Shown: positions 1 through 64,000 of the stretch, in pieces
Layout of the letters: each line of letters opens with the position of its first letter
Numbering within the stretch: position 1 is the stretch's first letter
From: an uncultured Pelagibacteraceae bacterium
Lineage (GTDB): Bacteria > Pseudomonadota > Alphaproteobacteria > Pelagibacterales > Pelagibacteraceae
DNA: 64,000 nt
Direction: 5' to 3'
NCBI GenBank assembly: GCA_902588835.1
Contig: CACIQQ010000001.1
Span: 1 to 64,000 of the forward strand
The notes under the pieces: model-generated
The model's database searches: none
Told to the model about the DNA's origin: nothing
Seen by the model: the letters and a program-made list of their open reading frames with translations, nothing else
Translations under genes and position numbers: made by a program

Positions 1-1
1 A

Positions 2-976
2 ATTAACTATAATAGGACTATTGGATTATCTTTTGAAAATATTAAGTTTTTGAAAAAGTACGATATAGATGTTGAAAAAATTGGTCAAAAAATAAGTAAA
101 ATTTTTCTTTATAAAAACGATTCCAAGGAAACTTTTTTAAAGTTTGATAATAAAAATTCGCTTTTCTTTATAGTGAAAAATCACCTTTTATTTGACAGTG
201 TTTATAAAAAATTAAAGAAAAGAAAAAATTTCAAAGCAAGCAATATAAAAAAGGATTCTGATTATTTAAAATTATTAAAGAAAAAAGATTTTCAATTTTT
301 TGTTAATTCAGAAACAAATAACATTATTAATAAAAAATTCTTTTTTCAAAACATAAAAAAAGATTACAAAAGTACATCCTATATTTCCGTGATTGATCAT
401 CAAAAATTAAGAAATAATACATCAATTCAGATTTTTACAAAAAGAGGTCCTTTAGCTTTCTTACCAATTTCTAACTCAAAAACTTCCCTAGTTTATTCAG
501 TAACCGATAAGCTAGATATAAATGAAAGTGAATTTAAAGAGCATGTTAAAAAATATAACAAATTTTATAAAATCAAAAGATTTTATAATGTTGATAAATT
601 TAAGTTAAATTTCTTTTTATCAAAAAAATATACTTCTAAAAATATTTTATCATTTGGAGACAATCTTCATAAAGTCCACCCTTTAGCAGGACAGGGATTT
701 AACATGACAGTAAGAGATATAAAATCTTTAACTGATCAAATTCAAAAAAATATAGATCTTGGTTTAGAGCTATCAACTGCTATCCTATCCTTTGAAAAAG
801 AAAGAAAACATAATAATTTCTTTTTTGCATATGGAATTGATTTTCTTCACAATTTTTTTGAAAAAGAAAATAGATTTAAAATATTAAATAACAAAAAAAT
901 TTCAGAAACTTTAGATAATAGTTTCTTTTTAAAGAAAATCTCAGAGAAATTTGCAAATAAGGGGTTTAACTTTTAA
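2..976 (+). CDS. UbiH/COQ6-type FAD-dependent monooxygenase, C-terminal part (5' end outside window)
   Basis: GDNLHKVHPLAGQGFNMTVRD matches the GDAAH..HP.AGQGxNxGxxD FAD motif of UbiH/VisC/COQ6; the frame stays open upstream of the listed TTG start to the window edge. Confidence 0.75.
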   Translation: MNYNRTIGLSFENIKFLKKYDIDVEKIGQKISKIFLYKNDSKETFLKFDNKNSLFFIVKNHLLFDSVYKKLKKRKNFKASNIKKDSDYLKLLKKKDFQFFVNSETNNIINKKFFFQNIKKDYKSTSYISVIDHQKLRNNTSIQIFTKRGPLAFLPISNSKTSLVYSVTDKLDINESEFKEHVKKYNKFYKIKRFYNVDKFKLNFFLSKKYTSKNILSFGDNLHKVHPLAGQGFNMTVRDIKSLTDQIQKNIDLGLELSTAILSFEKERKHNNFFFAYGIDFLHNFFEKENRFKILNNKKISETLDNSFFLKKISEKFANKGFNF

Positions 977-1636
977 TTACTGTATAGTTTTATTACTAAA
1001 GTTATCTTTAAGATAAGTATTAATAATTTGTTCTAATTTTTCTTTTCTATAATTAAGATTCTTTGTTTCCAATAGCATTTGTTTTTCCTCAAGTGTAAAA
1101 GGTGAAGCCATTGCTAAAGTATTTATAGTTTGACTTAAATCTTGTTTTTCGAATTCTTTCCAATTTATTAAATAACCCTGCTTTTCAAATAATGATCTTA
1201 AATTATCAAAGATAAGTCTTAAATCTGAAAATTTAATAGGTTCCTTTTTTTCATTTAGGTCTTGTTCAAAATCTTTATGATCAACTTCACACATTCTATA
1301 TGATTTATCACTTTCAATTTCATTGATAATTTTAAATCTTATTAAGCCATTTAAGATAACTATATACCTACCATCATCAGTCTCATTAAAACTAGTTATT
1401 TTTCCCATACATCCAATTTTAAATAGATCAGGTTTGTTTGAGTCTCCAGATTTTTTTGGTTGTATCATTCCAATAATCCTGTCACTCTTCATACTATCGT
1501 CTATCATTTGGATATATCTTGGTTCAAAAATATTCAGAGGAGCACTCGTATTTGGAAAAAATATGAAATTTGACAACGGAAAGACAGGGATTTTTTTTGG
1601 TAATTTTGTTTGGTCGTTCATGATAAATTGTAGCAA
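977..1636 (-). CDS. LON substrate-binding domain protein (Lon N-terminal-like, no protease domain)
   Basis: IPVFPLSNFIFFPNTSAPLNIFEPRYIQMIDD is typical of the LON N-terminal domain. Confidence 0.85.
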   Translation of the reverse strand: MLQFIMNDQTKLPKKIPVFPLSNFIFFPNTSAPLNIFEPRYIQMIDDSMKSDRIIGMIQPKKSGDSNKPDLFKIGCMGKITSFNETDDGRYIVILNGLIRFKIINEIESDKSYRMCEVDHKDFEQDLNEKKEPIKFSDLRLIFDNLRSLFEKQGYLINWKEFEKQDLSQTINTLAMASPFTLEEKQMLLETKNLNYRKEKLEQIINTYLKDNFSNKTIQ

Positions 1637-1746
1637 AGAGTTTAGAAAATTTCTATACCAAAGCTTAAAGAATTCTTAATTTAGACTAATCAATTTGTCG
1701 CTTGCTTAATTTTTAAAAAGCCTTTAACTTCAAAGTAATTAAATAG

Positions 1747-1821
1747 GCGGGCATAGCTCAGTGGTAGAGCGTCTCGTTGCCAACGAGAAGGTCGTGGGTT
1801 CAAGTCCCATTGCCCGCTCCA
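1747..1821 (+). tRNA. tRNA-Gly(GCC)
   Basis: Cloverleaf: GCGGGCA/TGCCCGC acceptor stem, TCTCG-TTGCCAA-CGAGA anticodon arm, GGTTCAAGTCC T-arm, encoded CCA. Confidence 0.95.
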
Positions 1822-1832
1822 TTTTAAGTATT

Positions 1833-2171
1833 ATGAGTGATTTAGCAGAAAAAAAATGTGTTCCGTGCGAAGGTGGAATTCCAAGTTTTAAGATTGATGA
1901 GATACATAAATATCTTAAAAAAGTTGACGGTTGGGATGTTAAACCTGATGAAAGTAAAAACTATTATTTAATAAAAGAATTCAAATTTAAAAATTTCCTT
2001 GAAAGCCAGGAATTTGTCAACAAAGTTGGAGGCATTGCTGAAAGCGAAGGTCATCATCCTGATATTTGGTTTGGTTGGGGATATGCAAAAATTAAAATTT
2101 TTACTCACGCAATAAACGGTCTTGCCGAAAGTGACTTCATTCTTGCAGCTAAAATAGATAAAATTTCTTAA
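1833..2171 (+). CDS. phhB: pterin-4a-carbinolamine dehydratase
   Basis: EGHHPDIWFGWGYAKIKIFTHAINGLAESDFILAAKID motif; ORF-track start at 1761 lies inside the tRNA, first sensible ATG is 1833. Confidence 0.85.
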   Translation: MSDLAEKKCVPCEGGIPSFKIDEIHKYLKKVDGWDVKPDESKNYYLIKEFKFKNFLESQEFVNKVGGIAESEGHHPDIWFGWGYAKIKIFTHAINGLAESDFILAAKIDKIS

Positions 2172-3715
2172 TGTTTAAAATGTCTTGTCTTGGAAAAGAC
2201 AAGAATAGTATTCGTTTTATTTGCAAAATTTATAATTTCTTTATCTCTAATAGATCCACTCGGTTGAATTATAGCCTCAACACCAGCTTGTACTAAAGTT
2301 TCAATTCCATCTACAAAAGGAAAAAAAGCGTCTGATGCAGCTACAACTTTTTCTTTACTATCTATTTTTTTTAATTTTTTCATTTTACTAACAGCAATCT
2401 TGCAGCTATCTAGTCTACTTGGTTGTCCCGATCCTATTCCAATAGTTGCATTATTTTGCGAGATTACAATTGCATTTGATTTTACAAATCTGCAAACATT
2501 AAACGTAAATAAAAGATTGTTAAGGATTTCATTTGAAGGTTTGACTTTTGAAACAATCTTAAAATCACTTCTATTAAACATCTTAGTATCAGAAGATTGT
2601 GAAAGAAAATTGTTCATAATTGATGTATTTTGTTCAAAATTAAGTTCTCTCAATGAGCTTGAGTCAATCAATCTTAAATTTTTTTTTCGTTTTAATATGT
2701 TTAAAGCGCCACTCTCAAAGCCGTTAGCAACAACCACTTCATAAAACTTACTTGAAATTTCTTTTGCTACTGTTTTATCAACTTTATAATTACATGAAAT
2801 AATACCCCCAAAAGCACTTGTAGGGTCACACTTATATGCTTTTAGATAGCTATTGATTTTTCTTTTATCTAATGCAACTCCACAAGGGTTTGCATGTTTG
2901 ATAATTACTGTCGAATAATTTTTAGTAAATGATTTTGATAAGGATATACCTGTAAAAATATCGTTATAATTATTGTAACTTAATTTTTTTCCATTTAGTT
3001 GTTTTACATTTATTTCTTTGTTTAAAGAATAGACACTTGCACCTTGGTGAGGATTTTCACCATACCTTAGATTTTCAACTAAATTTCCACCAATTAATTT
3101 CTTTTTTGGTGGCGGCGAGTAATTGTTTGATTTATTCAAATATTCAGTAATTTTTGTATCGTAATATCCAGTTTCTAGAAAAGCGTCTCTTGATAATATT
3201 TTTCTAAAATTAAGACTTGTTGATCCTCTATATTTGTTCATTTCATTTTGAAGTGCAGTATATTGACTTGTATCTGTAATGACCGTCACATCCTCATAAT
3301 TTTTTGCTGCTGCTCTAACCAAAGTTGGTCCACCAATATCGATATTTTCGATTATTTTTTTATCATTTCTTGTTTTAACTGCCTCTTCAAAAGGGTAGAA
3401 ATTTACAATAACTAAATCTATCTTTTTGATATCAATTTTTTTAATTTGTTTTTGGTGCTTCTTATTGTTCCTTTTGAATAAGATTCCCCCATAAAGTTTT
3501 GGATGTAAAGTTTTTACTCTTCCATCTAATATTTCTGGGGAACTAGTAAAATCACTTATTTCAATACTCTTATAACCAAGTCTCTTAATTTTTTTATAAG
3601 TACCTCCAGAACTTAATATTTCAACTTTAAATTTTTTAAGAATTTTTAAAATTATTGTAAGCTCAGATTTGTCAGAAATTGAAATTAGAGCTCGATTAAT
3701 CTTTTTTAAATTCAT
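2168..3715 (-). CDS. purH: bifunctional AICAR formyltransferase/IMP cyclohydrolase
   Basis: RALISISDKSEL, SSGGTYKKIK, DGRVKTLHPKLYGGIL, NLRYGENPHQ, KHANPCGVA motifs. Confidence 0.97.
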   Translation of the reverse strand: MNLKKINRALISISDKSELTIILKILKKFKVEILSSGGTYKKIKRLGYKSIEISDFTSSPEILDGRVKTLHPKLYGGILFKRNNKKHQKQIKKIDIKKIDLVIVNFYPFEEAVKTRNDKKIIENIDIGGPTLVRAAAKNYEDVTVITDTSQYTALQNEMNKYRGSTSLNFRKILSRDAFLETGYYDTKITEYLNKSNNYSPPPKKKLIGGNLVENLRYGENPHQGASVYSLNKEINVKQLNGKKLSYNNYNDIFTGISLSKSFTKNYSTVIIKHANPCGVALDKRKINSYLKAYKCDPTSAFGGIISCNYKVDKTVAKEISSKFYEVVVANGFESGALNILKRKKNLRLIDSSSLRELNFEQNTSIMNNFLSQSSDTKMFNRSDFKIVSKVKPSNEILNNLLFTFNVCRFVKSNAIVISQNNATIGIGSGQPSRLDSCKIAVSKMKKLKKIDSKEKVVAASDAFFPFVDGIETLVQAGVEAIIQPSGSIRDKEIINFANKTNTILVFSKTRHFKH

Positions 3716-5337
3716 ATTTTTTCAATCGACCAATTTATTTCTTCATCTTCATTCGAGATAAATCCATTAATAAATATATTTAGATTTTCTGAAAAAGAGT
3801 TTTTTTTCCCAAAATAAAGACCTTTTTCAATATCAAAAATTTCTTTATCACAGGTAAACTTCCAACCAGACTTTTTCAGTTGTATTAATATAGATTTTTG
3901 ATCTTGTGTTTTAATTGCATTTGTGCCGGGCATAAGATGAAATCGAATTTCATATTCTAAATTTTGAAAACCTCTTTTGGATATGATTTTATCAGTTCCA
4001 ATAAATTTATTTTTATTTTTGAAAAAAGTAAGATCCCTTTGAATATTAAGGCCATATTTTTTTTGGTAACCATCATGTTTTGCCGAGATATGCCACTTAT
4101 CTTGATCGTCCTCTATTTTTTTATCGAATATTTTTAAGTTAGTTTTTAGATAATTTTGACCATTAGGATTTTTTGAAAAAGAACATGAAGAACTATCATC
4201 AATTGAAATAGTTGAATGCGATGCCGTTGATTTTGAAATAACATTTAATTTATGTTTAAAATCTTGATAGTACCCACAATTAGTAATGAGTTTTTCATTG
4301 TCATAAAAAAATTCAAAAGACAATGCCCCAGATTGATATTCTGATGAGTTTTTCTTTTCTGGGGATGAACCAACATCCATAGCTAAACAATTTTTTTTGT
4401 GTGAGAGAATTGCGTAACCACCTAAATTATTTAAGTTATTTTTAAATTTATAGTCATAGATTTTAAGAAAATTTTGAAAATCACGGTTATTTATTTCTTG
4501 ATTACCATTAAATAAAAATTTCTTTTCATTTTCTTTAAAGAAAAATGCATAACATTTTCCTAGGTAATAGATAATTTCATTTAGATGTTCAGGAATTTCA
4601 TTCTGTGAGTCTCTAAGAAGTTCTCTTATAAATATCAAATACTTCATGTAAAAAAGTAGTTGTCTTGGACTTCTAGATTTTGGGAATCCGTCTAATTCAA
4701 AAGATGAATTAATAATTTTTTTTAACAAATTTAGTCCAAAGTCTAGGTATTTAGTTTGATTATTAAAAGATAGACTGGCTAGAATTATCGCAGCACACCC
4801 CAACATTTTGTCGTTTAAAGTTGAAGAGTTATCAATCTCATTAATTAAATGATTTACTTGTTTTTTAATGTTTCTAGAAAATAAAATTTTATAATTTTCT
4901 GTCGCGTTTTCATAAGTAATCTGGCTATTAGCAATCCATGAAATAATTCTTTTTGCCAAGGTATCTGTTTCCCAACTTTTAGGTGAATAGCTTTCATAAT
5001 TTCCAATCCAGTTCGATATTATATTTTGAGTAATTTTTTTTGATGATTTTAAGTTAATTGTAAACAACCAATAAAAACTATGAATCTTTTTAAAATCTTT
5101 ATCATTTAGATCAATTTTGTTCCAAACATCTTCAAGACTAAAATCTTCAATCCTAAAATTCCTCTCTTTCGATTTGATAATACAATTTAGTAAACTCAAA
5201 TTTGGAACATAATTCAAGCCTCCGTCAAATACTCTAGATATCTTCCGGTTATAAATATTTGAGTTGAGATATATTTTTCTAATTTGTTTATAAAGATAAG
5301 AAAGAGAATTATTTAAAAATTTTTCTTTAGCTATCAT
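3712..5337 (-). CDS. heparinase II/III family protein
   Basis: Full-length ORF; HSTISIDDSSSC and C-terminal beta-rich layout typical of heparinase II/III-like proteins encoded next to purH in alphaproteobacteria. Confidence 0.75.
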   Translation of the reverse strand: MIAKEKFLNNSLSYLYKQIRKIYLNSNIYNRKISRVFDGGLNYVPNLSLLNCIIKSKERNFRIEDFSLEDVWNKIDLNDKDFKKIHSFYWLFTINLKSSKKITQNIISNWIGNYESYSPKSWETDTLAKRIISWIANSQITYENATENYKILFSRNIKKQVNHLINEIDNSSTLNDKMLGCAAIILASLSFNNQTKYLDFGLNLLKKIINSSFELDGFPKSRSPRQLLFYMKYLIFIRELLRDSQNEIPEHLNEIIYYLGKCYAFFFKENEKKFLFNGNQEINNRDFQNFLKIYDYKFKNNLNNLGGYAILSHKKNCLAMDVGSSPEKKNSSEYQSGALSFEFFYDNEKLITNCGYYQDFKHKLNVISKSTASHSTISIDDSSSCSFSKNPNGQNYLKTNLKIFDKKIEDDQDKWHISAKHDGYQKKYGLNIQRDLTFFKNKNKFIGTDKIISKRGFQNLEYEIRFHLMPGTNAIKTQDQKSILIQLKKSGWKFTCDKEIFDIEKGLYFGKKNSFSENLNIFINGFISNEDEEINWSIEKI

Positions 5338-5343
5338 GATAAA

Positions 5344-6003
5344 TCAAATCGATTTTAGAAAATCTATATTCTTTTTTATATCTCCATTGTTCTCTTTAAA
5401 AATTGTAGTCCCTGATACCAAGACATTTGCACCAGCATTTATTACTGATTTGAAATTTGAAAAATTAATTCCACCATCAACTTCAATATCAAAACTTAAT
5501 TTTTTTTTATCTTTTAAATTTTTTAAGCTTTTAATTTTTTCTAAAACATCAGATATAAATTTTTGACCACCAAAACCTGGATAAACACTCATGATAAGTA
5601 TTAGATCTATCTTATCTAGATAATCTTCAACAATATCAATTTTAGTGTCTGGGTTTAAAGATATACCTACCTTTTTTTTAAAATTTTTTATTTCATCAAT
5701 GGATTCTTGTAAATTAGGAGTAGCCTCAGGATGAATTGTAATGATATCTGCACCTGCATTTGCAAAATCTTTTATATATTTATGAACTGGATCAATCATT
5801 AAATGAACGTCAAATGGAAGTGAAGTTTTACTTCTAAGGGCTTTTATTACAGGTGGTCCAATTGTTATATTTGGCACAAAGTGACCGTCCATCACATCCA
5901 CATGAATCATGTCTGCTCCAGCTGTTTCAAGCTTTTTAATATCTTTTTCTAAATTACTGAAATCAGCTGAAAGAATTGATGGAGATATTTGAATTTTTTT
6001 CAT
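5344..6003 (-). CDS. rpe: ribulose-phosphate 3-epimerase
   Basis: ISPSILSADF, HVDVMDGHFVPNITIGP, VYPGFGGQKF, DGGIN motifs. Confidence 0.97.
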   Translation of the reverse strand: MKKIQISPSILSADFSNLEKDIKKLETAGADMIHVDVMDGHFVPNITIGPPVIKALRSKTSLPFDVHLMIDPVHKYIKDFANAGADIITIHPEATPNLQESIDEIKNFKKKVGISLNPDTKIDIVEDYLDKIDLILIMSVYPGFGGQKFISDVLEKIKSLKNLKDKKKLSFDIEVDGGINFSNFKSVINAGANVLVSGTTIFKENNGDIKKNIDFLKSI

Positions 6004-6046
6004 TGATACTTAGAATACTAGTATCAATTTTTGTTTTTTTTTTGAA

Positions 6047-6397
6047 TCAATTTCTACCGAAAATTTGGTATATTTGAATAGCAATTTCACTTTCTAATGG
6101 AAATGACAACATTCCCATTACTGAATAGCCCAATAGGTAAGGCATTAAGTAAAATCTAAACATGTAAAAGAACCAAGCAACATAAAGTGGCACCAAAGGC
6201 TTGATGATGAAGGATGGAGTTATAAATGCAAATATCCTGATAAATGGATCTGTCATTTTCACAAATATCCTCATAAAGAAGAAATTAGAGTCTTCTCTTT
6301 GAAATATGTTCATCGCAACCCTTCCAATTAATGTCCACATAATTACGCCCATGACGTAATCGATTAAATAAACCATTGGATGAAAGTTTGCGTACAT
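6047..6397 (-). CDS. small multi-pass membrane protein, possibly YggT-like
   Basis: Hydrophobic segments; VAMNIF...VKMTDPFIRIFAF resembles the YggT-type T(D/E)PF motif. Confidence 0.45.
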   Translation of the reverse strand: MYANFHPMVYLIDYVMGVIMWTLIGRVAMNIFQREDSNFFFMRIFVKMTDPFIRIFAFITPSFIIKPLVPLYVAWFFYMFRFYLMPYLLGYSVMGMLSFPLESEIAIQIYQIFGRN

Positions 6398-6399
6398 GA

Positions 6400-6436
6400 G
6401 TTTAAAAAGATTGAAGGGGCGAAAATTCGCCCCTTC
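6400..6436 (-). terminator. Rho-independent terminator downstream of the symporter gene
   Basis: Perfect 11-bp inverted repeat GAAGGGGCGAA-AA-TTCGCCCCTTC followed on the minus strand by ATCTTTTTAAA. Confidence 0.85.
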
Positions 6437-6448
6437 GAAAGTAATTAT

Positions 6449-8269
6449 TTAGTGTTGTTTACCAAGTATCGCTTTACCGCTAGGTATTCGTACTTCGTCA
6501 ACCATTCTTTGAGTAGCAGCATCAGGTGCTTTAGTCATCAAGCTGACTACCACCATTAATACTAAGCTTACTAAAGATCCAACAATACCAAATGTTAATT
6601 GAGTAACTCCCCAGAATCCAGGGTAACCACTTCTTACAGCAATTAGATATGCTGAACCAGCGATTAAACCACCTAACATTCCAGCGACTGCTCCTTGAGC
6701 ATTAGCTCTCTTCCACCATACTCCTAGTACAAGTGGGAAGAACAATCCTGACATCGCAAAGTCAAAAGCCCAGATGACTGAACCTAAGATACCTTGAATC
6801 TCAAGAGCTGCAATTGTTGCTCCTGCAAAACCAATTAATACAAGTAATACCCTTGCAACGATAAGTCTTTTCGCTGTCTCAGCTTTAGGGTTAATCATCT
6901 TGTAGTAAATATCATGCGATAGAGCATTTGATATCGCTAACACTAATCCGTCAGCTGTTGACATGGCAGCAGCCATACCTCCAGCAGCAACTAGACCAGA
7001 AATTACATAAGGTAATCCTGCTATCTCTGGAGTAGCCAATACAACGGCTTTACCACCCATGAAAAACTCGTTTAATTCAAGTGTTCCATTTCCGTTAAAG
7101 TCGCTTACAAACATTAAGTTTGCTTGGTTCCAGTTTTGATACCAGTCAATCGCTTGAACTTCAGAGATTGATTTACCAATAATTCCAGTAGCTAAGTTTG
7201 GATCCATTAGTGATAGTTTAGACAAAGTCGCTAACATTGGTGCTGAAGAATATAGTAGGAATATAAAGAATAGTGACCAACCTACTGATCTTCTTGCAGC
7301 TTTCACACTTGGAGTTGTGAAATATCTCATCATAACGTGTGGTAATGAAGCTGTTCCAGCCATCATACAAACCGCTAATGAAATAAATTTCCAAGGTGTT
7401 GTGTTAACTTCTGCGTGCGCTTTAGTTATACCAGATAGTCCTTTTGGTACCTGTTTTAGGTCAGCTGCAGAGTTTTTAACTTCACCAAGACCGAACTGAG
7501 CTTCTAACTCAGCGATTCTTGCTACTTCATCTGCTAACATTAGGTGTGGAAATACTCCTGCACCCATTTTGTTACTGATCCAGAAAACTGGTAACAAGTA
7601 TGCTATAATCAGTACGATGTACTGAGCAACTTGCGTCCAAGTAACTGCTCTCATTCCACCAAGCATTGAACACATCAATATACTTGCAAGACCAACGTAC
7701 ACAGCAATCTCGAAAGGAATATCAAGTGCAACTGATGCAATTGTTCCTGTCGCATTTATCTGTGCAGTCACGTATGTGAATGATGCAACTGTTAAGACTA
7801 TTACCGCAGATAGTCTAGCCATGTTTCCACCATATCTAGTTCCGATAAAATCTGGAACTGTGTAGCAACCAAACTTTCTCAAGTACGGTGCTAATAGCGA
7901 AGCAACTAATACGTATCCACCCGTCCAACCAACAAGCAATGCCATATAGCCGTAACCTTTAAAGTAAATTCCTCCAGCCATCGCAACGAATGAAGCACCA
8001 GACATCCAGTCTGCTGCAGTAGCCATTCCGTTGAATACTGTTGGAACCTGTCTTCCAGCTACGTAATATGCATCTGTTTGCATTGTACGTGATAGGTAAC
8101 CAATTAACGCATAAATTAAAACTGTGAACGCAACAAAGAAAATACCAATTAACTTCGCAGACATTCCAGCTTGTTCAGCAATCGCCATTAAGATTATGAA
8201 AACAATAAACCCGCCGGTATATGTTCCATAAATCTTAGGAAGATTGTCTATAAATTTACCTTTAAACAT
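6449..8269 (-). CDS. sodium:solute symporter family large subunit (ActP/VC_2705-like)
   Basis: About 600 aa; GRQVPTVFNGMATAADWMSGASFVAMAG and LPYVISGLVAAGGMAAAMSTADGLVLAISNALSHD motifs; paired with DUF4212 gene. Confidence 0.9.
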   Translation of the reverse strand: MFKGKFIDNLPKIYGTYTGGFIVFIILMAIAEQAGMSAKLIGIFFVAFTVLIYALIGYLSRTMQTDAYYVAGRQVPTVFNGMATAADWMSGASFVAMAGGIYFKGYGYMALLVGWTGGYVLVASLLAPYLRKFGCYTVPDFIGTRYGGNMARLSAVIVLTVASFTYVTAQINATGTIASVALDIPFEIAVYVGLASILMCSMLGGMRAVTWTQVAQYIVLIIAYLLPVFWISNKMGAGVFPHLMLADEVARIAELEAQFGLGEVKNSAADLKQVPKGLSGITKAHAEVNTTPWKFISLAVCMMAGTASLPHVMMRYFTTPSVKAARRSVGWSLFFIFLLYSSAPMLATLSKLSLMDPNLATGIIGKSISEVQAIDWYQNWNQANLMFVSDFNGNGTLELNEFFMGGKAVVLATPEIAGLPYVISGLVAAGGMAAAMSTADGLVLAISNALSHDIYYKMINPKAETAKRLIVARVLLVLIGFAGATIAALEIQGILGSVIWAFDFAMSGLFFPLVLGVWWKRANAQGAVAGMLGGLIAGSAYLIAVRSGYPGFWGVTQLTFGIVGSLVSLVLMVVVSLMTKAPDAATQRMVDEVRIPSGKAILGKQH

Positions 8270-8532
8270 TAGTCATCCTCTCTTTCAGTGTAGCCGAACT
8301 CTTCGTCAATTTTTTCTTGTCTATTCGCAAACCAGAAAATAAGTATTACGAAAATTCCAAGAGAACCTTGACATGTCATGTAATAAGACAACGGATATCC
8401 AAGTGGTCTTATTGATGACGCTTCCATCTCGGCGCCGAAGAAAAAGATGCCAATAGAGAAAACAAACCAGATTGCTAATGTTACAAATAGCAACATTCTA
8501 GTTTTTTCCCAGTGTTGTTGTTGTTTTGACAT
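8269..8532 (-). CDS. DUF4212 small subunit of sodium/solute symporter
   Basis: MSKQQQHWEKTRMLLFVTLAIWFVFSIGIFFFGAEM...PLGYPLSYYMTCQGSLGIFVILIFWFANRQEKID; start placed after GGGAGGG Shine-Dalgarno, ORF track overextends to 8583. Confidence 0.88.
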   Translation of the reverse strand: MSKQQQHWEKTRMLLFVTLAIWFVFSIGIFFFGAEMEASSIRPLGYPLSYYMTCQGSLGIFVILIFWFANRQEKIDEEFGYTEREDD

Positions 8533-8639
8533 TTTTTTTCCCTCCCTATAGGTTAAAAGACGAAACATTACCCAAAATGACATAGATTGGAACCCCTAAA
8601 AATGTTACAATTGAGTGCGTTTTTACACAATTAGACAAC

Positions 8640-9278
8640 TTGAAGTGGAAAATAATGCTTAAATACAAATTCAATCTCAAAGATATAAGTCTTGCTGATT
8701 TCAAACTCTATTTAGGAGCAATGTTCAAAGCAGTGCTTCCTAAGAGCAAACTGAGGAATTTGGACGACTTAAAAAAATTTATTCAACAGAAATCAGCTTG
8801 GGTAACACAAGTTACCCTTTATAGTTATTTAAAAACCAGAATGGGAACTAGATACGTTTTGCATTTTGATAATGAAGTTTTTTTATCTTCAATAAATAAA
8901 GCAAAATGGAATATTTATTATGTAGCCCTTCAAGACCTTACTTTCTACAGCTTCTCATATTTGAACTATTTCTTTAAATATGAAGATACAGCAAAATCAA
9001 AAATGATTTACGAAGAGATTTTGCATGATGAACTTAAGAATGGAATGCCAGATGATATAATTGCAAAAGGAAAAGCAACTTTTGACAAAAGATTAGAAGA
9101 AATTGATTGGAAAAAGTATTTTAGCTCTTTGCCATTCAACAAAAGTGCTTTGGCTTTATATGAGTGGGCACCAATTGCTGAAGAACTAAAAACTTTGGAT
9201 AGAAAAATTGTCTTAAACTCTATGATACTGAAGTGGGATAATATCAAAGAAGAATTCGAAAAGAGAATTAATTTTTAA
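8640..9278 (+). CDS. conserved hypothetical protein
   Basis: 212-aa open frame on plus strand, convergent with acs; no family recognised. Confidence 0.6.
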
Positions 9279-11368
9279 ATATTTTTTCTTTCGTCAACAA
9301 GACTTTTGACAACACTAGGATCCGCTAATGTTGTAGTATCACCAAGTTGATCATGTTCATTAGCTGCAATCTTTCGTAAAATTCTTCTCATTATTTTTCC
9401 AGATCTAGTTTTTGGAAGCCCTGGTGAAAAATGAATTATATCAGGTGTTGCTATTGGTCCAATTTGTTTTCTAACCCAAAGCTTCAAATCTCTTTCCAAA
9501 TCACCATCAGGATTTTCACCCACATTAAGGGTCACGTAACAGTACAAACCGTTTCCTTTAATGTCATGAGGATAACCCACAACTGCAGCTTCCGCTACTT
9601 TTGGATGAGCAACGAAAGCACTTTCTATTTCTGCAGTACCAAGGTTATGACCCGATACAATAATAACATCGTCAACTCTTCCTGTTATCCAATAATATCC
9701 GTCTTTATCTCTTCTACACCCATCACCAGTAAAATATTTTCCATCGAATTGAGAAAAATATGTTTCAATAAACCTATTGTGATCTCCATAAACAGTTCTC
9801 ATTTGTCCAGGCCATGATTGAGCTATACAAAGTCTTCCTTGAGCTTCTCCTTTTAAAACGTTTCCGTCTTTATCAACTATTACAGGTTTAATTCCGTAGA
9901 AAGGTTTAGTTGCTGAACCAGGTTTTAAATCTATAGCTCCAGTTTGTGGACTAATTAATATACCACCTGTTTCTGTTTGCCACCAAGTATCAACAATTGG
10001 ACACTTACTATCACCGACAGTTTTGTAATACCATTCCCATGCTTCTGGATTAATTGGTTCTCCTACAGTTCCTAAAAGTTTTAAGCTTTTTCTAGAAGTT
10101 TTTTTAACAGGTCCTTCACCTTCTCTCATTAAAGCTCTAATTGCAGTTGGAGCAGTATAAAAAATGTTTACTTTATACTTATCAACTATTTGCCACCATC
10201 TCGAGCTGTCAGGATAAGTTGGAATACCTTCAAACATTATTGTTGTTGCTCCGTTAGCTAAAGGCCCGTAAATAATATAGCTGTGCCCTGTAATCCATCC
10301 AATGTCAGCTGTACACCAATAAATATCTTTGTGCTTATAATTGAATATGTATTGATGTGTCATAGAGGCATAAACCATGTAACCACCTGTAGTATGAAGC
10401 ACACCTTTAGGCTTACCTGTTGAACCAGATGTGTATAAAATAAAAAGAGGATCTTCCGCATTCATCTCCTCAGGTTCACACACAGCAGGGACATTTTTTG
10501 TTATGTCATGGTACCAGACATCTCTTTCTTCATTCCAATTAATTCTATTTCCCGTTCTTTTAACAACAACGCATTTTTTTACGTTCGTACAACTTAACAA
10601 GGCTTCATCTGTAATTTCTTTCAAAGGAATTGTTTTTCCACCCCTGACCCCCTCATCAGCAGTCACAACATAATCTGAGTTACAGTCATTAATTCTACCC
10701 GCGATACTGTCAGGTGAAAATCCTCCAAAAATTATTGAGTGTATTGCTCCAATTCTTGCACATGCTAGCATTGTGTATGCAAGTTCTGGTATCATAGTTA
10801 AATAAATCGTTACTCTGTCACCTTTTTTAACACCAATATTTTTAAGTCCGTTCGCAATTTTAGATACTTCTGAGTGGAGTTGTTTGAAGCTTATTTTTTT
10901 TTGAACCTTTGGATCATCCCCAACCCAAATTATTGCAGTCTTATCTTTATTGTTTTTAAGATGTCTATCTATACAGTTTACTGAAGCATTAAGAGTCCCA
11001 TCATAGAACCATTTAATGTGAACGTCAGATTTACTATACTTTACATCCTTAATCTTAGAATATGGTTTAATCCAACTTATTCTCTTTCCTTCTTTTCTCC
11101 AAAAAGAATCATTTTCTTTTAAAGATTGATTGTATTTTTTTTCATATAGGTTTTTTGTAACTAAAGCTTTTTTAATCCATTCAGATTTAGTTTTATAAAT
11201 TTTTTCATTATCTTCTATTTTTTTATTGATAGTTGATTTTGTTTTTCTCTTTCTAGATTTTAAGGACTTTCTTTTTTTAGGTTTTCTAAAAACCTTTTTC
11301 CTCTTTTTTGCGGATTTTCTTTTTCTTATCTTTTTATTTTTTTTCTTTTTTTTTGATTTTTTTGGCAT
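9275..11368 (-). CDS. acs: acetyl-CoA synthetase with polybasic N-terminal extension
   Basis: [82 protein letters not shown] motifs. Confidence 0.97.
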
Positions 11369-11369
11369 A

Positions 11370-11783
11370 TTAAATATTACCCATTTTATTTAATATTTTC
11401 CAGCTTTTAGAGTCAATCGGCATAACTGATAATCTGCTTTGTTTAATAAGGGGAATTTCACTTAAAGAGCTATTCTTTTTGATATCTTCTAGTTTTATAG
11501 GTTTTTTAAATTTTTGTTTAAATCTTACCTTCACAGCCACAAACATCTTTTTTTTATCTGTAGGATCTAAAAAAGCTTCTTTTACCACTTCTACAATTCC
11601 AACAATTTCTTTACCTATATTCGAGTGATAAAAAAAACAAAGATCTCCAACTCTCATTTTTTTTAAATTATTTCTTGCTTGGTAATTTCTAACGCCGTCC
11701 CACATGGATCCTTTTTTGCCAACTTTTTTTTGTTGATCAAGTGACCACACATCAGGCTCAGATTTTAATAACCAGTAGTTCAT
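11370..11783 (-). CDS. EVE domain-containing protein
   Basis: [18 protein letters not shown]...[28 protein letters not shown] is the EVE/PUA-like signature. Confidence 0.93.
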
Positions 11784-11838
11784 TTAATTCTTCTATTCAT
11801 TTTACGTTAATTTATAATTAATATATATCTTTTAATAA

Positions 11839-12534
11839 ATGCAATTTTTAAAATATTATCAACAAATAGACGATGCAATTTCGTACCTAATATCTTCTGT
11901 AAGTAATGAGAAGAAATTGCTTAAAGATGTTTTAGGGAAAAAGGAAATCTTTTACATAGATGTTGGAACAAATGTGGGAAATTATTTAGATTTTGTAAAA
12001 AAAAATTTTAAAATAAAAAAAGTATACTGCTTTGAACCGATTGAAAGTTTAGCAAAAGGTCTGGAAAAAAAAATTTTGGATATTAAAGAAGGAAAAATTT
12101 ACAATTGTGCTTTATCTAATAAAAACACTAATAAAACGTTTTTCCTCTATGACATCTCTTCTCAATCAAGTTTTTATAAACAAAATAATACATATACCTC
12201 TGTTCAAAAAATTAAAAAAAAAATGAAAGTAAATATAAAAGTTTTTGACCAAATTTTTAACAAAAATTTAAAAATTGATTTTTGTAAAATTGATGCACAA
12301 GGTGAAGACTATAATATTTTGAGAGGAATGAAAAAAAATCTTAAGAGGGGGACTATCAGATTATTGAAGGTAGAGTTGTGTTTTCCACTTATGCATAAAA
12401 ATGTAAATTGTAATTATTTAGATATACTAAATTATTTAAAGAAATTTAATTACAATTTATTTTCGATTTCAAAAATTAAATATAAAAATAACGAAATTTT
12501 ATTTATTGATGCTTTTTTTAAAAAAAGTAGATAA
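11839..12534 (+). CDS. FkbM family methyltransferase
   Basis: YIDVGTNVGNYLDFV, FEPIESL, DFCKIDAQGEDYNILRGM motifs. Confidence 0.85.
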   Translation: MQFLKYYQQIDDAISYLISSVSNEKKLLKDVLGKKEIFYIDVGTNVGNYLDFVKKNFKIKKVYCFEPIESLAKGLEKKILDIKEGKIYNCALSNKNTNKTFFLYDISSQSSFYKQNNTYTSVQKIKKKMKVNIKVFDQIFNKNLKIDFCKIDAQGEDYNILRGMKKNLKRGTIRLLKVELCFPLMHKNVNCNYLDILNYLKKFNYNLFSISKIKYKNNEILFIDAFFKKSR

Positions 12535-12547
12535 CTCTATATTGAAG

Positions 12548-13618
12548 CTAAATTTTAACTCCAGAACCTTTTAAAAATTTTGCTTTAACGTCTAACTGCC
12601 ATCTTGGGTTTGCTTCAAAATTATGTTTATCAAATTTTTTCTTCTTGTACCTTTCCAGACCTGCTAGTGCTATCATCGCTGCATTATCGGTACATAATTT
12701 TAAATCAGGAAAGTAAATTTTAAATTTTTCATCTTGGCATAATTTCTTTAAAATAATTCTGATTTGTTTATTAGCAGCAACACCACCTGCAACTACTAAG
12801 GTTCTATTTTTTGGATAAAGTTCCAAATGTTGTTCAATAGCTTTTTTCGTTTTTTTATACAAAATATCAAGAACAGTTTTTTGAAAGCTTGCTGCAAGAT
12901 CGTTTTTATCTTTGTCAGTCTTTATGAATTCTTTTACTCTTAAAATTGCTGTTTTCAGACCAGCAAAAGATAAATTAGACCCACCTCTATTAAAAATAGG
13001 TTTTGGTAAAACAAACCTATTCTTATTTCCTTTTCTAGCCAATTCTTCAATCTTAGGTCCACCTGGGTAACCAAGATTTAAAAGTTTTGCTGTTTTATCA
13101 AACGCTTCACCAAGCGCATCATCTATCGTTGTACCAAGTCTTTTGTAGTCACCTAATTTTTTAACGGTTAAGTATTGAGTGTGTCCACCTGAAATTAAGA
13201 AAAGTAGATATGGATATTTGATATTAAAATTTAATTTTGGACTTAAGGCATGCCCCTCTAAATGATTTACAGCTATAAAAGGTTTTTTTAATGACAATGA
13301 TAAAGCTTTTGCAAAAGTTAAACCAACTGATAAACAAACTATCAAACCAGGCCCAGCAGTTGCTGCAATAGCATCAATATCTTTCAATTTTACTTTGCTA
13401 ATTTTTAAAGCTTTCTTTGTCATGATGTCAATTTTTTCAAGATGCGCTCTTGCAGCTAAATCTGGAACTACACCACCAAACTTTTTATGAACATTAAATT
13501 GACTTGAAATAACATTTGATAAAATTTTTGGTCTATTTTTTCCATTATCTCTCAATATGGATACAGCCGTCTCATCACAACTAGTTTCTATACCAATAAT
13601 AATTGTTTTTTTTTTCAT
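12548..13618 (-). CDS. tsaD: tRNA N6-adenosine threonylcarbamoyltransferase
   Basis: GIETSCDETAVSI, NHLEGHALSP, SGGHTQ, GGVAANKQIR motifs. Confidence 0.97.
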   Translation of the reverse strand: MKKKTIIIGIETSCDETAVSILRDNGKNRPKILSNVISSQFNVHKKFGGVVPDLAARAHLEKIDIMTKKALKISKVKLKDIDAIAATAGPGLIVCLSVGLTFAKALSLSLKKPFIAVNHLEGHALSPKLNFNIKYPYLLFLISGGHTQYLTVKKLGDYKRLGTTIDDALGEAFDKTAKLLNLGYPGGPKIEELARKGNKNRFVLPKPIFNRGGSNLSFAGLKTAILRVKEFIKTDKDKNDLAASFQKTVLDILYKKTKKAIEQHLELYPKNRTLVVAGGVAANKQIRIILKKLCQDEKFKIYFPDLKLCTDNAAMIALAGLERYKKKKFDKHNFEANPRWQLDVKAKFLKGSGVKI

Positions 13619-13668
13619 AAAAGGTTTTTATTAATGTAATTTACTCTAAAAATAAAAAAACTAAATAA

Positions 13669-14568
13669 ATGGAAAAACTTATAATTGGTTCTCGAGGAAG
13701 TAAATTAGCATTAAAATATGCTGAAATTGCAAAAAAAGCTTTTCTTAAAGAACTAGATATTGAAATAGAAATAAAAAAAATTACTACAGAGGGAGATTTA
13801 ATTTTAGATAAAAGGACTAGTGAAATTGGAGGCAAAGGGGAGTTCATTAAAAATATCGAAAAAGAACTTATAAGTAAAAATATTGATGTAGCTGTTCACT
13901 CTTTAAAAGACGTTCCATCCATCAAAACCGAGGGTCTCAAGATGGAATGTTTTCTTAAAAGAAATGATCCTCAAGAAGTATTAATAAATAAAGAAAACTT
14001 AACTCTTGATAAAATTAAAAAAAATTCAGTTATTGGTACTTCTTCGTTAAGAAGAGAATTCCAATTAAAACATTTAAGACCAGACTTAAAATTTAAATTA
14101 ATTAGAGGAAATATAGACACCAGAATTAAAAAATTAGATGAAGATCAATATGACTCGATTATTTTAGCAAAAGCTGGGTTAGTATCTTTATCTATAGAAA
14201 ATAGAATTTCAGAGATTTTCGAATGTAGGAAAATAGTTCCTCCAGCTGGCCAAGGAACAATCGTTCTTCAGTCTAGAGAAGACGATGACAAAATAAATAG
14301 TATACTTTCAAAAATAAACCATTTTGAAACTTCTATAGAAGCAAAAATTGAAAGGAAAATTTTAAGTGTTTTAGAGGGTGATTGTAATACAGCAGCAGGT
14401 ATATATGCTAATATAAAAGGTAAGAATGTAAACATTATAGCTGAATTATTTTCTGATAATGGTGATAAAAAATTTACTTATAAAGATGAATGTAAAATAG
14501 AAGAGGCTTTAAAAATTGCTGAGAAAGCTGGCAATGATTTAAAAAAGCAGTTTGAGATGGCTAAATAA
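13669..14568 (+). CDS. hemC: hydroxymethylbilane synthase
   Basis: GSRGSKLAL, DVAVHSLKDVPS, GTSSLRRE, IRGNIDTRI, LEGDCNTAAG motifs. Confidence 0.97.
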   Translation: MEKLIIGSRGSKLALKYAEIAKKAFLKELDIEIEIKKITTEGDLILDKRTSEIGGKGEFIKNIEKELISKNIDVAVHSLKDVPSIKTEGLKMECFLKRNDPQEVLINKENLTLDKIKKNSVIGTSSLRREFQLKHLRPDLKFKLIRGNIDTRIKKLDEDQYDSIILAKAGLVSLSIENRISEIFECRKIVPPAGQGTIVLQSREDDDKINSILSKINHFETSIEAKIERKILSVLEGDCNTAAGIYANIKGKNVNIIAELFSDNGDKKFTYKDECKIEEALKIAEKAGNDLKKQFEMAK

Positions 14569-15267
14569 ATGCATGTTTTGTTAACTAGACCTTTAGAGGA
14601 CTCAATAGATCTCATAAAGAGATTTAAAGACAAAGATATTACTGTATCCCATCTTCCGTTAATAAAAATAAATAAATTAGATTACCCTAAACTTAAAAGT
14701 TCAGAATATAATGTAATTGTTTTTACTAGCTCAAATGCAATTAGAAATTTAGACACTAAGGATTTTAATAAAAATACTCTATGTTTTTGTGTTGGTGATG
14801 CAACAGAAAAAACTGCAAAACAAAAAGGTTTTCATAATACATTTTCGGCTGGTGGAAACGTAAGAAATTTACGAGAATTAATTTTACAAAATTTAGAAAA
14901 AAAAACTGAGAAAATTTTATATGTAAGTGGTGAATTAGTTTCATATGATTTAGATAAAGACCTAATTAAAGAAGGGTTAAATGTTCAAAGATTAATTAAT
15001 TATAGTGTTTCACATGTTGAAGATTTAAGTTCTGATTTTTTAAGTGAACTAAAAAAAAAAATTCCAGATATTATTTATATCTACTCTCAAAATAGTGCAG
15101 TTAGTTTTCTAAATTTAATCAAAAAATATGAATTGGATGAATATTGGATGAAAACCAATTTAATGTGTATAGGTGAAAAAACATCATCTGTATTAAATGA
15201 GCTAAAATGGAAGAAAATTTTCTTATTTAATCCTGGTGAAGAAGAATTTTTATTATATAAAATTTAG
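14569..15267 (+). CDS. hemD: uroporphyrinogen-III synthase
   Basis: MHVLLTRP...VIVFTSSNAIR...CVGDATEKTAKQKGF; adjacent to hemC. Confidence 0.88.
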   Translation: MHVLLTRPLEDSIDLIKRFKDKDITVSHLPLIKINKLDYPKLKSSEYNVIVFTSSNAIRNLDTKDFNKNTLCFCVGDATEKTAKQKGFHNTFSAGGNVRNLRELILQNLEKKTEKILYVSGELVSYDLDKDLIKEGLNVQRLINYSVSHVEDLSSDFLSELKKKIPDIIYIYSQNSAVSFLNLIKKYELDEYWMKTNLMCIGEKTSSVLNELKWKKIFLFNPGEEEFLLYKI

Positions 15268-15269
15268 AT

Positions 15270-16355
15270 ATGGAAGTTTTTATAAATTTAAAAGATTTAT
15301 TTCTTTCGGTCTGGGACCAGGGAATTCTCGGAATCGATATTGGTCAAATCCTGATTGGTTTAGGAATATTTTTAATATTTCTAATTTTCAGAGGCCTTAT
15401 CAGCAAACTAATTCTAAAAAAATTGGAAATGATTTCTAAAAAAACAACTAATAAATTAGATGATACATTTGTAAAATCTTTAAATGGACCAGCGAGATTT
15501 TTGCCAATAGTGTTGGGTTTCTTTTTTGCAAGTTATTATATGACATTTAGTGATGAAACCAGTTCATTTATTGATACTGTTAATAGAACATTAATTACAA
15601 TACTATTGTTCTGGATTATTCATCAGATTATAGAACCAATTTCTTATATTTTAAGTGGACTAGATAGAATTTTAACTCGTGAATTAATTGGCTGGATTAT
15701 TAAATCTTTAAAAATACTTATTTTTATACTTGGAGCTGCCGCCGTATTAGAACTATGGGGAATTAAGATCGGTCCAATTATAGCAGGACTGGGTTTATTT
15801 GGTGTTGCAGTGGCACTAGGTGCACAAGATTTATTTAAAAACTTAATCTCAGGAATTTTAGTACTTGTTGAAAAAAGATTTAAAATGGGTGACTGGATTT
15901 TAGTTGAAGGCACAATAGAAGGTATTGTTGAAAAAATTGGATTTAGATCAACTACCATCAGAAAGTTTAATAAATCATTAGCTATAATCCCAAATTTTCA
16001 ATTTGCTGAAAACGCTGTAATAAACATCAGCCAGACCACAAACTGGCTTATAAGCTGGAATATAACACTTCAGTACGACACTACCATAGAACAATTAAAA
16101 AATATAAGAGACCAAATTGAAAATTTTATCAAAGAAAGTAAAGATTTTGACACAAAAGTTGGCTTAGCTGTAAGAGTAGATAAATTTTCGGATAGCTCAA
16201 TTGATATGTATGTTAGATGTTTTACACAAACAGATAGCTGGAATGAGTGGCTTAAAGTTAAGGAAAGATTAGCAATTGGCATTAAGGAAATTGTAGAAAA
16301 AAATAAAGCATCGTTTGCGTTTCCTAGTCAATCAATTTACGTAGAAAAAAAATGA
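15270..16355 (+). CDS. MscS family mechanosensitive ion channel
   Basis: GLGLFGVAVALGAQDLFKNLISGILVLVEKRFKMGDWILVEGTIEGIVEKIGFRSTTIR. Confidence 0.93.
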   Translation: MEVFINLKDLFLSVWDQGILGIDIGQILIGLGIFLIFLIFRGLISKLILKKLEMISKKTTNKLDDTFVKSLNGPARFLPIVLGFFFASYYMTFSDETSSFIDTVNRTLITILLFWIIHQIIEPISYILSGLDRILTRELIGWIIKSLKILIFILGAAAVLELWGIKIGPIIAGLGLFGVAVALGAQDLFKNLISGILVLVEKRFKMGDWILVEGTIEGIVEKIGFRSTTIRKFNKSLAIIPNFQFAENAVINISQTTNWLISWNITLQYDTTIEQLKNIRDQIENFIKESKDFDTKVGLAVRVDKFSDSSIDMYVRCFTQTDSWNEWLKVKERLAIGIKEIVEKNKASFAFPSQSIYVEKK

Positions 16356-16639
16356 TAATAATTTACATAGTCGCTATGACAATACTCAAGTATTACTCAT
16401 ATATAGTAATTGCAAACGTCATTTTAAGTTGGTTAGTTGCTTTTAATATAATTAATACTGGAAATAGATTTGTTTATTCTATTTTAGACTTTACTTATCG
16501 GATGACAGAACCTTTCCTTAATAGAATAAGAGCTTTTTTACCAAATCTTGGCGCATTTGACATTTCGCCTGTAATATTACTTATGTTGATATGGATTATG
16601 CAAATGTGTATGGAGTATTACATAAGACCGATAATATAG
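16352..16639 (+). CDS. YggT family membrane protein
   Basis: YSYIVIANVILSWLVAFNIINTGNRFVYSILDFTYRMTEPFLNRIRAFLPNLGAFDISPVILLMLI. Confidence 0.88.
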   Translation: MIIIYIVAMTILKYYSYIVIANVILSWLVAFNIINTGNRFVYSILDFTYRMTEPFLNRIRAFLPNLGAFDISPVILLMLIWIMQMCMEYYIRPII

Positions 16640-16645
16640 AATATC

Positions 16646-17491
16646 ATGAATCTGATTGATGGAAAAAAAATTGCTGCAGAACTGAGGAGCGAACTTAAAG
16701 TTGAAGTTGATGGCATTAAGAAAAAATTTAACAAAGTTCCAGGATTGACAGTAATTTTAATTGGAGATTTAACGCCAAGTCAAATTTATGTAAGGAACAA
16801 AGAAAAATCTGCAAAGGAAATTGGTCTTAAATCAGAAATTATAAAGTATCCCAAGGATATTCAGGAGATTTCCGTATTAAAAAAAATTGATGAACTTAAT
16901 AATGATGAGACAGTTTCTGGCATACTTGTTCAACTTCCCCTTCCAGATCATATTGATAAACAAAAAATAATCGAAAGAATTAACCCCAGCAAAGATGTTG
17001 ATGGTTTTCATCCTATCAATGTAGGAAACTTATCATCTGGATATGAAAGTTCAGTTCCTTGCACACCATTAGGATGTTACTTACTAATAAAAAAGATTGA
17101 ACCAAATTTAAGCGGCAAAAAAGCAATTGTGATTGGAAGATCTAATTTAAATGGTAAACCGATGGCCCAGCTCCTTTTAAAAGAAAATTGTACAGTAACT
17201 ATTACTCATTCGAAAACTAAAGATTTAAAAAACGAGTGTTCGAAAGGAGATATTGTAATTGCTGCCGTAGGAATTCCAGAGCTAGTCAAAGCTGACTGGA
17301 TTAAAAAAGATGCAATAGTAATTGATGTTGGAATAAACAAGACAGATAAAGGTATTGTAGGAGACGTTGCTTTTGAAGAAGTATCTAAAGTAGCGAAAGC
17401 ATTAACTCCAGTACCAGGCGGCGTAGGTCCAATGACGATTGCTTGCTTACTAAAAAACACGATTGAATGCTTTAAAAGAAGTTTAAAATAA
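16646..17491 (+). CDS. folD: methylenetetrahydrofolate dehydrogenase/cyclohydrolase
   Basis: LTVILIGDLTPSQIYVRNKEKSAKEIG, GILVQLPLP, KDVDGFHPINVGNL, PVPGGVGPMTIA motifs. Confidence 0.97.
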   Translation: MNLIDGKKIAAELRSELKVEVDGIKKKFNKVPGLTVILIGDLTPSQIYVRNKEKSAKEIGLKSEIIKYPKDIQEISVLKKIDELNNDETVSGILVQLPLPDHIDKQKIIERINPSKDVDGFHPINVGNLSSGYESSVPCTPLGCYLLIKKIEPNLSGKKAIVIGRSNLNGKPMAQLLLKENCTVTITHSKTKDLKNECSKGDIVIAAVGIPELVKADWIKKDAIVIDVGINKTDKGIVGDVAFEEVSKVAKALTPVPGGVGPMTIACLLKNTIECFKRSLK

Positions 17492-19150
17492 TTTCTTTAA
17501 AATAGAATTAAACTTTTCACCAACATCTTCAGTATTAAAAAGTTTTTTATTTGCCGCTTGCTGATAATATTTTTTCTTGTCTAAAATATTTTCATCATTA
17601 GCTATCTCTATCGCTTTACCAACATAATCATCTTTATCTTTAACTATTGGAGGATTCTCAACATCCATTTGAATATATGCAGCGCTTACGATTCTCGATT
17701 TAATATATTTAGTCGGATACGTCACTGTTTGCGTCCCATAAAACATCGACTCGTGAAAAGAATTTCCAGAGCCAAAATAAATCGGGTCAAGTAGCACCGA
17801 AGATTTTCCCAAATGATTAATAAACTGATTTAAATTCATTGGATCTAAAAAGATAACTCTATCAGAGTCAAAATTCTTATTTTTTTTAAACCTTTCTAAT
17901 AATTTTAAATAATATACTTTGTGTGTGTCTTTTAATAAATATAAAACACCTTTTCTATCTTTTTTTAAAATATCAAACAAATAGTCATCAAAGTCTGGAT
18001 GGAATTTAAATAAGGTCTGAGGACATGAATAAATATTCTTTTTTGATATATCCTTATCGTCCAATTTATTTTCAATAATTGGTTTATTGTAGATCATTGG
18101 AAGTTTATCCATTATTAAAAATTTTTCAGAGTAAAATTTCTCAGAGTTTTCTGAAATTAGATTTTTTGAACATAAGAAAAAATCGATGGACTCAGACCCA
18201 GTTGTTTCTGGATGGCCCCAAGACATAATTTGATACTTTGCTAATCTTATTAAAGACAAAAAATAAAATTCAATCGACATTCCAATATCTGGATAAAAAA
18301 GGACATCGAATTTCTCTTTTTCGATAATTTTTATTTTATCTATTAACTTGTTAGGAAGTATTTCATTTTTAAATCCTTTCTTATTCTTATTCTGAAATTC
18401 CTCAAAAATCTTACCTTTTTTAGTTTTGTTTGAATGATAAACAACAATATCAAAAAGTTTTAAATCTATACTAAAGATTAAATTTTTAAACAGTTTACCT
18501 ATTGTGTGATCGGTAAAAAATTCTGAAACGAAACCAATTTTAATTTTATCATTTAATTTCTGATTTACTGAAATTTTATGATTGAGAGGTTGATAAATTT
18601 TTTTAAGAGCTTTCACTATTTTTTTATTTATTTCTAAATTATCTTTATCTGTGTAAGTAAGCTCAAATAATGGAGGAGAAATTATTTCATCATTATCATA
18701 ATTTAATTTTATGTCTGAGTTAATAATTTCTTCTAAACCTTTTTCAATCTTTTCTCTATAGTCGTCTATCTCTTTTTTATCTCCTGCTATAAGTGGAGAA
18801 AGTAATTTCTTTTGCAATTCCCATTTTTTGTTAATTAAGTTTTTTTTTAATCCCTCATTCACTATTTTAATCATTTCTTCAATATTGTCTTGGTTTTTTA
18901 AAACACTAGCAAGAAATTGATAAGCAAATGGTTCGTCAGGTTTAATTTTAATAATCTTTTTAATACTTTCTTCCGCTTTTTTAAAAGCTCCAGAAAAAGC
19001 ATAAGAGTAACTTAAGTTACGGAGTATAGATAAATTATCAGGATAATCATTTAAAAGTTTCTCATACAATTGAGTAGATTTTTCAAATTCTTTTTTTTGA
19101 AGATGACTATATGCAATTTTAAAAAGCTCATCTGCTGAATATTTGTTCAC
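17483..19150 (-). CDS. TPR-containing O-GlcNAc transferase/SPINDLY-like glycosyltransferase (GT41-type)
   Basis: N-terminal TPR repeats; KIGFVSEFFTDHTIGKL, SWGHPETTGSESIDFFL, VLLDPIYFGSGNSFHESMFYGTQTVTYP match the GT41 catalytic layout. Confidence 0.82.
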   Translation of the reverse strand: MNKYSADELFKIAYSHLQKKEFEKSTQLYEKLLNDYPDNLSILRNLSYSYAFSGAFKKAEESIKKIIKIKPDEPFAYQFLASVLKNQDNIEEMIKIVNEGLKKNLINKKWELQKKLLSPLIAGDKKEIDDYREKIEKGLEEIINSDIKLNYDNDEIISPPLFELTYTDKDNLEINKKIVKALKKIYQPLNHKISVNQKLNDKIKIGFVSEFFTDHTIGKLFKNLIFSIDLKLFDIVVYHSNKTKKGKIFEEFQNKNKKGFKNEILPNKLIDKIKIIEKEKFDVLFYPDIGMSIEFYFLSLIRLAKYQIMSWGHPETTGSESIDFFLCSKNLISENSEKFYSEKFLIMDKLPMIYNKPIIENKLDDKDISKKNIYSCPQTLFKFHPDFDDYLFDILKKDRKGVLYLLKDTHKVYYLKLLERFKKNKNFDSDRVIFLDPMNLNQFINHLGKSSVLLDPIYFGSGNSFHESMFYGTQTVTYPTKYIKSRIVSAAYIQMDVENPPIVKDKDDYVGKAIEIANDENILDKKKYYQQAANKKLFNTEDVGEKFNSILKKLF

Positions 19151-19202
19151 AATATTCTAAGAATATATTATTTTAACAAAAATGGTATTTTAATAATTGT
19201 GA

Positions 19203-19919
19203 TTAAGTTAATTTTGATCTTCCGCCGTCTACACCTATAATTTGGCCAGTTATCCAAGAACTTTCATCAGTTAATAAAAACTTTGCCATCGCTGCAGCGT
19301 CTTTACCTTCACCAATTCTTTTCATTGGGTGTGCTTTTGCTATACCATCAGCGATTAATTTATTTTTCAACATTGGTTCTGCAATTTTGGATTTAGTTAA
19401 ACTAGGTGCAATACAATTTACTCTTATGTTTGGAGCAAATTCAGCAGCCAAAGACACAGTCAATCCCTCCAAAGCTCCTTTTACAGATGCGATAATGCTG
19501 TGATTTGTAAATCCTCTTCTGACTGCTACTGTTGAAAAAATTACAACAGATCCTTTATTCTTTTTTAAACTTTCTTGAAAATTTTTAATTATATCTACAA
19601 TTGGGTAAAAATTTAAATCAAAACACTTTTGAAAGTCCTCTTTTTTTACGGTTCTCAATGGTTTTAAGTCTATCGAACCTACACAATACGCAATCCCTCT
19701 TATTTGATCATTAGCAAATTCATTTTTTAAATTATCAATTTTTACAGGGTCAAGAACATCTACAACAGAGTATTTGCAACCTGTTTCAGATGATATATTT
19801 TTTAAACCTTCTTCATCTCTACCAATAAGCTGAACATCTTCATCATTCTTTGCCATCATTTTTGACAAATTTGAGCCGATTGAACCTGTCGCACCAAAAA
19901 TTAAATATTTTCCTGACAT
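19203..19919 (-). CDS. SDR family oxidoreductase
   Basis: IFGATGSIGSNL cofactor motif; SVKGALEGLTVSLAAEFAPNIRVNCIAPSLT; WITGQIIGVDGGRS. Confidence 0.92.
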   Translation of the reverse strand: MSGKYLIFGATGSIGSNLSKMMAKNDEDVQLIGRDEEGLKNISSETGCKYSVVDVLDPVKIDNLKNEFANDQIRGIAYCVGSIDLKPLRTVKKEDFQKCFDLNFYPIVDIIKNFQESLKKNKGSVVIFSTVAVRRGFTNHSIIASVKGALEGLTVSLAAEFAPNIRVNCIAPSLTKSKIAEPMLKNKLIADGIAKAHPMKRIGEGKDAAAMAKFLLTDESSWITGQIIGVDGGRSKLT

Positions 19920-19947
19920 ATCTTATAATAATATTTATAAATAAATT

Positions 19948-21435
19948 ATGAAATTGTTTATTACACTTGGAAATCAATTATTTCCATTAAAATACTTAAG
20001 CCGCTTCAAAAAAGACCATCTTTTTTTCATGGCAGAAGATTATGGCTTATGTACATATGAAAAACACCATAAACTAAAAATATTACTATTTTTATCTTCA
20101 ATGCGATCGTATGCAGATAATTTAAAAAAAAATAATTTTAAAATTACCTACTCTAAAATTGATAATTCAGATTTTAAAGTTGATTATATTACAAAAATAC
20201 AAAAGGTCATAAAAAAAAATAGAATTAAAGAAATTTCTTTCTTTGAAATTGAAGATAAACCTTTTGAGAAAAAAATTTTAAACTTTGTCAAAAAAAATAA
20301 AATAAAGTTAAATATAGTCAAAACCCCAATGTTTTTGAATTCAAGAGATGATTTCAAAAATTATTTATCTAAATCAAAAAAACCTTTTATGGCGGTGTTT
20401 TATAAAGAAACAAGAAAAAAAATGAATATTTTAATGAATGGTGAAGATCCAGTTGGAGGCAAATGGAGTTTTGATGAAGATAATAGAAAAAAACTTCCCA
20501 AAGATACTAAAATTCCATCTTTCCCAAAAATAAATGAAACTTCTCACACTAAAAAACTAAGGGGAATAGTAGAAAAAATTTTTTCAAAACATCCTGGATC
20601 GACAAAAAATTTTTGGTTTGCAACTGAAATTAAGGATGTAATTAAACTATTCGATTTTTTTATTAAAGAAAAATCTGATTTGTTTGGGGATTATGAAGAT
20701 GCTGTTGATCAAGGTAATAATATTCTATTCCATAGTGCGCTCAGCCCCTATTTGAACTTAGGGATAATAACGCCTGAAATAATATTAGATAGAATTTTAA
20801 CTAGTCATAAAAAGAAAAAAATAAGAATTAATTCTTTAGAAGGTTACATAAGACAGGTAATTGGTTGGCGTGAGTTTATGAGAGGAATATATCAAAATTT
20901 CGATACAAAATTAGAAACTGGAAATTTTTTTAAGCACACTCGAAAAATGAAAGCTTCTTGGTATGAAGCAAACACAGGTTTACCACCTTTAGATCATGCA
21001 ATTAAAAACGCTATTAATCATGGGTGGTCTCACCATATAGAAAGACTAATGATTTTATCAAATATAATGAATCTTTGTGAGATCAAACCAGTTTACGTTT
21101 ATAAGTGGTTTATGGAAATGTTTGTTGATTCATCAGATTGGGTGATGTCACCGAATGTTTATGGCATGGGATTATTTAGCGATGGAGGAATATTTGCCAC
21201 TAAACCATATATTTGCGGCTCAAGTTATTTTTTAAAAATGATGGATTTTAAAAAGGGGGATTGGTGCAATATTATGGACGGTCTTTATTGGAGGTTCATA
21301 AACAAAAATAGAACCTTCTTTATGAGAAATCCAAGATTATCCATGATGGTAAGAATTTTTGATAAAATGAATTCTTCAAGAAAAAAGATTATTTTAAATG
21401 AAGCTGATAAATTTATAAAACAGAATACTATTTAA
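19948..21435 (+). CDS. deoxyribodipyrimidine photolyase-related protein (FeS-BCP/prokaryotic (6-4)-like family)
   Basis: LGNQLFPLKYL, FMAEDYGLCTYEKHHKLKILLFLSSMR, YIRQVIGWREFMRGIY, HGWSHHIERLMILSNIMNLCEI, WVMSPNVYGMGLFSDGG. Confidence 0.9.
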   Translation: MKLFITLGNQLFPLKYLSRFKKDHLFFMAEDYGLCTYEKHHKLKILLFLSSMRSYADNLKKNNFKITYSKIDNSDFKVDYITKIQKVIKKNRIKEISFFEIEDKPFEKKILNFVKKNKIKLNIVKTPMFLNSRDDFKNYLSKSKKPFMAVFYKETRKKMNILMNGEDPVGGKWSFDEDNRKKLPKDTKIPSFPKINETSHTKKLRGIVEKIFSKHPGSTKNFWFATEIKDVIKLFDFFIKEKSDLFGDYEDAVDQGNNILFHSALSPYLNLGIITPEIILDRILTSHKKKKIRINSLEGYIRQVIGWREFMRGIYQNFDTKLETGNFFKHTRKMKASWYEANTGLPPLDHAIKNAINHGWSHHIERLMILSNIMNLCEIKPVYVYKWFMEMFVDSSDWVMSPNVYGMGLFSDGGIFATKPYICGSSYFLKMMDFKKGDWCNIMDGLYWRFINKNRTFFMRNPRLSMMVRIFDKMNSSRKKIILNEADKFIKQNTI

Positions 21436-22144
21436 ATTTTTTATAAAAAGTTAAAAAAAATAAATTTTTCAAAGTTCTAAATATTTCAATTTTAGGGATT
21501 TTTGAAACACCTTTTTTTCTGTCATAAAATGTAATTGGTATTTCTTTTATCTCAATATTGTTTTTTTCTAACTCAAATAACGTGCCCATAAAAAAACTAT
21601 ACCCTTTAGTTTTTACATTCATTAGATTAAAATTTTTCAAATTTTTTATATCAAAACCCCTATAGGAGGTTGTGAATTCGTTAGATTTTATACCTGATAC
21701 TGTTTTGATTATTTGATTCCCAAATTTGCTCATTATTAATCTAAAACCCTTCATCAAACACCTTCCTCCACTTGTATATCGCGAACCTATTACAAAAGGA
21801 TAGTCTTTCAAGTATTTTATAAATTCAGGCAAATCTTTAGGATCGTGTGACAAATCTGCATCCATAGTTATTAAGTAATCAAAATTATTTTCAATTGCGT
21901 AACTAAAAGCAGTTTTGTGAGCTGAATCCAATCCCAGTTTCTTCTCTCGTTCTATCAGAAATAGACTTTCGTTTTTTTTTTTTAATTCTTTGATAACTTC
22001 CTGAGTTTTGTCTGGTGAATTATCATCGATAATTAAAATTGTAGTATTTGGTAGATATTTTTGTATGCCATTTATTAGTTCTCTAACATTCTCTATTTCA
22101 TTGTAAGTTGCTGTAAATACTAATATTCTTTTATTGTTACTCAT
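21428..22144 (-). CDS. family 2 glycosyltransferase (polyprenol-phosphate mannosyltransferase-like)
   Basis: VFTATYNEIENVRELI, IDDNSPDKTQEV, LITMDADLSHDPKDLPEF, VIGSRYTSGG motifs. Confidence 0.92.
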   Translation of the reverse strand: MSNNKRILVFTATYNEIENVRELINGIQKYLPNTTILIIDDNSPDKTQEVIKELKKKNESLFLIEREKKLGLDSAHKTAFSYAIENNFDYLITMDADLSHDPKDLPEFIKYLKDYPFVIGSRYTSGGRCLMKGFRLIMSKFGNQIIKTVSGIKSNEFTTSYRGFDIKNLKNFNLMNVKTKGYSFFMGTLFELEKNNIEIKEIPITFYDRKKGVSKIPKIEIFRTLKNLFFLTFYKKFK

Positions 22145-22160
22145 TTAATAATTTATATCT

Positions 22161-23120
22161 ATGAAAGATAAAATTTCAATTATTGCCGGTGGTTCTGGTC
22201 AATTTGGTGTTTATCTATCGCAGTTTTTATTAAAAAAAGGATATAAAATAATTATAACTACAAGAAATGTAAAACTAGCGAAAAAAAAGATACCTTTTAC
22301 AAATAAAAATTTAATTTTGGTAAAATTAAACGTTCAAAAAAAAAAAGAAATTCAAAAACTTATTTTTAAATACAGTCCTAAACTCATATTTTACTTTGCG
22401 GGTCAAAGTTCTCCAAAAGTATCTTACGAGAACAAAAGAATGACATTGAATAGTAACTTTTTTGGTTGCAAAAATTTTTTAGAAATTATCCAAAAGAATA
22501 ACGTAGACTGCAAGTTTGTAAATGCCACTTCTAGCGAAATATTTTCTGAGACAAAAAAAAAAATTAACTTAAGATCAAAAAAAAACCCTATAAGTCCCTA
22601 TGGCAAAGCTAAACTAATGTCCTTTTATGAAACAAAATATTTCAGAGAAAAAAAAAAAATTAAAGCATATAATGCAATTATCTTTAATACTGAGTCCTTT
22701 CTAAGGAAAAGAGATTTTCTAATTCCTAAAATTTGTATAGCTGCAATTAATGCTTATAAGTTTAAAACAAAAACTGCCTTTGGAAATTTAGATATTTCAA
22801 GAGAGTGGAATTGGTGTGATGAACAAGTTAGATATTTAACCTTTTTTGTTAAAAAAAAACCACAAGATTTCATTTTATCTAATGGAAAACCATATGCAGC
22901 AAAAAAAATGCTTAATTATGCTTTTAAATATTTTGGGTTAGATTACAAAAAATTTGTTTCTTTTAAAAAAAACTTATTAAGAAAAAAGGATTTTCGACTT
23001 AAACAATCTGATCATATATCCTGTTTAAAAAGAAACAACATGAATAGAAAATCTAAAATTTATGGAAAAAAACTTATATATGCTTTAATAAAATATTACC
23101 TCAATGAGAAGAAAAATTAA
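22161..23120 (+). CDS. NAD-dependent epimerase/dehydratase (GDP-mannose 4,6-dehydratase-like)
   Basis: IIAGGSGQFGVYL (GxxGxxG), NATSSEIFSE, SPYGKAK (YxxxK), REWNWCDEQV. Confidence 0.82.
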   Translation: MKDKISIIAGGSGQFGVYLSQFLLKKGYKIIITTRNVKLAKKKIPFTNKNLILVKLNVQKKKEIQKLIFKYSPKLIFYFAGQSSPKVSYENKRMTLNSNFFGCKNFLEIIQKNNVDCKFVNATSSEIFSETKKKINLRSKKNPISPYGKAKLMSFYETKYFREKKKIKAYNAIIFNTESFLRKRDFLIPKICIAAINAYKFKTKTAFGNLDISREWNWCDEQVRYLTFFVKKKPQDFILSNGKPYAAKKMLNYAFKYFGLDYKKFVSFKKNLLRKKDFRLKQSDHISCLKRNNMNRKSKIYGKKLIYALIKYYLNEKKN

Positions 23121-24312
23121 CAATCAATATATTTTATTTTACTTAATAATATTATTATTTTTTTCATATTTTTTTTTATATTTTAAACACCAGGTTGGAA
23201 ATGACTCAACTGTTTCTGAATGGTTAATTAATTATGAAGGCGGCTTTACAAGAAGAGGCTTCATAGGACAGGGAATGGTCCTGCTATCTAGACTTTTTGA
23301 CTCTGAGTTAAGATGGACAATATTTTTATCCCAGTCTTTTTTTTGTACAGTTTATTTTCTTTTATTGTGGTATCTACTTAAAGATATAAAAACTAATAAA
23401 ATAATTTATCTATCTATATTTACCCCGATATTTATTTTATATCCCATAGCTGAAATAGAAGTCCTTGCAAGAAAGGAAATCATTGTTTTTACTTTTTTTC
23501 TAATTTATCTTTTAATACCCGAATATCATAAATTCAAAAGTTTTTCTTTATTTCTATTTTCTTTTTTCTCAGTTTTAGTGTGGGAACCAATAATATTTTT
23601 TTTTCCACTTATTTTTTTATATTTGATGATCGAGCATAAAATTGAAAAGTTTAATTTAGATTTTATTAAAAAAATATCATTTATGATCCCAAGTATTTTA
23701 TTAGCTCTTTACATAGCAACAAATCCTTTAAGTGATAGTGAATGGAAAATAATGGCTTCAGTTTTAAAAAATGAATTTGGTGAGACATGTTACATGTCTT
23801 GTGGATTATTAAAATCTAAATCAACTATAATTCAACAATTCCAAGGTAATGCAGGCAAATATTCATTTGAAGTAATTTTAAGATATTCGCTGATAATTTT
23901 AATTGGGTTTTATCCAATCTCTCTGTTGCTAAAAAGTTCAACTTTAAAAAATAAAAAATTACCTTTTTTACGAAATTTCAAAAATCTTTTAATACCTTTT
24001 TGTATAGCTATTTCTCCAGTAATTTTATTATTCGCTATGGGTTATGACTGGGGCAGGTGGGTAAATATTTCTTATGTGATCTCAGCATTGATAGTGTTTA
24101 GTTTGTTGAAAAATAAAAAGATAAACTTAAATTTAACCCTACTACAACAAAATTTTTTATATAAACTTAAAGGAAAAGTGTTTGTAATTTTTTTTATAAT
24201 TTTTTGTTTTGGTTGGAATCCGAAAACAGTTATGTTAGGTGATGTTGCTTCATTTCCTGGTTATAGAATTCCAGTAAAAGTAGTAAATAAAATACTTACT
24301 GGAGAGTATTAA
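23104..24312 (+). CDS. multi-pass membrane protein of unknown function
   Basis: Many hydrophobic segments, WLINYEGGFTRRGFIGQ near N-terminus; overlaps upstream epimerase by 17 nt. Confidence 0.7.
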   Translation: MRRKINNQYILFYLIILLFFSYFFLYFKHQVGNDSTVSEWLINYEGGFTRRGFIGQGMVLLSRLFDSELRWTIFLSQSFFCTVYFLLLWYLLKDIKTNKIIYLSIFTPIFILYPIAEIEVLARKEIIVFTFFLIYLLIPEYHKFKSFSLFLFSFFSVLVWEPIIFFFPLIFLYLMIEHKIEKFNLDFIKKISFMIPSILLALYIATNPLSDSEWKIMASVLKNEFGETCYMSCGLLKSKSTIIQQFQGNAGKYSFEVILRYSLIILIGFYPISLLLKSSTLKNKKLPFLRNFKNLLIPFCIAISPVILLFAMGYDWGRWVNISYVISALIVFSLLKNKKINLNLTLLQQNFLYKLKGKVFVIFFIIFCFGWNPKTVMLGDVASFPGYRIPVKVVNKILTGEY

Positions 24313-24314
24313 GA

Positions 24315-24686
24315 ATGAAAATAAAAGTTTTTTTTAATAATTCGTGTAGCATTTGTAAAATGGAAATTGATCATTATAAGAGAAATTCTAATGAAGACTT
24401 AGAGTGGGTTGATATTACAAATAATCAGGAGGCAATAGATTTAACCTCAAAATCACAAGAGGAACTCCTAAGAAGATTGCATGTCATTGACAATGGAAAA
24501 GTTATAGGTGGGGCAAAAGCGTTTGTGATTATTTGGTCTAAAATTCCAAAATATAAGTTTTTAGCTAAAATATTTAGTTTCAAACCTTTATTTATAATTT
24601 TTCATTATTTTTATGAATTTGTTGCTTACTTTCTCTTTTTGAAAAATAAACATCAACTTAATGAAGAAACAAAACCTTCCAACTAA
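24315..24686 (+). CDS. DCC family (DUF393) thiol-disulfide oxidoreductase-like protein
   Basis: [20 protein letters not shown] CxxC motif and WVDITNNQ...[24 protein letters not shown]. Confidence 0.88.
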
Positions 24687-24786
24687 AATTTGCCCAGTTT
24701 GTCAAAGGCCATTTAAATGGAGAAAAAAATGGAGATTAAATTGGGATAAAGTTAAATATTGCTCAAAAAGATGTTCGTCTAAGTGA
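24661..24786 (+). CDS. DUF2256-like small zinc-ribbon protein (41 aa), absent from ORF track
   Basis: [41 protein letters not shown]; CxxC and CxxxC pairs; overlaps the DCC gene end and the convergent photolyase gene. Confidence 0.85.
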
Positions 24787-25921
24787 ACATTGTAATAATT
24801 TTCGGAATATAATTCTTAAAATTAAAAAAACCTTTATTACAATATTGCCAAGAGAATTGATCAAGCTTTCTATATAAAAAGTTTAGTTTTAGATTATTCG
24901 AATTTAAATAATCCAAGTTTTCACCAACTGTGGGATATAAACCAATAATATCTTCACCAATATTTTTAACCTCATTTATATCTATAATCACACAATCAAT
25001 TGATTGATTTTTTATTCTTTGTTCTTGGTCTTTGATTAAAAGAGACTTAAACTTAATTACCTTTTCACTTAATTTAATTGACCTGTTTTCATTTTTGTTT
25101 GATATCAAATAAATCTTTTTAAATTTAAAATCTTTAAACTCAGTTGTTTCAAAAGATAAGTTATTTTCAAAAATTAATAAATTTTTTTGATCAATAGTTT
25201 GAGGATTAGAAAAATTTTGTTTTACAATTGAGTGTGTCTTTTCAGAAACTTTTGGAGGAGCATTTTCATTTAATTTAATATTGTTAAATCTATTATTAGT
25301 AAATTTTTTTATATTCCATTCACTTGCTAGATAATGTTTTCCCTGAGTTTGTACTCCAGCAACCCATCTCCATCCAAGGGTGTTAGATGCAGCATCACCA
25401 TCATAAAGATGTTGCATAAAAAATTCTGCGCCTAGTTGCCAAGGTAAATCCAATGTGAATATCCAGATACTTGCAAACCACATTCTAGTATGATTATGAA
25501 GATAATTATTTTCCTTTAACTCTTTTACCCATTCATTAAAGCATTCGATATTTGTATTTCCCTCCATCGCATTTAAGTATTCTTTATTATCTACAAATTT
25601 TTCTCTTATACTACTTAAGCTTACTAAATAATCAGTCCATACGTTCGGTCTTAATTCAAGCCAACCTTTCCAGTAAGTTCTCCAAAGAACTTCCTGAATA
25701 AACTTTTCATTTTTTGAAAAGGAAAACTTCGCAAGTGATTTTTTAATAATTTCAATTTCGTTTAGAACCCCATGAGTAACGTAAGGTGATAAGCACGAAA
25801 CGTTATCTCTTTTATCAGGCCCAAAATCGAAGTTTCTCAATCTTGAATAATCTGAAAGATTTTTTTCTACAAAATTATTTAATTTATCAATAGCATTCGC
25901 TTTAGATGCTTCAAACTGCAT
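24779..25921 (-). CDS. photolyase/cryptochrome FAD-binding domain protein with C-terminal extension
   Basis: [83 protein letters not shown] match the photolyase FAD domain. Confidence 0.9.
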
Positions 25922-25925
25922 ATTT

Positions 25926-27110
25926 TTACTTTAATTTTTTTTTATGGAAATTTATAAATCTTTCAACATTGGATTTGTTAAAAGTTTTATTTTCTTCAAA
26001 AGAAACTTTTTTCATTGAGTAAGCACTGCTTTTTGTCATTCTCGATTGAATTATAACATTCCCTTTGTAAAGTTTTAGCTTAACACTTCCATTTACCTTG
26101 TTTTTTTTTAGATCTACTATTTTTTGTAATCTAAATCTTTCTTTTGAGAACCAGTAACCATTATAAATTAATTCTGCATACCTTGGCATAATAGAATCTT
26201 TTTTATGCATAGTATCTTTATCTAGTGTCACAGACTCTATTGCTCTATGAGCGATCAAAAGTAATGTCCCACCTGGTGTTTCATAAACACCTCTTGATTT
26301 AATCCCAATAAATCTATTTTCAACTAAATCAACTCTTCCAACTCCATTCTTCCCACCGATCTGATTTAATTTTTCTAAAAGTTTTTCTGGACTTAATTTT
26401 TTTCCATTAATACTTACTGGATCACTGTTTTTGAAACCAATGGAAACATAAGTGGGTTTATTAGGAGCCTTTTCAGGTGATGTTGTTCTTTGAAAAATAA
26501 ATTCAGGGGCTGAATTTTCTGGATTTTCTAAAACTTTACCTTCAGTAGATGTGTGAAATAAATTGTCGTCTACTGAAAAAGGTGGTGCGCCCTTTTTATC
26601 TTTTGGAACAGGAATGTTATGTTTTTTGGCATAATTAACTAAATCAGTCCTTGATTTTAATTTCCAAATTCTCCAAGGAGCTATCACTTTTATTTTGGGA
26701 CCAAAGTAATGATATCCAAGTTCAAATCTAACTTGGTCATTACCTTTTCCAGTTGACCCATGCGAAACAGCGAACGCTTTAAATTTTTTTGCGACCTTAA
26801 TTTGATCTTTTGCAATTAATGGTCTCGCAATTGACGTTCCAAGAAGGTAAACGCCTTCATAAATTGCATGACCTCTAATCATTGGAAAAACATATTCTTT
26901 TACAAACGTATTTTTTAAGTTGTTAATAATTATTTTTTTAACACCAAGTTTTTTTGCATTTTTAACAATTTTCTTTCGGTCCATTTCTTGACCAATGTCT
27001 GCAGTGTAGGCAATAACTTCGCTATCATAATTTTCTTGTAACCATTTTAAAATAATTGATGTATCAAGCCCGCCTGAGTAGGCTAAAACAATTTTTTTGT
27101 TTTTTTTCAT
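25926..27110 (-). CDS. argG: argininosuccinate synthase
   Basis: [41 protein letters not shown] motifs. Confidence 0.97.
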
Positions 27111-27118
27111 TTAAGATA

Positions 27119-27625
27119 TTAAGCGCAACTTTTTTTTGCAGTATTGTAAGCCTTCGTGAAACCCATTAAAGAATAGTGGTCAATAGTTTGAGATCCAGAT
27201 TGATTATATCCCGTAATCATAATTCTTGATCCCTTTTTCATTACATTAACCATTTTTCTTTCTAAACCTGTGTCACCTATCCAAGCAAAATTTTCTTTTT
27301 TAACATCAAACTTAATTTTATTTTTTCCAGATTTAGCTGTAATTGAATTTTGAGTGTTGTATTGGTAACCAGACGTAATACTTACTTCATCTTTGATTTT
27401 ATCAGCTGGTCTGAAACTAATAAATAATCTTGCCTCTCTTGGATTTTTTTTTGGTGATTGTAAAACTGGTTTCGATTGCGCAAAACATAGTTTCTTTGCT
27501 CCATCAGTAACTACTATTGTTTCCCAGTCTTTAAATTTGCCAACCTTTTTAATCTCTTGAGCTGAGGCTTCAGTGAAAATTAAAAGACAAAATAATAATA
27601 CTGCGACTTTATTTATTAAGGACAT
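27119..27625 (-). CDS. invasion-associated locus B (IalB)-like exported protein
   Basis: Signal peptide; KVGKFKDWETIVVTDGAKKLCFAQSKP; C-terminal MGFTKAYNTAKKSC. Confidence 0.82.
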   Translation of the reverse strand: MSLINKVAVLLFCLLIFTEASAQEIKKVGKFKDWETIVVTDGAKKLCFAQSKPVLQSPKKNPREARLFISFRPADKIKDEVSITSGYQYNTQNSITAKSGKNKIKFDVKKENFAWIGDTGLERKMVNVMKKGSRIMITGYNQSGSQTIDHYSLMGFTKAYNTAKKSCA

Positions 27626-28656
27626 GGATTTGGATATATTTTTTGAACTTCGTTAATTTCATTAATAATTTCATTATTTAATTTTACATTTACACTTTCT
27701 ACATTTGTTTTCAACTGTTGCATAGTCGTAGCACCAATTATTACACTTGTAACAAAAGGCTGTATTTCACAAAATTTTATAGACATTTGGGCGAAATCCA
27801 AATTAAATTTCTGAGAAATTTTATAGTATTCCTCGATAGCTTTAATGCTATTTTCATTATTGTAGCGAGTGAAATCTTTAAAAAGATCTATTCTTGAACC
27901 TTTTGGCATATTATTATTTCTATATTTTCCCGTGAGGTAACCAAAAGCTAATGGAGAATAAGCCAACAAACCACTTTGTTCTCTGACCGAGATTTCGGCA
28001 AGACCAACTTCATAAGTCCTATTAAGTAAGTTGTAAGGATTTTGAACAGCCATCATCTTGGGTAAATTTTTTAATTTTGAGAGCTCAAGACATTTTGCCA
28101 AACCCCATGCAGTTTCATTTGAAAGACCTACATATCGAATTTTACCTGCATCCACAAATTTTTTTAAATTTTCTAAAATCTCTTCAAAAGCAATCCAATT
28201 TTTTTCATTTGAGTCGTGTTCGTATCCTTGTTTACCAAAAAAATTAGTATTCCTTTCTGGCCAATGTAATTGATATAAATCGATATAATCAGTTTGCATT
28301 CTTTTTAAACTTTTCTCTAATGCCTCTGACATACTTTTTTTATCATAGCTGCATCCACCACCTCTAATGTATTCTTTACTAGTAGGACCAGAAACCTTTG
28401 TGGCTAAAATGACTTTGTCTCTCTTTTTTGTTTTTTTGAACCATTCACCTATGATGTTTTCAGTCTCACCATAAGTTTCTTCTCTCATGGGTATTGCATA
28501 GATTTCCGCTGTGTCCCAAAAATTCACCCCATTATCAATTGCATAATCCATTTGCTCAAAACCATCTGCCTTTGAGTTTTGCTCTCCCCAAGTCATGGTT
28601 CCGAGACAAATTGTACTCACATCGACGTCTGTACTGCCTAGTTTCTTATAATTCAT
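27616..28656 (-). CDS. aldo/keto reductase
   Basis: MNYKKLGSTDVDVSTICLGTMTWGEQN, NFWDTAEIYAIP, YIDLYQLHWPER, LLAYSPLAFGYLTGKY. Confidence 0.95.
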   Translation of the reverse strand: MNYKKLGSTDVDVSTICLGTMTWGEQNSKADGFEQMDYAIDNGVNFWDTAEIYAIPMREETYGETENIIGEWFKKTKKRDKVILATKVSGPTSKEYIRGGGCSYDKKSMSEALEKSLKRMQTDYIDLYQLHWPERNTNFFGKQGYEHDSNEKNWIAFEEILENLKKFVDAGKIRYVGLSNETAWGLAKCLELSKLKNLPKMMAVQNPYNLLNRTYEVGLAEISVREQSGLLAYSPLAFGYLTGKYRNNNMPKGSRIDLFKDFTRYNNENSIKAIEEYYKISQKFNLDFAQMSIKFCEIQPFVTSVIIGATTMQQLKTNVESVNVKLNNEIINEINEVQKIYPNPCP

Positions 28657-28721
28657 AAAAATATAATATTTTGGTACCTTTAGACCATTGAAAAATTTTG
28701 TAAAATTAATATATTCGAATT

Positions 28722-29474
28722 ATGGATTTTAACAGACAAAATATTTTCCAAGCAACATCTGCAAAAACTGCAGTTTGGGATGCTGGTTTAAGAGCTTACA
28801 TGTTGAAAGTGTATAACTACATGGCGACTGGAGTTCTTTTAACTGGAATCATTTCATTAATTTCATTTAAAATGTCTGTAGTTACAGATTCTGCAGGAAC
28901 GATTGCTTCATTTACAAGTTTCGGTAATGCAATTTTCTTTTCAGGTTTAAAATGGGTAATAATGTTAGCACCTTTAGCAATAGTTTTTTATATGAGTTTT
29001 GGTATTAACAAAATGTCAGCAGCTAAAGCACAAACGGTTTTCTGGATATTTGCTTCTTTAATGGGATTATCATTATCATGGATACTTTTAGTTTACACAG
29101 GAGTAAGTGTTGCGAGAGTATTTTTTATTACATCAGCAACTTTTGGAGCTATGAGTATTTACGGTTACACAACTAAAAGAGACTTAACTAAGTTTGGTTC
29201 ATTTTTAATGATGGGCTTGATAGGAATTATAATTGCTTCACTGGTAAATATTTTTCTAAAATCTGCAATGATGTATTTTGTAATTTCAATCTTAGGTGTT
29301 TTAATTTTTGTTGGTCTAACTGCATATGACACACAAAAAATTAAAAATATGTATTCAGCATCAGATACAGTCGAAATATCTGGTAAAAAAGCAATAATGG
29401 GTGCATTAACACTTTACTTAGACTTTATAAATCTATTCATTATGCTTCTAAGACTTTTTGGTCAAAGAAGATAA
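28722..29474 (+). CDS. Bax inhibitor-1/YccA family protein
   Basis: Multi-pass; LRAYMLKVYNYMATGVLLTG; TAYDTQKIKNMY; LYLDFINLFIMLLRLFG. Confidence 0.93.
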   Translation: MDFNRQNIFQATSAKTAVWDAGLRAYMLKVYNYMATGVLLTGIISLISFKMSVVTDSAGTIASFTSFGNAIFFSGLKWVIMLAPLAIVFYMSFGINKMSAAKAQTVFWIFASLMGLSLSWILLVYTGVSVARVFFITSATFGAMSIYGYTTKRDLTKFGSFLMMGLIGIIIASLVNIFLKSAMMYFVISILGVLIFVGLTAYDTQKIKNMYSASDTVEISGKKAIMGALTLYLDFINLFIMLLRLFGQRR

Positions 29475-29813
29475 TTAAAGTTTTTTCCAATTTATTTTAT
29501 TAATTAAATTTTCAAGGTCGTCTGAGTTTTTTAATATACGGCCCCTACTATCAGTAATACAATACTTTAAGTTTTTGCTATTTGGTTTGAAATTTTTACA
29601 AATATTATAGATTGCGTTTTCAGCAGCATTTTTAAAAACACTAAAACTCACTTGTTTGTTTGAAATATTAAGACCATAATCTTTCCAAGAACCGTTTGAG
29701 ACCATTTTTGCATATAAATTTAAAATAATCTTAAGCTCTTTTTTTTCAAAAAAAAATTTCTCTTCGTATTTTTTAACTGAGTTATTAATAACTAATTTTA
29801 AATTTCTATTCAT
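29475..29813 (-). CDS. DUF2794 family protein
   Basis: FFEKKELKIILNLYAKMVSNGSWKDYGLNISNKQVSFSVFKNAAENAIYNICK. Confidence 0.82.
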   Translation of the reverse strand: MNRNLKLVINNSVKKYEEKFFFEKKELKIILNLYAKMVSNGSWKDYGLNISNKQVSFSVFKNAAENAIYNICKNFKPNSKNLKYCITDSRGRILKNSDDLENLINKINWKKL

Positions 29814-30357
29814 TTTGTGAATATTTCTTAATTAATGGAATTTGAAAAGCCGTAAAGATAAAAGTAATTGGTAGCATACCCCAAACTTTAAAATTTACCC
29901 AAAATTCCTCAGTTTGTGTCCGCCATACAAATTCATTCAAAATGGCTAATGCGAAAAAAAACCATATCCATCTAAAATTTAGAATATTCCATCCCTCGTC
30001 ATTTAAAGGTAATGATTTTCCCAAAATTAATTTTAAAAGAGGCTCTTTGGTGAAATATTTTCCAAAAAAAAGTGATAAACCAAATAAAATATTAATTATT
30101 GTTGGTTTCATGTAAATAAAAATTGGGTTGTTGAAGTAGATAGTTAATCCTCCAAAAAGGGTAATAAGAATACCCCCTGTAAGAGGCACCATAGGAATTT
30201 TTTTTTCAAAAAACCAAACAATCAAAATAGAAATTATTGTCGCAATTATAAGTGGTGGTATAGCTATCTGAAGATCTTTCCCAGAATTATAGTAAAAGTA
30301 AAAGAAAATTACTAATGGACCAAAGTCAGTTAAAAATTTTATTAGCGACTTATTCAC
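29806..30357 (-). CDS. septation protein A/IspZ (YciB) family
   Basis: LTDFGPLVIFFYFYY, PLTGGILITLFGGLTIYFNNPIFIYMKPTIINILFG, NEFVWRTQTEEFWVNFKVWG. Confidence 0.93.
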   Translation of the reverse strand: MNKSLIKFLTDFGPLVIFFYFYYNSGKDLQIAIPPLIIATIISILIVWFFEKKIPMVPLTGGILITLFGGLTIYFNNPIFIYMKPTIINILFGLSLFFGKYFTKEPLLKLILGKSLPLNDEGWNILNFRWIWFFFALAILNEFVWRTQTEEFWVNFKVWGMLPITFIFTAFQIPLIKKYSQNE

Positions 30358-30435
30358 AACTTAATATTATCAGATTTACAAACTTTTAATAATTTTTTTA
30401 TTGATTTTTTATCTCAAATACCCATATTATTTACT

Positions 30436-30756
30436 GTGAGTGTTCAAAAAGCAAAATTTTCAATTGGTGACGTTGTAAAGCACAAGCACTTTGATTTTAG
30501 AGGTGTTATTTACGATGTAGACTTTGAGTTTAATAATTCTGAAGAATGGTACGAGTCCATACCCAAAAATGTAAGACCTAGAAAGGACCAACCATTTTAT
30601 CACCTGTTAGCAGAAAATGAGGATGTAACATACGAAGCATATGTTTCTGAACAAAATCTTCTTAAAGATGATTCAAAAGAACCAATTAAGCATCCATTGA
30701 TTAATGAGATATTTTCTGGAAAAAAAGGCTCTTCATACTTCAAACAGTCAAATTAA
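30436..30756 (+). CDS. hspQ: heat shock protein HspQ
   Basis: AKFSIGDVVKHKHFDFRGVIYDVDFEFNNSEEWY...QPFYHLLAENEDVTYEAYVSEQNL. Confidence 0.93.
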   Translation: MSVQKAKFSIGDVVKHKHFDFRGVIYDVDFEFNNSEEWYESIPKNVRPRKDQPFYHLLAENEDVTYEAYVSEQNLLKDDSKEPIKHPLINEIFSGKKGSSYFKQSN

Positions 30757-30824
30757 TTCGCAGGGTCATCATTTAAACACAATTCTCTCAAATCTTAGAC
30801 ATACCTTTGGTCTATATTATGATT

Positions 30825-30882
30825 ACTGATCAAGGATGTTAAATATTTCCCAACATTATCTCCCTCAACGTTCTTGATCAGT
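30825..30882. repeat. 10-bp perfect inverted repeat upstream of ccmC
   Basis: ACTGATCAAG (30825-30834) and CTTGATCAGT (30873-30882), 38-nt spacer. Confidence 0.8.
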
Positions 30883-30918
30883 TAATTTCTTTATAATAAA
30901 ATCCTTACAATTACACAA

Positions 30919-31626
30919 ATGTTGAACAAAATTTTTGAAATACTAAAAATGATTTCACTTTCGAAATTGACGAGAATTATTGTATTCACACTTTTTGTTA
31001 TTTTTCTAACTTTAGGTCTTTTGGAATCTTTATTGTTATCACCAGAAGATTATATTCAAAGTGATGCAGTGAGAATTATGTATGTTCATGTTCCGGCAGC
31101 GTGGATTTCTTTGGGAATATTTTCATTCATAGCTTTCCTATCATTAGGTATTTTCATTTTTAAAAATAAAAATTTTGCAATCATTGCGAAAAGTTTTGCA
31201 CCATCAGGTTTGGTTTTTAACCTCATTGCTTTAGTGACTGGATCTATTTGGGGTAAACCAACATGGGGAACATGGTGGGCTTGGGATCCTAGAATTACTT
31301 CAATGTTGGTATTATTTTTGTTTTACATCCTTTATATCGCATCGTGGAGATTATTTGAAAATGATAAAGCTGCAAAAATTTCTAGTTTAGTGGCCATTGC
31401 TGGTTTTGTGAATGTGCCTATAATTAAATTTTCTGTAGATTGGTGGGCGAGTCTTCATCAACCGTCTTCAGTCAAAATTCTTTCTGAAACTACAATTCAT
31501 TCCTCGATGTTGACACCATTATTGCTCATGACTGCGGCATTTGCTCTATTCTCAGTATTAATTTTTTTAATGAAATATAATATAGAATTGATAAAGATTA
31601 AGACTAAAGGATTAGATAGATTGTGA
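30919..31626 (+). CDS. ccmC: heme exporter protein CcmC
   Basis: VRIMYVHVPAAW, GSIWGKPTWGTWWAWDPRITSMLVLFLFYILY, WWASLHQPSS. Confidence 0.97.
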   Translation: MLNKIFEILKMISLSKLTRIIVFTLFVIFLTLGLLESLLLSPEDYIQSDAVRIMYVHVPAAWISLGIFSFIAFLSLGIFIFKNKNFAIIAKSFAPSGLVFNLIALVTGSIWGKPTWGTWWAWDPRITSMLVLFLFYILYIASWRLFENDKAAKISSLVAIAGFVNVPIIKFSVDWWASLHQPSSVKILSETTIHSSMLTPLLLMTAAFALFSVLIFLMKYNIELIKIKTKGLDRL

Positions 31627-31853
31627 TAAACTTATTTTTAATGAACGGTTACGGATTGTTTGTATGGTCGGCGTTTGCATTTACGCTAATCAACTTCTTT
31701 GCACTATATATAATAATCAATCGACAATTAATAAAAGAAAACAAAAAATTTGAATTAAAATTTAATCATTTAGAAAAAATTAAATACACAGAGGCATACA
31801 AACAAAGAACTAACCAGGTATTAGTTTCAAGTAACGCTGCACAAAAAATCTAA
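31623..31853 (+). CDS. ccmD: heme exporter protein CcmD
   Basis: Small one-TM protein (MNGYGLFVWSAFAFTLINFFALY) between ccmC and ccmE. Confidence 0.8.
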   Translation: MINLFLMNGYGLFVWSAFAFTLINFFALYIIINRQLIKENKKFELKFNHLEKIKYTEAYKQRTNQVLVSSNAAQKI

Positions 31854-31862
31854 TTTAAACTA

Positions 31863-32279
31863 ATGTACAGCAAAAAAGTTAAGTTTAGATTTTTATTCAT
31901 TTTCGTATTTTTAACATTAATAGTACTTACAACCTTTTCAGTTTTAAAAGTTTTGAAAGATAATGTCGTATATTTTAAATCTCCAAGTGAAATTAATCTA
32001 TCGACAGAAATTTCAAGCAAAAAAATTAGAGTCGGAGGCATGGTAAAAAAAGATTCAGTAATAATGAATAATAATAAAATTAACTTCATAATTACTGATT
32101 TTAAAAATGAGCTTTATGTAACTTTTTCTGGCACAGTTCCAAACTTATTTGAAGAAGAAAAAGGAGTTGTTGCAGAAGGATTTCTTAATGATAAAAAATT
32201 TCTTGTAGCGGATAAAATTTTGGCTAAGCATGACGAAAATTATATGCCACCAGAAGTCAAAAAATCTTTAGGAGAATAA
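31863..32279 (+). CDS. ccmE: cytochrome c maturation protein CcmE
   Basis: [49 protein letters not shown]. Confidence 0.97.
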
Positions 32280-32280
32280 A

Positions 32281-34167
32281 TTGATTATTTCACAATTAGG
32301 ATATTATTCACTAATTTTTGGATTGTTGACATCAATTTTTATTTTTTTTAATTCTTCAGTTCAAATAAAAAGAAACGATACAGTTATTTCGAGTAAAACT
32401 ACAGGACTAATTGGTTTTCAATTTTTTTTTGTTTTTATCTCTTTTATTTCGTTAATTTATTCTTTTATAATTTCTGATTTTAGCAACGAGACAGTCTATA
32501 GCAACTCTCATACCACAAAGCCCCTGTTTTATAAAATTACCGGAACCTGGGGAAACCATGAAGGTAGTTTACTTTTATGGTTATTGGTTCTGACTGGTGT
32601 GTTATTAGGATTTATTTTTAAATCTAGAAATGAACCAAGTAATTACAGGCGATTAACTATATTATTCCATCAAATAATTATAATTGGTTTTTTTGTTTTT
32701 GTTTTAAAAACATCAAATCCCTTTAATGAAATTTTTCCAGTTCAAACAGAAGGACTTGGGCTCAACCCTATTTTACAAGATCCAGCATTAGGTATTCATC
32801 CTCCAATTTTATATTTAGGTTATGTTGGAACATCGATAATTTTTTCAGCTGCACTAGCTTCAATGATTTCAAACTATGTAAATAAAAGTTGGGCTAAAAA
32901 TATAAAATTTTGGATTTTATTTTCTTGGATTTTTTTAACAGGTGGAATTCTATTAGGTTCGATTTGGGCATACTATGAACTTGGATGGGGTGGGTTTTGG
33001 TTTTGGGATCCAGTGGAAAATGTATCACTAATGCCGTGGTTAAGTTTAACTGCACTGCTTCACTGTATTGTGACTTTGGAAAAAAGAGAGCTTTTTAAAA
33101 AATGGACAATTGTTTTATGCATTATAACTTTTGCATTAAGTATGGTTGGAACATTCTTAGTGAGATCTGGGATTTTAAATTCCGTTCACACTTTCGCAAA
33201 TGACCCGTCTAGGGGAATTTATATATTAACATTTTTATTAGTTTTAGTTTTATTATCGTTTGTAATATTTACAATTTATGAAAAAAAAAACTTTATCCAA
33301 AAAAGTGAAATTTTTCCTTTAAGTAAGGAAACTGCAGTTTTAATAAATAACTGGTTCATATTATATTTTTTGAGCGTTGTCTTAATAGGTACCATTTATC
33401 CAATATTTCTTGACGTAATAATGGATGAGCAAATTTCAGTAGGACCACCGTTTTATAATAAGCTTATTTTACCTTTCCTTATTCCTTTTGTTCTTTTTAT
33501 GTCTATTGGTCCAAGTATGAGATGGATTAAAACAAATTTTAAAATTGGACTTAAAAATTTCTTGATTATTTTTTTTACACTAATTTTTTCTTTCATAACG
33601 ATTTATTTTATTGGTAAAAAAAATGTATTTCTTCTTTTATTATTTGTTGGATTTTTTTATTTACTTCTTAAAAGTTTAGATCAATTAAGACAGAGAACAA
33701 AAAATTTTGCTCAAATACTATCACACTCAGGATTTTCACTCTTGTTGATATCTATATTGTTAAATAGTTTTTCGTCAAATGAGACAATCAAAAATATCCA
33801 AGTTGGGGAAAGTTTTGTTCTGAAAAATGAAAAGATAATTTTTAAAAAAATCGCAGTAGAAAAAGAAAAAAATTATGAATCAATTATCGGTTTTTTTGAG
33901 GTACTTGATGAGAAAAATAAAATTATCAATCTACGACCAGAAATAAGAATTTATAATGAACCAGAAATGGCGACAAGTGAAGCGTCTATAAAAACTACAT
34001 TGTTTAAAGATAGATTTATAACAATTAATATGATTAAAGATCAAAATTTTTTTAATGTAAGGTATCAACAGAAGCCTTTTATGATTTGGATTTGGATTTC
34101 AACTTTAATAATTATGCTAGGGGGGTTATTTGCAATTTTTAAGAAAAATAAAGAATTCAATATTTAG
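32281..34167 (+). CDS. ccmF: cytochrome c-type biogenesis protein CcmF
   Basis: GTWGNHEGSLLLWLL, GLNPILQDPALGIHPPILYLGYVG, WAYYELGWGGFWFWDPVENVSLMPWL. Confidence 0.97.
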   Translation: MIISQLGYYSLIFGLLTSIFIFFNSSVQIKRNDTVISSKTTGLIGFQFFFVFISFISLIYSFIISDFSNETVYSNSHTTKPLFYKITGTWGNHEGSLLLWLLVLTGVLLGFIFKSRNEPSNYRRLTILFHQIIIIGFFVFVLKTSNPFNEIFPVQTEGLGLNPILQDPALGIHPPILYLGYVGTSIIFSAALASMISNYVNKSWAKNIKFWILFSWIFLTGGILLGSIWAYYELGWGGFWFWDPVENVSLMPWLSLTALLHCIVTLEKRELFKKWTIVLCIITFALSMVGTFLVRSGILNSVHTFANDPSRGIYILTFLLVLVLLSFVIFTIYEKKNFIQKSEIFPLSKETAVLINNWFILYFLSVVLIGTIYPIFLDVIMDEQISVGPPFYNKLILPFLIPFVLFMSIGPSMRWIKTNFKIGLKNFLIIFFTLIFSFITIYFIGKKNVFLLLLFVGFFYLLLKSLDQLRQRTKNFAQILSHSGFSLLLISILLNSFSSNETIKNIQVGESFVLKNEKIIFKKIAVEKEKNYESIIGFFEVLDEKNKIINLRPEIRIYNEPEMATSEASIKTTLFKDRFITINMIKDQNFFNVRYQQKPFMIWIWISTLIIMLGGLFAIFKKNKEFNI

Positions 34168-34672
34168 TTTAATCATATTAATATTTTTAGTTATTTCTTT
34201 TTTTGTTTTTAAATCCTCCCTAGAAAAAGAAAAAATTTATTCTCCGAAAATGGGTGACAATAATATTTTTACTGATTTCAGAGTGCAAACATTAGTTGAG
34301 GAAAAAACGATAAATTTTGAAAAATTTCTTTCTGGAAAAAATTTTTATTTAATTAATATTTGGTCCTCATGGTGTGAACCTTGTAGGGATGAAAGCGATA
34401 AACTCCTAGAATTAAAAAATGATACTACGATTATGATGATTGGAATAAATTATAAAGACAAAAAGAAAAATGCCTTAAACTTTTTAAAATTATACGGAAA
34501 TCCATTTGAAGAAATCTTTGTTGATAAACAAGGAACGATATCAATTAATTTTGGTGCATACGGAGTTCCAGAAACATTTTTAATTAATAACGATAATAAA
34601 GTATTGAAAAAATATATTGGTCCATTAAATGATGAGGATGTTTATGAAATTAAAAAGATTACTAAAAATTAA
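34130..34672 (+). CDS. ccmG: thiol:disulfide interchange protein CcmG/DsbE
   Basis: LINIWSSWCEPCRDE, YGVPETFLINNDNKVLKKYIGPL; TTG start overlapping ccmF. Confidence 0.92.
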   Translation: MQFLRKIKNSIFSLIILIFLVISFFVFKSSLEKEKIYSPKMGDNNIFTDFRVQTLVEEKTINFEKFLSGKNFYLINIWSSWCEPCRDESDKLLELKNDTTIMMIGINYKDKKKNALNFLKLYGNPFEEIFVDKQGTISINFGAYGVPETFLINNDNKVLKKYIGPLNDEDVYEIKKITKN

Positions 34673-35033
34673 AATCTTAATAATTTTTATTTTAACTTAT
34701 TTTAGCTTTAATAATACTGCCATATCATCTTCTTTTTATGAGGAGCAAACTATAAATATTACTAAAAATTTACGTTGTTTAATTTGTCAGGGTCAAACTA
34801 TTCACGAGTCTAACTCAGATTTTGCTGAAAGTATGAAAAAATATATTAAAGGTGAATTAGAGAATGGAAAAACCAATGATGAAGTATTTTCATCTCTCAC
34901 TAAAAAATATGGTCAGTGGATAGTATATGACCCTGGTATATCCAGAAATACCCTTTTATTGTGGTCTTTGCCCTTATTGTTATTTTTAATTGGAGGTGTC
35001 ATAATAGCGAAAAAAATTTTTAGAAAAATATGA
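34629..35033 (+). CDS. ccmH: cytochrome c-type biogenesis protein CcmH (CcmL-type)
   Basis: LRCLICQGQTIHESNSDFAESMKKYI, YGQWIVYDP; the true start may be the ATG of MKLKRL. Confidence 0.93.
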   Translation: MMRMFMKLKRLLKIKILIIFILTYFSFNNTAISSSFYEEQTINITKNLRCLICQGQTIHESNSDFAESMKKYIKGELENGKTNDEVFSSLTKKYGQWIVYDPGISRNTLLLWSLPLLLFLIGGVIIAKKIFRKI

Positions 35034-35551
35034 ATAAGAGTATAATTAAAATTTTAGTGGTTTTTTTAATACTTTTTGGATTGTCAAAAAACATTAATGC
35101 TGATGAGCCGAAACCTTCTGATAGCCATCAGTTTAATTTCTTTTCAGGAGTATTTGATATCAACACCAGCTCTAAAAAAAGTTCAGAACTATTTGGGATA
35201 CAACATTCGAATGAAGACCTGTTCAGGGATACCTTTTTAGGAAAGTTAAGTCCAATAACTGGGTTCATGATGACAGCAGATTCAGCAACATATCTTTATA
35301 CCGGGGTTCAAGCTGAATATAAAATTGGTAAATTAAATTTAACTCCAAGTTTCTCACCTGGTTTATACTCAATGGGTGATGGAAAAGATTTAGGTTCGCC
35401 CTTAGAATTTAAATCCGAACTTCAACTATCCGTAGATCTTCGTCCAGGCACTAAACTGGGCTATTCACAAAGTCATTTATCTAATGGTGGTTTAGACGAT
35501 GTGAATCCTGGGGCAGATAGTTACATGTTTAATTTCATGAAAAGTTTCTAA
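35030..35551 (+). CDS. acyloxyacyl hydrolase/PagL-like lipid A deacylase
   Basis: Signal peptide; FKSELQLSVDLRPGTKLGYSQSHLSNGGLDDVNPGADSYMF resembles the SHxSN/NPG motif of PagL. Confidence 0.75.
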   Translation: MNKSIIKILVVFLILFGLSKNINADEPKPSDSHQFNFFSGVFDINTSSKKSSELFGIQHSNEDLFRDTFLGKLSPITGFMMTADSATYLYTGVQAEYKIGKLNLTPSFSPGLYSMGDGKDLGSPLEFKSELQLSVDLRPGTKLGYSQSHLSNGGLDDVNPGADSYMFNFMKSF

Positions 35552-35560
35552 TATAATCTT

Positions 35561-36715
35561 ATGAAACTTTCAAATTGTCATAATTTTCGTGATTTTAGAA
35601 AACTTGCTAAGAAAAAACTTCCTTCACCGATTTTTCATTATATAGATGGAGCAGCAGATGACGAAATTACTTACGCAAGAAATACGAGTGCGTTTGATGA
35701 TGTAGATTTAGTTCCAAATGTATTAAGAGGTGTTGAGAATGTAGATCTATCAACCACTATCTTTGGAAAAAAATTAGATTTACCATTTTATCTTTCACCT
35801 ACAGCTCTTCAAAGACTTTTTCACTACGATGGAGAAAGAGCGGTAGGAAAGGCAGCACAAAAATTTAATACAATGTTTGGAGTTTCAGCTTTAGCTACAG
35901 TTAGTGTAGAGGAAATATCTTCAATGATTGATACTCCTAAAATGTTTCAATTTTATTTTCATAAAGATAGAGGATTAAACACTTCGTGTTTAGAAAGAGC
36001 AAAAGCTGCAAAATTTGATGTAATGGCTTTGACTGTTGATACTATAACTGGAGGAAATCGAGAAAGAGATTTAAGAACAGGTTTTACATCTCCTCCTAAA
36101 TTAACTTTATCAAGTTTATTTAGTTTTGCTACTAAACCAATGTGGGGAATAAATTACTTAACAAAAGGTAAGTTTGAATTACCTCATCTTCAAGATTTTG
36201 TTAAGGAAGGCACAAGCACTAATTCTTCAATCGGAAATTACTTTTCCACTATGCTGGACCAATCTATGAATTGGAAAGATGCTGAAAAACTTTGTTCTCA
36301 ATGGGGAGGTCATTTTGCATTAAAAGGTATCATGAGTGTAGAAGATGCAAAAAAAGCTGTTGATATTGGATGTACAGGAATTATGGTTTCAAATCATGGC
36401 GGCAGACAACTTGATGGATCAAGATCTCCTTTCGATCAGCTTGCAGAAATTGTAGATGCAGTAGGTGACAAACTTGATGTAATTTGTGAAGGAGGAATTC
36501 ATAGAGGCACACATATGCTCAAAGCATTATCACTAGGCGCGAAAGCATGCGCTGGTGGAAGATTATATTTGTATGCATTAGCAGCTGCTGGCCAATCTGG
36601 TGTTGAAAGAGCTTTAGGACAATACAAAGCTGAGTTACAAAGAGATATGAAATTAATGGGGTGTACAAAAATAAGTGACCTCCATAGGGGAAATTTAAGA
36701 TTCAGGAACAAATAA
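35561..36715 (+). CDS. lldD: FMN-dependent alpha-hydroxy-acid dehydrogenase (L-lactate dehydrogenase-like)
   Basis: FHYIDGAADDEITYARN, GIMVSNHGGRQLDGSRSPFDQL, DVICEGGIHRGTHMLKALSLGAKACAGGR. Confidence 0.9.
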   Translation: MKLSNCHNFRDFRKLAKKKLPSPIFHYIDGAADDEITYARNTSAFDDVDLVPNVLRGVENVDLSTTIFGKKLDLPFYLSPTALQRLFHYDGERAVGKAAQKFNTMFGVSALATVSVEEISSMIDTPKMFQFYFHKDRGLNTSCLERAKAAKFDVMALTVDTITGGNRERDLRTGFTSPPKLTLSSLFSFATKPMWGINYLTKGKFELPHLQDFVKEGTSTNSSIGNYFSTMLDQSMNWKDAEKLCSQWGGHFALKGIMSVEDAKKAVDIGCTGIMVSNHGGRQLDGSRSPFDQLAEIVDAVGDKLDVICEGGIHRGTHMLKALSLGAKACAGGRLYLYALAAAGQSGVERALGQYKAELQRDMKLMGCTKISDLHRGNLRFRNK

Positions 36716-36735
36716 AATAATAAGGAGACGTAAAC

Positions 36736-37899
36736 ATGAAACTAGCAAAAAGTTTAGATAGACTTGGAACAGAAACAGCTTTTTCAGTTTTGGCTAAGGC
36801 AAAAAAATTAGAAGCTCAAGGTAAGCCCATGATCCATCTTGGATTAGGTCAGCCCGATTTTAAAACACCAAAACATGTTGTAGATGCTGCAAAAAAAGCA
36901 CTTGATGATGGACACCATGGGTACGTTCTTTCGAATGGAATTTTAGAATGTAGACAAGCCGTGACAAGAAAAATTAAAAAACTTTATAATCAAGAAGTTG
37001 ATCCAGAAAGAATTATTATTATGCCAGGCGGTAAACCAACCATGCATTATGCAATCCAATGTTTTGGTGAGCCTGGAGTTGAAATTATTCACCCTACACC
37101 AGCTTTTCCAATCTATGAGTCTATGATTAATTATACGGGCTCAACACCAGTACCTTATGATTTGACTGAAGATAAAGATCTTAAATTCAGTGCTGATAAA
37201 ATTTTGTCGCTTATAACTGAAAAAACAAGATTATTAATTCTAATAAACCCGAACAACCCAACAGGAAGTTTTGTAGAGAAATCAGAAATTGATAAGCTAG
37301 CCAAAGGATTAGAAAAACATCCGCATGTGACTATACTAAGTGACGAAATTTATAGTAGACAAATTTTTGATGGAAAAGAAATGCCTACTTTTTTTAATTA
37401 TCCTAAACTTAGAGAAAGATTAATTGTGTTAGAGGGCTGGAGTAAAGCTTATTCTATGACAGGATGGAGACTAGGATGGAGTTTTTGGCCTCAAAATTTA
37501 ATAGAGCATGTTAACAAATTATTAATCAATAGTGTTTCTTGTGTAAACGCTGCAGCGCAATACGCTGGCATTGCAGCTTTAGATGGTTCAGATGACTCTA
37601 TTCATCAAATGATGGAAAAATTTACTGCAAGAAGAGATTTAATTCATAAAGGTTTAAATGATTTACCAGGCGTAGAATGTAGTTTGCCAGGAGGTGCATT
37701 TTATGCTTTTCCAAATGTAAAAGGGACTGGGATGTCAGGTGCTGAGTTTTGTGAAAAAGCTATGCATGAAGCAGGCGTTGCTATTGTACCGGGAACAGCG
37801 TTCGGACAGACTTGCAAGGATTATGTACGTTTTAGTTTTGCAGCTTCTAGAGATAATATTTCCCAGGCATTAGATAATATCAAAAAAATGCTGAAATAG
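36736..37899 (+). CDS. class I/II pyridoxal-phosphate aminotransferase
   Basis: MIHLGLGQPDFKTPKHV, LINPNNPTGS, SDEIYSRQIFDG, GWSKAYSMTGWRLGW. Confidence 0.95.
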   Translation: MKLAKSLDRLGTETAFSVLAKAKKLEAQGKPMIHLGLGQPDFKTPKHVVDAAKKALDDGHHGYVLSNGILECRQAVTRKIKKLYNQEVDPERIIIMPGGKPTMHYAIQCFGEPGVEIIHPTPAFPIYESMINYTGSTPVPYDLTEDKDLKFSADKILSLITEKTRLLILINPNNPTGSFVEKSEIDKLAKGLEKHPHVTILSDEIYSRQIFDGKEMPTFFNYPKLRERLIVLEGWSKAYSMTGWRLGWSFWPQNLIEHVNKLLINSVSCVNAAAQYAGIAALDGSDDSIHQMMEKFTARRDLIHKGLNDLPGVECSLPGGAFYAFPNVKGTGMSGAEFCEKAMHEAGVAIVPGTAFGQTCKDYVRFSFAASRDNISQALDNIKKMLK

Positions 37900-37942
37900 T
37901 TTTAATAGTATTTCCAAAGAATATTAGATATTATCAACTCTT

Positions 37943-39316
37943 ATGAACACCATTCTTCAACAAGAATTAAAAAAAATTTTGAATGGCAGGTTTTCCCAAT
38001 CAGAGTCTACACGTTTTAATTACTCTAGAGGAGAAGATACTTACGATCCAGTCTTATCTGAAGCAGTTGTCTTCCCAGAAACAAATGAAGAAGTATCTAA
38101 AATACTTAAGCTTTGCAATGAACACAAAGTACCAGTCGTACCTTTCGGTACTGGTACATCTCTTGAAGGAAACGTAGTTGGCAATGATAAAGGAATCACA
38201 ATTTCACTTGAAAAGATGAACAAGATCTTAAGCGTGAACACCCAAGATTTTGACTGTAGAGTTCAAGCATGCGTAACAAGAGAACAATTAAATGATTATT
38301 TAAGAGAGGACGGAGTTTTTTTTCCAATCGACCCTGGTGCTAATGCTGCAATTGGAGGTATGGCTTCAACATCTGCTTCTGGAACGATGGCAGTAAAATA
38401 TGGAACTATGAAAACTGTAATAACGGGTTTAACAATAGTCCTTCCTAATGGAGAAATAATGAACACAGGAGGAAGAACAAAAAAAACATCTGCTGGTTAC
38501 AATTTAACAAATTTGTTTGTAGGGTCGGAGGGTACATTAGGAGTAATTACCGAAATTCAATTAAGACTGTCTCCTATTCCAGAAAGTATAATGAGTGCTG
38601 TTTGTCATTTTTCATCTTTGGAAGATGCCGTTAAAACTGCACAAGAAGTTATTCAATATGGTATCCAAATTGCTCGAATTGAAATGCTAAATAAGGATCA
38701 AATGGAAATAAGTATAAACTACTCAAAGTTGGAAGATGTTAAAGCTCTCCCAACATTATTTTTTGAATTTCATGGTTCAGAGGTATCAAATAAAGAGTCT
38801 ATTAAAACTGTAGAAGAATTGTCAAAAAACAATAATGGTAGTTCATTCAAGTGGGCAAAAAGTTTAGAGGAAAGAAACAAATTATGGAAAGCGAGATGGG
38901 ATGTATATTACTCTGTTAAAGCTTTAATAGATAATGGAAGAGTATATTCAACAGATGTGTGTCTACCAATTTCAAAAATCACTGAATGTGTAAAATTTGC
39001 AGAAGAAGAGGTCAAAAAGTTTGGACTTAGAGCTCCAATGGTAGGTCACTTAGGGGACGGGAATTTTCATGTTTTACTTCCTTATAATCCTGAAAAAAAA
39101 GAAACTTATGAAAAGATAAGAAAATTCAGTGACATTTTAATTGAGAAAACATTAGAGCTGGAGGGAACAATTACTGGTGAGCATGGTGTCGGATTGCATA
39201 AAAAAGAGTATCTTAAAAAAGAACATGCGGATAATCTCCCAACAATGAAATTGATTAAAAGAACAATGGATCCTAACAATATAATGAATCCTGGTAAAAT
39301 TTTCGATTTAAACTAA
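37943..39316 (+). CDS. FAD-binding oxidase (D-lactate dehydrogenase/GlcD-like)
   Basis: VPVVPFGTGTSLEGNVVGNDKGITISLEKMNKIL, GGMASTSASGTMAVKYGTMKT, NLFVGSEGTLGVITEIQLRL, GTITGEHGVGLHKKEYL. Confidence 0.94.
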   Translation: MNTILQQELKKILNGRFSQSESTRFNYSRGEDTYDPVLSEAVVFPETNEEVSKILKLCNEHKVPVVPFGTGTSLEGNVVGNDKGITISLEKMNKILSVNTQDFDCRVQACVTREQLNDYLREDGVFFPIDPGANAAIGGMASTSASGTMAVKYGTMKTVITGLTIVLPNGEIMNTGGRTKKTSAGYNLTNLFVGSEGTLGVITEIQLRLSPIPESIMSAVCHFSSLEDAVKTAQEVIQYGIQIARIEMLNKDQMEISINYSKLEDVKALPTLFFEFHGSEVSNKESIKTVEELSKNNNGSSFKWAKSLEERNKLWKARWDVYYSVKALIDNGRVYSTDVCLPISKITECVKFAEEEVKKFGLRAPMVGHLGDGNFHVLLPYNPEKKETYEKIRKFSDILIEKTLELEGTITGEHGVGLHKKEYLKKEHADNLPTMKLIKRTMDPNNIMNPGKIFDLN

Positions 39317-39323
39317 ATCTCTT

Positions 39324-40277
39324 ATGAAAAAAATATTAGTAACAAGAAAATTACTCAAATCAAATGAAGAAAAGTTAAAAAAACTTTTCGAAGTAAAACT
39401 AAACCCTAGCGATGAATTATACTCTCAGGAAAAACTAATTAAAATGAGCGAAGGGTGCGATGGTATATTATCCGCACTTACAGACAAGCTAGATGAAAAG
39501 ACAATTAAATCTTTACCTGATAGTGTTAAAATTTTATCAAATTTTGCTGTTGGTTTTGGAAATATAGATTTAAATGCAGCTAGTGAAAAAAAAATGATTG
39601 TCACTAACACACCAGAAGTTTTAACTGATGCTACCGCTGAAATAGGTATTCTGTTAATCTTAGGAGCGTGCAGAAGAGTTCCAGAGGGGATAGAGGCATC
39701 TAAAAAAGGAGATTGGAAATGGTCAGCAGATTACTTAATAGGAAAACAGTTAACAGGAACTAGATTAGGTATACTTGGAATGGGAAGAATTGGACAAAAA
39801 ATAGCTAGAATAGCAAAATCTTTAGGAATGGTAATTCACTATCACAATCGATCAAAACTAGATTCTGGTAGAGAGAATGGAGCAATTTATCATGAAACTT
39901 TAGAAGGTTTAATGTCAGTATCTGATGTGTTGTCTGTCTGTTGCCCAGCCTCAAAGGAGACAATTAATTTGATCAATAAAAAAACTATTTCTTTGTTACC
40001 TAATGGAGCGATTGTCACGAATGTTGCAAGAGGTGATATAGTCGATGATGATGCATTAATTGAAGCATTAGACACTAAAAAAGTAAGTGCAGTTGGATTA
40101 GATGTTTATAAAAATGAGCCAAAATTAAATCCTGGGTATTTAAAACACAGCAGAGCTTTTGTTCTACCTCACCTAGGTAGCGCTACTTTTGAAACAAGAA
40201 CAGCGATGGCTAATTTAGCGATAGATAATATCAGCGAATTTTTCCAAACAGGTTCGTGTAAAAATAAAGTAAATTAA
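39324..40277 (+). CDS. D-isomer 2-hydroxyacid dehydrogenase (glyoxylate/hydroxypyruvate reductase-like)
   Basis: LGILGMGRIGQKIARIAKSLG, VCCPASKETINLINKKTISLLPNGAIVTNVARGDIVDD, LPHLGSATFETR. Confidence 0.95.
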   Translation: MKKILVTRKLLKSNEEKLKKLFEVKLNPSDELYSQEKLIKMSEGCDGILSALTDKLDEKTIKSLPDSVKILSNFAVGFGNIDLNAASEKKMIVTNTPEVLTDATAEIGILLILGACRRVPEGIEASKKGDWKWSADYLIGKQLTGTRLGILGMGRIGQKIARIAKSLGMVIHYHNRSKLDSGRENGAIYHETLEGLMSVSDVLSVCCPASKETINLINKKTISLLPNGAIVTNVARGDIVDDDALIEALDTKKVSAVGLDVYKNEPKLNPGYLKHSRAFVLPHLGSATFETRTAMANLAIDNISEFFQTGSCKNKVN

Positions 40278-40397
40278 TAAAATAATACCACTCATAGTTG
40301 TAAATAAATTACCTGAGCGCGAATTAACACTAGGACTCTTTTTCATTATTGTGCTTAAATAGTTGCAAGTTAATTAACTTAATAAGAGGAGAAAACA

Positions 40398-41552
40398 ATG
40401 ATTAAAGAAAAAAAATCGTTGAAGGGAAAAATTCCTTCAAGACGTAAGTTCTTTAAGGCAGCGGCAGCAACTGGTGCAGCAGCAACAGCAGCAGTAGCAA
40501 TGCCAAATATTGCATTCGGAGCTCCACAAACTCTAAAAATGCAAGCTGCTTGGCCAAGTGGTGCTAACATCTTTTTTGAAATGGCAGGAGACTATTGCAA
40601 AATGGTTAGCGACATGTCTGGCGGTTCTTTAAAAATCGATCTTCAACCAGTTGGAGCAGTTGTTAAAACTAGTGAGATCGGTCAAGCTGTAAGCTCAGGT
40701 GCTGTTGATATGGGACACTGGGTAACTGCTTATTGGTATGGTAAAAATCCAGCCGCATCTTTATTCGGAACTGGACCATCATACGGAATGTCATCTCAAG
40801 AAGTAATGGGATGGATGGAGTACGGTGGAGGAAGAAAACTGTATGAAGAAACTTTAAGAAAAGTTGGTTTCGACTACACAGGTGTTTTCCATATGCCTAT
40901 GCCAGCTCAACCTTTCGGTTGGTTTAAAAAGAACGTAACAAAAGTATCTGATGTTAAAGGTATGAAGTACAGAACAGTTGGTCTTGCTACTAACGTTCTT
41001 ACTGCAATGGGAATGGTCGTAAGACAGTTACCAGGTGGTGAAATCCAACCAGCTATGAAGACTGGTTTGATTGAAGCAGCTGAGTTTAACAACCCAACTT
41101 CAGACTCTCAGTTTGGTATGCAAGATGTTTCTAAGCATTATCACTTAGGAAGCTTCCACCAATCACAAGAGATGTTTGAAATACCAATTAACAATAAAAC
41201 GTTTAACGGTCTGTCTCCAGCAAACCAAGCAATATTGAAAAATGCTGCTTATGCTGCGAACACAGATAACTACTTTAAAGCATTAGTAAGATATTCAGCA
41301 GATTTATCTAAACTAATGAACCAACATAAAGTAAACGTTTACCAAACGTCTGATGAAATTTTAGCTCAACAATTAAAAGGTTGGGATAAAGTTATTGGTG
41401 ATTTCAATAAGAAAGATGCTTTCTTTAAGAAAATCGTCGATTCTCAAAAAGCATACGCTAAGAGAGTAATGAAGTACTTGCTGATGAATCAGCCTAATTA
41501 CAGATTAGCTTATGAAAATGAGTTCGGACCTTTAGGAAAAGTTAAAATCTAA
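40398..41552 (+). CDS. TRAP transporter substrate-binding protein (DctP family) with Tat-type signal
   Basis: SRRKFFKAAAATGAAATAAVAMPNIAFGA Tat motif; PAMKTGLIEAAEFNNPTSD; followed by DctQM genes. Confidence 0.95.
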   Translation: MIKEKKSLKGKIPSRRKFFKAAAATGAAATAAVAMPNIAFGAPQTLKMQAAWPSGANIFFEMAGDYCKMVSDMSGGSLKIDLQPVGAVVKTSEIGQAVSSGAVDMGHWVTAYWYGKNPAASLFGTGPSYGMSSQEVMGWMEYGGGRKLYEETLRKVGFDYTGVFHMPMPAQPFGWFKKNVTKVSDVKGMKYRTVGLATNVLTAMGMVVRQLPGGEIQPAMKTGLIEAAEFNNPTSDSQFGMQDVSKHYHLGSFHQSQEMFEIPINNKTFNGLSPANQAILKNAAYAANTDNYFKALVRYSADLSKLMNQHKVNVYQTSDEILAQQLKGWDKVIGDFNKKDAFFKKIVDSQKAYAKRVMKYLLMNQPNYRLAYENEFGPLGKVKI

Positions 41553-41570
41553 AGATTTATCTTAATTAAA

Positions 41571-41600
41571 TTAAGGGGGCCTTTTGGCCCCCTTTTTTTT
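41571..41600 (+). terminator. Rho-independent terminator between TRAP dctP-type and dctQ-type genes
   Basis: GGGGGCC-TTTT-GGCCCCC followed by TTTTTTTT. Confidence 0.95.
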
Positions 41601-41638
41601 GTTTGATTAATAGGTAGAATTTAACATAAAGTAGTACT

Positions 41639-42226
41639 ATGAAATCTTTCATAAAATTTGCAGACACTTTAAGTGCATCAATGGGTAAAGCTTTTTCGTG
41701 GTGCATAGTAATTTTAATGGGTGGAACGTGTTATGAAGTAATAATGGCCTATGCTTTTAACAGCCCAACTTTATGGAATTTTGATTTTAGTTTGCAAATG
41801 TATGGAGCAATTTTCATGATGGCAGGCGCTTATTGTTTATCAACTGAAGCGCACGTTAGAGGAGATGTTATTTACAGATTATTTCCAACAAGAGTTCAAG
41901 GTTGGATTGATTTAGTTTTATATTTTATTTTTTTCTTTCCAGGTATTTTAGCTTTAGTATTTTATGGATACGAATACGCAGCGCTCGCTTGGAAAATAAA
42001 AGAAACTAGCTGGAATAGTCCGGCACAAATACAAATTTATATGGCAAAATCTATAATACCTTTGTCTGGATTGTTATTAGCAATTCAGGGTGTTAGCGAA
42101 GTGTTTAGAGCATTTATATGTATTAAAACAGGTCACTGGCCAGAAAGATTATCAGCAGACGCTGAGGAAACAGAAAAAGTATTAATGAGGACTTCACAAA
42201 AGGACGATCAAGCAGATGTTATTTGA
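41639..42226 (+). CDS. TRAP transporter small permease (DctQ)
   Basis: Four TM segments; FMMAGAYCLSTEAHVRGDVIYRLFP; between dctP and dctM. Confidence 0.92.
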   Translation: MKSFIKFADTLSASMGKAFSWCIVILMGGTCYEVIMAYAFNSPTLWNFDFSLQMYGAIFMMAGAYCLSTEAHVRGDVIYRLFPTRVQGWIDLVLYFIFFFPGILALVFYGYEYAALAWKIKETSWNSPAQIQIYMAKSIIPLSGLLLAIQGVSEVFRAFICIKTGHWPERLSADAEETEKVLMRTSQKDDQADVI

Positions 42227-43577
42227 ACTTACAAATCCTGAGATAGCAATTTTAATGATGAGCTTATTTCTATTTACTGTCTTATTAGGTTTTCCAATTG
42301 CATTCACTTTGTTAGCGATGGGAGTTGGATTTGGTTATTATGCTTACTTTGATCCAAGTAGGATGGATCATTTACTCGATAATCGGATATTTTCTTTATT
42401 AGTTCAAAATACTTATACGATAATGGATAACACCGTTTTAACTGCAGTCCCCTTGTTTCTTTTTATGGGTTATCTTGTTGAAAGAGCAGGAATTGTAGCA
42501 AAATTATTTTTTGCTATAAGATTAGCATCACATCGACTACCAGCATCAATGGCAGTAGCAGCACTTGTAACTTGTGCTTTATTTTCGACAGCAACAGGTA
42601 TTATTGGTGCTGTTGTAACTTTAATGGGACTTCTAGCTTGGCCAGCTATGATAAGAGCTGGGTATGACAAAAAATTCGCGTCTGGTGTAATTTGTTCAGG
42701 AGGTTGTTTAGGAATACTAATTCCACCGAGCATTATGTTAATTGTTTACGCTGTTATAGCTCAGTTGTCACCTTTAAGACTTTTTGCAGCTGCAATATTT
42801 CCAGGCTTAATGTTAGCTGGATTGTACATTCTTTATGTAATCATAAGAGCATATTTCAATCCATCTTTAGCACCAAGACCTGCCGCTGAGGAAATACCTC
42901 CTAGAGCGGAAATTTTAAAAGAGGTTTTAGTATCTTTTGTTCCATTATTTTCTTTAATAATTTTAGTACTTGGTACAATTTTGGCAGGACTTGCCACTCC
43001 AGCCGAGGCTGCAGCAGTTGGTGCTTTTGGGGCTTTAGTACTTTCATATTTTTATAAATCTTTAAAATGGAAAAACTTTAAAGAGTCGGTTTTTCTTACT
43101 GCAAAAACAAGTGCAATGATAATGTGGTTGTTTGTAGGTTCATGGACCTTTGCTTCCGTATTTTCATACCTTGGGGGACATGAAGTTTTTGAAACTTTCT
43201 TTAAGTCAATGGATATTCAACCATGGCAATTTTTAGTAATCACACAAATAATAATCTTTTTGTTAGGATGGCCACTTGAGTGGACAGAAATTTTAATTAT
43301 CTTTGTTCCAATATTCTTACCCCTTGTCGAGTTTTTTGGAGTAAACCCTTATTTCTTTGCAATGTTAATTGCTTTAAATTTACAAACTTCTTTTTTAACA
43401 CCACCCATGGCAATGTCTGCTTACTACTTAAAAGGTGTTCAGAGTAGAAATGTAGAGCTAATGCAAATATTCACAGGTATAATGCCTTTCTTAGCGATAG
43501 TAATTCTTGCAATGGTTTTGATGTACATATTTCCTGGTATAGCTTTATGGCTACCTGATGTGTTATTTGCAGAGTAA
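42216..43577 (+). CDS. TRAP transporter large permease (DctM)
   Basis: GVICSGGCLGILIPPSIMLIVYAVIAQ, LQTSFLTPPMAMSAYYLKG. Confidence 0.95.
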   Translation: MLFELTNPEIAILMMSLFLFTVLLGFPIAFTLLAMGVGFGYYAYFDPSRMDHLLDNRIFSLLVQNTYTIMDNTVLTAVPLFLFMGYLVERAGIVAKLFFAIRLASHRLPASMAVAALVTCALFSTATGIIGAVVTLMGLLAWPAMIRAGYDKKFASGVICSGGCLGILIPPSIMLIVYAVIAQLSPLRLFAAAIFPGLMLAGLYILYVIIRAYFNPSLAPRPAAEEIPPRAEILKEVLVSFVPLFSLIILVLGTILAGLATPAEAAAVGAFGALVLSYFYKSLKWKNFKESVFLTAKTSAMIMWLFVGSWTFASVFSYLGGHEVFETFFKSMDIQPWQFLVITQIIIFLLGWPLEWTEILIIFVPIFLPLVEFFGVNPYFFAMLIALNLQTSFLTPPMAMSAYYLKGVQSRNVELMQIFTGIMPFLAIVILAMVLMYIFPGIALWLPDVLFAE

Positions 43578-43582
43578 ATTTA

Positions 43583-44920
43583 ATGTCCAATATCTTCTCA
43601 TTATCAGTTTCCGAAATTGCGGAAAAAATTAGAAATTCAGATTTAAACTCAGTTGATTTGTGTAAATCATATATTGAGCAAATAAATAAATTCGAAAAAG
43701 ACGTAAAGGCATGGGCACATTTTGACAAAAAACTTCTTTTAGAAAAAGCTGAAGAGGCGGATGAACATAGACGATCTGGAAAGTCAGTTGGTCCTCTTCA
43801 TGGTATTCCAGTAGCACTTAAAGATATAATTGGAACCTACGATATGCCAACTGAATGTGGAACTGTTTTAAGAAAAGGTAAAACTGAGTCTCAAAACGCT
43901 GAAATAGTAGACTTATTAAAATCTGCTGGAGCCCTTATAATGGGTAAAACAAATACATCGGAACTAGCATTTCTTGCTCCCCCAGAAACTAGAAACCCTC
44001 ATGATTATTCTAGAACACCAGGTGGATCCTCAAGTGGTTCTGCTGCTGTTATAGCATCTCACATGGCTCCACTTTCAATTGGATCACAAACTGGAGGTTC
44101 GGTTATAAGACCTGCATCTTACTGTGGAGTAGTTGGTTATAAACCAAGTTATGGTTTAATTTCGCGAAATGGGGTTTTAAGAACATCTTATCATTTGGAT
44201 CATGTTGGAGTATTTGGAAAAACCGTCGAAGATGTTGCGTTATTAGCTAAAGTTTTAATTAAAAAAGACTCATACGATAAAGCGACCATTCATTATTCAT
44301 CTGAATTTATGTTAGAGGAATGTAAGAAAGGACCAATGTTTGATCCAAAATTTATTTTTTATAAAACTGAAAGTTGGAAAAAAATCGATAAAAAATCAAG
44401 AGAGTCCTTTGAATTTTTTATAAAATCTTTTAAAAAAAATATTGAGGTATTTGATACACCCTCTTATTTTAAAGATATCGATAAATATCATCGGATTATT
44501 CATGAAACTGATTTAGCAAATAATTTTCAAGTTTATTACAAGAAATCTAAAAATAAACTTTCAAAAGAAATGCAAACAGCAATTTCTCGAGGAATGAAAC
44601 ATTCTGCAAAAGAATATCTTGATGCAGTGGACTTTATGAGCAGAAGTTATGAATCATACAAAGAAGTTTTTGAGGACTATCATGGAGTATTAAGTCCTTG
44701 TAGCACGGGTGTGGCCGATAAAGGTTTGAAAAGCACTGGAAGTGCTGATTTCAATAGAGTTTGGTCTTATATGCACACACCTGCAATTTCTCTTCCTTTA
44801 CTTCAGGGGGAAAATAACTTACCATTAGGACTTCAGTTAATTGGTGACAAATATGATGATCAAAGATTTTTAGGTGTTGCTAATTGGTTAGAAAAAGAAA
44901 GTAAAAAATTTAATGAATAA
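43583..44920 (+). CDS. amidase signature family protein
   Basis: GPLHGIPVALKDIIGT, GKTNTSELAF, RTPGGSSSGSAAVIASHMAPLSIGSQTGGSVIRPASYCGVVGYKPSYGLI. Confidence 0.95.
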   Translation: MSNIFSLSVSEIAEKIRNSDLNSVDLCKSYIEQINKFEKDVKAWAHFDKKLLLEKAEEADEHRRSGKSVGPLHGIPVALKDIIGTYDMPTECGTVLRKGKTESQNAEIVDLLKSAGALIMGKTNTSELAFLAPPETRNPHDYSRTPGGSSSGSAAVIASHMAPLSIGSQTGGSVIRPASYCGVVGYKPSYGLISRNGVLRTSYHLDHVGVFGKTVEDVALLAKVLIKKDSYDKATIHYSSEFMLEECKKGPMFDPKFIFYKTESWKKIDKKSRESFEFFIKSFKKNIEVFDTPSYFKDIDKYHRIIHETDLANNFQVYYKKSKNKLSKEMQTAISRGMKHSAKEYLDAVDFMSRSYESYKEVFEDYHGVLSPCSTGVADKGLKSTGSADFNRVWSYMHTPAISLPLLQGENNLPLGLQLIGDKYDDQRFLGVANWLEKESKKFNE

Positions 44921-45092
44921 AATTACTACATTAGTTGGGTTGTCTTTTGCGATCTTCTTTTTAATAGGACTAGCTACTACATTAACAAGATCAATGATGA
45001 TTGGTTTTTTTGATGTTTTGCCTGTTTACATATTAATGGGCTGTGCAATTGTCATGATGATTTACGAAGCTTTTTTTGACAAGTCTAAGTAA
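44913..45092 (+). CDS. 59-aa two-TM small membrane protein, absent from ORF track
   Basis: MNKITTLVGLSFAIFFLIGLATTLTRSMMIGFFDVLPVYILMGCAIVMMIYEAFFDKSK; overlaps amidase stop and fills the gap before 45097. Confidence 0.65.
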   Translation: MNKITTLVGLSFAIFFLIGLATTLTRSMMIGFFDVLPVYILMGCAIVMMIYEAFFDKSK

Positions 45093-45096
45093 CTAA

Positions 45097-45981
45097 GTGA
45101 AAAAAAAGGATTTTTTACCTTACACACTTCTTTTTATTCAACCTATTTTTATGGCGAGCAATCTTGTTGTTGCAAGAGGGGGTGTAGAATTTGTTCCTCC
45201 TATCTCCCTTGCTTTTTGGAGATGGTTATCAGTATTTCTTTTATTGATGCTGTTCAATTACGGAATTTTATACAAAAAAAAAATTTTATTAAAAGAATAT
45301 AAAGAACTTTTCTTTTTAGGATTAATGGGATGTGGAGTTTGTGGAGCTTTTCCATTTATAGCCGGTCAGACAACCACAATAATAAACATGGGAATTATTT
45401 ATACTTCCTCACCTATTTTTATAATTTTAATTTCTTATTTTTTTTTTAAGGAAAAAATGAATTTTTTCAAATTCATTGGTCTTTTATCGTGCCTTCTAGG
45501 AGTTTTAATTATTATTGTAAGAGGTGAATATTCTACTTTGATATCTTTAAAATTTACAAAGGGAGATTTATGGATGTTAGGAGCCTCAATAGGCTGGGCA
45601 TTATATTCTATATTTCTTTTTAATTGGAAATCTTCCCTAAATGTTTTTGAAAGGTTTACAGCTATCTCTTTTTTTGGAGCATTAAGCTTGTTGCCATTTT
45701 ATATATTTGAACAAAATTTTATCAACGTAACTACATTTAATTTGAAATTTTTCTTATGGGTTATATTTGCAGCAATTTCACCAGGAATAATAGCTTTTAT
45801 ATTGTACACTTACACTCAAAAATATCTTGGTGCTACAACGACAGGATTTACTTTGTATTTATTTACAGTTTATGGAGCATTTTACGGTATATTATTTTTT
45901 GGTGAGACCTTAGAACTTTTCCATTTATATGGAACATTTCTTGTTTTCCTTGGAGTTTATCTGGTAAGAAAAAAGGCTTAG
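45097..45981 (+). CDS. EamA/DMT superfamily transporter
   Basis: Ten TM segments; FIAGQTTTIINMGIIYTSSPIFIILISYFFFKEKM, GLLSCLLGVLIIIVRG repeats. Confidence 0.93.
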   Translation: MKKKDFLPYTLLFIQPIFMASNLVVARGGVEFVPPISLAFWRWLSVFLLLMLFNYGILYKKKILLKEYKELFFLGLMGCGVCGAFPFIAGQTTTIINMGIIYTSSPIFIILISYFFFKEKMNFFKFIGLLSCLLGVLIIIVRGEYSTLISLKFTKGDLWMLGASIGWALYSIFLFNWKSSLNVFERFTAISFFGALSLLPFYIFEQNFINVTTFNLKFFLWVIFAAISPGIIAFILYTYTQKYLGATTTGFTLYLFTVYGAFYGILFFGETLELFHLYGTFLVFLGVYLVRKKA

Positions 45982-45982
45982 A

Positions 45983-46795
45983 ATGTTTGATAAAAAAATT
46001 ATGATCATCTTCAGTACTTTAATTAGTTTAATTACTATTTATGTGATTATTTGTTTGGTAATTTTTCTGTCGCAGAGAAAATTATTATATCATCCTAACG
46101 AAAATAACTATTTAGATGAGAACAAACTGACACATAAGATTGAAAAGGTGTTCGTTAAGTCAGATAATAGATTAATTGGTTGGTACCATTTTAAAGACAG
46201 GAAATATAAGACATTACTATTTTTTCATGGGAATGCAGGAAATCTACAAAATAGAATTTACAAATTAAACGAGATAGCTGAACTAGAGTTAAACTATTTA
46301 ATTATTGCTTACAGAGGTTTCAGTGGAAATGAGGGAAAACCAACAGAAGAAGGTTTGTATAATGATTCAATGGCAGCGAAAAGGTGGTTAAATTCAAACA
46401 ACATTGATGATAGCAACATCATTCTTTACGGAGAATCTCTGGGAACAGCTGTTGCAGTGGACCTTGGTTCAAAATTTCCATTTGCAGGAATAATCTTAGA
46501 GTCCCCTTTTACCTCAATGGTAGAACTTTCAAAAATTTATTATCCTTATTTACCAGTGAACTTACTTTTGAAAGATAGATATGACTCCATAAATAAAATT
46601 AGCAAAATAGCTTTTCCTAAACTCGTTATGCACGGAGATAAAGATAACATTGTTCCATTTAGTATGGGAAAAAGAATGTTTGAAAGTTTTTCAGAACCGA
46701 AATTTAGTTATTTTAAGTCAGGCGATGATCACATGATGGATTTTGATCAAGAACTTTTAGGAAATCTAAAAAGTTTTATCAACAAATTAAATTGA
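45983..46795 (+). CDS. alpha/beta hydrolase (BEM46/YfhR-like)
   Basis: LLFFHGNAGNLQNR, AYRGFSGNEGKPTEEGL, ILYGESLGTAVAVDLGSK, VMHGDKDNIVPFSMGK. Confidence 0.92.
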   Translation: MFDKKIMIIFSTLISLITIYVIICLVIFLSQRKLLYHPNENNYLDENKLTHKIEKVFVKSDNRLIGWYHFKDRKYKTLLFFHGNAGNLQNRIYKLNEIAELELNYLIIAYRGFSGNEGKPTEEGLYNDSMAAKRWLNSNNIDDSNIILYGESLGTAVAVDLGSKFPFAGIILESPFTSMVELSKIYYPYLPVNLLLKDRYDSINKISKIAFPKLVMHGDKDNIVPFSMGKRMFESFSEPKFSYFKSGDDHMMDFDQELLGNLKSFINKLN

Positions 46796-47716
46796 TTTTT
46801 CTATATTTAAAAAATTTTCTGCAAATGTTTCAGCATCAAAAGATTGTAAATCGTCCTCTTTTTCCCCAAGACCAATTGCAATTATCGGAAGTTTAAATTT
46901 TTTTGCAGCAGCAATCAGTATTCCCCCTTTTGCAGTTCCATCAAGCTTTGTCATAACAAGACCAGTTAAAGGGATAATATTATTAAATTCTGTTACTTGA
47001 TTTATTACATTTTGTCCTGAGGTTGCATCTAAGATTAGAACAACATCATGAGGCGCATTGCTATCAACTTTTTTAACTACATTTGCAATTTTTTTATACT
47101 CATCCATCAAGTTTTTCTTGTTCTGCAATCTACCAGCTGTATCTATCAAAACTGTATGAATTTTATTTTTTTTTGAATATTCCATTGCCTTAAAAGCTAC
47201 AGACGCAGGATCACTTCCTGCCTCTGATTTTATTATTTCACTTCCAACTTTTTTTGACCAGTTTTCTAATTGATCTATTGCTGCAGCTCTAAATGTGTCA
47301 CAAGCGGCTAGTACTGTTTTATTATTATTATTTTGAAATATTTTAGACATTTTCCCAATTGTGGTTGTTTTTCCTACTCCATTGACACCTGAAACTAAAA
47401 TTGTTCTATTCTCGTTGGATTGATGAAAAAATTTTTTATTTTCTAAAGGTTTCATTAATGAGAGAATATATTCTTTAAGAATTTTGTTAATCTCATCCAG
47501 TTTATTTTTACTTGGATCAATTCTGCTATTAGCTATTTGCTGTCTAATCTCTGATGAAGCCTCAACCCCAACGTCTGATTGAATTAAAAATTCCTCAATT
47601 TCCTCTAAAGTTTTATCGTCAATTTCTTTGTTAACAACAATATCTTTTATACCTTTTGAAAAATTTGATGTAGTTTTTTTTAAGCCATCCTTAAATTTTT
47701 GAAAAATATTAATCAT
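46787..47716 (-). CDS. ftsY: signal recognition particle receptor FtsY
   Basis: LVSGVNGVGKTTTIGKMSK, AACDTFRAAAIDQLENW, DTAGRLQNKKNLMDE, TKLDGTAKGG. Confidence 0.97.
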   Translation of the reverse strand: MINIFQKFKDGLKKTTSNFSKGIKDIVVNKEIDDKTLEEIEEFLIQSDVGVEASSEIRQQIANSRIDPSKNKLDEINKILKEYILSLMKPLENKKFFHQSNENRTILVSGVNGVGKTTTIGKMSKIFQNNNNKTVLAACDTFRAAAIDQLENWSKKVGSEIIKSEAGSDPASVAFKAMEYSKKNKIHTVLIDTAGRLQNKKNLMDEYKKIANVVKKVDSNAPHDVVLILDATSGQNVINQVTEFNNIIPLTGLVMTKLDGTAKGGILIAAAKKFKLPIIAIGLGEKEDDLQSFDAETFAENFLNIEKSI

Positions 47717-48525
47717 ATATTTATATTAATATGCTCAATTTCTGAGACTGAACCTTCCATAATAACGTTTCCTTGTTCATCTTTATTGATTTTAATTTTT
47801 CCTAATTTAAATTCTATTTCAGTTGGAAATTTTGAAATACCATTAATTTCACCAGCTACAGCAGTTGCACATGCTGCAGTTCCACATGCTTTTGTAAGAC
47901 CAGCTCCTCTTTCCCAGTGCAATACTTTAAAATGATTTTTACTTTGCTCTTTTGCAAAGGTAACATTAACTTTTTCAGGAAATAATTCATGATTTTCTAA
48001 GATCGGTCCAACTTTTTTAATTTCGATCTTTTCTAATTCGTTTATAAAAAAAATAATGTGAGGATTTCCAACATTAATTGCTGTTCCTAAAAACTCAATA
48101 TCACCAACCATAACTTTTATTTTTTTTGTATCAATTTTCTCACTTAGAGGTATTTGATCCCAATTAGTTTTTGGTTTTCCAATATTTGTTTGTATCAAAT
48201 TATTTTTTAATATTCTCGACTCTAATTTTCCTGAAGAAGTTTCAACAGTAATAAAGTTTTTTGAACTTTCTTTTGATAACAAGCTTGCTACACATCTAGT
48301 TCCATTTCCGCATGCTGCGGAGTCCGAGCCATCTGAATTTTTAAAGGTAAGAAATGCATCAAATTTATCACTTTTATTTATAAGAATTAGTTGATCACAA
48401 CCAATATTACCTCTGTCACAAATTTTTTTTATTTGAGAATTGTTTAGATCAAATTTTTTTTGACGTTGATCAATTATGACGAAGTCATTTCCAAGTCCAT
48501 CCATTTTATAAGCTTTAAAATCCAT
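47713..48525 (-). CDS. dapF: diaminopimelate epimerase
   Basis: KMDGLGNDFVIID, NSDGSDSAACGNGTRCVA, VGNPHIIFF, ERGAGLTKACGTAACA. Confidence 0.97.
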   Translation of the reverse strand: MDFKAYKMDGLGNDFVIIDQRQKKFDLNNSQIKKICDRGNIGCDQLILINKSDKFDAFLTFKNSDGSDSAACGNGTRCVASLLSKESSKNFITVETSSGKLESRILKNNLIQTNIGKPKTNWDQIPLSEKIDTKKIKVMVGDIEFLGTAINVGNPHIIFFINELEKIEIKKVGPILENHELFPEKVNVTFAKEQSKNHFKVLHWERGAGLTKACGTAACATAVAGEINGISKFPTEIEFKLGKIKINKDEQGNVIMEGSVSEIEHININI

Positions 48526-48582
48526 ATAATAATACTTAACTTATTTATTGACTTTTTGAACCTCTATTATAGTTTCTCACAA

Positions 48583-48682
48583 CTTCCGCAAAAACAGCAT
48601 TTTGCGGTGTCTTTGGAAACAAAGAGATCGACACCAGTCAGCGAGGGTTCGCCCACTGGTGCGATTGCTGCTGGAAGAAATT
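48583..48682 (+). ncRNA. putative structured 5' leader (cis-regulatory RNA candidate) of ffh
   Basis: CCGCAAAA/TTTTGCGG hairpin, CTTTG-GAAA-CAAAG hairpin, CACCAGT..GCGA-GGGT-TCGC..ACTGGTG hairpin, 5' CTTCC complementary to Shine-Dalgarno GGAAG. Confidence 0.65.
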
Positions 48683-50041
48683 ATGTTTGAAAATTTGACA
48701 AATAAATTCGAGGGAATACTCGATACATTTAAAAAGGCGCCATCCCTTAATGAAAAACAGGTTGATGAGGGTCTTAAGCTTATTAGACAAGCTTTACTAG
48801 AAGCAGATGTATCGCTTGAGGTAGTAAAAGACTTTGTAACAAAAGTTAAACCAAAATTATTAGGAAAAGAAATAATAAGATCCACAGCTCCAGGACAAAT
48901 GGTTGTTAAAATTGTTCACGATGAGCTTGTTTCATTTTTAGGGGATAGCAATCAAGAAATTAATTTAAAGTCCAATCCACCGGTAACAATAATGATGGTT
49001 GGTTTACAAGGTTCAGGAAAAACAACCACAACTGCAAAACTCTCAAAATTTTTAGAAAAAAATAATAAGAAAAAAATTATGATGGTAAGTTTAGATATTT
49101 ATAGACCAGCTGCTCAGGAACAACTAAAAATTTTGGGTGATCAAAATAATATCCAAACCTTGCCAGTGATAAAAGATCAAATTCCAGCTGACATTTGCAG
49201 AAGAGCCCTATCTGCAGCTAATTTAAATGGTTCTGATATAATTATTTTTGACACCGCTGGAAGAACTCAAATAGATCTACAGATGATGTCTGAGATAAAA
49301 CAAATTGAAGAAGTAATTAAACCAACAGAGACTATACTTGTTGCAGACTCATTAACTGGACAAGTAGCAGCGAGTGTTGCTAAAGAATTTTCTAACACAG
49401 TAAAGGTTACTGGAATAATATTAACTCGAGCTGACGGTGATGGTAGAGGTGGAGCTGCATTAAGCATGAAACATATTGCTAATGTTCCAATTAAATTTTT
49501 AGGTATTGGAGAAAAAATAGAAAATTTTGAAAGTTTTCATCCTGATAGAATTGCTAACAGAATTTTAGGAATGGGGGATATCGTATCTCTTGTTGAAAAA
49601 GCAGCTGACGAAATTGATGAAGAAAAACTTAAAGAAACTGAGGAGAGTTTAAGGAAAGGTCAGTTTTCTTTAGAAGACTATCTTGCGCAATTAAGACAAA
49701 TGAAAAAAATGGGAGGACTAGAGGGTGTTATGTCTTTTTTACCAGGAGTTTCAAAAATAAAATCTCAAATGGATCAAGCCGGTGTTGATGAAAAAATAAT
49801 TACACAAAATGAAGCGGTAATACTTTCAATGACTAAAAAAGAGAGAGAAAATCCAAAGATTATCGATGGCTCTAGAAAAAAAAGAATTGCTAATGGCTCT
49901 GGAACAGACATTGCCACTATCAATAAATTGTTAAAACAATTTAAAATGATGTCTGACATGATGAAAAAGATGTCAAAAGGAAACACAAAAGGCTTAATGG
50001 AAAAAGGAATTCCACCTGAGCTATTCAATCAACTTAAATAA
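48683..50041 (+). CDS. ffh: signal recognition particle protein Ffh
   Basis: MFENLTNKFEGILD start, MMVGLQGSGKTTTTAKLSK, DIYRPAAQEQL, DTAGRTQIDLQMM, TRADGDGRGGAALS; ORF track overextends upstream to 48602. Confidence 0.97.
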   Translation: MFENLTNKFEGILDTFKKAPSLNEKQVDEGLKLIRQALLEADVSLEVVKDFVTKVKPKLLGKEIIRSTAPGQMVVKIVHDELVSFLGDSNQEINLKSNPPVTIMMVGLQGSGKTTTTAKLSKFLEKNNKKKIMMVSLDIYRPAAQEQLKILGDQNNIQTLPVIKDQIPADICRRALSAANLNGSDIIIFDTAGRTQIDLQMMSEIKQIEEVIKPTETILVADSLTGQVAASVAKEFSNTVKVTGIILTRADGDGRGGAALSMKHIANVPIKFLGIGEKIENFESFHPDRIANRILGMGDIVSLVEKAADEIDEEKLKETEESLRKGQFSLEDYLAQLRQMKKMGGLEGVMSFLPGVSKIKSQMDQAGVDEKIITQNEAVILSMTKKERENPKIIDGSRKKRIANGSGTDIATINKLLKQFKMMSDMMKKMSKGNTKGLMEKGIPPELFNQLK

Positions 50042-50054
50042 AAAGGAGAAATAA

Positions 50055-50480
50055 ATGTTAAAGTTAAGATTATCAATGGGAGGAACAAAAAAGAGACCAG
50101 TTTATAAAATTGTGGTTGCAGACAGTAGATTCCCAAGAGATGGGAGATTTATAGAAAAATTAGGTTTTTTTAATCCCCTTATGCCAAAAGAAAAAAAAGA
50201 AAGAGTTGGACTTCAGTCAGAAAGAATAAAATATTGGCTAAGCCAAGGAGCAAAGCCGACAACTAGAGTTGCTCGATTACTTGGAGAAAATAATTTAATG
50301 GAAATGCCTAAACCAGGAAATAATCCAAATAAAGCTATTCCAAAAAAAGACAGGAAGAAAGACGCTTCTGAAGCTCCAAAAGAGGAAAAGAAAGCAGAGG
50401 CCCCTAAGGAAGAGAAAAAAACTGAAGCACCAAAAGAAGAAAAGAAAGCAGAGACCCCTAAGGAGGAGAAGAAAAAATAA
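50055..50480 (+). CDS. rpsP: 30S ribosomal protein bS16 with repetitive C-terminal tail
   Basis: [41 protein letters not shown]; tail of EAPKEEKKA-type repeats. Confidence 0.97.
50370..50477 (+). repeat. four tandem 27-nt imperfect repeats in 3' end of rpsP
   Basis: Encode [36 protein letters not shown]; units 1/3 and 2/4 most alike. Confidence 0.9.
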
Positions 50481-50482
50481 CT

Positions 50483-51169
50483 ATGTTTCAGGCGAAAATT
50501 TTTACTTTGTATCCTGAATATTTTCCAGGACCCTTTGATATAGGTATTTGCAAAAAAGCTTTTGAAAAAAAACTTTGGGATTTAAAACTTATTAATATTA
50601 GGGATTATGCAGATGATAAACATAAAACTGTTGACGATACTCCATATGGTGGTGGCGTAGGTATGTTAATGAGACCAGACGTAGTAGCAAAATCTTTGGA
50701 CGCAAATTTGGATGAAAAAGAAACAGTTTATTATCTTACACCTAAGGGTAAAATTTTTAATCAAGATATTGCAAAGGATATTGTTAAAAAAAACAAAGTA
50801 AATATTTTATGTGGGCACTTTGAGGGAGTCGATCAACGAGTTTTAGACTCAAGAAATGTAGAGGAGATAAGTATAGGTGACTTTATCCTTTCCGGAGGAG
50901 AGATGGCTTCTTTCGTTGTTTTAGATACGATTTTAAGATTAGTGCCTGGAGTATTAGGAAATTTAAATTCTACAAAAGATGAAAGTTTTGAAAATGGGCT
51001 TTTGGAGTATCCACAATATACCAAACCTCAAATATGGGAGAAATTAAGTGTTCCTGACATACTTTTATCCGGAGATCATAATAAAATTAAAAGCTGGCGT
51101 TTATCCCAATCTGAGGCTATAACACGGCACCGAAGACCAGATTTATGGCAAAAATATAAAAAGGATTAA
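50483..51169 (+). CDS. trmD: tRNA (guanine-N1)-methyltransferase
   Basis: [58 protein letters not shown]. Confidence 0.97.
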
Positions 51170-51186
51170 AATTGCAAAATTTAAAC

Positions 51187-51720
51187 ATGAAAAATATAGA
51201 AGACATAAATAAAGCTAACGTTAAAAAAATTTCAGCTGAAAAAAAACTTCCAGAGTTTTTTCCAGGAGATATCATAAAAGTTGGTGTAAAAATTACTGAA
51301 GGAAAAAGAGATAGAATTCAGTATTTTGAAGGTGTTTGCATAGCAAAAAAAAATAGGGACTTAAATTCATCTTTTACAGTTAGAAAAATTTCTTTCGGAG
51401 AAGGTGTTGAAAGAACTTTTGCTCTTTATAGTCCAATAGTTGATACAATCAAAGTTATAAGATCTGGTAAAGTAAGACGTGCAAAATTATACTATCTAAG
51501 AGAAAGAACCGGTAAATCAGCAAGAATTGCAGAAAAGATAAAAAAGAAAATTGGAATTGATGTTGAGGCCAAACCTGAGCAGGTTACAGAAGAAAATGTG
51601 TTACCAGCAACTGAACAAAAGAATACTGAGGAAAAAGCCGAGACAAAAGTCGCTGAGACACCCAAAAAACTTGAAGAGAAAAAAGAAGATAGTAAGATTT
51701 CTACTGAATTAAAAAAATAA
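51187..51720 (+). CDS. rplS: 50S ribosomal protein bL19 with E/K-rich C-terminal tail
   Basis: [58 protein letters not shown] at 51187 preferred over TTG at 51172. Confidence 0.95.
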
Positions 51721-51731
51721 TCTTTTTTTAA

Positions 51732-53135
51732 ATGCCAAAGACTTTATACGATAAAATCTGGAGTGATCACTTAGTCCACCAACAGGATGATGGAACATCT
51801 TTGCTATTTGTGGATAGACATTTGATACATGAGGTGACTAGCCCACAAGCTTTTGAAGGACTTAGAAATAGTAAAAGGAATGTAAGACATCCAAACTTAA
51901 CTCTTGCTGTTGTTGATCACAACATACCTACAACTGACAGATCTAAAGGAATTGATGACAACGACTCTAGAATTCAAGTAGAAACACTTGAAAAAAATTG
52001 CAAAGACTTTGACATCAAACTTTTTGGAATGAATGATAAAAGACAAGGAATAGTTCATATAGTAGGACCCGAGCAAGGATTTACTCAACCAGGAACAGTT
52101 ATTGTTTGTGGAGACAGTCACACGGCAACTCATGGTGCTTTTGGGGCTTTAGCGTTTGGAATAGGAACCTCAGAGGTTGAGCACGTTTTAGCAACACAAA
52201 CTCTTGTTCAGAAAAAAGCAAAAAATTTTAGAATTAATGTTAATGGAAAACTTCCTTTAGGAGTAACATCTAAAGATGTAATTCTTCAAATCATTGGCAA
52301 AATAGGGACTGCTGGAGGAACAGGATGTGTGTTAGAATATGCTGGTTCAGTCATATCAAATCTTTCTGTCGAACAGAGAATGACCATTTGTAATATGTCT
52401 ATAGAAGGTGGAGCTAGAGCAGGATTAATCCAACCTGATGAAAAGATTTTTAATTATCTAAAAGATAGACCAATGTCTCCAAAAAAAGAAAACTGGGAAA
52501 AAGCAATTGATTATTGGAGTAAATTAAAAAGTGATAGCGATGCAAAATTTGATAAAGAAATTAATTTAAAAGGCGATGAAATAGCGCCTATGGTTACATG
52601 GGGAACTTCACCTGAGGACGTAGTTTCAATTAATGGAAAAATCCCTAATCCAGAAAATGAAAAAAATATTGATAAAAAGAATTCGATAAATAGATCTCTT
52701 AATTATATGGGTCTTAAACCTGATGTGAAAGTACAAGACATTAAAATTGATAAAGTTTTTATAGGAAGTTGTACGAATGGAAGAATCGAGGACTTAAGAG
52801 AGGCTGCACAAATATTAAAAAATAAGAAAAAGGCTTCTCATGTACATGGAATGGTCGTCCCTGGTTCTGGTTTAGTTAAAGAACAAGCTGAGCAAGAAGG
52901 TCTAGATAAAATATTTATAGAGTCCGGTTTTGAATGGAGAGAACCTGGATGTTCAATGTGTTTAGCAATGAATGCCGATAAATTAAAACCTCAAGAAAGA
53001 TGTGCATCCACTTCGAATAGAAACTTTGAAGGAAGACAGGGAAGAGGAGGAAGAACCCACTTAGTAAGCCCAGGTATGGCAGCTGCTGCAGCTATTGCTG
53101 GAAATCTAGATGATGTTAGAAAATATCAAAACTAA
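51732..53135 (+). CDS. leuC: 3-isopropylmalate dehydratase large subunit
   Basis: [78 protein letters not shown]. Confidence 0.97.
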
Positions 53136-53740
53136 TGAAAAAATTCACCTCACTTAAAAGCATTCCAGCTTATTTACCGATTGTAAATATCGACACGGAT
53201 ATGATCATTCCTAAACAGTTTTTAAAAACTATTAAAAGAACAGGATTAGGAAAAAACTTATTTCATGAAATGAGGTACGATGATGATGGAAAAAATATCG
53301 ATAATTTCATATTAAACAAATCCCCGTACAATAATTCAAAAATTTTGATAGCTGGAAATAATTTTGGCTGCGGATCATCAAGAGAACATGCCCCGTGGGC
53401 ACTTTTAGACTTTGGAATAACATGTGTTATAAGCTCAAGCTATGCAGACATTTTCTATAATAACTGTTTTAAAAATGGTATTTTGCCGATAATTCTACAT
53501 GAAGAAAAAATAAAAGAGTTAGCTGAATACTCAAAAAGAAAAGAAGAAATTGAAATTGATTTAAAGGAAGAAAAAATTCTTTTTGGAAATAATGAATTAA
53601 AATTCAAAATAGATCCCTTTAAAAAGAAATGCTTGATAGAAGGTCTTGATGATATCGCTTTATCATTAGAAAAATCATCACATATTAACGAATTTGAAAA
53701 AAAGGTTCAGTCAGCAAGACCTTGGATTTTTAATGATTAA
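53135..53740 (+). CDS. leuD: 3-isopropylmalate dehydratase small subunit
   Basis: [36 protein letters not shown] motifs. Confidence 0.97.
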
Positions 53741-54842
53741 AGTTAAAAAAAGAAAAATTCTTCTTTTACCAGGAGATGGAATAGGTCCAGAGGTTATCGC
53801 GGAAGTTAAAAAGATTATTCAGTGGTTTAACAAAAACAAATCCCTAGATTTTGAAATTGACGAAGATCTTGTTGGTGGAGCAGCATATGATAAATACAAG
53901 ACACCCATAACAGACGAAGTGTTTTATAAAGCTTTAGAGAGTGAAGCAGTAATACTTGGCGCTGTAGGAGGACCTAAATGGGACAAGCTTGAATTCTCAA
54001 AAAAACCTGAAAGGGCACTTCTTAAACTTAGAAAAGAATTAAAACTTTTTGCTAATTTAAGACCTGCCATTTGCTTTAAGCAATTAGTGGACGCTTCAAG
54101 TTTAAAACCAGAAATTGTTTCAGGTTTAGATATTATGATAGTAAGAGAATTAACAGGTGGAATATATTTTGGGGAGCCAAGAGGGATCAAACCGATAGAT
54201 AATGGTGAGCGAAAAGGAATTAATACCCATACTTACACTACAAAAGAAATTGAAAGAGTTGCGCGAGTTGCTTTTGATTTAGCAAAAAAAAGAGGTAATA
54301 AAGTTACATCGTGTGAAAAATCCAATGTGATGGAAGCAGGTCAGCTTTGGAAAGAAGAAGTTCAAATTTTACATGACAAAGAATATAAAGATGTAGAACT
54401 AACTCATATGTTAGCAGATAATTGTGCTATGCAATTATTAAGAAATCCAAAGCAATTTGATGTAATCGTAACTGATAATTTATTTGGAGATATCCTATCA
54501 GACGAAGCTGCAATGCTGACAGGTTCTTTAGGTCTATTACCATCTGCTTCATTAGGAGCTAAAGACAAAGATGGAAATATGAGATCAATGTATGAACCTG
54601 TGCATGGTTCAGCTCCTGATATAACTGGTAAAGGAATTGCAAATCCTATTGCAACTATACTAAGTTTTTCAATGGCATTAAAATATTCATTAAATTTAGA
54701 TAAAGAATCTAAAGCCTTAGATGATGCTGTTCAAAAGGTATTGGATGATGGATTAAGGACAAAAGATATTATTTCTCAAGGAAAAAAAGAAGTTTCTACT
54801 TCAGAGATGGGAGATGCGATTATTGCGTGTTTGCAAAAATAA
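53733..54842 (+). CDS. leuB: 3-isopropylmalate dehydrogenase
   Basis: [63 protein letters not shown] at 53733 chosen inside the longer ORF. Confidence 0.97.
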
Positions 54843-54874
54843 ATAAATTAACTTACCCTAGATAATTAAAAAAT

Positions 54875-56635
54875 ATGACTATTTATACCGCACCAGTCGA
54901 AGAAATGATGTTCCTCTTTGATAACCTTAAAGATAATCAAAGATATAAAGAAATCGAAAAATATAAAGAAATTAATTCGGAACTTGTTAAAGGAATTTTA
55001 GAGGAAGCAGCAAAAATAAACCAAGAGCTTATTTTACCATTAGCTAAAGCAGGAGATGAAAATCCTTGTGTATATGAAAACGGTGTTGTGAGAACACCCC
55101 CAGGCTATAAAGAAGTTTATAAAAAATTTATTGAAGATGGCTGGACTTCCCTTTCTTGTGACCCAAAATATGGTGGTCAAGGTATCCCAAAAACTGTAAG
55201 CACTTTTTTTGAGGAAATGCTGTCATCGTCTAGTTTAGCATTTAAATTATATAGTGAACTTAGTATTGGTGCTTATAATTGTATACTTACTCATGCTGAG
55301 CAAAACATAAAAGATAAATTTCTTCCAAAAATAGTAGAGGGAAAATGGAGTGGAACAATGTGCTTAACAGAACCACAGTGTGGAACTGATTTAGGCTTAT
55401 TAAAAACAAAAGCAGTTCCAAAAGACGATGGAACCTATGAAATAACTGGACAAAAAATTTTTATTACATCTGGGGACCATGATTTAACAGAAAATATAAT
55501 TCATTTAGTTTTAGCAAGAACAACAGATGCACCAAAAGGAACAAAGGGAATAAGTTTATTTCTTGTACCAAAATTTGAGGTCAGTGACGATGGAGTTGTA
55601 GGTTCTAGAAACGGTGTTAGCACAAACTCAATTGAGAGCAAAATGGGAATTAAAGGTTCGCCAACTTGTGTTCTAAATTTTGAAAATTCGAAAGGTATTA
55701 TGATTGGACCTGAAAACAAAGGTTTGAACTCCATGTTCACAATGATGAATTTAGAAAGAATTGTAGTTGGTGTTCAAGGTTTAGGAATTGCTGAAACTGC
55801 TTACCAAAACGCTGTTGCATATTCAAAAGAGAGAAAGCAAGGAAAAGCAAACAACAGTAAAAATGGAGAAACAGATTTAATTATCAAACACGCAGACATA
55901 AGACGAAGTCTAATGAATATGAAATCAATTATTGAGGGCCAAAGGTCGTTTGCCTTTTGGTTGTCACAGCAAATTGATGTAAGTTTATCTCATGATGATA
56001 AAGATGTAAGAGGTGATGCATCAAATATGGTCGCATTGCTCACTCCAGTTATTAAATCATTTTTTACAGATAATGGTGTAGAAATTACTAATGATGCAAT
56101 TCAGGTATTTGGTGGCTACGGTTATACAAAAGATCAAGGGATCGAACAATTATTTAGAGATAACAGAATAACACCAATATACGAAGGTACAAATTCTGTT
56201 CAGGCAATTGACCTTGTGTACCGAAAAATTTCTTCAGAAGGCATATTTGAAAACTTTATTAAATCAATGGATAATGAAATTAAAAATTATAAAAACGAAA
56301 AAAATTTAGAAAGTTTTTTGAACATTTTTGAAAAATATAAAGAAATCTTGATATCTTTTACAAAGTGGATGAGAGAAAAAATCAATTCAAATAAGGATGA
56401 TGCAAGTGCAGCATGTAATGATTATTTAAAAGTATTGGGTTACACAGCATTAGCTTTTGCTTGGATTAAAACTTTAAAAATAAGTTTTGAAAAACAAAAT
56501 TCAAATAAAGAATTTTATGATGATAAAATTAATACAGGAAAGTATTATTTTGAAAAAATTTTACCAAGAGCACAGTCTCATTATGTTGTTGGAACAAGTG
56601 GCAGCCACACAACCATGAATGCTAAATTTAATTAA
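54875..56635 (+). CDS. dmdC: acyl-CoA dehydrogenase, probable methylmercaptopropionyl-CoA dehydrogenase DmdC
   Basis: MCLTEPQCGTDLGLLKTKA, ITSGDHDLTENIIHLVLAR, QVFGGYGYTKDQGIEQLFRDNRITPIYEGTNSVQAIDL; position in dmd operon. Confidence 0.88.
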   Translation: MTIYTAPVEEMMFLFDNLKDNQRYKEIEKYKEINSELVKGILEEAAKINQELILPLAKAGDENPCVYENGVVRTPPGYKEVYKKFIEDGWTSLSCDPKYGGQGIPKTVSTFFEEMLSSSSLAFKLYSELSIGAYNCILTHAEQNIKDKFLPKIVEGKWSGTMCLTEPQCGTDLGLLKTKAVPKDDGTYEITGQKIFITSGDHDLTENIIHLVLARTTDAPKGTKGISLFLVPKFEVSDDGVVGSRNGVSTNSIESKMGIKGSPTCVLNFENSKGIMIGPENKGLNSMFTMMNLERIVVGVQGLGIAETAYQNAVAYSKERKQGKANNSKNGETDLIIKHADIRRSLMNMKSIIEGQRSFAFWLSQQIDVSLSHDDKDVRGDASNMVALLTPVIKSFFTDNGVEITNDAIQVFGGYGYTKDQGIEQLFRDNRITPIYEGTNSVQAIDLVYRKISSEGIFENFIKSMDNEIKNYKNEKNLESFLNIFEKYKEILISFTKWMREKINSNKDDASAACNDYLKVLGYTALAFAWIKTLKISFEKQNSNKEFYDDKINTGKYYFEKILPRAQSHYVVGTSGSHTTMNAKFN

Positions 56636-58263
56636 TGAACAAATATAATCAAAATTTAGATAAAAATAATGCTAATTTTGTACCTTTAACTCCTTTAAGT
56701 TTTCTTGAAAGAGCAAAAGATATATATCCAGATTATGAAGCGTTAGTATACGAAAATCGTTCTTATACCTGGTCACAAATTTACAATCGCTGTATCAAGT
56801 TTGCTAGTGCATTAGAAAAGATTGGAATTAAGGAGGGTGATACTGTTTCAGTGATGGCGTTTAATACTCCTGAAATATTTGAGGCTCACTATTCTGTTCC
56901 AATGACTGGAGCAGTTTTAAATACCATCAACACAAGATTAGATGCAAAAACAGTCTCTTATATTTTGGACCACGCTGAGGCAAAAGTTCTTATAGTTGAT
57001 AGACAACTTCATTCAGTAGTAAATAAGGCTTTAGAAAATGTAAAATCTAAGCCTTTGATCATTGATATTCAAGACGATAACGCAGATCAGTCTTTGCTTA
57101 AAAAAATTGGTGATAAAGAATACGAAGATTTTTTGAATACAGGAGATGAAAATTATGTTTGGAAAAAACCAATAGATGAATGGCAAGCAATTTCGTTGAG
57201 TTATACTTCAGGTACCACAGGCAATCCAAAAGGCGTAGTATATCACCATCGAGGCTCTTATCTTATGTCAACCGGAAGTGCAGTTGCATGGAATATGCCT
57301 AACAGGTTAAATTTCTTAACAGTTGTTCCAATGTTTCACTGTAACGGATGGGGATACCCTTGGACAATCCCAATGTTAAATGGAAAAACTATATGTTTAA
57401 GAGCTATAGACATTAAAAAAATTTTTGAATTAATTGAAAAACATGACATCAGTCACTTTGGTGGTGCACCAATAGTTCTTAATATGATTACAGGTGCTTC
57501 AGAATCTGAAAGAAAAAAGCTGAAGAAAAAAGTTTTCGTTTTGACCGCAGGCGCTCCACCCCCAAGTATAATTTTTAAAAAAATGGAAAATTTAGGTTTT
57601 GAAGTGATGCATGTTTATGGATTAACTGAAACGTATGGTCATATCCTGCAATGTGCGTGGAATGATGAATGGAATTCATTTGATGAAGACAAAAAAAATG
57701 AAATCAAAGCCAGACAAGGTGTTAGATATCCAAACACAGAAGATACAAAAGTAATAGATCCAGAAACCATGAAACCCGTGCCAAAGGATGGCAAAACTAT
57801 TGGTGAAATAATGATTAAAGGAAATATCGTCATGAAAGGTTATTTTAAAGATAAAGAGGCAACTGATAAAGCAATGGCTCATGGATGGTTTCATTCTGGA
57901 GATTTAGCCGTAGTGCATCCAGACGGTTACATAAAGATCAAGGATAGATCAAAAGATATAATTATTTCTGGTGGTGAAAATATCTCGTCTATTGAAATAG
58001 AAAATACTTTGGCTAAACACCCTAGTGTTTCAATAGCAGCAGTGGTTGCTAAACCGGATGAAAAATGGGGTGAAGTACCTTGTGCATTTATTGAAAAAGT
58101 AAAGGATCAAGAGGCAACAGAGAAAGAACTTATTGATTTTTGCAGAGAAACACTGGCAGGTTTTAAAATTCCAAAAAAAATTGCATTTTGCGAACTACCA
58201 AAAACTTCAACAGGAAAAATTCAGAAATTTGAGTTAAGAAAAAAGGCCAAGGAACTAAGTTGA
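56635..58263 (+). CDS. dmdB: acyl-CoA synthetase, probable methylmercaptopropionate-CoA ligase DmdB
   Basis: SYTSGTTGNPKGVVYHHRGSYLMS, HVYGLTETYGH, WFHSGDLAVVHPDGYIKIKDRSKDIIISGGENISS; next to dmdA/dmdC. Confidence 0.88.
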   Translation: MNKYNQNLDKNNANFVPLTPLSFLERAKDIYPDYEALVYENRSYTWSQIYNRCIKFASALEKIGIKEGDTVSVMAFNTPEIFEAHYSVPMTGAVLNTINTRLDAKTVSYILDHAEAKVLIVDRQLHSVVNKALENVKSKPLIIDIQDDNADQSLLKKIGDKEYEDFLNTGDENYVWKKPIDEWQAISLSYTSGTTGNPKGVVYHHRGSYLMSTGSAVAWNMPNRLNFLTVVPMFHCNGWGYPWTIPMLNGKTICLRAIDIKKIFELIEKHDISHFGGAPIVLNMITGASESERKKLKKKVFVLTAGAPPPSIIFKKMENLGFEVMHVYGLTETYGHILQCAWNDEWNSFDEDKKNEIKARQGVRYPNTEDTKVIDPETMKPVPKDGKTIGEIMIKGNIVMKGYFKDKEATDKAMAHGWFHSGDLAVVHPDGYIKIKDRSKDIIISGGENISSIEIENTLAKHPSVSIAAVVAKPDEKWGEVPCAFIEKVKDQEATEKELIDFCRETLAGFKIPKKIAFCELPKTSTGKIQKFELRKKAKELS

Positions 58264-59036
58264 TTTTTGAAATAGATAAGAAGCAAGTATTTGCATCTAC
58301 TGCAGGTAAAGAATTTGATCCTACAAAGAAAACTGTATTTCTCTTACATGGAAGCGGATTGTCTCACATAGTGTGGTCTCTTACAGAACAATTTCTATCT
58401 AACAAAGATCTAAATATTTTGTCTTTGGATTTACCTGGTCATGGAAATTCGGACGGGCCCTGCATCGATTCAATCGAAAAAATTGCAGATTGGATTGAAA
58501 GTGTAAGACTTTTTTTAAAAACCGAACAGGTTTCAATAGTAGGTCATTCACAAGGATGTTTAGAGGCACTAGAGTATGGTTCGCGTTTTAAAAAAAATAC
58601 TCACAAATTAGTTTTTTTAGCGGGCTCCTATAGAATGCCTGTTAACCAAGATTTAATTGATCTAGCAGATTCTGGGGATAAAAAAGCTGTACACTTAATG
58701 ATGAAATGGGGTTACGAAGGTTCGAGGAAATTTATAGGAGGCAATCCAGTCGAGAAAATTATTAATTCCTCTAGAGAGGTGAAAGAAATTTTAGCCACAG
58801 ACTTAAAAGCTTGTAATAATTATAAAAATGGCAAAGAAGCTTCAGCTGCAATTGATTGTCCAACTTTATTAATTTTTGGAGCTCTGGATAAAATGGCCCC
58901 CTTAGAAAATGGAAAAAAATTCGCAAATTTAATTAAAAATTCAGAGACCCAAATAATTAACGAGTGCGGACATATGATTATGTTTGAAAAAGCTTTTGAA
59001 ATGAGAGAAAAGGTAGCTGAATTTTTAAAAAAATGA
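58260..59036 (+). CDS. alpha/beta hydrolase within the dmd operon
   Basis: [44 protein letters not shown] nucleophile elbow, [17 protein letters not shown]. Confidence 0.93.
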
Positions 59037-60142
59037 AAAATTTTCCAATTATAAGATCACGTAGACTTAGAAGCACACCTTACACAGAAAGAATAGAAGC
59101 CCACGGTGTTAGCGGATATACAGTTTATAATCATATGCTATTACCAGTATCTTTCAAATCAATTGAAGATGACTACAATCATTTAAAAAAGTATGTTCAA
59201 GTTTGGGATGTTGCTGCGGAAAGGCAGGTAGAAATATCAGGCAAAGACTCAGCAGAACTTGTTCAATTAATGACATGTAGAGATTTATCTAAATCTAAAA
59301 TTGGAAAATGCTACTACGCTCCATTAATTGACCAAGAAGGACTTTTGGTAAATGATCCAATAATAAATAAACTTGAAAATGATAGATGGTGGCTTTCAAT
59401 TGCAGACTCTGATGTTATTTTTTTTGCGAAAGGCTTGGCTGCAGGACATAATTTTGATGTCAAAATTCATGAGCCAAATGTAAACATACTTGCTATTCAA
59501 GGTCCTCTATCAGACGACTTAATGGCCAAGTTGTTTGGTGATGAAATCAGACAACTAAAATTTTTCAATTTTAAATACTTTGAATTTAAACAAAATAAAT
59601 ATTTTGTAGCAAGATCAGGTTGGTCGAAACAAGGGGGATTTGAGGTATATGTTGAGAATGATATTGCTGGTCAAAAATTATATGATGGCTTATTTGAACA
59701 TGGCAAGGAATTGAATGTCAGAGCTGGTTGCCCAAATCTAATTGAAAGAATTGAGTCAGCGCTTTTATCGTATGGAAATGATTTTGATAATGGAGATAAC
59801 CCATTTGAAGCAAATTTCGATAAGTATATAAATTTAGATACTGATGTAAAATTTCTAGGGAAGGAAAAATTACAAAAAATTAAAAAAGATGGAGTTTCTA
59901 GAAAATTAATGGGAGTTAAAATTGATCATAATGAAATCAATATGAGCAAAGAAAAAGAATTGTTCGATGAAAAGAATAATATTGTTGGATATATAAGATC
60001 AGCCGCTTATTCTCCAAATTTTAAAAAGATTATTGGTATTGCAATGATTAATAAACCTTATTGGGATAGCAAAAACCAATTTAAAATCGAAATTAAAGAT
60101 AAAATATATTTAGGAACAGTTTGCGATTTACCCTTCATCTAG
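59033..60142 (+). CDS. dmdA: dimethylsulfoniopropionate demethylase DmdA (GcvT/aminomethyltransferase superfamily)
   Basis: [83 protein letters not shown]; 369 aa; dmdBC neighbourhood. Confidence 0.93.
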
Positions 60143-60157
60143 TATAAGTTAATCATC

Positions 60158-61150
60158 ATGAATATTGCAATAGTAGGTGCCACAGGAAATGTGGGTAGAA
60201 AGATTATTGAAGTTTTACATAATAAAAAAATTTCAATTGATAATCTATATTTTGTAGCATCATCTAATAGTGCCGGAACCACACTTAATTTTGGCGATAA
60301 AAAAATTAAAGTTGAAAATTTGGAAAAATTTGATTTTTCTAAAGTGAATATTTCTTTTTTTTCAGCAGGAAAAACAATTTCTGAAAAATATGTTCCTTTA
60401 GCAGCAAAACATTCAGTTGTAATTGATAATTCAAGTTTTTTTAGAATGGATCCTGACGTTCCTTTGATAGTTCCTCAGGTAAATAAAGACCATTTAAAAA
60501 ACGTTAAAAAAAATATAATAGCTAATCCCAACTGTTCAACTGCGCAGCTTGTCATTGTTTTGAAATCACTGAATGATGCTTTCAAAATTAAAAGAATAGT
60601 GATTTCCACTTATCAATCAACTTCCGGAGCTGGAAAAAAACCTATGGATGAATTGATTGATCAAACAAAATCGATATTGAATAACAAAAATTTTGAAGTT
60701 AAAAATTTCACAAAACAAATCGCATTTAATGCAATACCTCATATAGATAGTTTTTCTGACGATGGTTACACTAAAGAAGAACTAAAAATGATTAGAGAAA
60801 CTAATAAAATTTTGGATACAAAAATTGATATTACCGCAACATGTGTCAGAATTCCTGTGCTCGTTTCCCATGCAGAGTCGGTAAATATTGAATTTGAAAA
60901 TGATTTTACAATAAAAAAAGTAAAAGAACTATTAAACACGTCAGAGGGCTGTAAAGTGGTTGATGAGAATTCTGATGGTGGGTACATCACACCAATAGAT
61001 GCAGAGGGTAAAAATGAAACATTTATTTCAAGAATTAGAAAAGATAATAGTAAAAAAAATTCTTTAAATATGTGGATTGTTTCTGATAATTTATTAAGGG
61101 GCGCAGCTTTAAATGCCGTTGAAATCGCTGAGGCATATATTAAAAGATAA
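60158..61150 (+). CDS. asd: aspartate-semialdehyde dehydrogenase
   Basis: IAIVGATGNVGRKIIEVL, VDNSSFFRMDPDVPLIVPQVN-like segment, ANPNCSTAQL, STYQSTSGAGKKPMDEL. Confidence 0.96.
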   Translation: MNIAIVGATGNVGRKIIEVLHNKKISIDNLYFVASSNSAGTTLNFGDKKIKVENLEKFDFSKVNISFFSAGKTISEKYVPLAAKHSVVIDNSSFFRMDPDVPLIVPQVNKDHLKNVKKNIIANPNCSTAQLVIVLKSLNDAFKIKRIVISTYQSTSGAGKKPMDELIDQTKSILNNKNFEVKNFTKQIAFNAIPHIDSFSDDGYTKEELKMIRETNKILDTKIDITATCVRIPVLVSHAESVNIEFENDFTIKKVKELLNTSEGCKVVDENSDGGYITPIDAEGKNETFISRIRKDNSKKNSLNMWIVSDNLLRGAALNAVEIAEAYIKR

Positions 61151-61152
61151 TT

Positions 61153-61539
61153 ATGAAAGAAAATAATCCATTATCCCCTCATATACAGATATACAATTGG
61201 CACGTATCATCTCTTGTATCTATTTCACACCGAATAACAGGTATTGTAAATTATTTTCTCTCAATTTTTATTTGTATTTGGGCAAGTAGTTTATTTTTTG
61301 GTGAGGGTGCCTATGAAATTTTTAAACTATTTTTAAATTCAATATTTGGAAAATTTTTTATTATTGGATTTATATGGTCTTATGTGTTTCAAATTTTAAG
61401 TGAAATAAGACATTGGTTTTGGGATATTGGTTTGGGTTTTGAATTGAAAACAACAAAAGTAACTGGGCTTTTAGTTATTTTTGGTTCTTTTCTATTAACA
61501 ATATTAATCTATTCTTCAAGGGGTTTACTACCAATATGA
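61153..61539 (+). CDS. sdhC: succinate dehydrogenase cytochrome b556 subunit
   Basis: NPLSPHIQIYNWHVSSLVSISHRITGIVNYFLS; upstream of sdhD/sdhA. Confidence 0.95.
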   Translation: MKENNPLSPHIQIYNWHVSSLVSISHRITGIVNYFLSIFICIWASSLFFGEGAYEIFKLFLNSIFGKFFIIGFIWSYVFQILSEIRHWFWDIGLGFELKTTKVTGLLVIFGSFLLTILIYSSRGLLPI

Positions 61540-61859
61540 TCAAAGCAACAAAAAAATGGCTTTTTTTAAAAGTATCATCTTTAATAATGGTGCCTTTAAT
61601 GTTTTGGTTTTTATTAAATTTTGTTTCACTTCATGATTCAAGTTATAATGAAGTCTTAGCATTTTTATCTTCTCAACCATCAAAATTATTTTTTTCTTTA
61701 TTTCTTGTCTCAATTTTTTTTTATTCAGCTTTGAGCATAAGTGAAGTTTTTGAGGACTATATTCATGTAGAGAGCACTAAAAAGCTTCTAAATATTGGTG
61801 TTTTTTTGTCATCTTTGATTATTCCATTATTTACAATAATACTTATATCTAACTTATAA
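61536..61859 (+). CDS. sdhD: succinate dehydrogenase membrane anchor subunit
   Basis: Three TM segments; SISEVFEDYIHVESTKKLLNIGVF; between sdhC and sdhA. Confidence 0.9.
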   Translation: MIKATKKWLFLKVSSLIMVPLMFWFLLNFVSLHDSSYNEVLAFLSSQPSKLFFSLFLVSIFFYSALSISEVFEDYIHVESTKKLLNIGVFLSSLIIPLFTIILISNL

Positions 61860-61862
61860 ATT

Positions 61863-63638
61863 ATGAAATCTTACAAAATTATTGACCATGAATACGATGT
61901 AGTTGTTTTAGGTGCAGGAGGTTCTGGTTTAAGAGCAGCGGTTGGATTAAGCGAAGCAGGATTAAAAACTGCATGCGTCTCTAAAGTTTTCCCAACAAGA
62001 AGTCACACTTCTGCAGCACAAGGTGGCATCTCAGCAGCTCTAGGTAATATGGGTGAAGATGATTGGAGATGGCATATGTACGATACAGTCAAAGGTTCAG
62101 ATTGGTTAGGTGATCAAGATTGTATCGAGTATTTGTGTAAAGAAGCTCCAAGAGCAGTTTTAGAATTAGAAAAATATGGTGTTCCTTTCAGCAGGACTGA
62201 AGATGGAAAAATATATCAGCGTCCTTTCGGAGGAATGACAAAGAATTATGGTAACGAGCCTGTTCAAAGAACTTGCGCTGCTGCAGATAGAACTGGCCAC
62301 GCTATTTTGCATACCTTATATGGTCAGGCTTTAAAACATAACACAGAATTTTTCATTGAATATTTTGCATTAGATCTTTTAATGAAAGATGGTCAGTGCA
62401 AAGGATTAATTGCTTGGAATTTGAATGATGGAACTATTCATAGATTTAGATCTCACATAACAATAATTGCAACGGGCGGTTATGGAAAAGTTTATTACTC
62501 AGCAACTTCAGCTCATACATGCACTGGAGATGGAAATGCTATGGTGCTTAGAGCAGGCTTACCTTTACAGGATATGGAGTTCGTCCAATTTCATCCAACA
62601 GGAATTTATGGTCATGGAACTTTAATTTCAGAAGGTGTGAGGGGCGAAGGTGGTTATTTAGTAAATTCCAAAGGCGAAAGATTTATGGAAAGATATGCTC
62701 CAAAAGCTAAAGATCTTGCCTCAAGAGATGTTGTAAGTAGATCAATTGCGGTTGAAATTAATGAAGGTAGAGGGGTTGGAAATGAAAAAGATCACGTGCA
62801 CTTACATTTAAACCATTTAGATCCAAAAGTTATAGAAGAAAGACTACCAGGTATATCAGAGTCCTCAAGATTATTTGCGAATGTAGACGTAACAAAAGAA
62901 CCTATACCAGTAGTTCCAACTGTCCATTATAATATGGGAGGTATCCCTACAAATTATAAAGCTGAAGTTTTAACTTTAAATGGATCAGAAAAAACTGTTC
63001 CAGGATTAATGGCAATTGGTGAAGCAGCTTGTGTGTCTGTTCATGGAGCTAACAGGCTCGGATCAAACTCTTTAATTGATCTAGTTGTTTTTGGAAGAGC
63101 TGCAGCTAAGCGCGCAGCAGAGTTGGTAAAACCAGGTACACCCCATGAGGAAATTTCACAGTCTGAGACTGATAAATGTTTAGAAAGATTTGATAGACTT
63201 AGAAATGCATCTGGCACAAATAATACTGCAGATTTAAGATTAGCAATGCAAAAAACAATGCAGTCTAAGTGTGCTGTTTTCAGAACTGAAAAAACTTTAA
63301 AAGAGGGCGTAAATGAAATTAGAAAACCTTTTGAGGGTATGGATGACCTTTCTGTAAAAGATAAGTCTCTAATTTTTAATACTGATCTTGTAGAAACATT
63401 AGAATTCGATAATTTGATTAGACAAGCGATAACTACAATGGACTCTGCTTATCACAGAAAAGAAAGTAGAGGAGCTCATGCTAGAGAAGATTTTCCAAAG
63501 CGAAATGATGAAAAATTTATGCAGCATACATTATCTTGGTGTGATGGCAAAAAAACTAAGATTGACTATAGACCTGTCCACAGATCTACACTATCAAATG
63601 ATGTACAGTACTTTCCCCCACAAGAAAGAGTTTATTAA
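61863..63638 (+). CDS. sdhA: succinate dehydrogenase flavoprotein subunit
   Basis: [98 protein letters not shown]. Confidence 0.98.
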
Positions 63639-64000
63639 TGGTTCAGATAAACTTGCCACAAAATTCTAAAGTTGAAAAAGGCAAGTATTTTAAGGATAAA
63701 ACCGGTTCCAAAAATATTCGTAAAGTGAACATATATAGATGGGATCCATCTACAGGAAAAAATCCAAGGATCGATACTTATGAAGTAGATATGGATAATT
63801 GTCCTTCAAAAGTTTTAGATTTGTTGAACAAAATTAAAAATGAAATAGATCCATCAATTGCTTACAGAAGATCATGTGCACATGGAGTATGTGGATCATG
63901 CGCTATGAATATGGATGGAAAAAACGGGTTAGCTTGTACGAAGCCACACGCTGAAATTAAAGGAGATATAAATATCTATCCATTACCACATTTAAAAGTT
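63638..64000 (+). CDS. sdhB: succinate dehydrogenase iron-sulfur subunit (truncated by window end)
   Basis: ATG overlaps sdhA TAA; VNIYRWDPSTGKNPRIDTYEVD, SIAYRRSCAHGVCGSCAMNMDGKNGLACTK. Confidence 0.95.
   Translation, partial: MVQINLPQNSKVEKGKYFKDKTGSKNIRKVNIYRWDPSTGKNPRIDTYEVDMDNCPSKVLDLLNKIKNEIDPSIAYRRSCAHGVCGSCAMNMDGKNGLACTKPHAEIKGDINIYPLPHLKV

Follow-up and report, generated by a model that had tools for sequence, protein, structure and literature searches.

An ffh leader RNA of family RF01793 in SAR11 bacteria, with additional helices and a possible two-state switch

The ffh leader and its RNA family

The leader, 48583-48682, lies between the divergent genes dapF (47713-48525, - strand) and ffh (+ strand) in the window, the 64,000-nucleotide stretch of Pelagibacteraceae DNA that was analysed (Table 1). 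In SAR11, rpsP, trmD and rplS were found downstream of ffh on the same strand at 61/61, 59/59 and 56/56 testable loci. At 50041-51732 of the window, ffh, rpsP, trmD, rplS and an aconitase-family (leuC-like) gene follow one another with gaps of at most 14 nt. The usual order is rpsP-rimM-trmD-rplS; here rimM is absent between rpsP and trmD, and the S16 protein (50055-50480, + strand) has a long C-terminal tail of repeated segments past its Pfam domain. On the other side of the leader, dapF adjoins a gene for an FtsY-like protein, the SRP receptor (46787-47716, - strand), which has SRP54 and SRP54_N domains without SRP_SPB. This gene is on the strand opposite to ffh, so that the region has a gene for an SRP protein on either side.

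Table 1. Coordinates of the ffh leader, its promoter elements and predicted helices in the window
Feature	Position	Strand	Description and basis
-35 box TTGACT	48548-48553	+	sequence; TTGAC conserved in SAR11 clusters
-10 box TAGTTT	48570-48575	+	alternative to the earlier TATAGT; conserved spacing
P0 5' strand CUUCC	48583-48587	+	predicted transcript 5' end; would pair with 48673-48677 in the closed fold; 5'-terminal 6-10 nt co-evolve with the RBS region
P1 hairpin CCGCAAAA...UUUUGCGG	48586-48607	+	predicted open fold; 98.9% of cells paired; strand permutation
P2	48605-48630	+	lower CGGU/AUCG plus upper stem; GNRA loop 48616-48619
Upper P2	UCUUUG 48610-48615 / CAAAGA 48620-48625	+	6/6 pairs covary in SAR11
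P3, the published hairpin	48632-48661	+	11/12 pairs covary (70 alphaproteobacterial sequences)
Conserved 3' tail	48665-48674	+	U at P3+4; YUGG-like at P3+10 to +13 (here CUGG 48671-48674)
ffh Shine-Dalgarno-like GGAAG, P0 3' strand	48673-48677	+	sequence; co-evolution with the 5' end
ffh (SRP54)	48683-50041	+	Pfam SRP54, SRP54_N, SRP_SPB; ATG 48683; heads ffh-rpsP-trmD-rplS

The original prediction had placed a promoter upstream of the leader. Its -35 box stands, while its -10 box, TATAGT at a spacing of 14 nt, does not have the conserved spacing; TAGTTT, 16 nt from the -35 box, fits better. The arrangement TTGAC(T), 16-17 nt and TANNTT was present in 63/64 SAR11 clusters, counted over those with both boxes found, and the first hairpin of the leader, P1, starts 10-11 nt past the -10 box in 58/64. 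From the conserved position and spacing of the -10 box, the predicted transcription start would lie at about 48581-48583, which places it two to five nt upstream of P1. The possibility was also considered that the region encodes an N-terminal extension of Ffh, with an open frame from TTG 48602. This was rejected on the out-of-frame leader spacing among relatives and the covarying stems.

A scan against the whole of Rfam matched family RF01793 (ffh) at 48617-48669 (+ strand) with 58.3 bits (gathering threshold 35, E 1.6e-8). The match is the sole copy in this genome, and the genomes with a listed match carry one copy each. The features of the family were all found here, namely the score, the hairpin with the conserved cytosines of its internal loop (CA/CC at 48639-48640 / 48653-48654) and the position directly upstream of ffh on the same strand, the latter being shared by 136/139 RF01793 loci. 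The element is the ffh leader RNA of family RF01793; it is already known and is not new. The catalogued marine ffh-associated motif that the original prediction had mentioned is this family, and the novelty that it had left to be checked is gone with the Rfam match. Its reading of the segment as a structured cis leader of ffh is upheld.

The ffh motif was discovered by Meyer et al. 2009 in this very intergenic region of 'Candidatus Pelagibacter ubique' and depicted as one bulged hairpin (PMC2704228). It was reported from Rhodobacterales, Sphingomonadales and Rhizobiales and not from Caulobacterales, Rhodospirillales or other Rickettsiales, and it was proposed that it may regulate ffh, a gene whose regulation, transcriptional or translational, was undescribed at the time (PMC2704228). 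The motif is visible as a small-RNA signal in metatranscriptomes, as cited in PMC2704228. In the literature searched, later papers go no further than listing the ffh RNA among leaders or small RNAs that are expressed or predicted (PMC7717549, PMC5596092, PMC2573895): the expressed sRNAs of Bartonella include an 'ffH leader RNA' (PMC7717549), and a small RNA was predicted in the dapF-ffh gap of S. meliloti (PMC2573895). No published function for the ffh leader RNA was found in the literature searched. Rfam types RF01793 as 'Gene; sRNA', yet the family sits in the genome as a cis leader does; its consensus leaves P2 unpaired, and the model ends short of the end of the conserved tail.

As originally noted, the leader lacks the canonical domain IV sequence of SRP RNA. 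The Rfam scan gave no RF00169 match in the leader or elsewhere in the window, and an SRP RNA mimic was accordingly rejected. What the leader shares with bacterial SRP RNA (RF00169) is a link to Ffh: SRP RNA is the partner of the protein, and the leader is tied to its gene. The SRP RNA of this genome lies elsewhere (G000:C6:41188-41281, locus L002); its score of 37.6 bits is just under the Rfam cut-off of 40, and automatic annotation could miss it.

Helices of the leader and their range

The segment 48580-48700 was predicted to fold with -38.2 kcal/mol, compared with -28.4 +/- 3.6 kcal/mol for shuffled sequences (z -2.7; 0/200 as low). Base-by-base reading confirmed the predicted first stem, CCGCAAAA at 48586-48593 with TTTTGCGG at 48600-48607, and the predicted pairing of CACCAGT (48632-48638) with ACTGGTG (48655-48661) around GCGA-GGGT-TCGC. 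The GNRA hairpin CTTTG-GAAA-CAAAG (48611-48624) is also present; its length had been understated, as it is one pair longer (T48610-A48625). Leaders of ffh were then gathered from SAR11 and other Alphaproteobacteria, and 78 distinct SAR11 leaders were aligned. In these, P1, P2 and P3 together were paired in 99.6% of cells, compared with 95.5% for shuffled partners and 38-49% for slid partners. The compensatory changes that the original prediction had called for were present, with 10 covarying pairs across the three helices: two-sided changes affect all six upper P2 pairs, two pairs of P1 and two of P3.

Permutation of the 5' and 3' strands of P1 gave z -5.8 at 85% clusters. Outside SAR11, P2 is supported by partner swaps between 61 alphaproteobacterial species (z -9.2), and its stems are diverse, including CGGUC-CGAG-GAUCG, GCGCC-CGAG-GGCGC and CACUC-CAAG-GAGUG. 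In many of these leaders the 3' strand of P2 stops one nt before P3. Within P3, the C48639.C48654 mismatch is conserved, and the neighbouring position A48640/C48653 is A.C, C-G, G-U, G-C or U-A in relatives. The internal loop of the literature (CA/CC) reduces to one conserved C.C mismatch beside a variable position. A P3-type hairpin with two C was present in 217/218 leaders, a count in which the finder required both C. An extension of P3, AUCG/CGAU, was rejected, having no covariation and 89% of cells paired, even though the open fold is predicted to contain it.

The tail that follows P3 is conserved as well. In 76 non-redundant non-SAR11 leaders, positions +4, +10 and +11 hold 1.3-1.5 bits, and the distance of the tail from P3 is fixed though ffh starts 17-292 nt after P3 in non-SAR11 species. 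The tail extends partly beyond the Rfam model and in SAR11 coincides with the RBS. A pairing between the P2 loop and the tail was considered for non-SAR11 leaders and rejected, as z values of -1.4 to -2.0 were too weak after several tests.

The sequence comparisons show the published hairpin, P3, to be one of at least three helices, with P2 and P3 family-wide and P1 found in SAR11. The present element and the RF01793 motif of Meyer et al. 2009 (PMC2704228) have in common the gene, the hairpin with the internal-loop cytosines and the organism group. The paper and Rfam draw one bulged hairpin, whereas P2, P1 in SAR11, the YUGG tail and the predicted RBS pairing are added here.

P3 and the tail, taken from 70 sequences, were used to build a covariance model, R1, whose hits were accepted at E <= 0.001. 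It found the RNA in 253/389 alphaproteobacterial genomes, compared with 112/389 for RF01793 in the same draw and at the same threshold. Fifty R1 hits in genomes missed by RF01793 (20 strong, 30 weak) were checked regardless of context, and 47 of them lie on the same strand as ffh and within about 130 nt upstream of it. Weak R1 matches at L334, L347 and L348 (1501-1550) have no detectable ffh nearby, and are either false hits or copies that have been displaced. When genomes were drawn from the whole phylum, 92 of the 93 with an R1 hit belonged to Alphaproteobacteria, the other hit being weak (E 1.6e-4). The RNA is widespread in Alphaproteobacteria and confined to the class in the genomes sampled. 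Among the SAR11-family genomes, 42/297 have no RF01793 match, several of them being more than 90% complete; loss, divergence or assembly gaps are possible.

Helices that compete with P1, and a probable pairing of the 5' end with the RBS

The original prediction had proposed that a helix GGTGTC (48606-48611) / GACACC (48630-48635) competes with the first and third stems. The letters are there, but the helix shows 0 two-sided changes and 12 + 11 broken cells, and was abandoned. The proposed pseudoknot between the P1 loop and TGCTG did not fare better: it was paired in 74% of cells, came out as borderline in no more than a single shuffle control and had a permutation z of about 0.

RNAalifold proposed a different helix, CGGU 48605-48608 / AUCG 48627-48630, which forms the lower part of P2. 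It was paired in 312/312 cells. The pair C48605-G48630 is replaced by U-A in 11/78 SAR11 leaders and the P1 pair G48588-C48605 by A-U in 10/78. The leaders that carry these two-sided changes belong to a small number of related SAR11 genera, and the changes may represent few independent events. C48605 belongs to both helices and both covary, so that one nucleotide appears to keep two partners. The covariation supports lower P2, CGGU/AUCG, which shares nucleotides with P1, as the true competitor of P1. U-G and U-A also occur at the lower-P2 pair in another group of Alphaproteobacteria (L144, L147, L150, L153), and in other Alphaproteobacteria lower P2 is often within a continuous P2, for example CGGUCCC...GGGAUCG. 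Exceptions were found in L233 and L237, where C48605-G48630 is broken, and in L238, where P1 is broken.

The other pairing of interest, P0, joins the predicted transcript 5' end to the Shine-Dalgarno-like sequence of ffh. It had been predicted as CTTCC with GGAAG. These sequences are present, but the fixed register failed, with 72% of cells paired and zero covarying pairs in the 78 SAR11 leaders; support in SAR11 comes when the register is allowed to slide. Altered 5' ends fit the altered RBS in a shifted register, as in AUUCC/GGAAU (L206, L005, L258), CGCAC/GUGCG (L054) and others. RBS regions were swapped between SAR11 leaders and the duplex energies were compared, using 10-nt and 16-nt segments picked after the sequences had been seen: the own duplex had -4.38 kcal/mol and that with swapped partners -3.43 kcal/mol. 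The z value was -5.6 for 67 clusters at 95% Ffh identity, -3.9 for 41 at 90% and -3.0 for 27 at 85%; the signal was weaker at coarse clustering (z -1.5, p 0.07, for 14 clusters at 80%; z -1.4 for 8 at 75%). P1, which served as the positive control, gave z -9.1 to -2.4, and the negative controls, reversed tails and coding windows, gave no signal. Furthermore, 116 control windows were taken from these genomes and so share their relatedness; none was as extreme (real value -4.26, control minimum -3.21). The signal is confined to the last 6-9 nt of the 5'-end segment, which would belong to the transcript provided that the predicted start is correct, and is absent in the preceding 10 nt.

Taken with the post hoc choice of segments, these data provide moderate evidence that in SAR11 the transcript 5' end co-evolves with the RBS region without one fixed register. 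P0 is missing by prediction in several SAR11 leaders. In other Alphaproteobacteria the permutation test gave nothing clear for a pairing of the 5' end with the RBS, and P0 would for that reason be at most a SAR11 output. Of the original reading as a whole, the place and likely role of the leader and, in substance, the RBS pairing survived; the competing helix and the pseudoknot did not.

A two-fold model of the leader and its alternatives

P1 needs CC 48586-48587, which is also part of P0, and CGG 48605-48607, which is also part of lower P2. We infer from this overlap that the SAR11 leader has two exclusive folds, one open and one closed. In the open fold, P1, a short P2 and P3 would leave the RBS free, and this fold would be the first to form during transcription. 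In the closed fold, P0, the full P2 and P3 would make a closed junction that hides the RBS, and this fold would be slightly favoured once the RBS is synthesised. With the predicted start, the leader in the window folds with -38.4 kcal/mol open and -39.5 kcal/mol closed, and over the 78 SAR11 leaders the mean difference is 0.2 kcal/mol, energy gaps of about 1 kcal/mol being within the error of the method. When folding of the growing transcript was predicted, the open fold was obtained at nearly every length until about 48676 (GGAAG) was made, and the closed fold afterwards.

The leader would act in cis as a 5' untranslated element, beginning at the transcript's 5' end, through which translation of ffh is controlled, perhaps together with that of the other genes on the ffh-rpsP-trmD-rplS transcript. 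A factor that binds the class-wide core of P2, P3 and tail (GAUCG linker, C.C mismatch, YUGG tail) may favour the closed fold; in excess, it would shift the leader to that fold and shut off ffh. The core would then be the putative binding site, and P0 and P1 the output part in SAR11. As the leader heads ffh-rpsP-trmD-rplS, the Ffh protein, SRP, S16 and L19 are all candidates for the factor; Ffh or SRP is the first guess and an operon ribosomal protein (S16, L19) the second. The leader may work like ribosomal-protein autoregulatory leaders such as the rpsB and rpsL motifs (PMC2704228), as 5' hairpins of a translation-apparatus operon that could hide the RBS when a product is in excess; this is a likeness, and membership among these leaders is not claimed. 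An ffh leader RNA with a switch between a P1-containing open fold and an RBS-hiding closed fold that controls ffh is considered the best explanation, with a probability of roughly 0.55. The fuller proposal is more tentative and has somewhat less than an even chance of being right. It holds that a class-wide alphaproteobacterial regulator with a P2-P3-tail core has in SAR11 a minimal output, in which about the first 5 nt serve as both P1 strand and anti-Shine-Dalgarno, giving ffh/SRP feedback by a switch of about 100 nt.

Other explanations were weighed against the switch. It is rather unlikely that the leader is that of a ribosomal protein, with S16 or L19 from the same transcript binding it and repressing the operon and Ffh being merely the first gene. 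The constant presence of rpsP, trmD and rplS after ffh in SAR11 and the short gaps in the window agree with such a role, and a ribosomal protein is the ligand of many known leaders that bind proteins in operons of this kind. Also unlikely is a structured 5' end that does not switch, its hairpins serving to protect the mRNA or to insulate the RBS; the overlap between helices would then reflect frayed ends of neighbouring stems. Near-equal energies would make breathing of P1 and lower P2 unavoidable, and P0 is not universal in SAR11, but the conserved C.C mismatch, the linker and the fixed-distance tail exceed what stem stability needs, as does the co-evolution of the 5' end with the RBS.

A trans-acting small RNA, processed from the leader or ended within it, appears quite improbable. 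In its favour are the sRNA type in Rfam, the metatranscriptome signal as cited in PMC2704228, the expressed 'ffH leader RNA' of Bartonella (PMC7717549) and the S. meliloti dapF-ffh prediction (PMC2573895). Against it, the element is tied to ffh on the same strand at 136/139 RF01793 loci and 47/50 of the checked R1 loci, where occasional relocation or duplication would be expected of a free sRNA gene. A small-molecule riboswitch is very improbable: a core plus a variable output part is riboswitch-like, but the RNA is associated with the single gene ffh and no metabolic gene, and it has a small core in which few loop bases are conserved.

The analysis adds to the known family by correcting its architecture, widening its range and proposing a two-state model that can be tested. 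If the switch model is true, the leader would allow SRP feedback to be tested directly in bacteria that are among the most abundant in the sea, and the corrected model, with P2, the tail and the wider range, would show this control to be a trait of most Alphaproteobacteria and not of a few orders.
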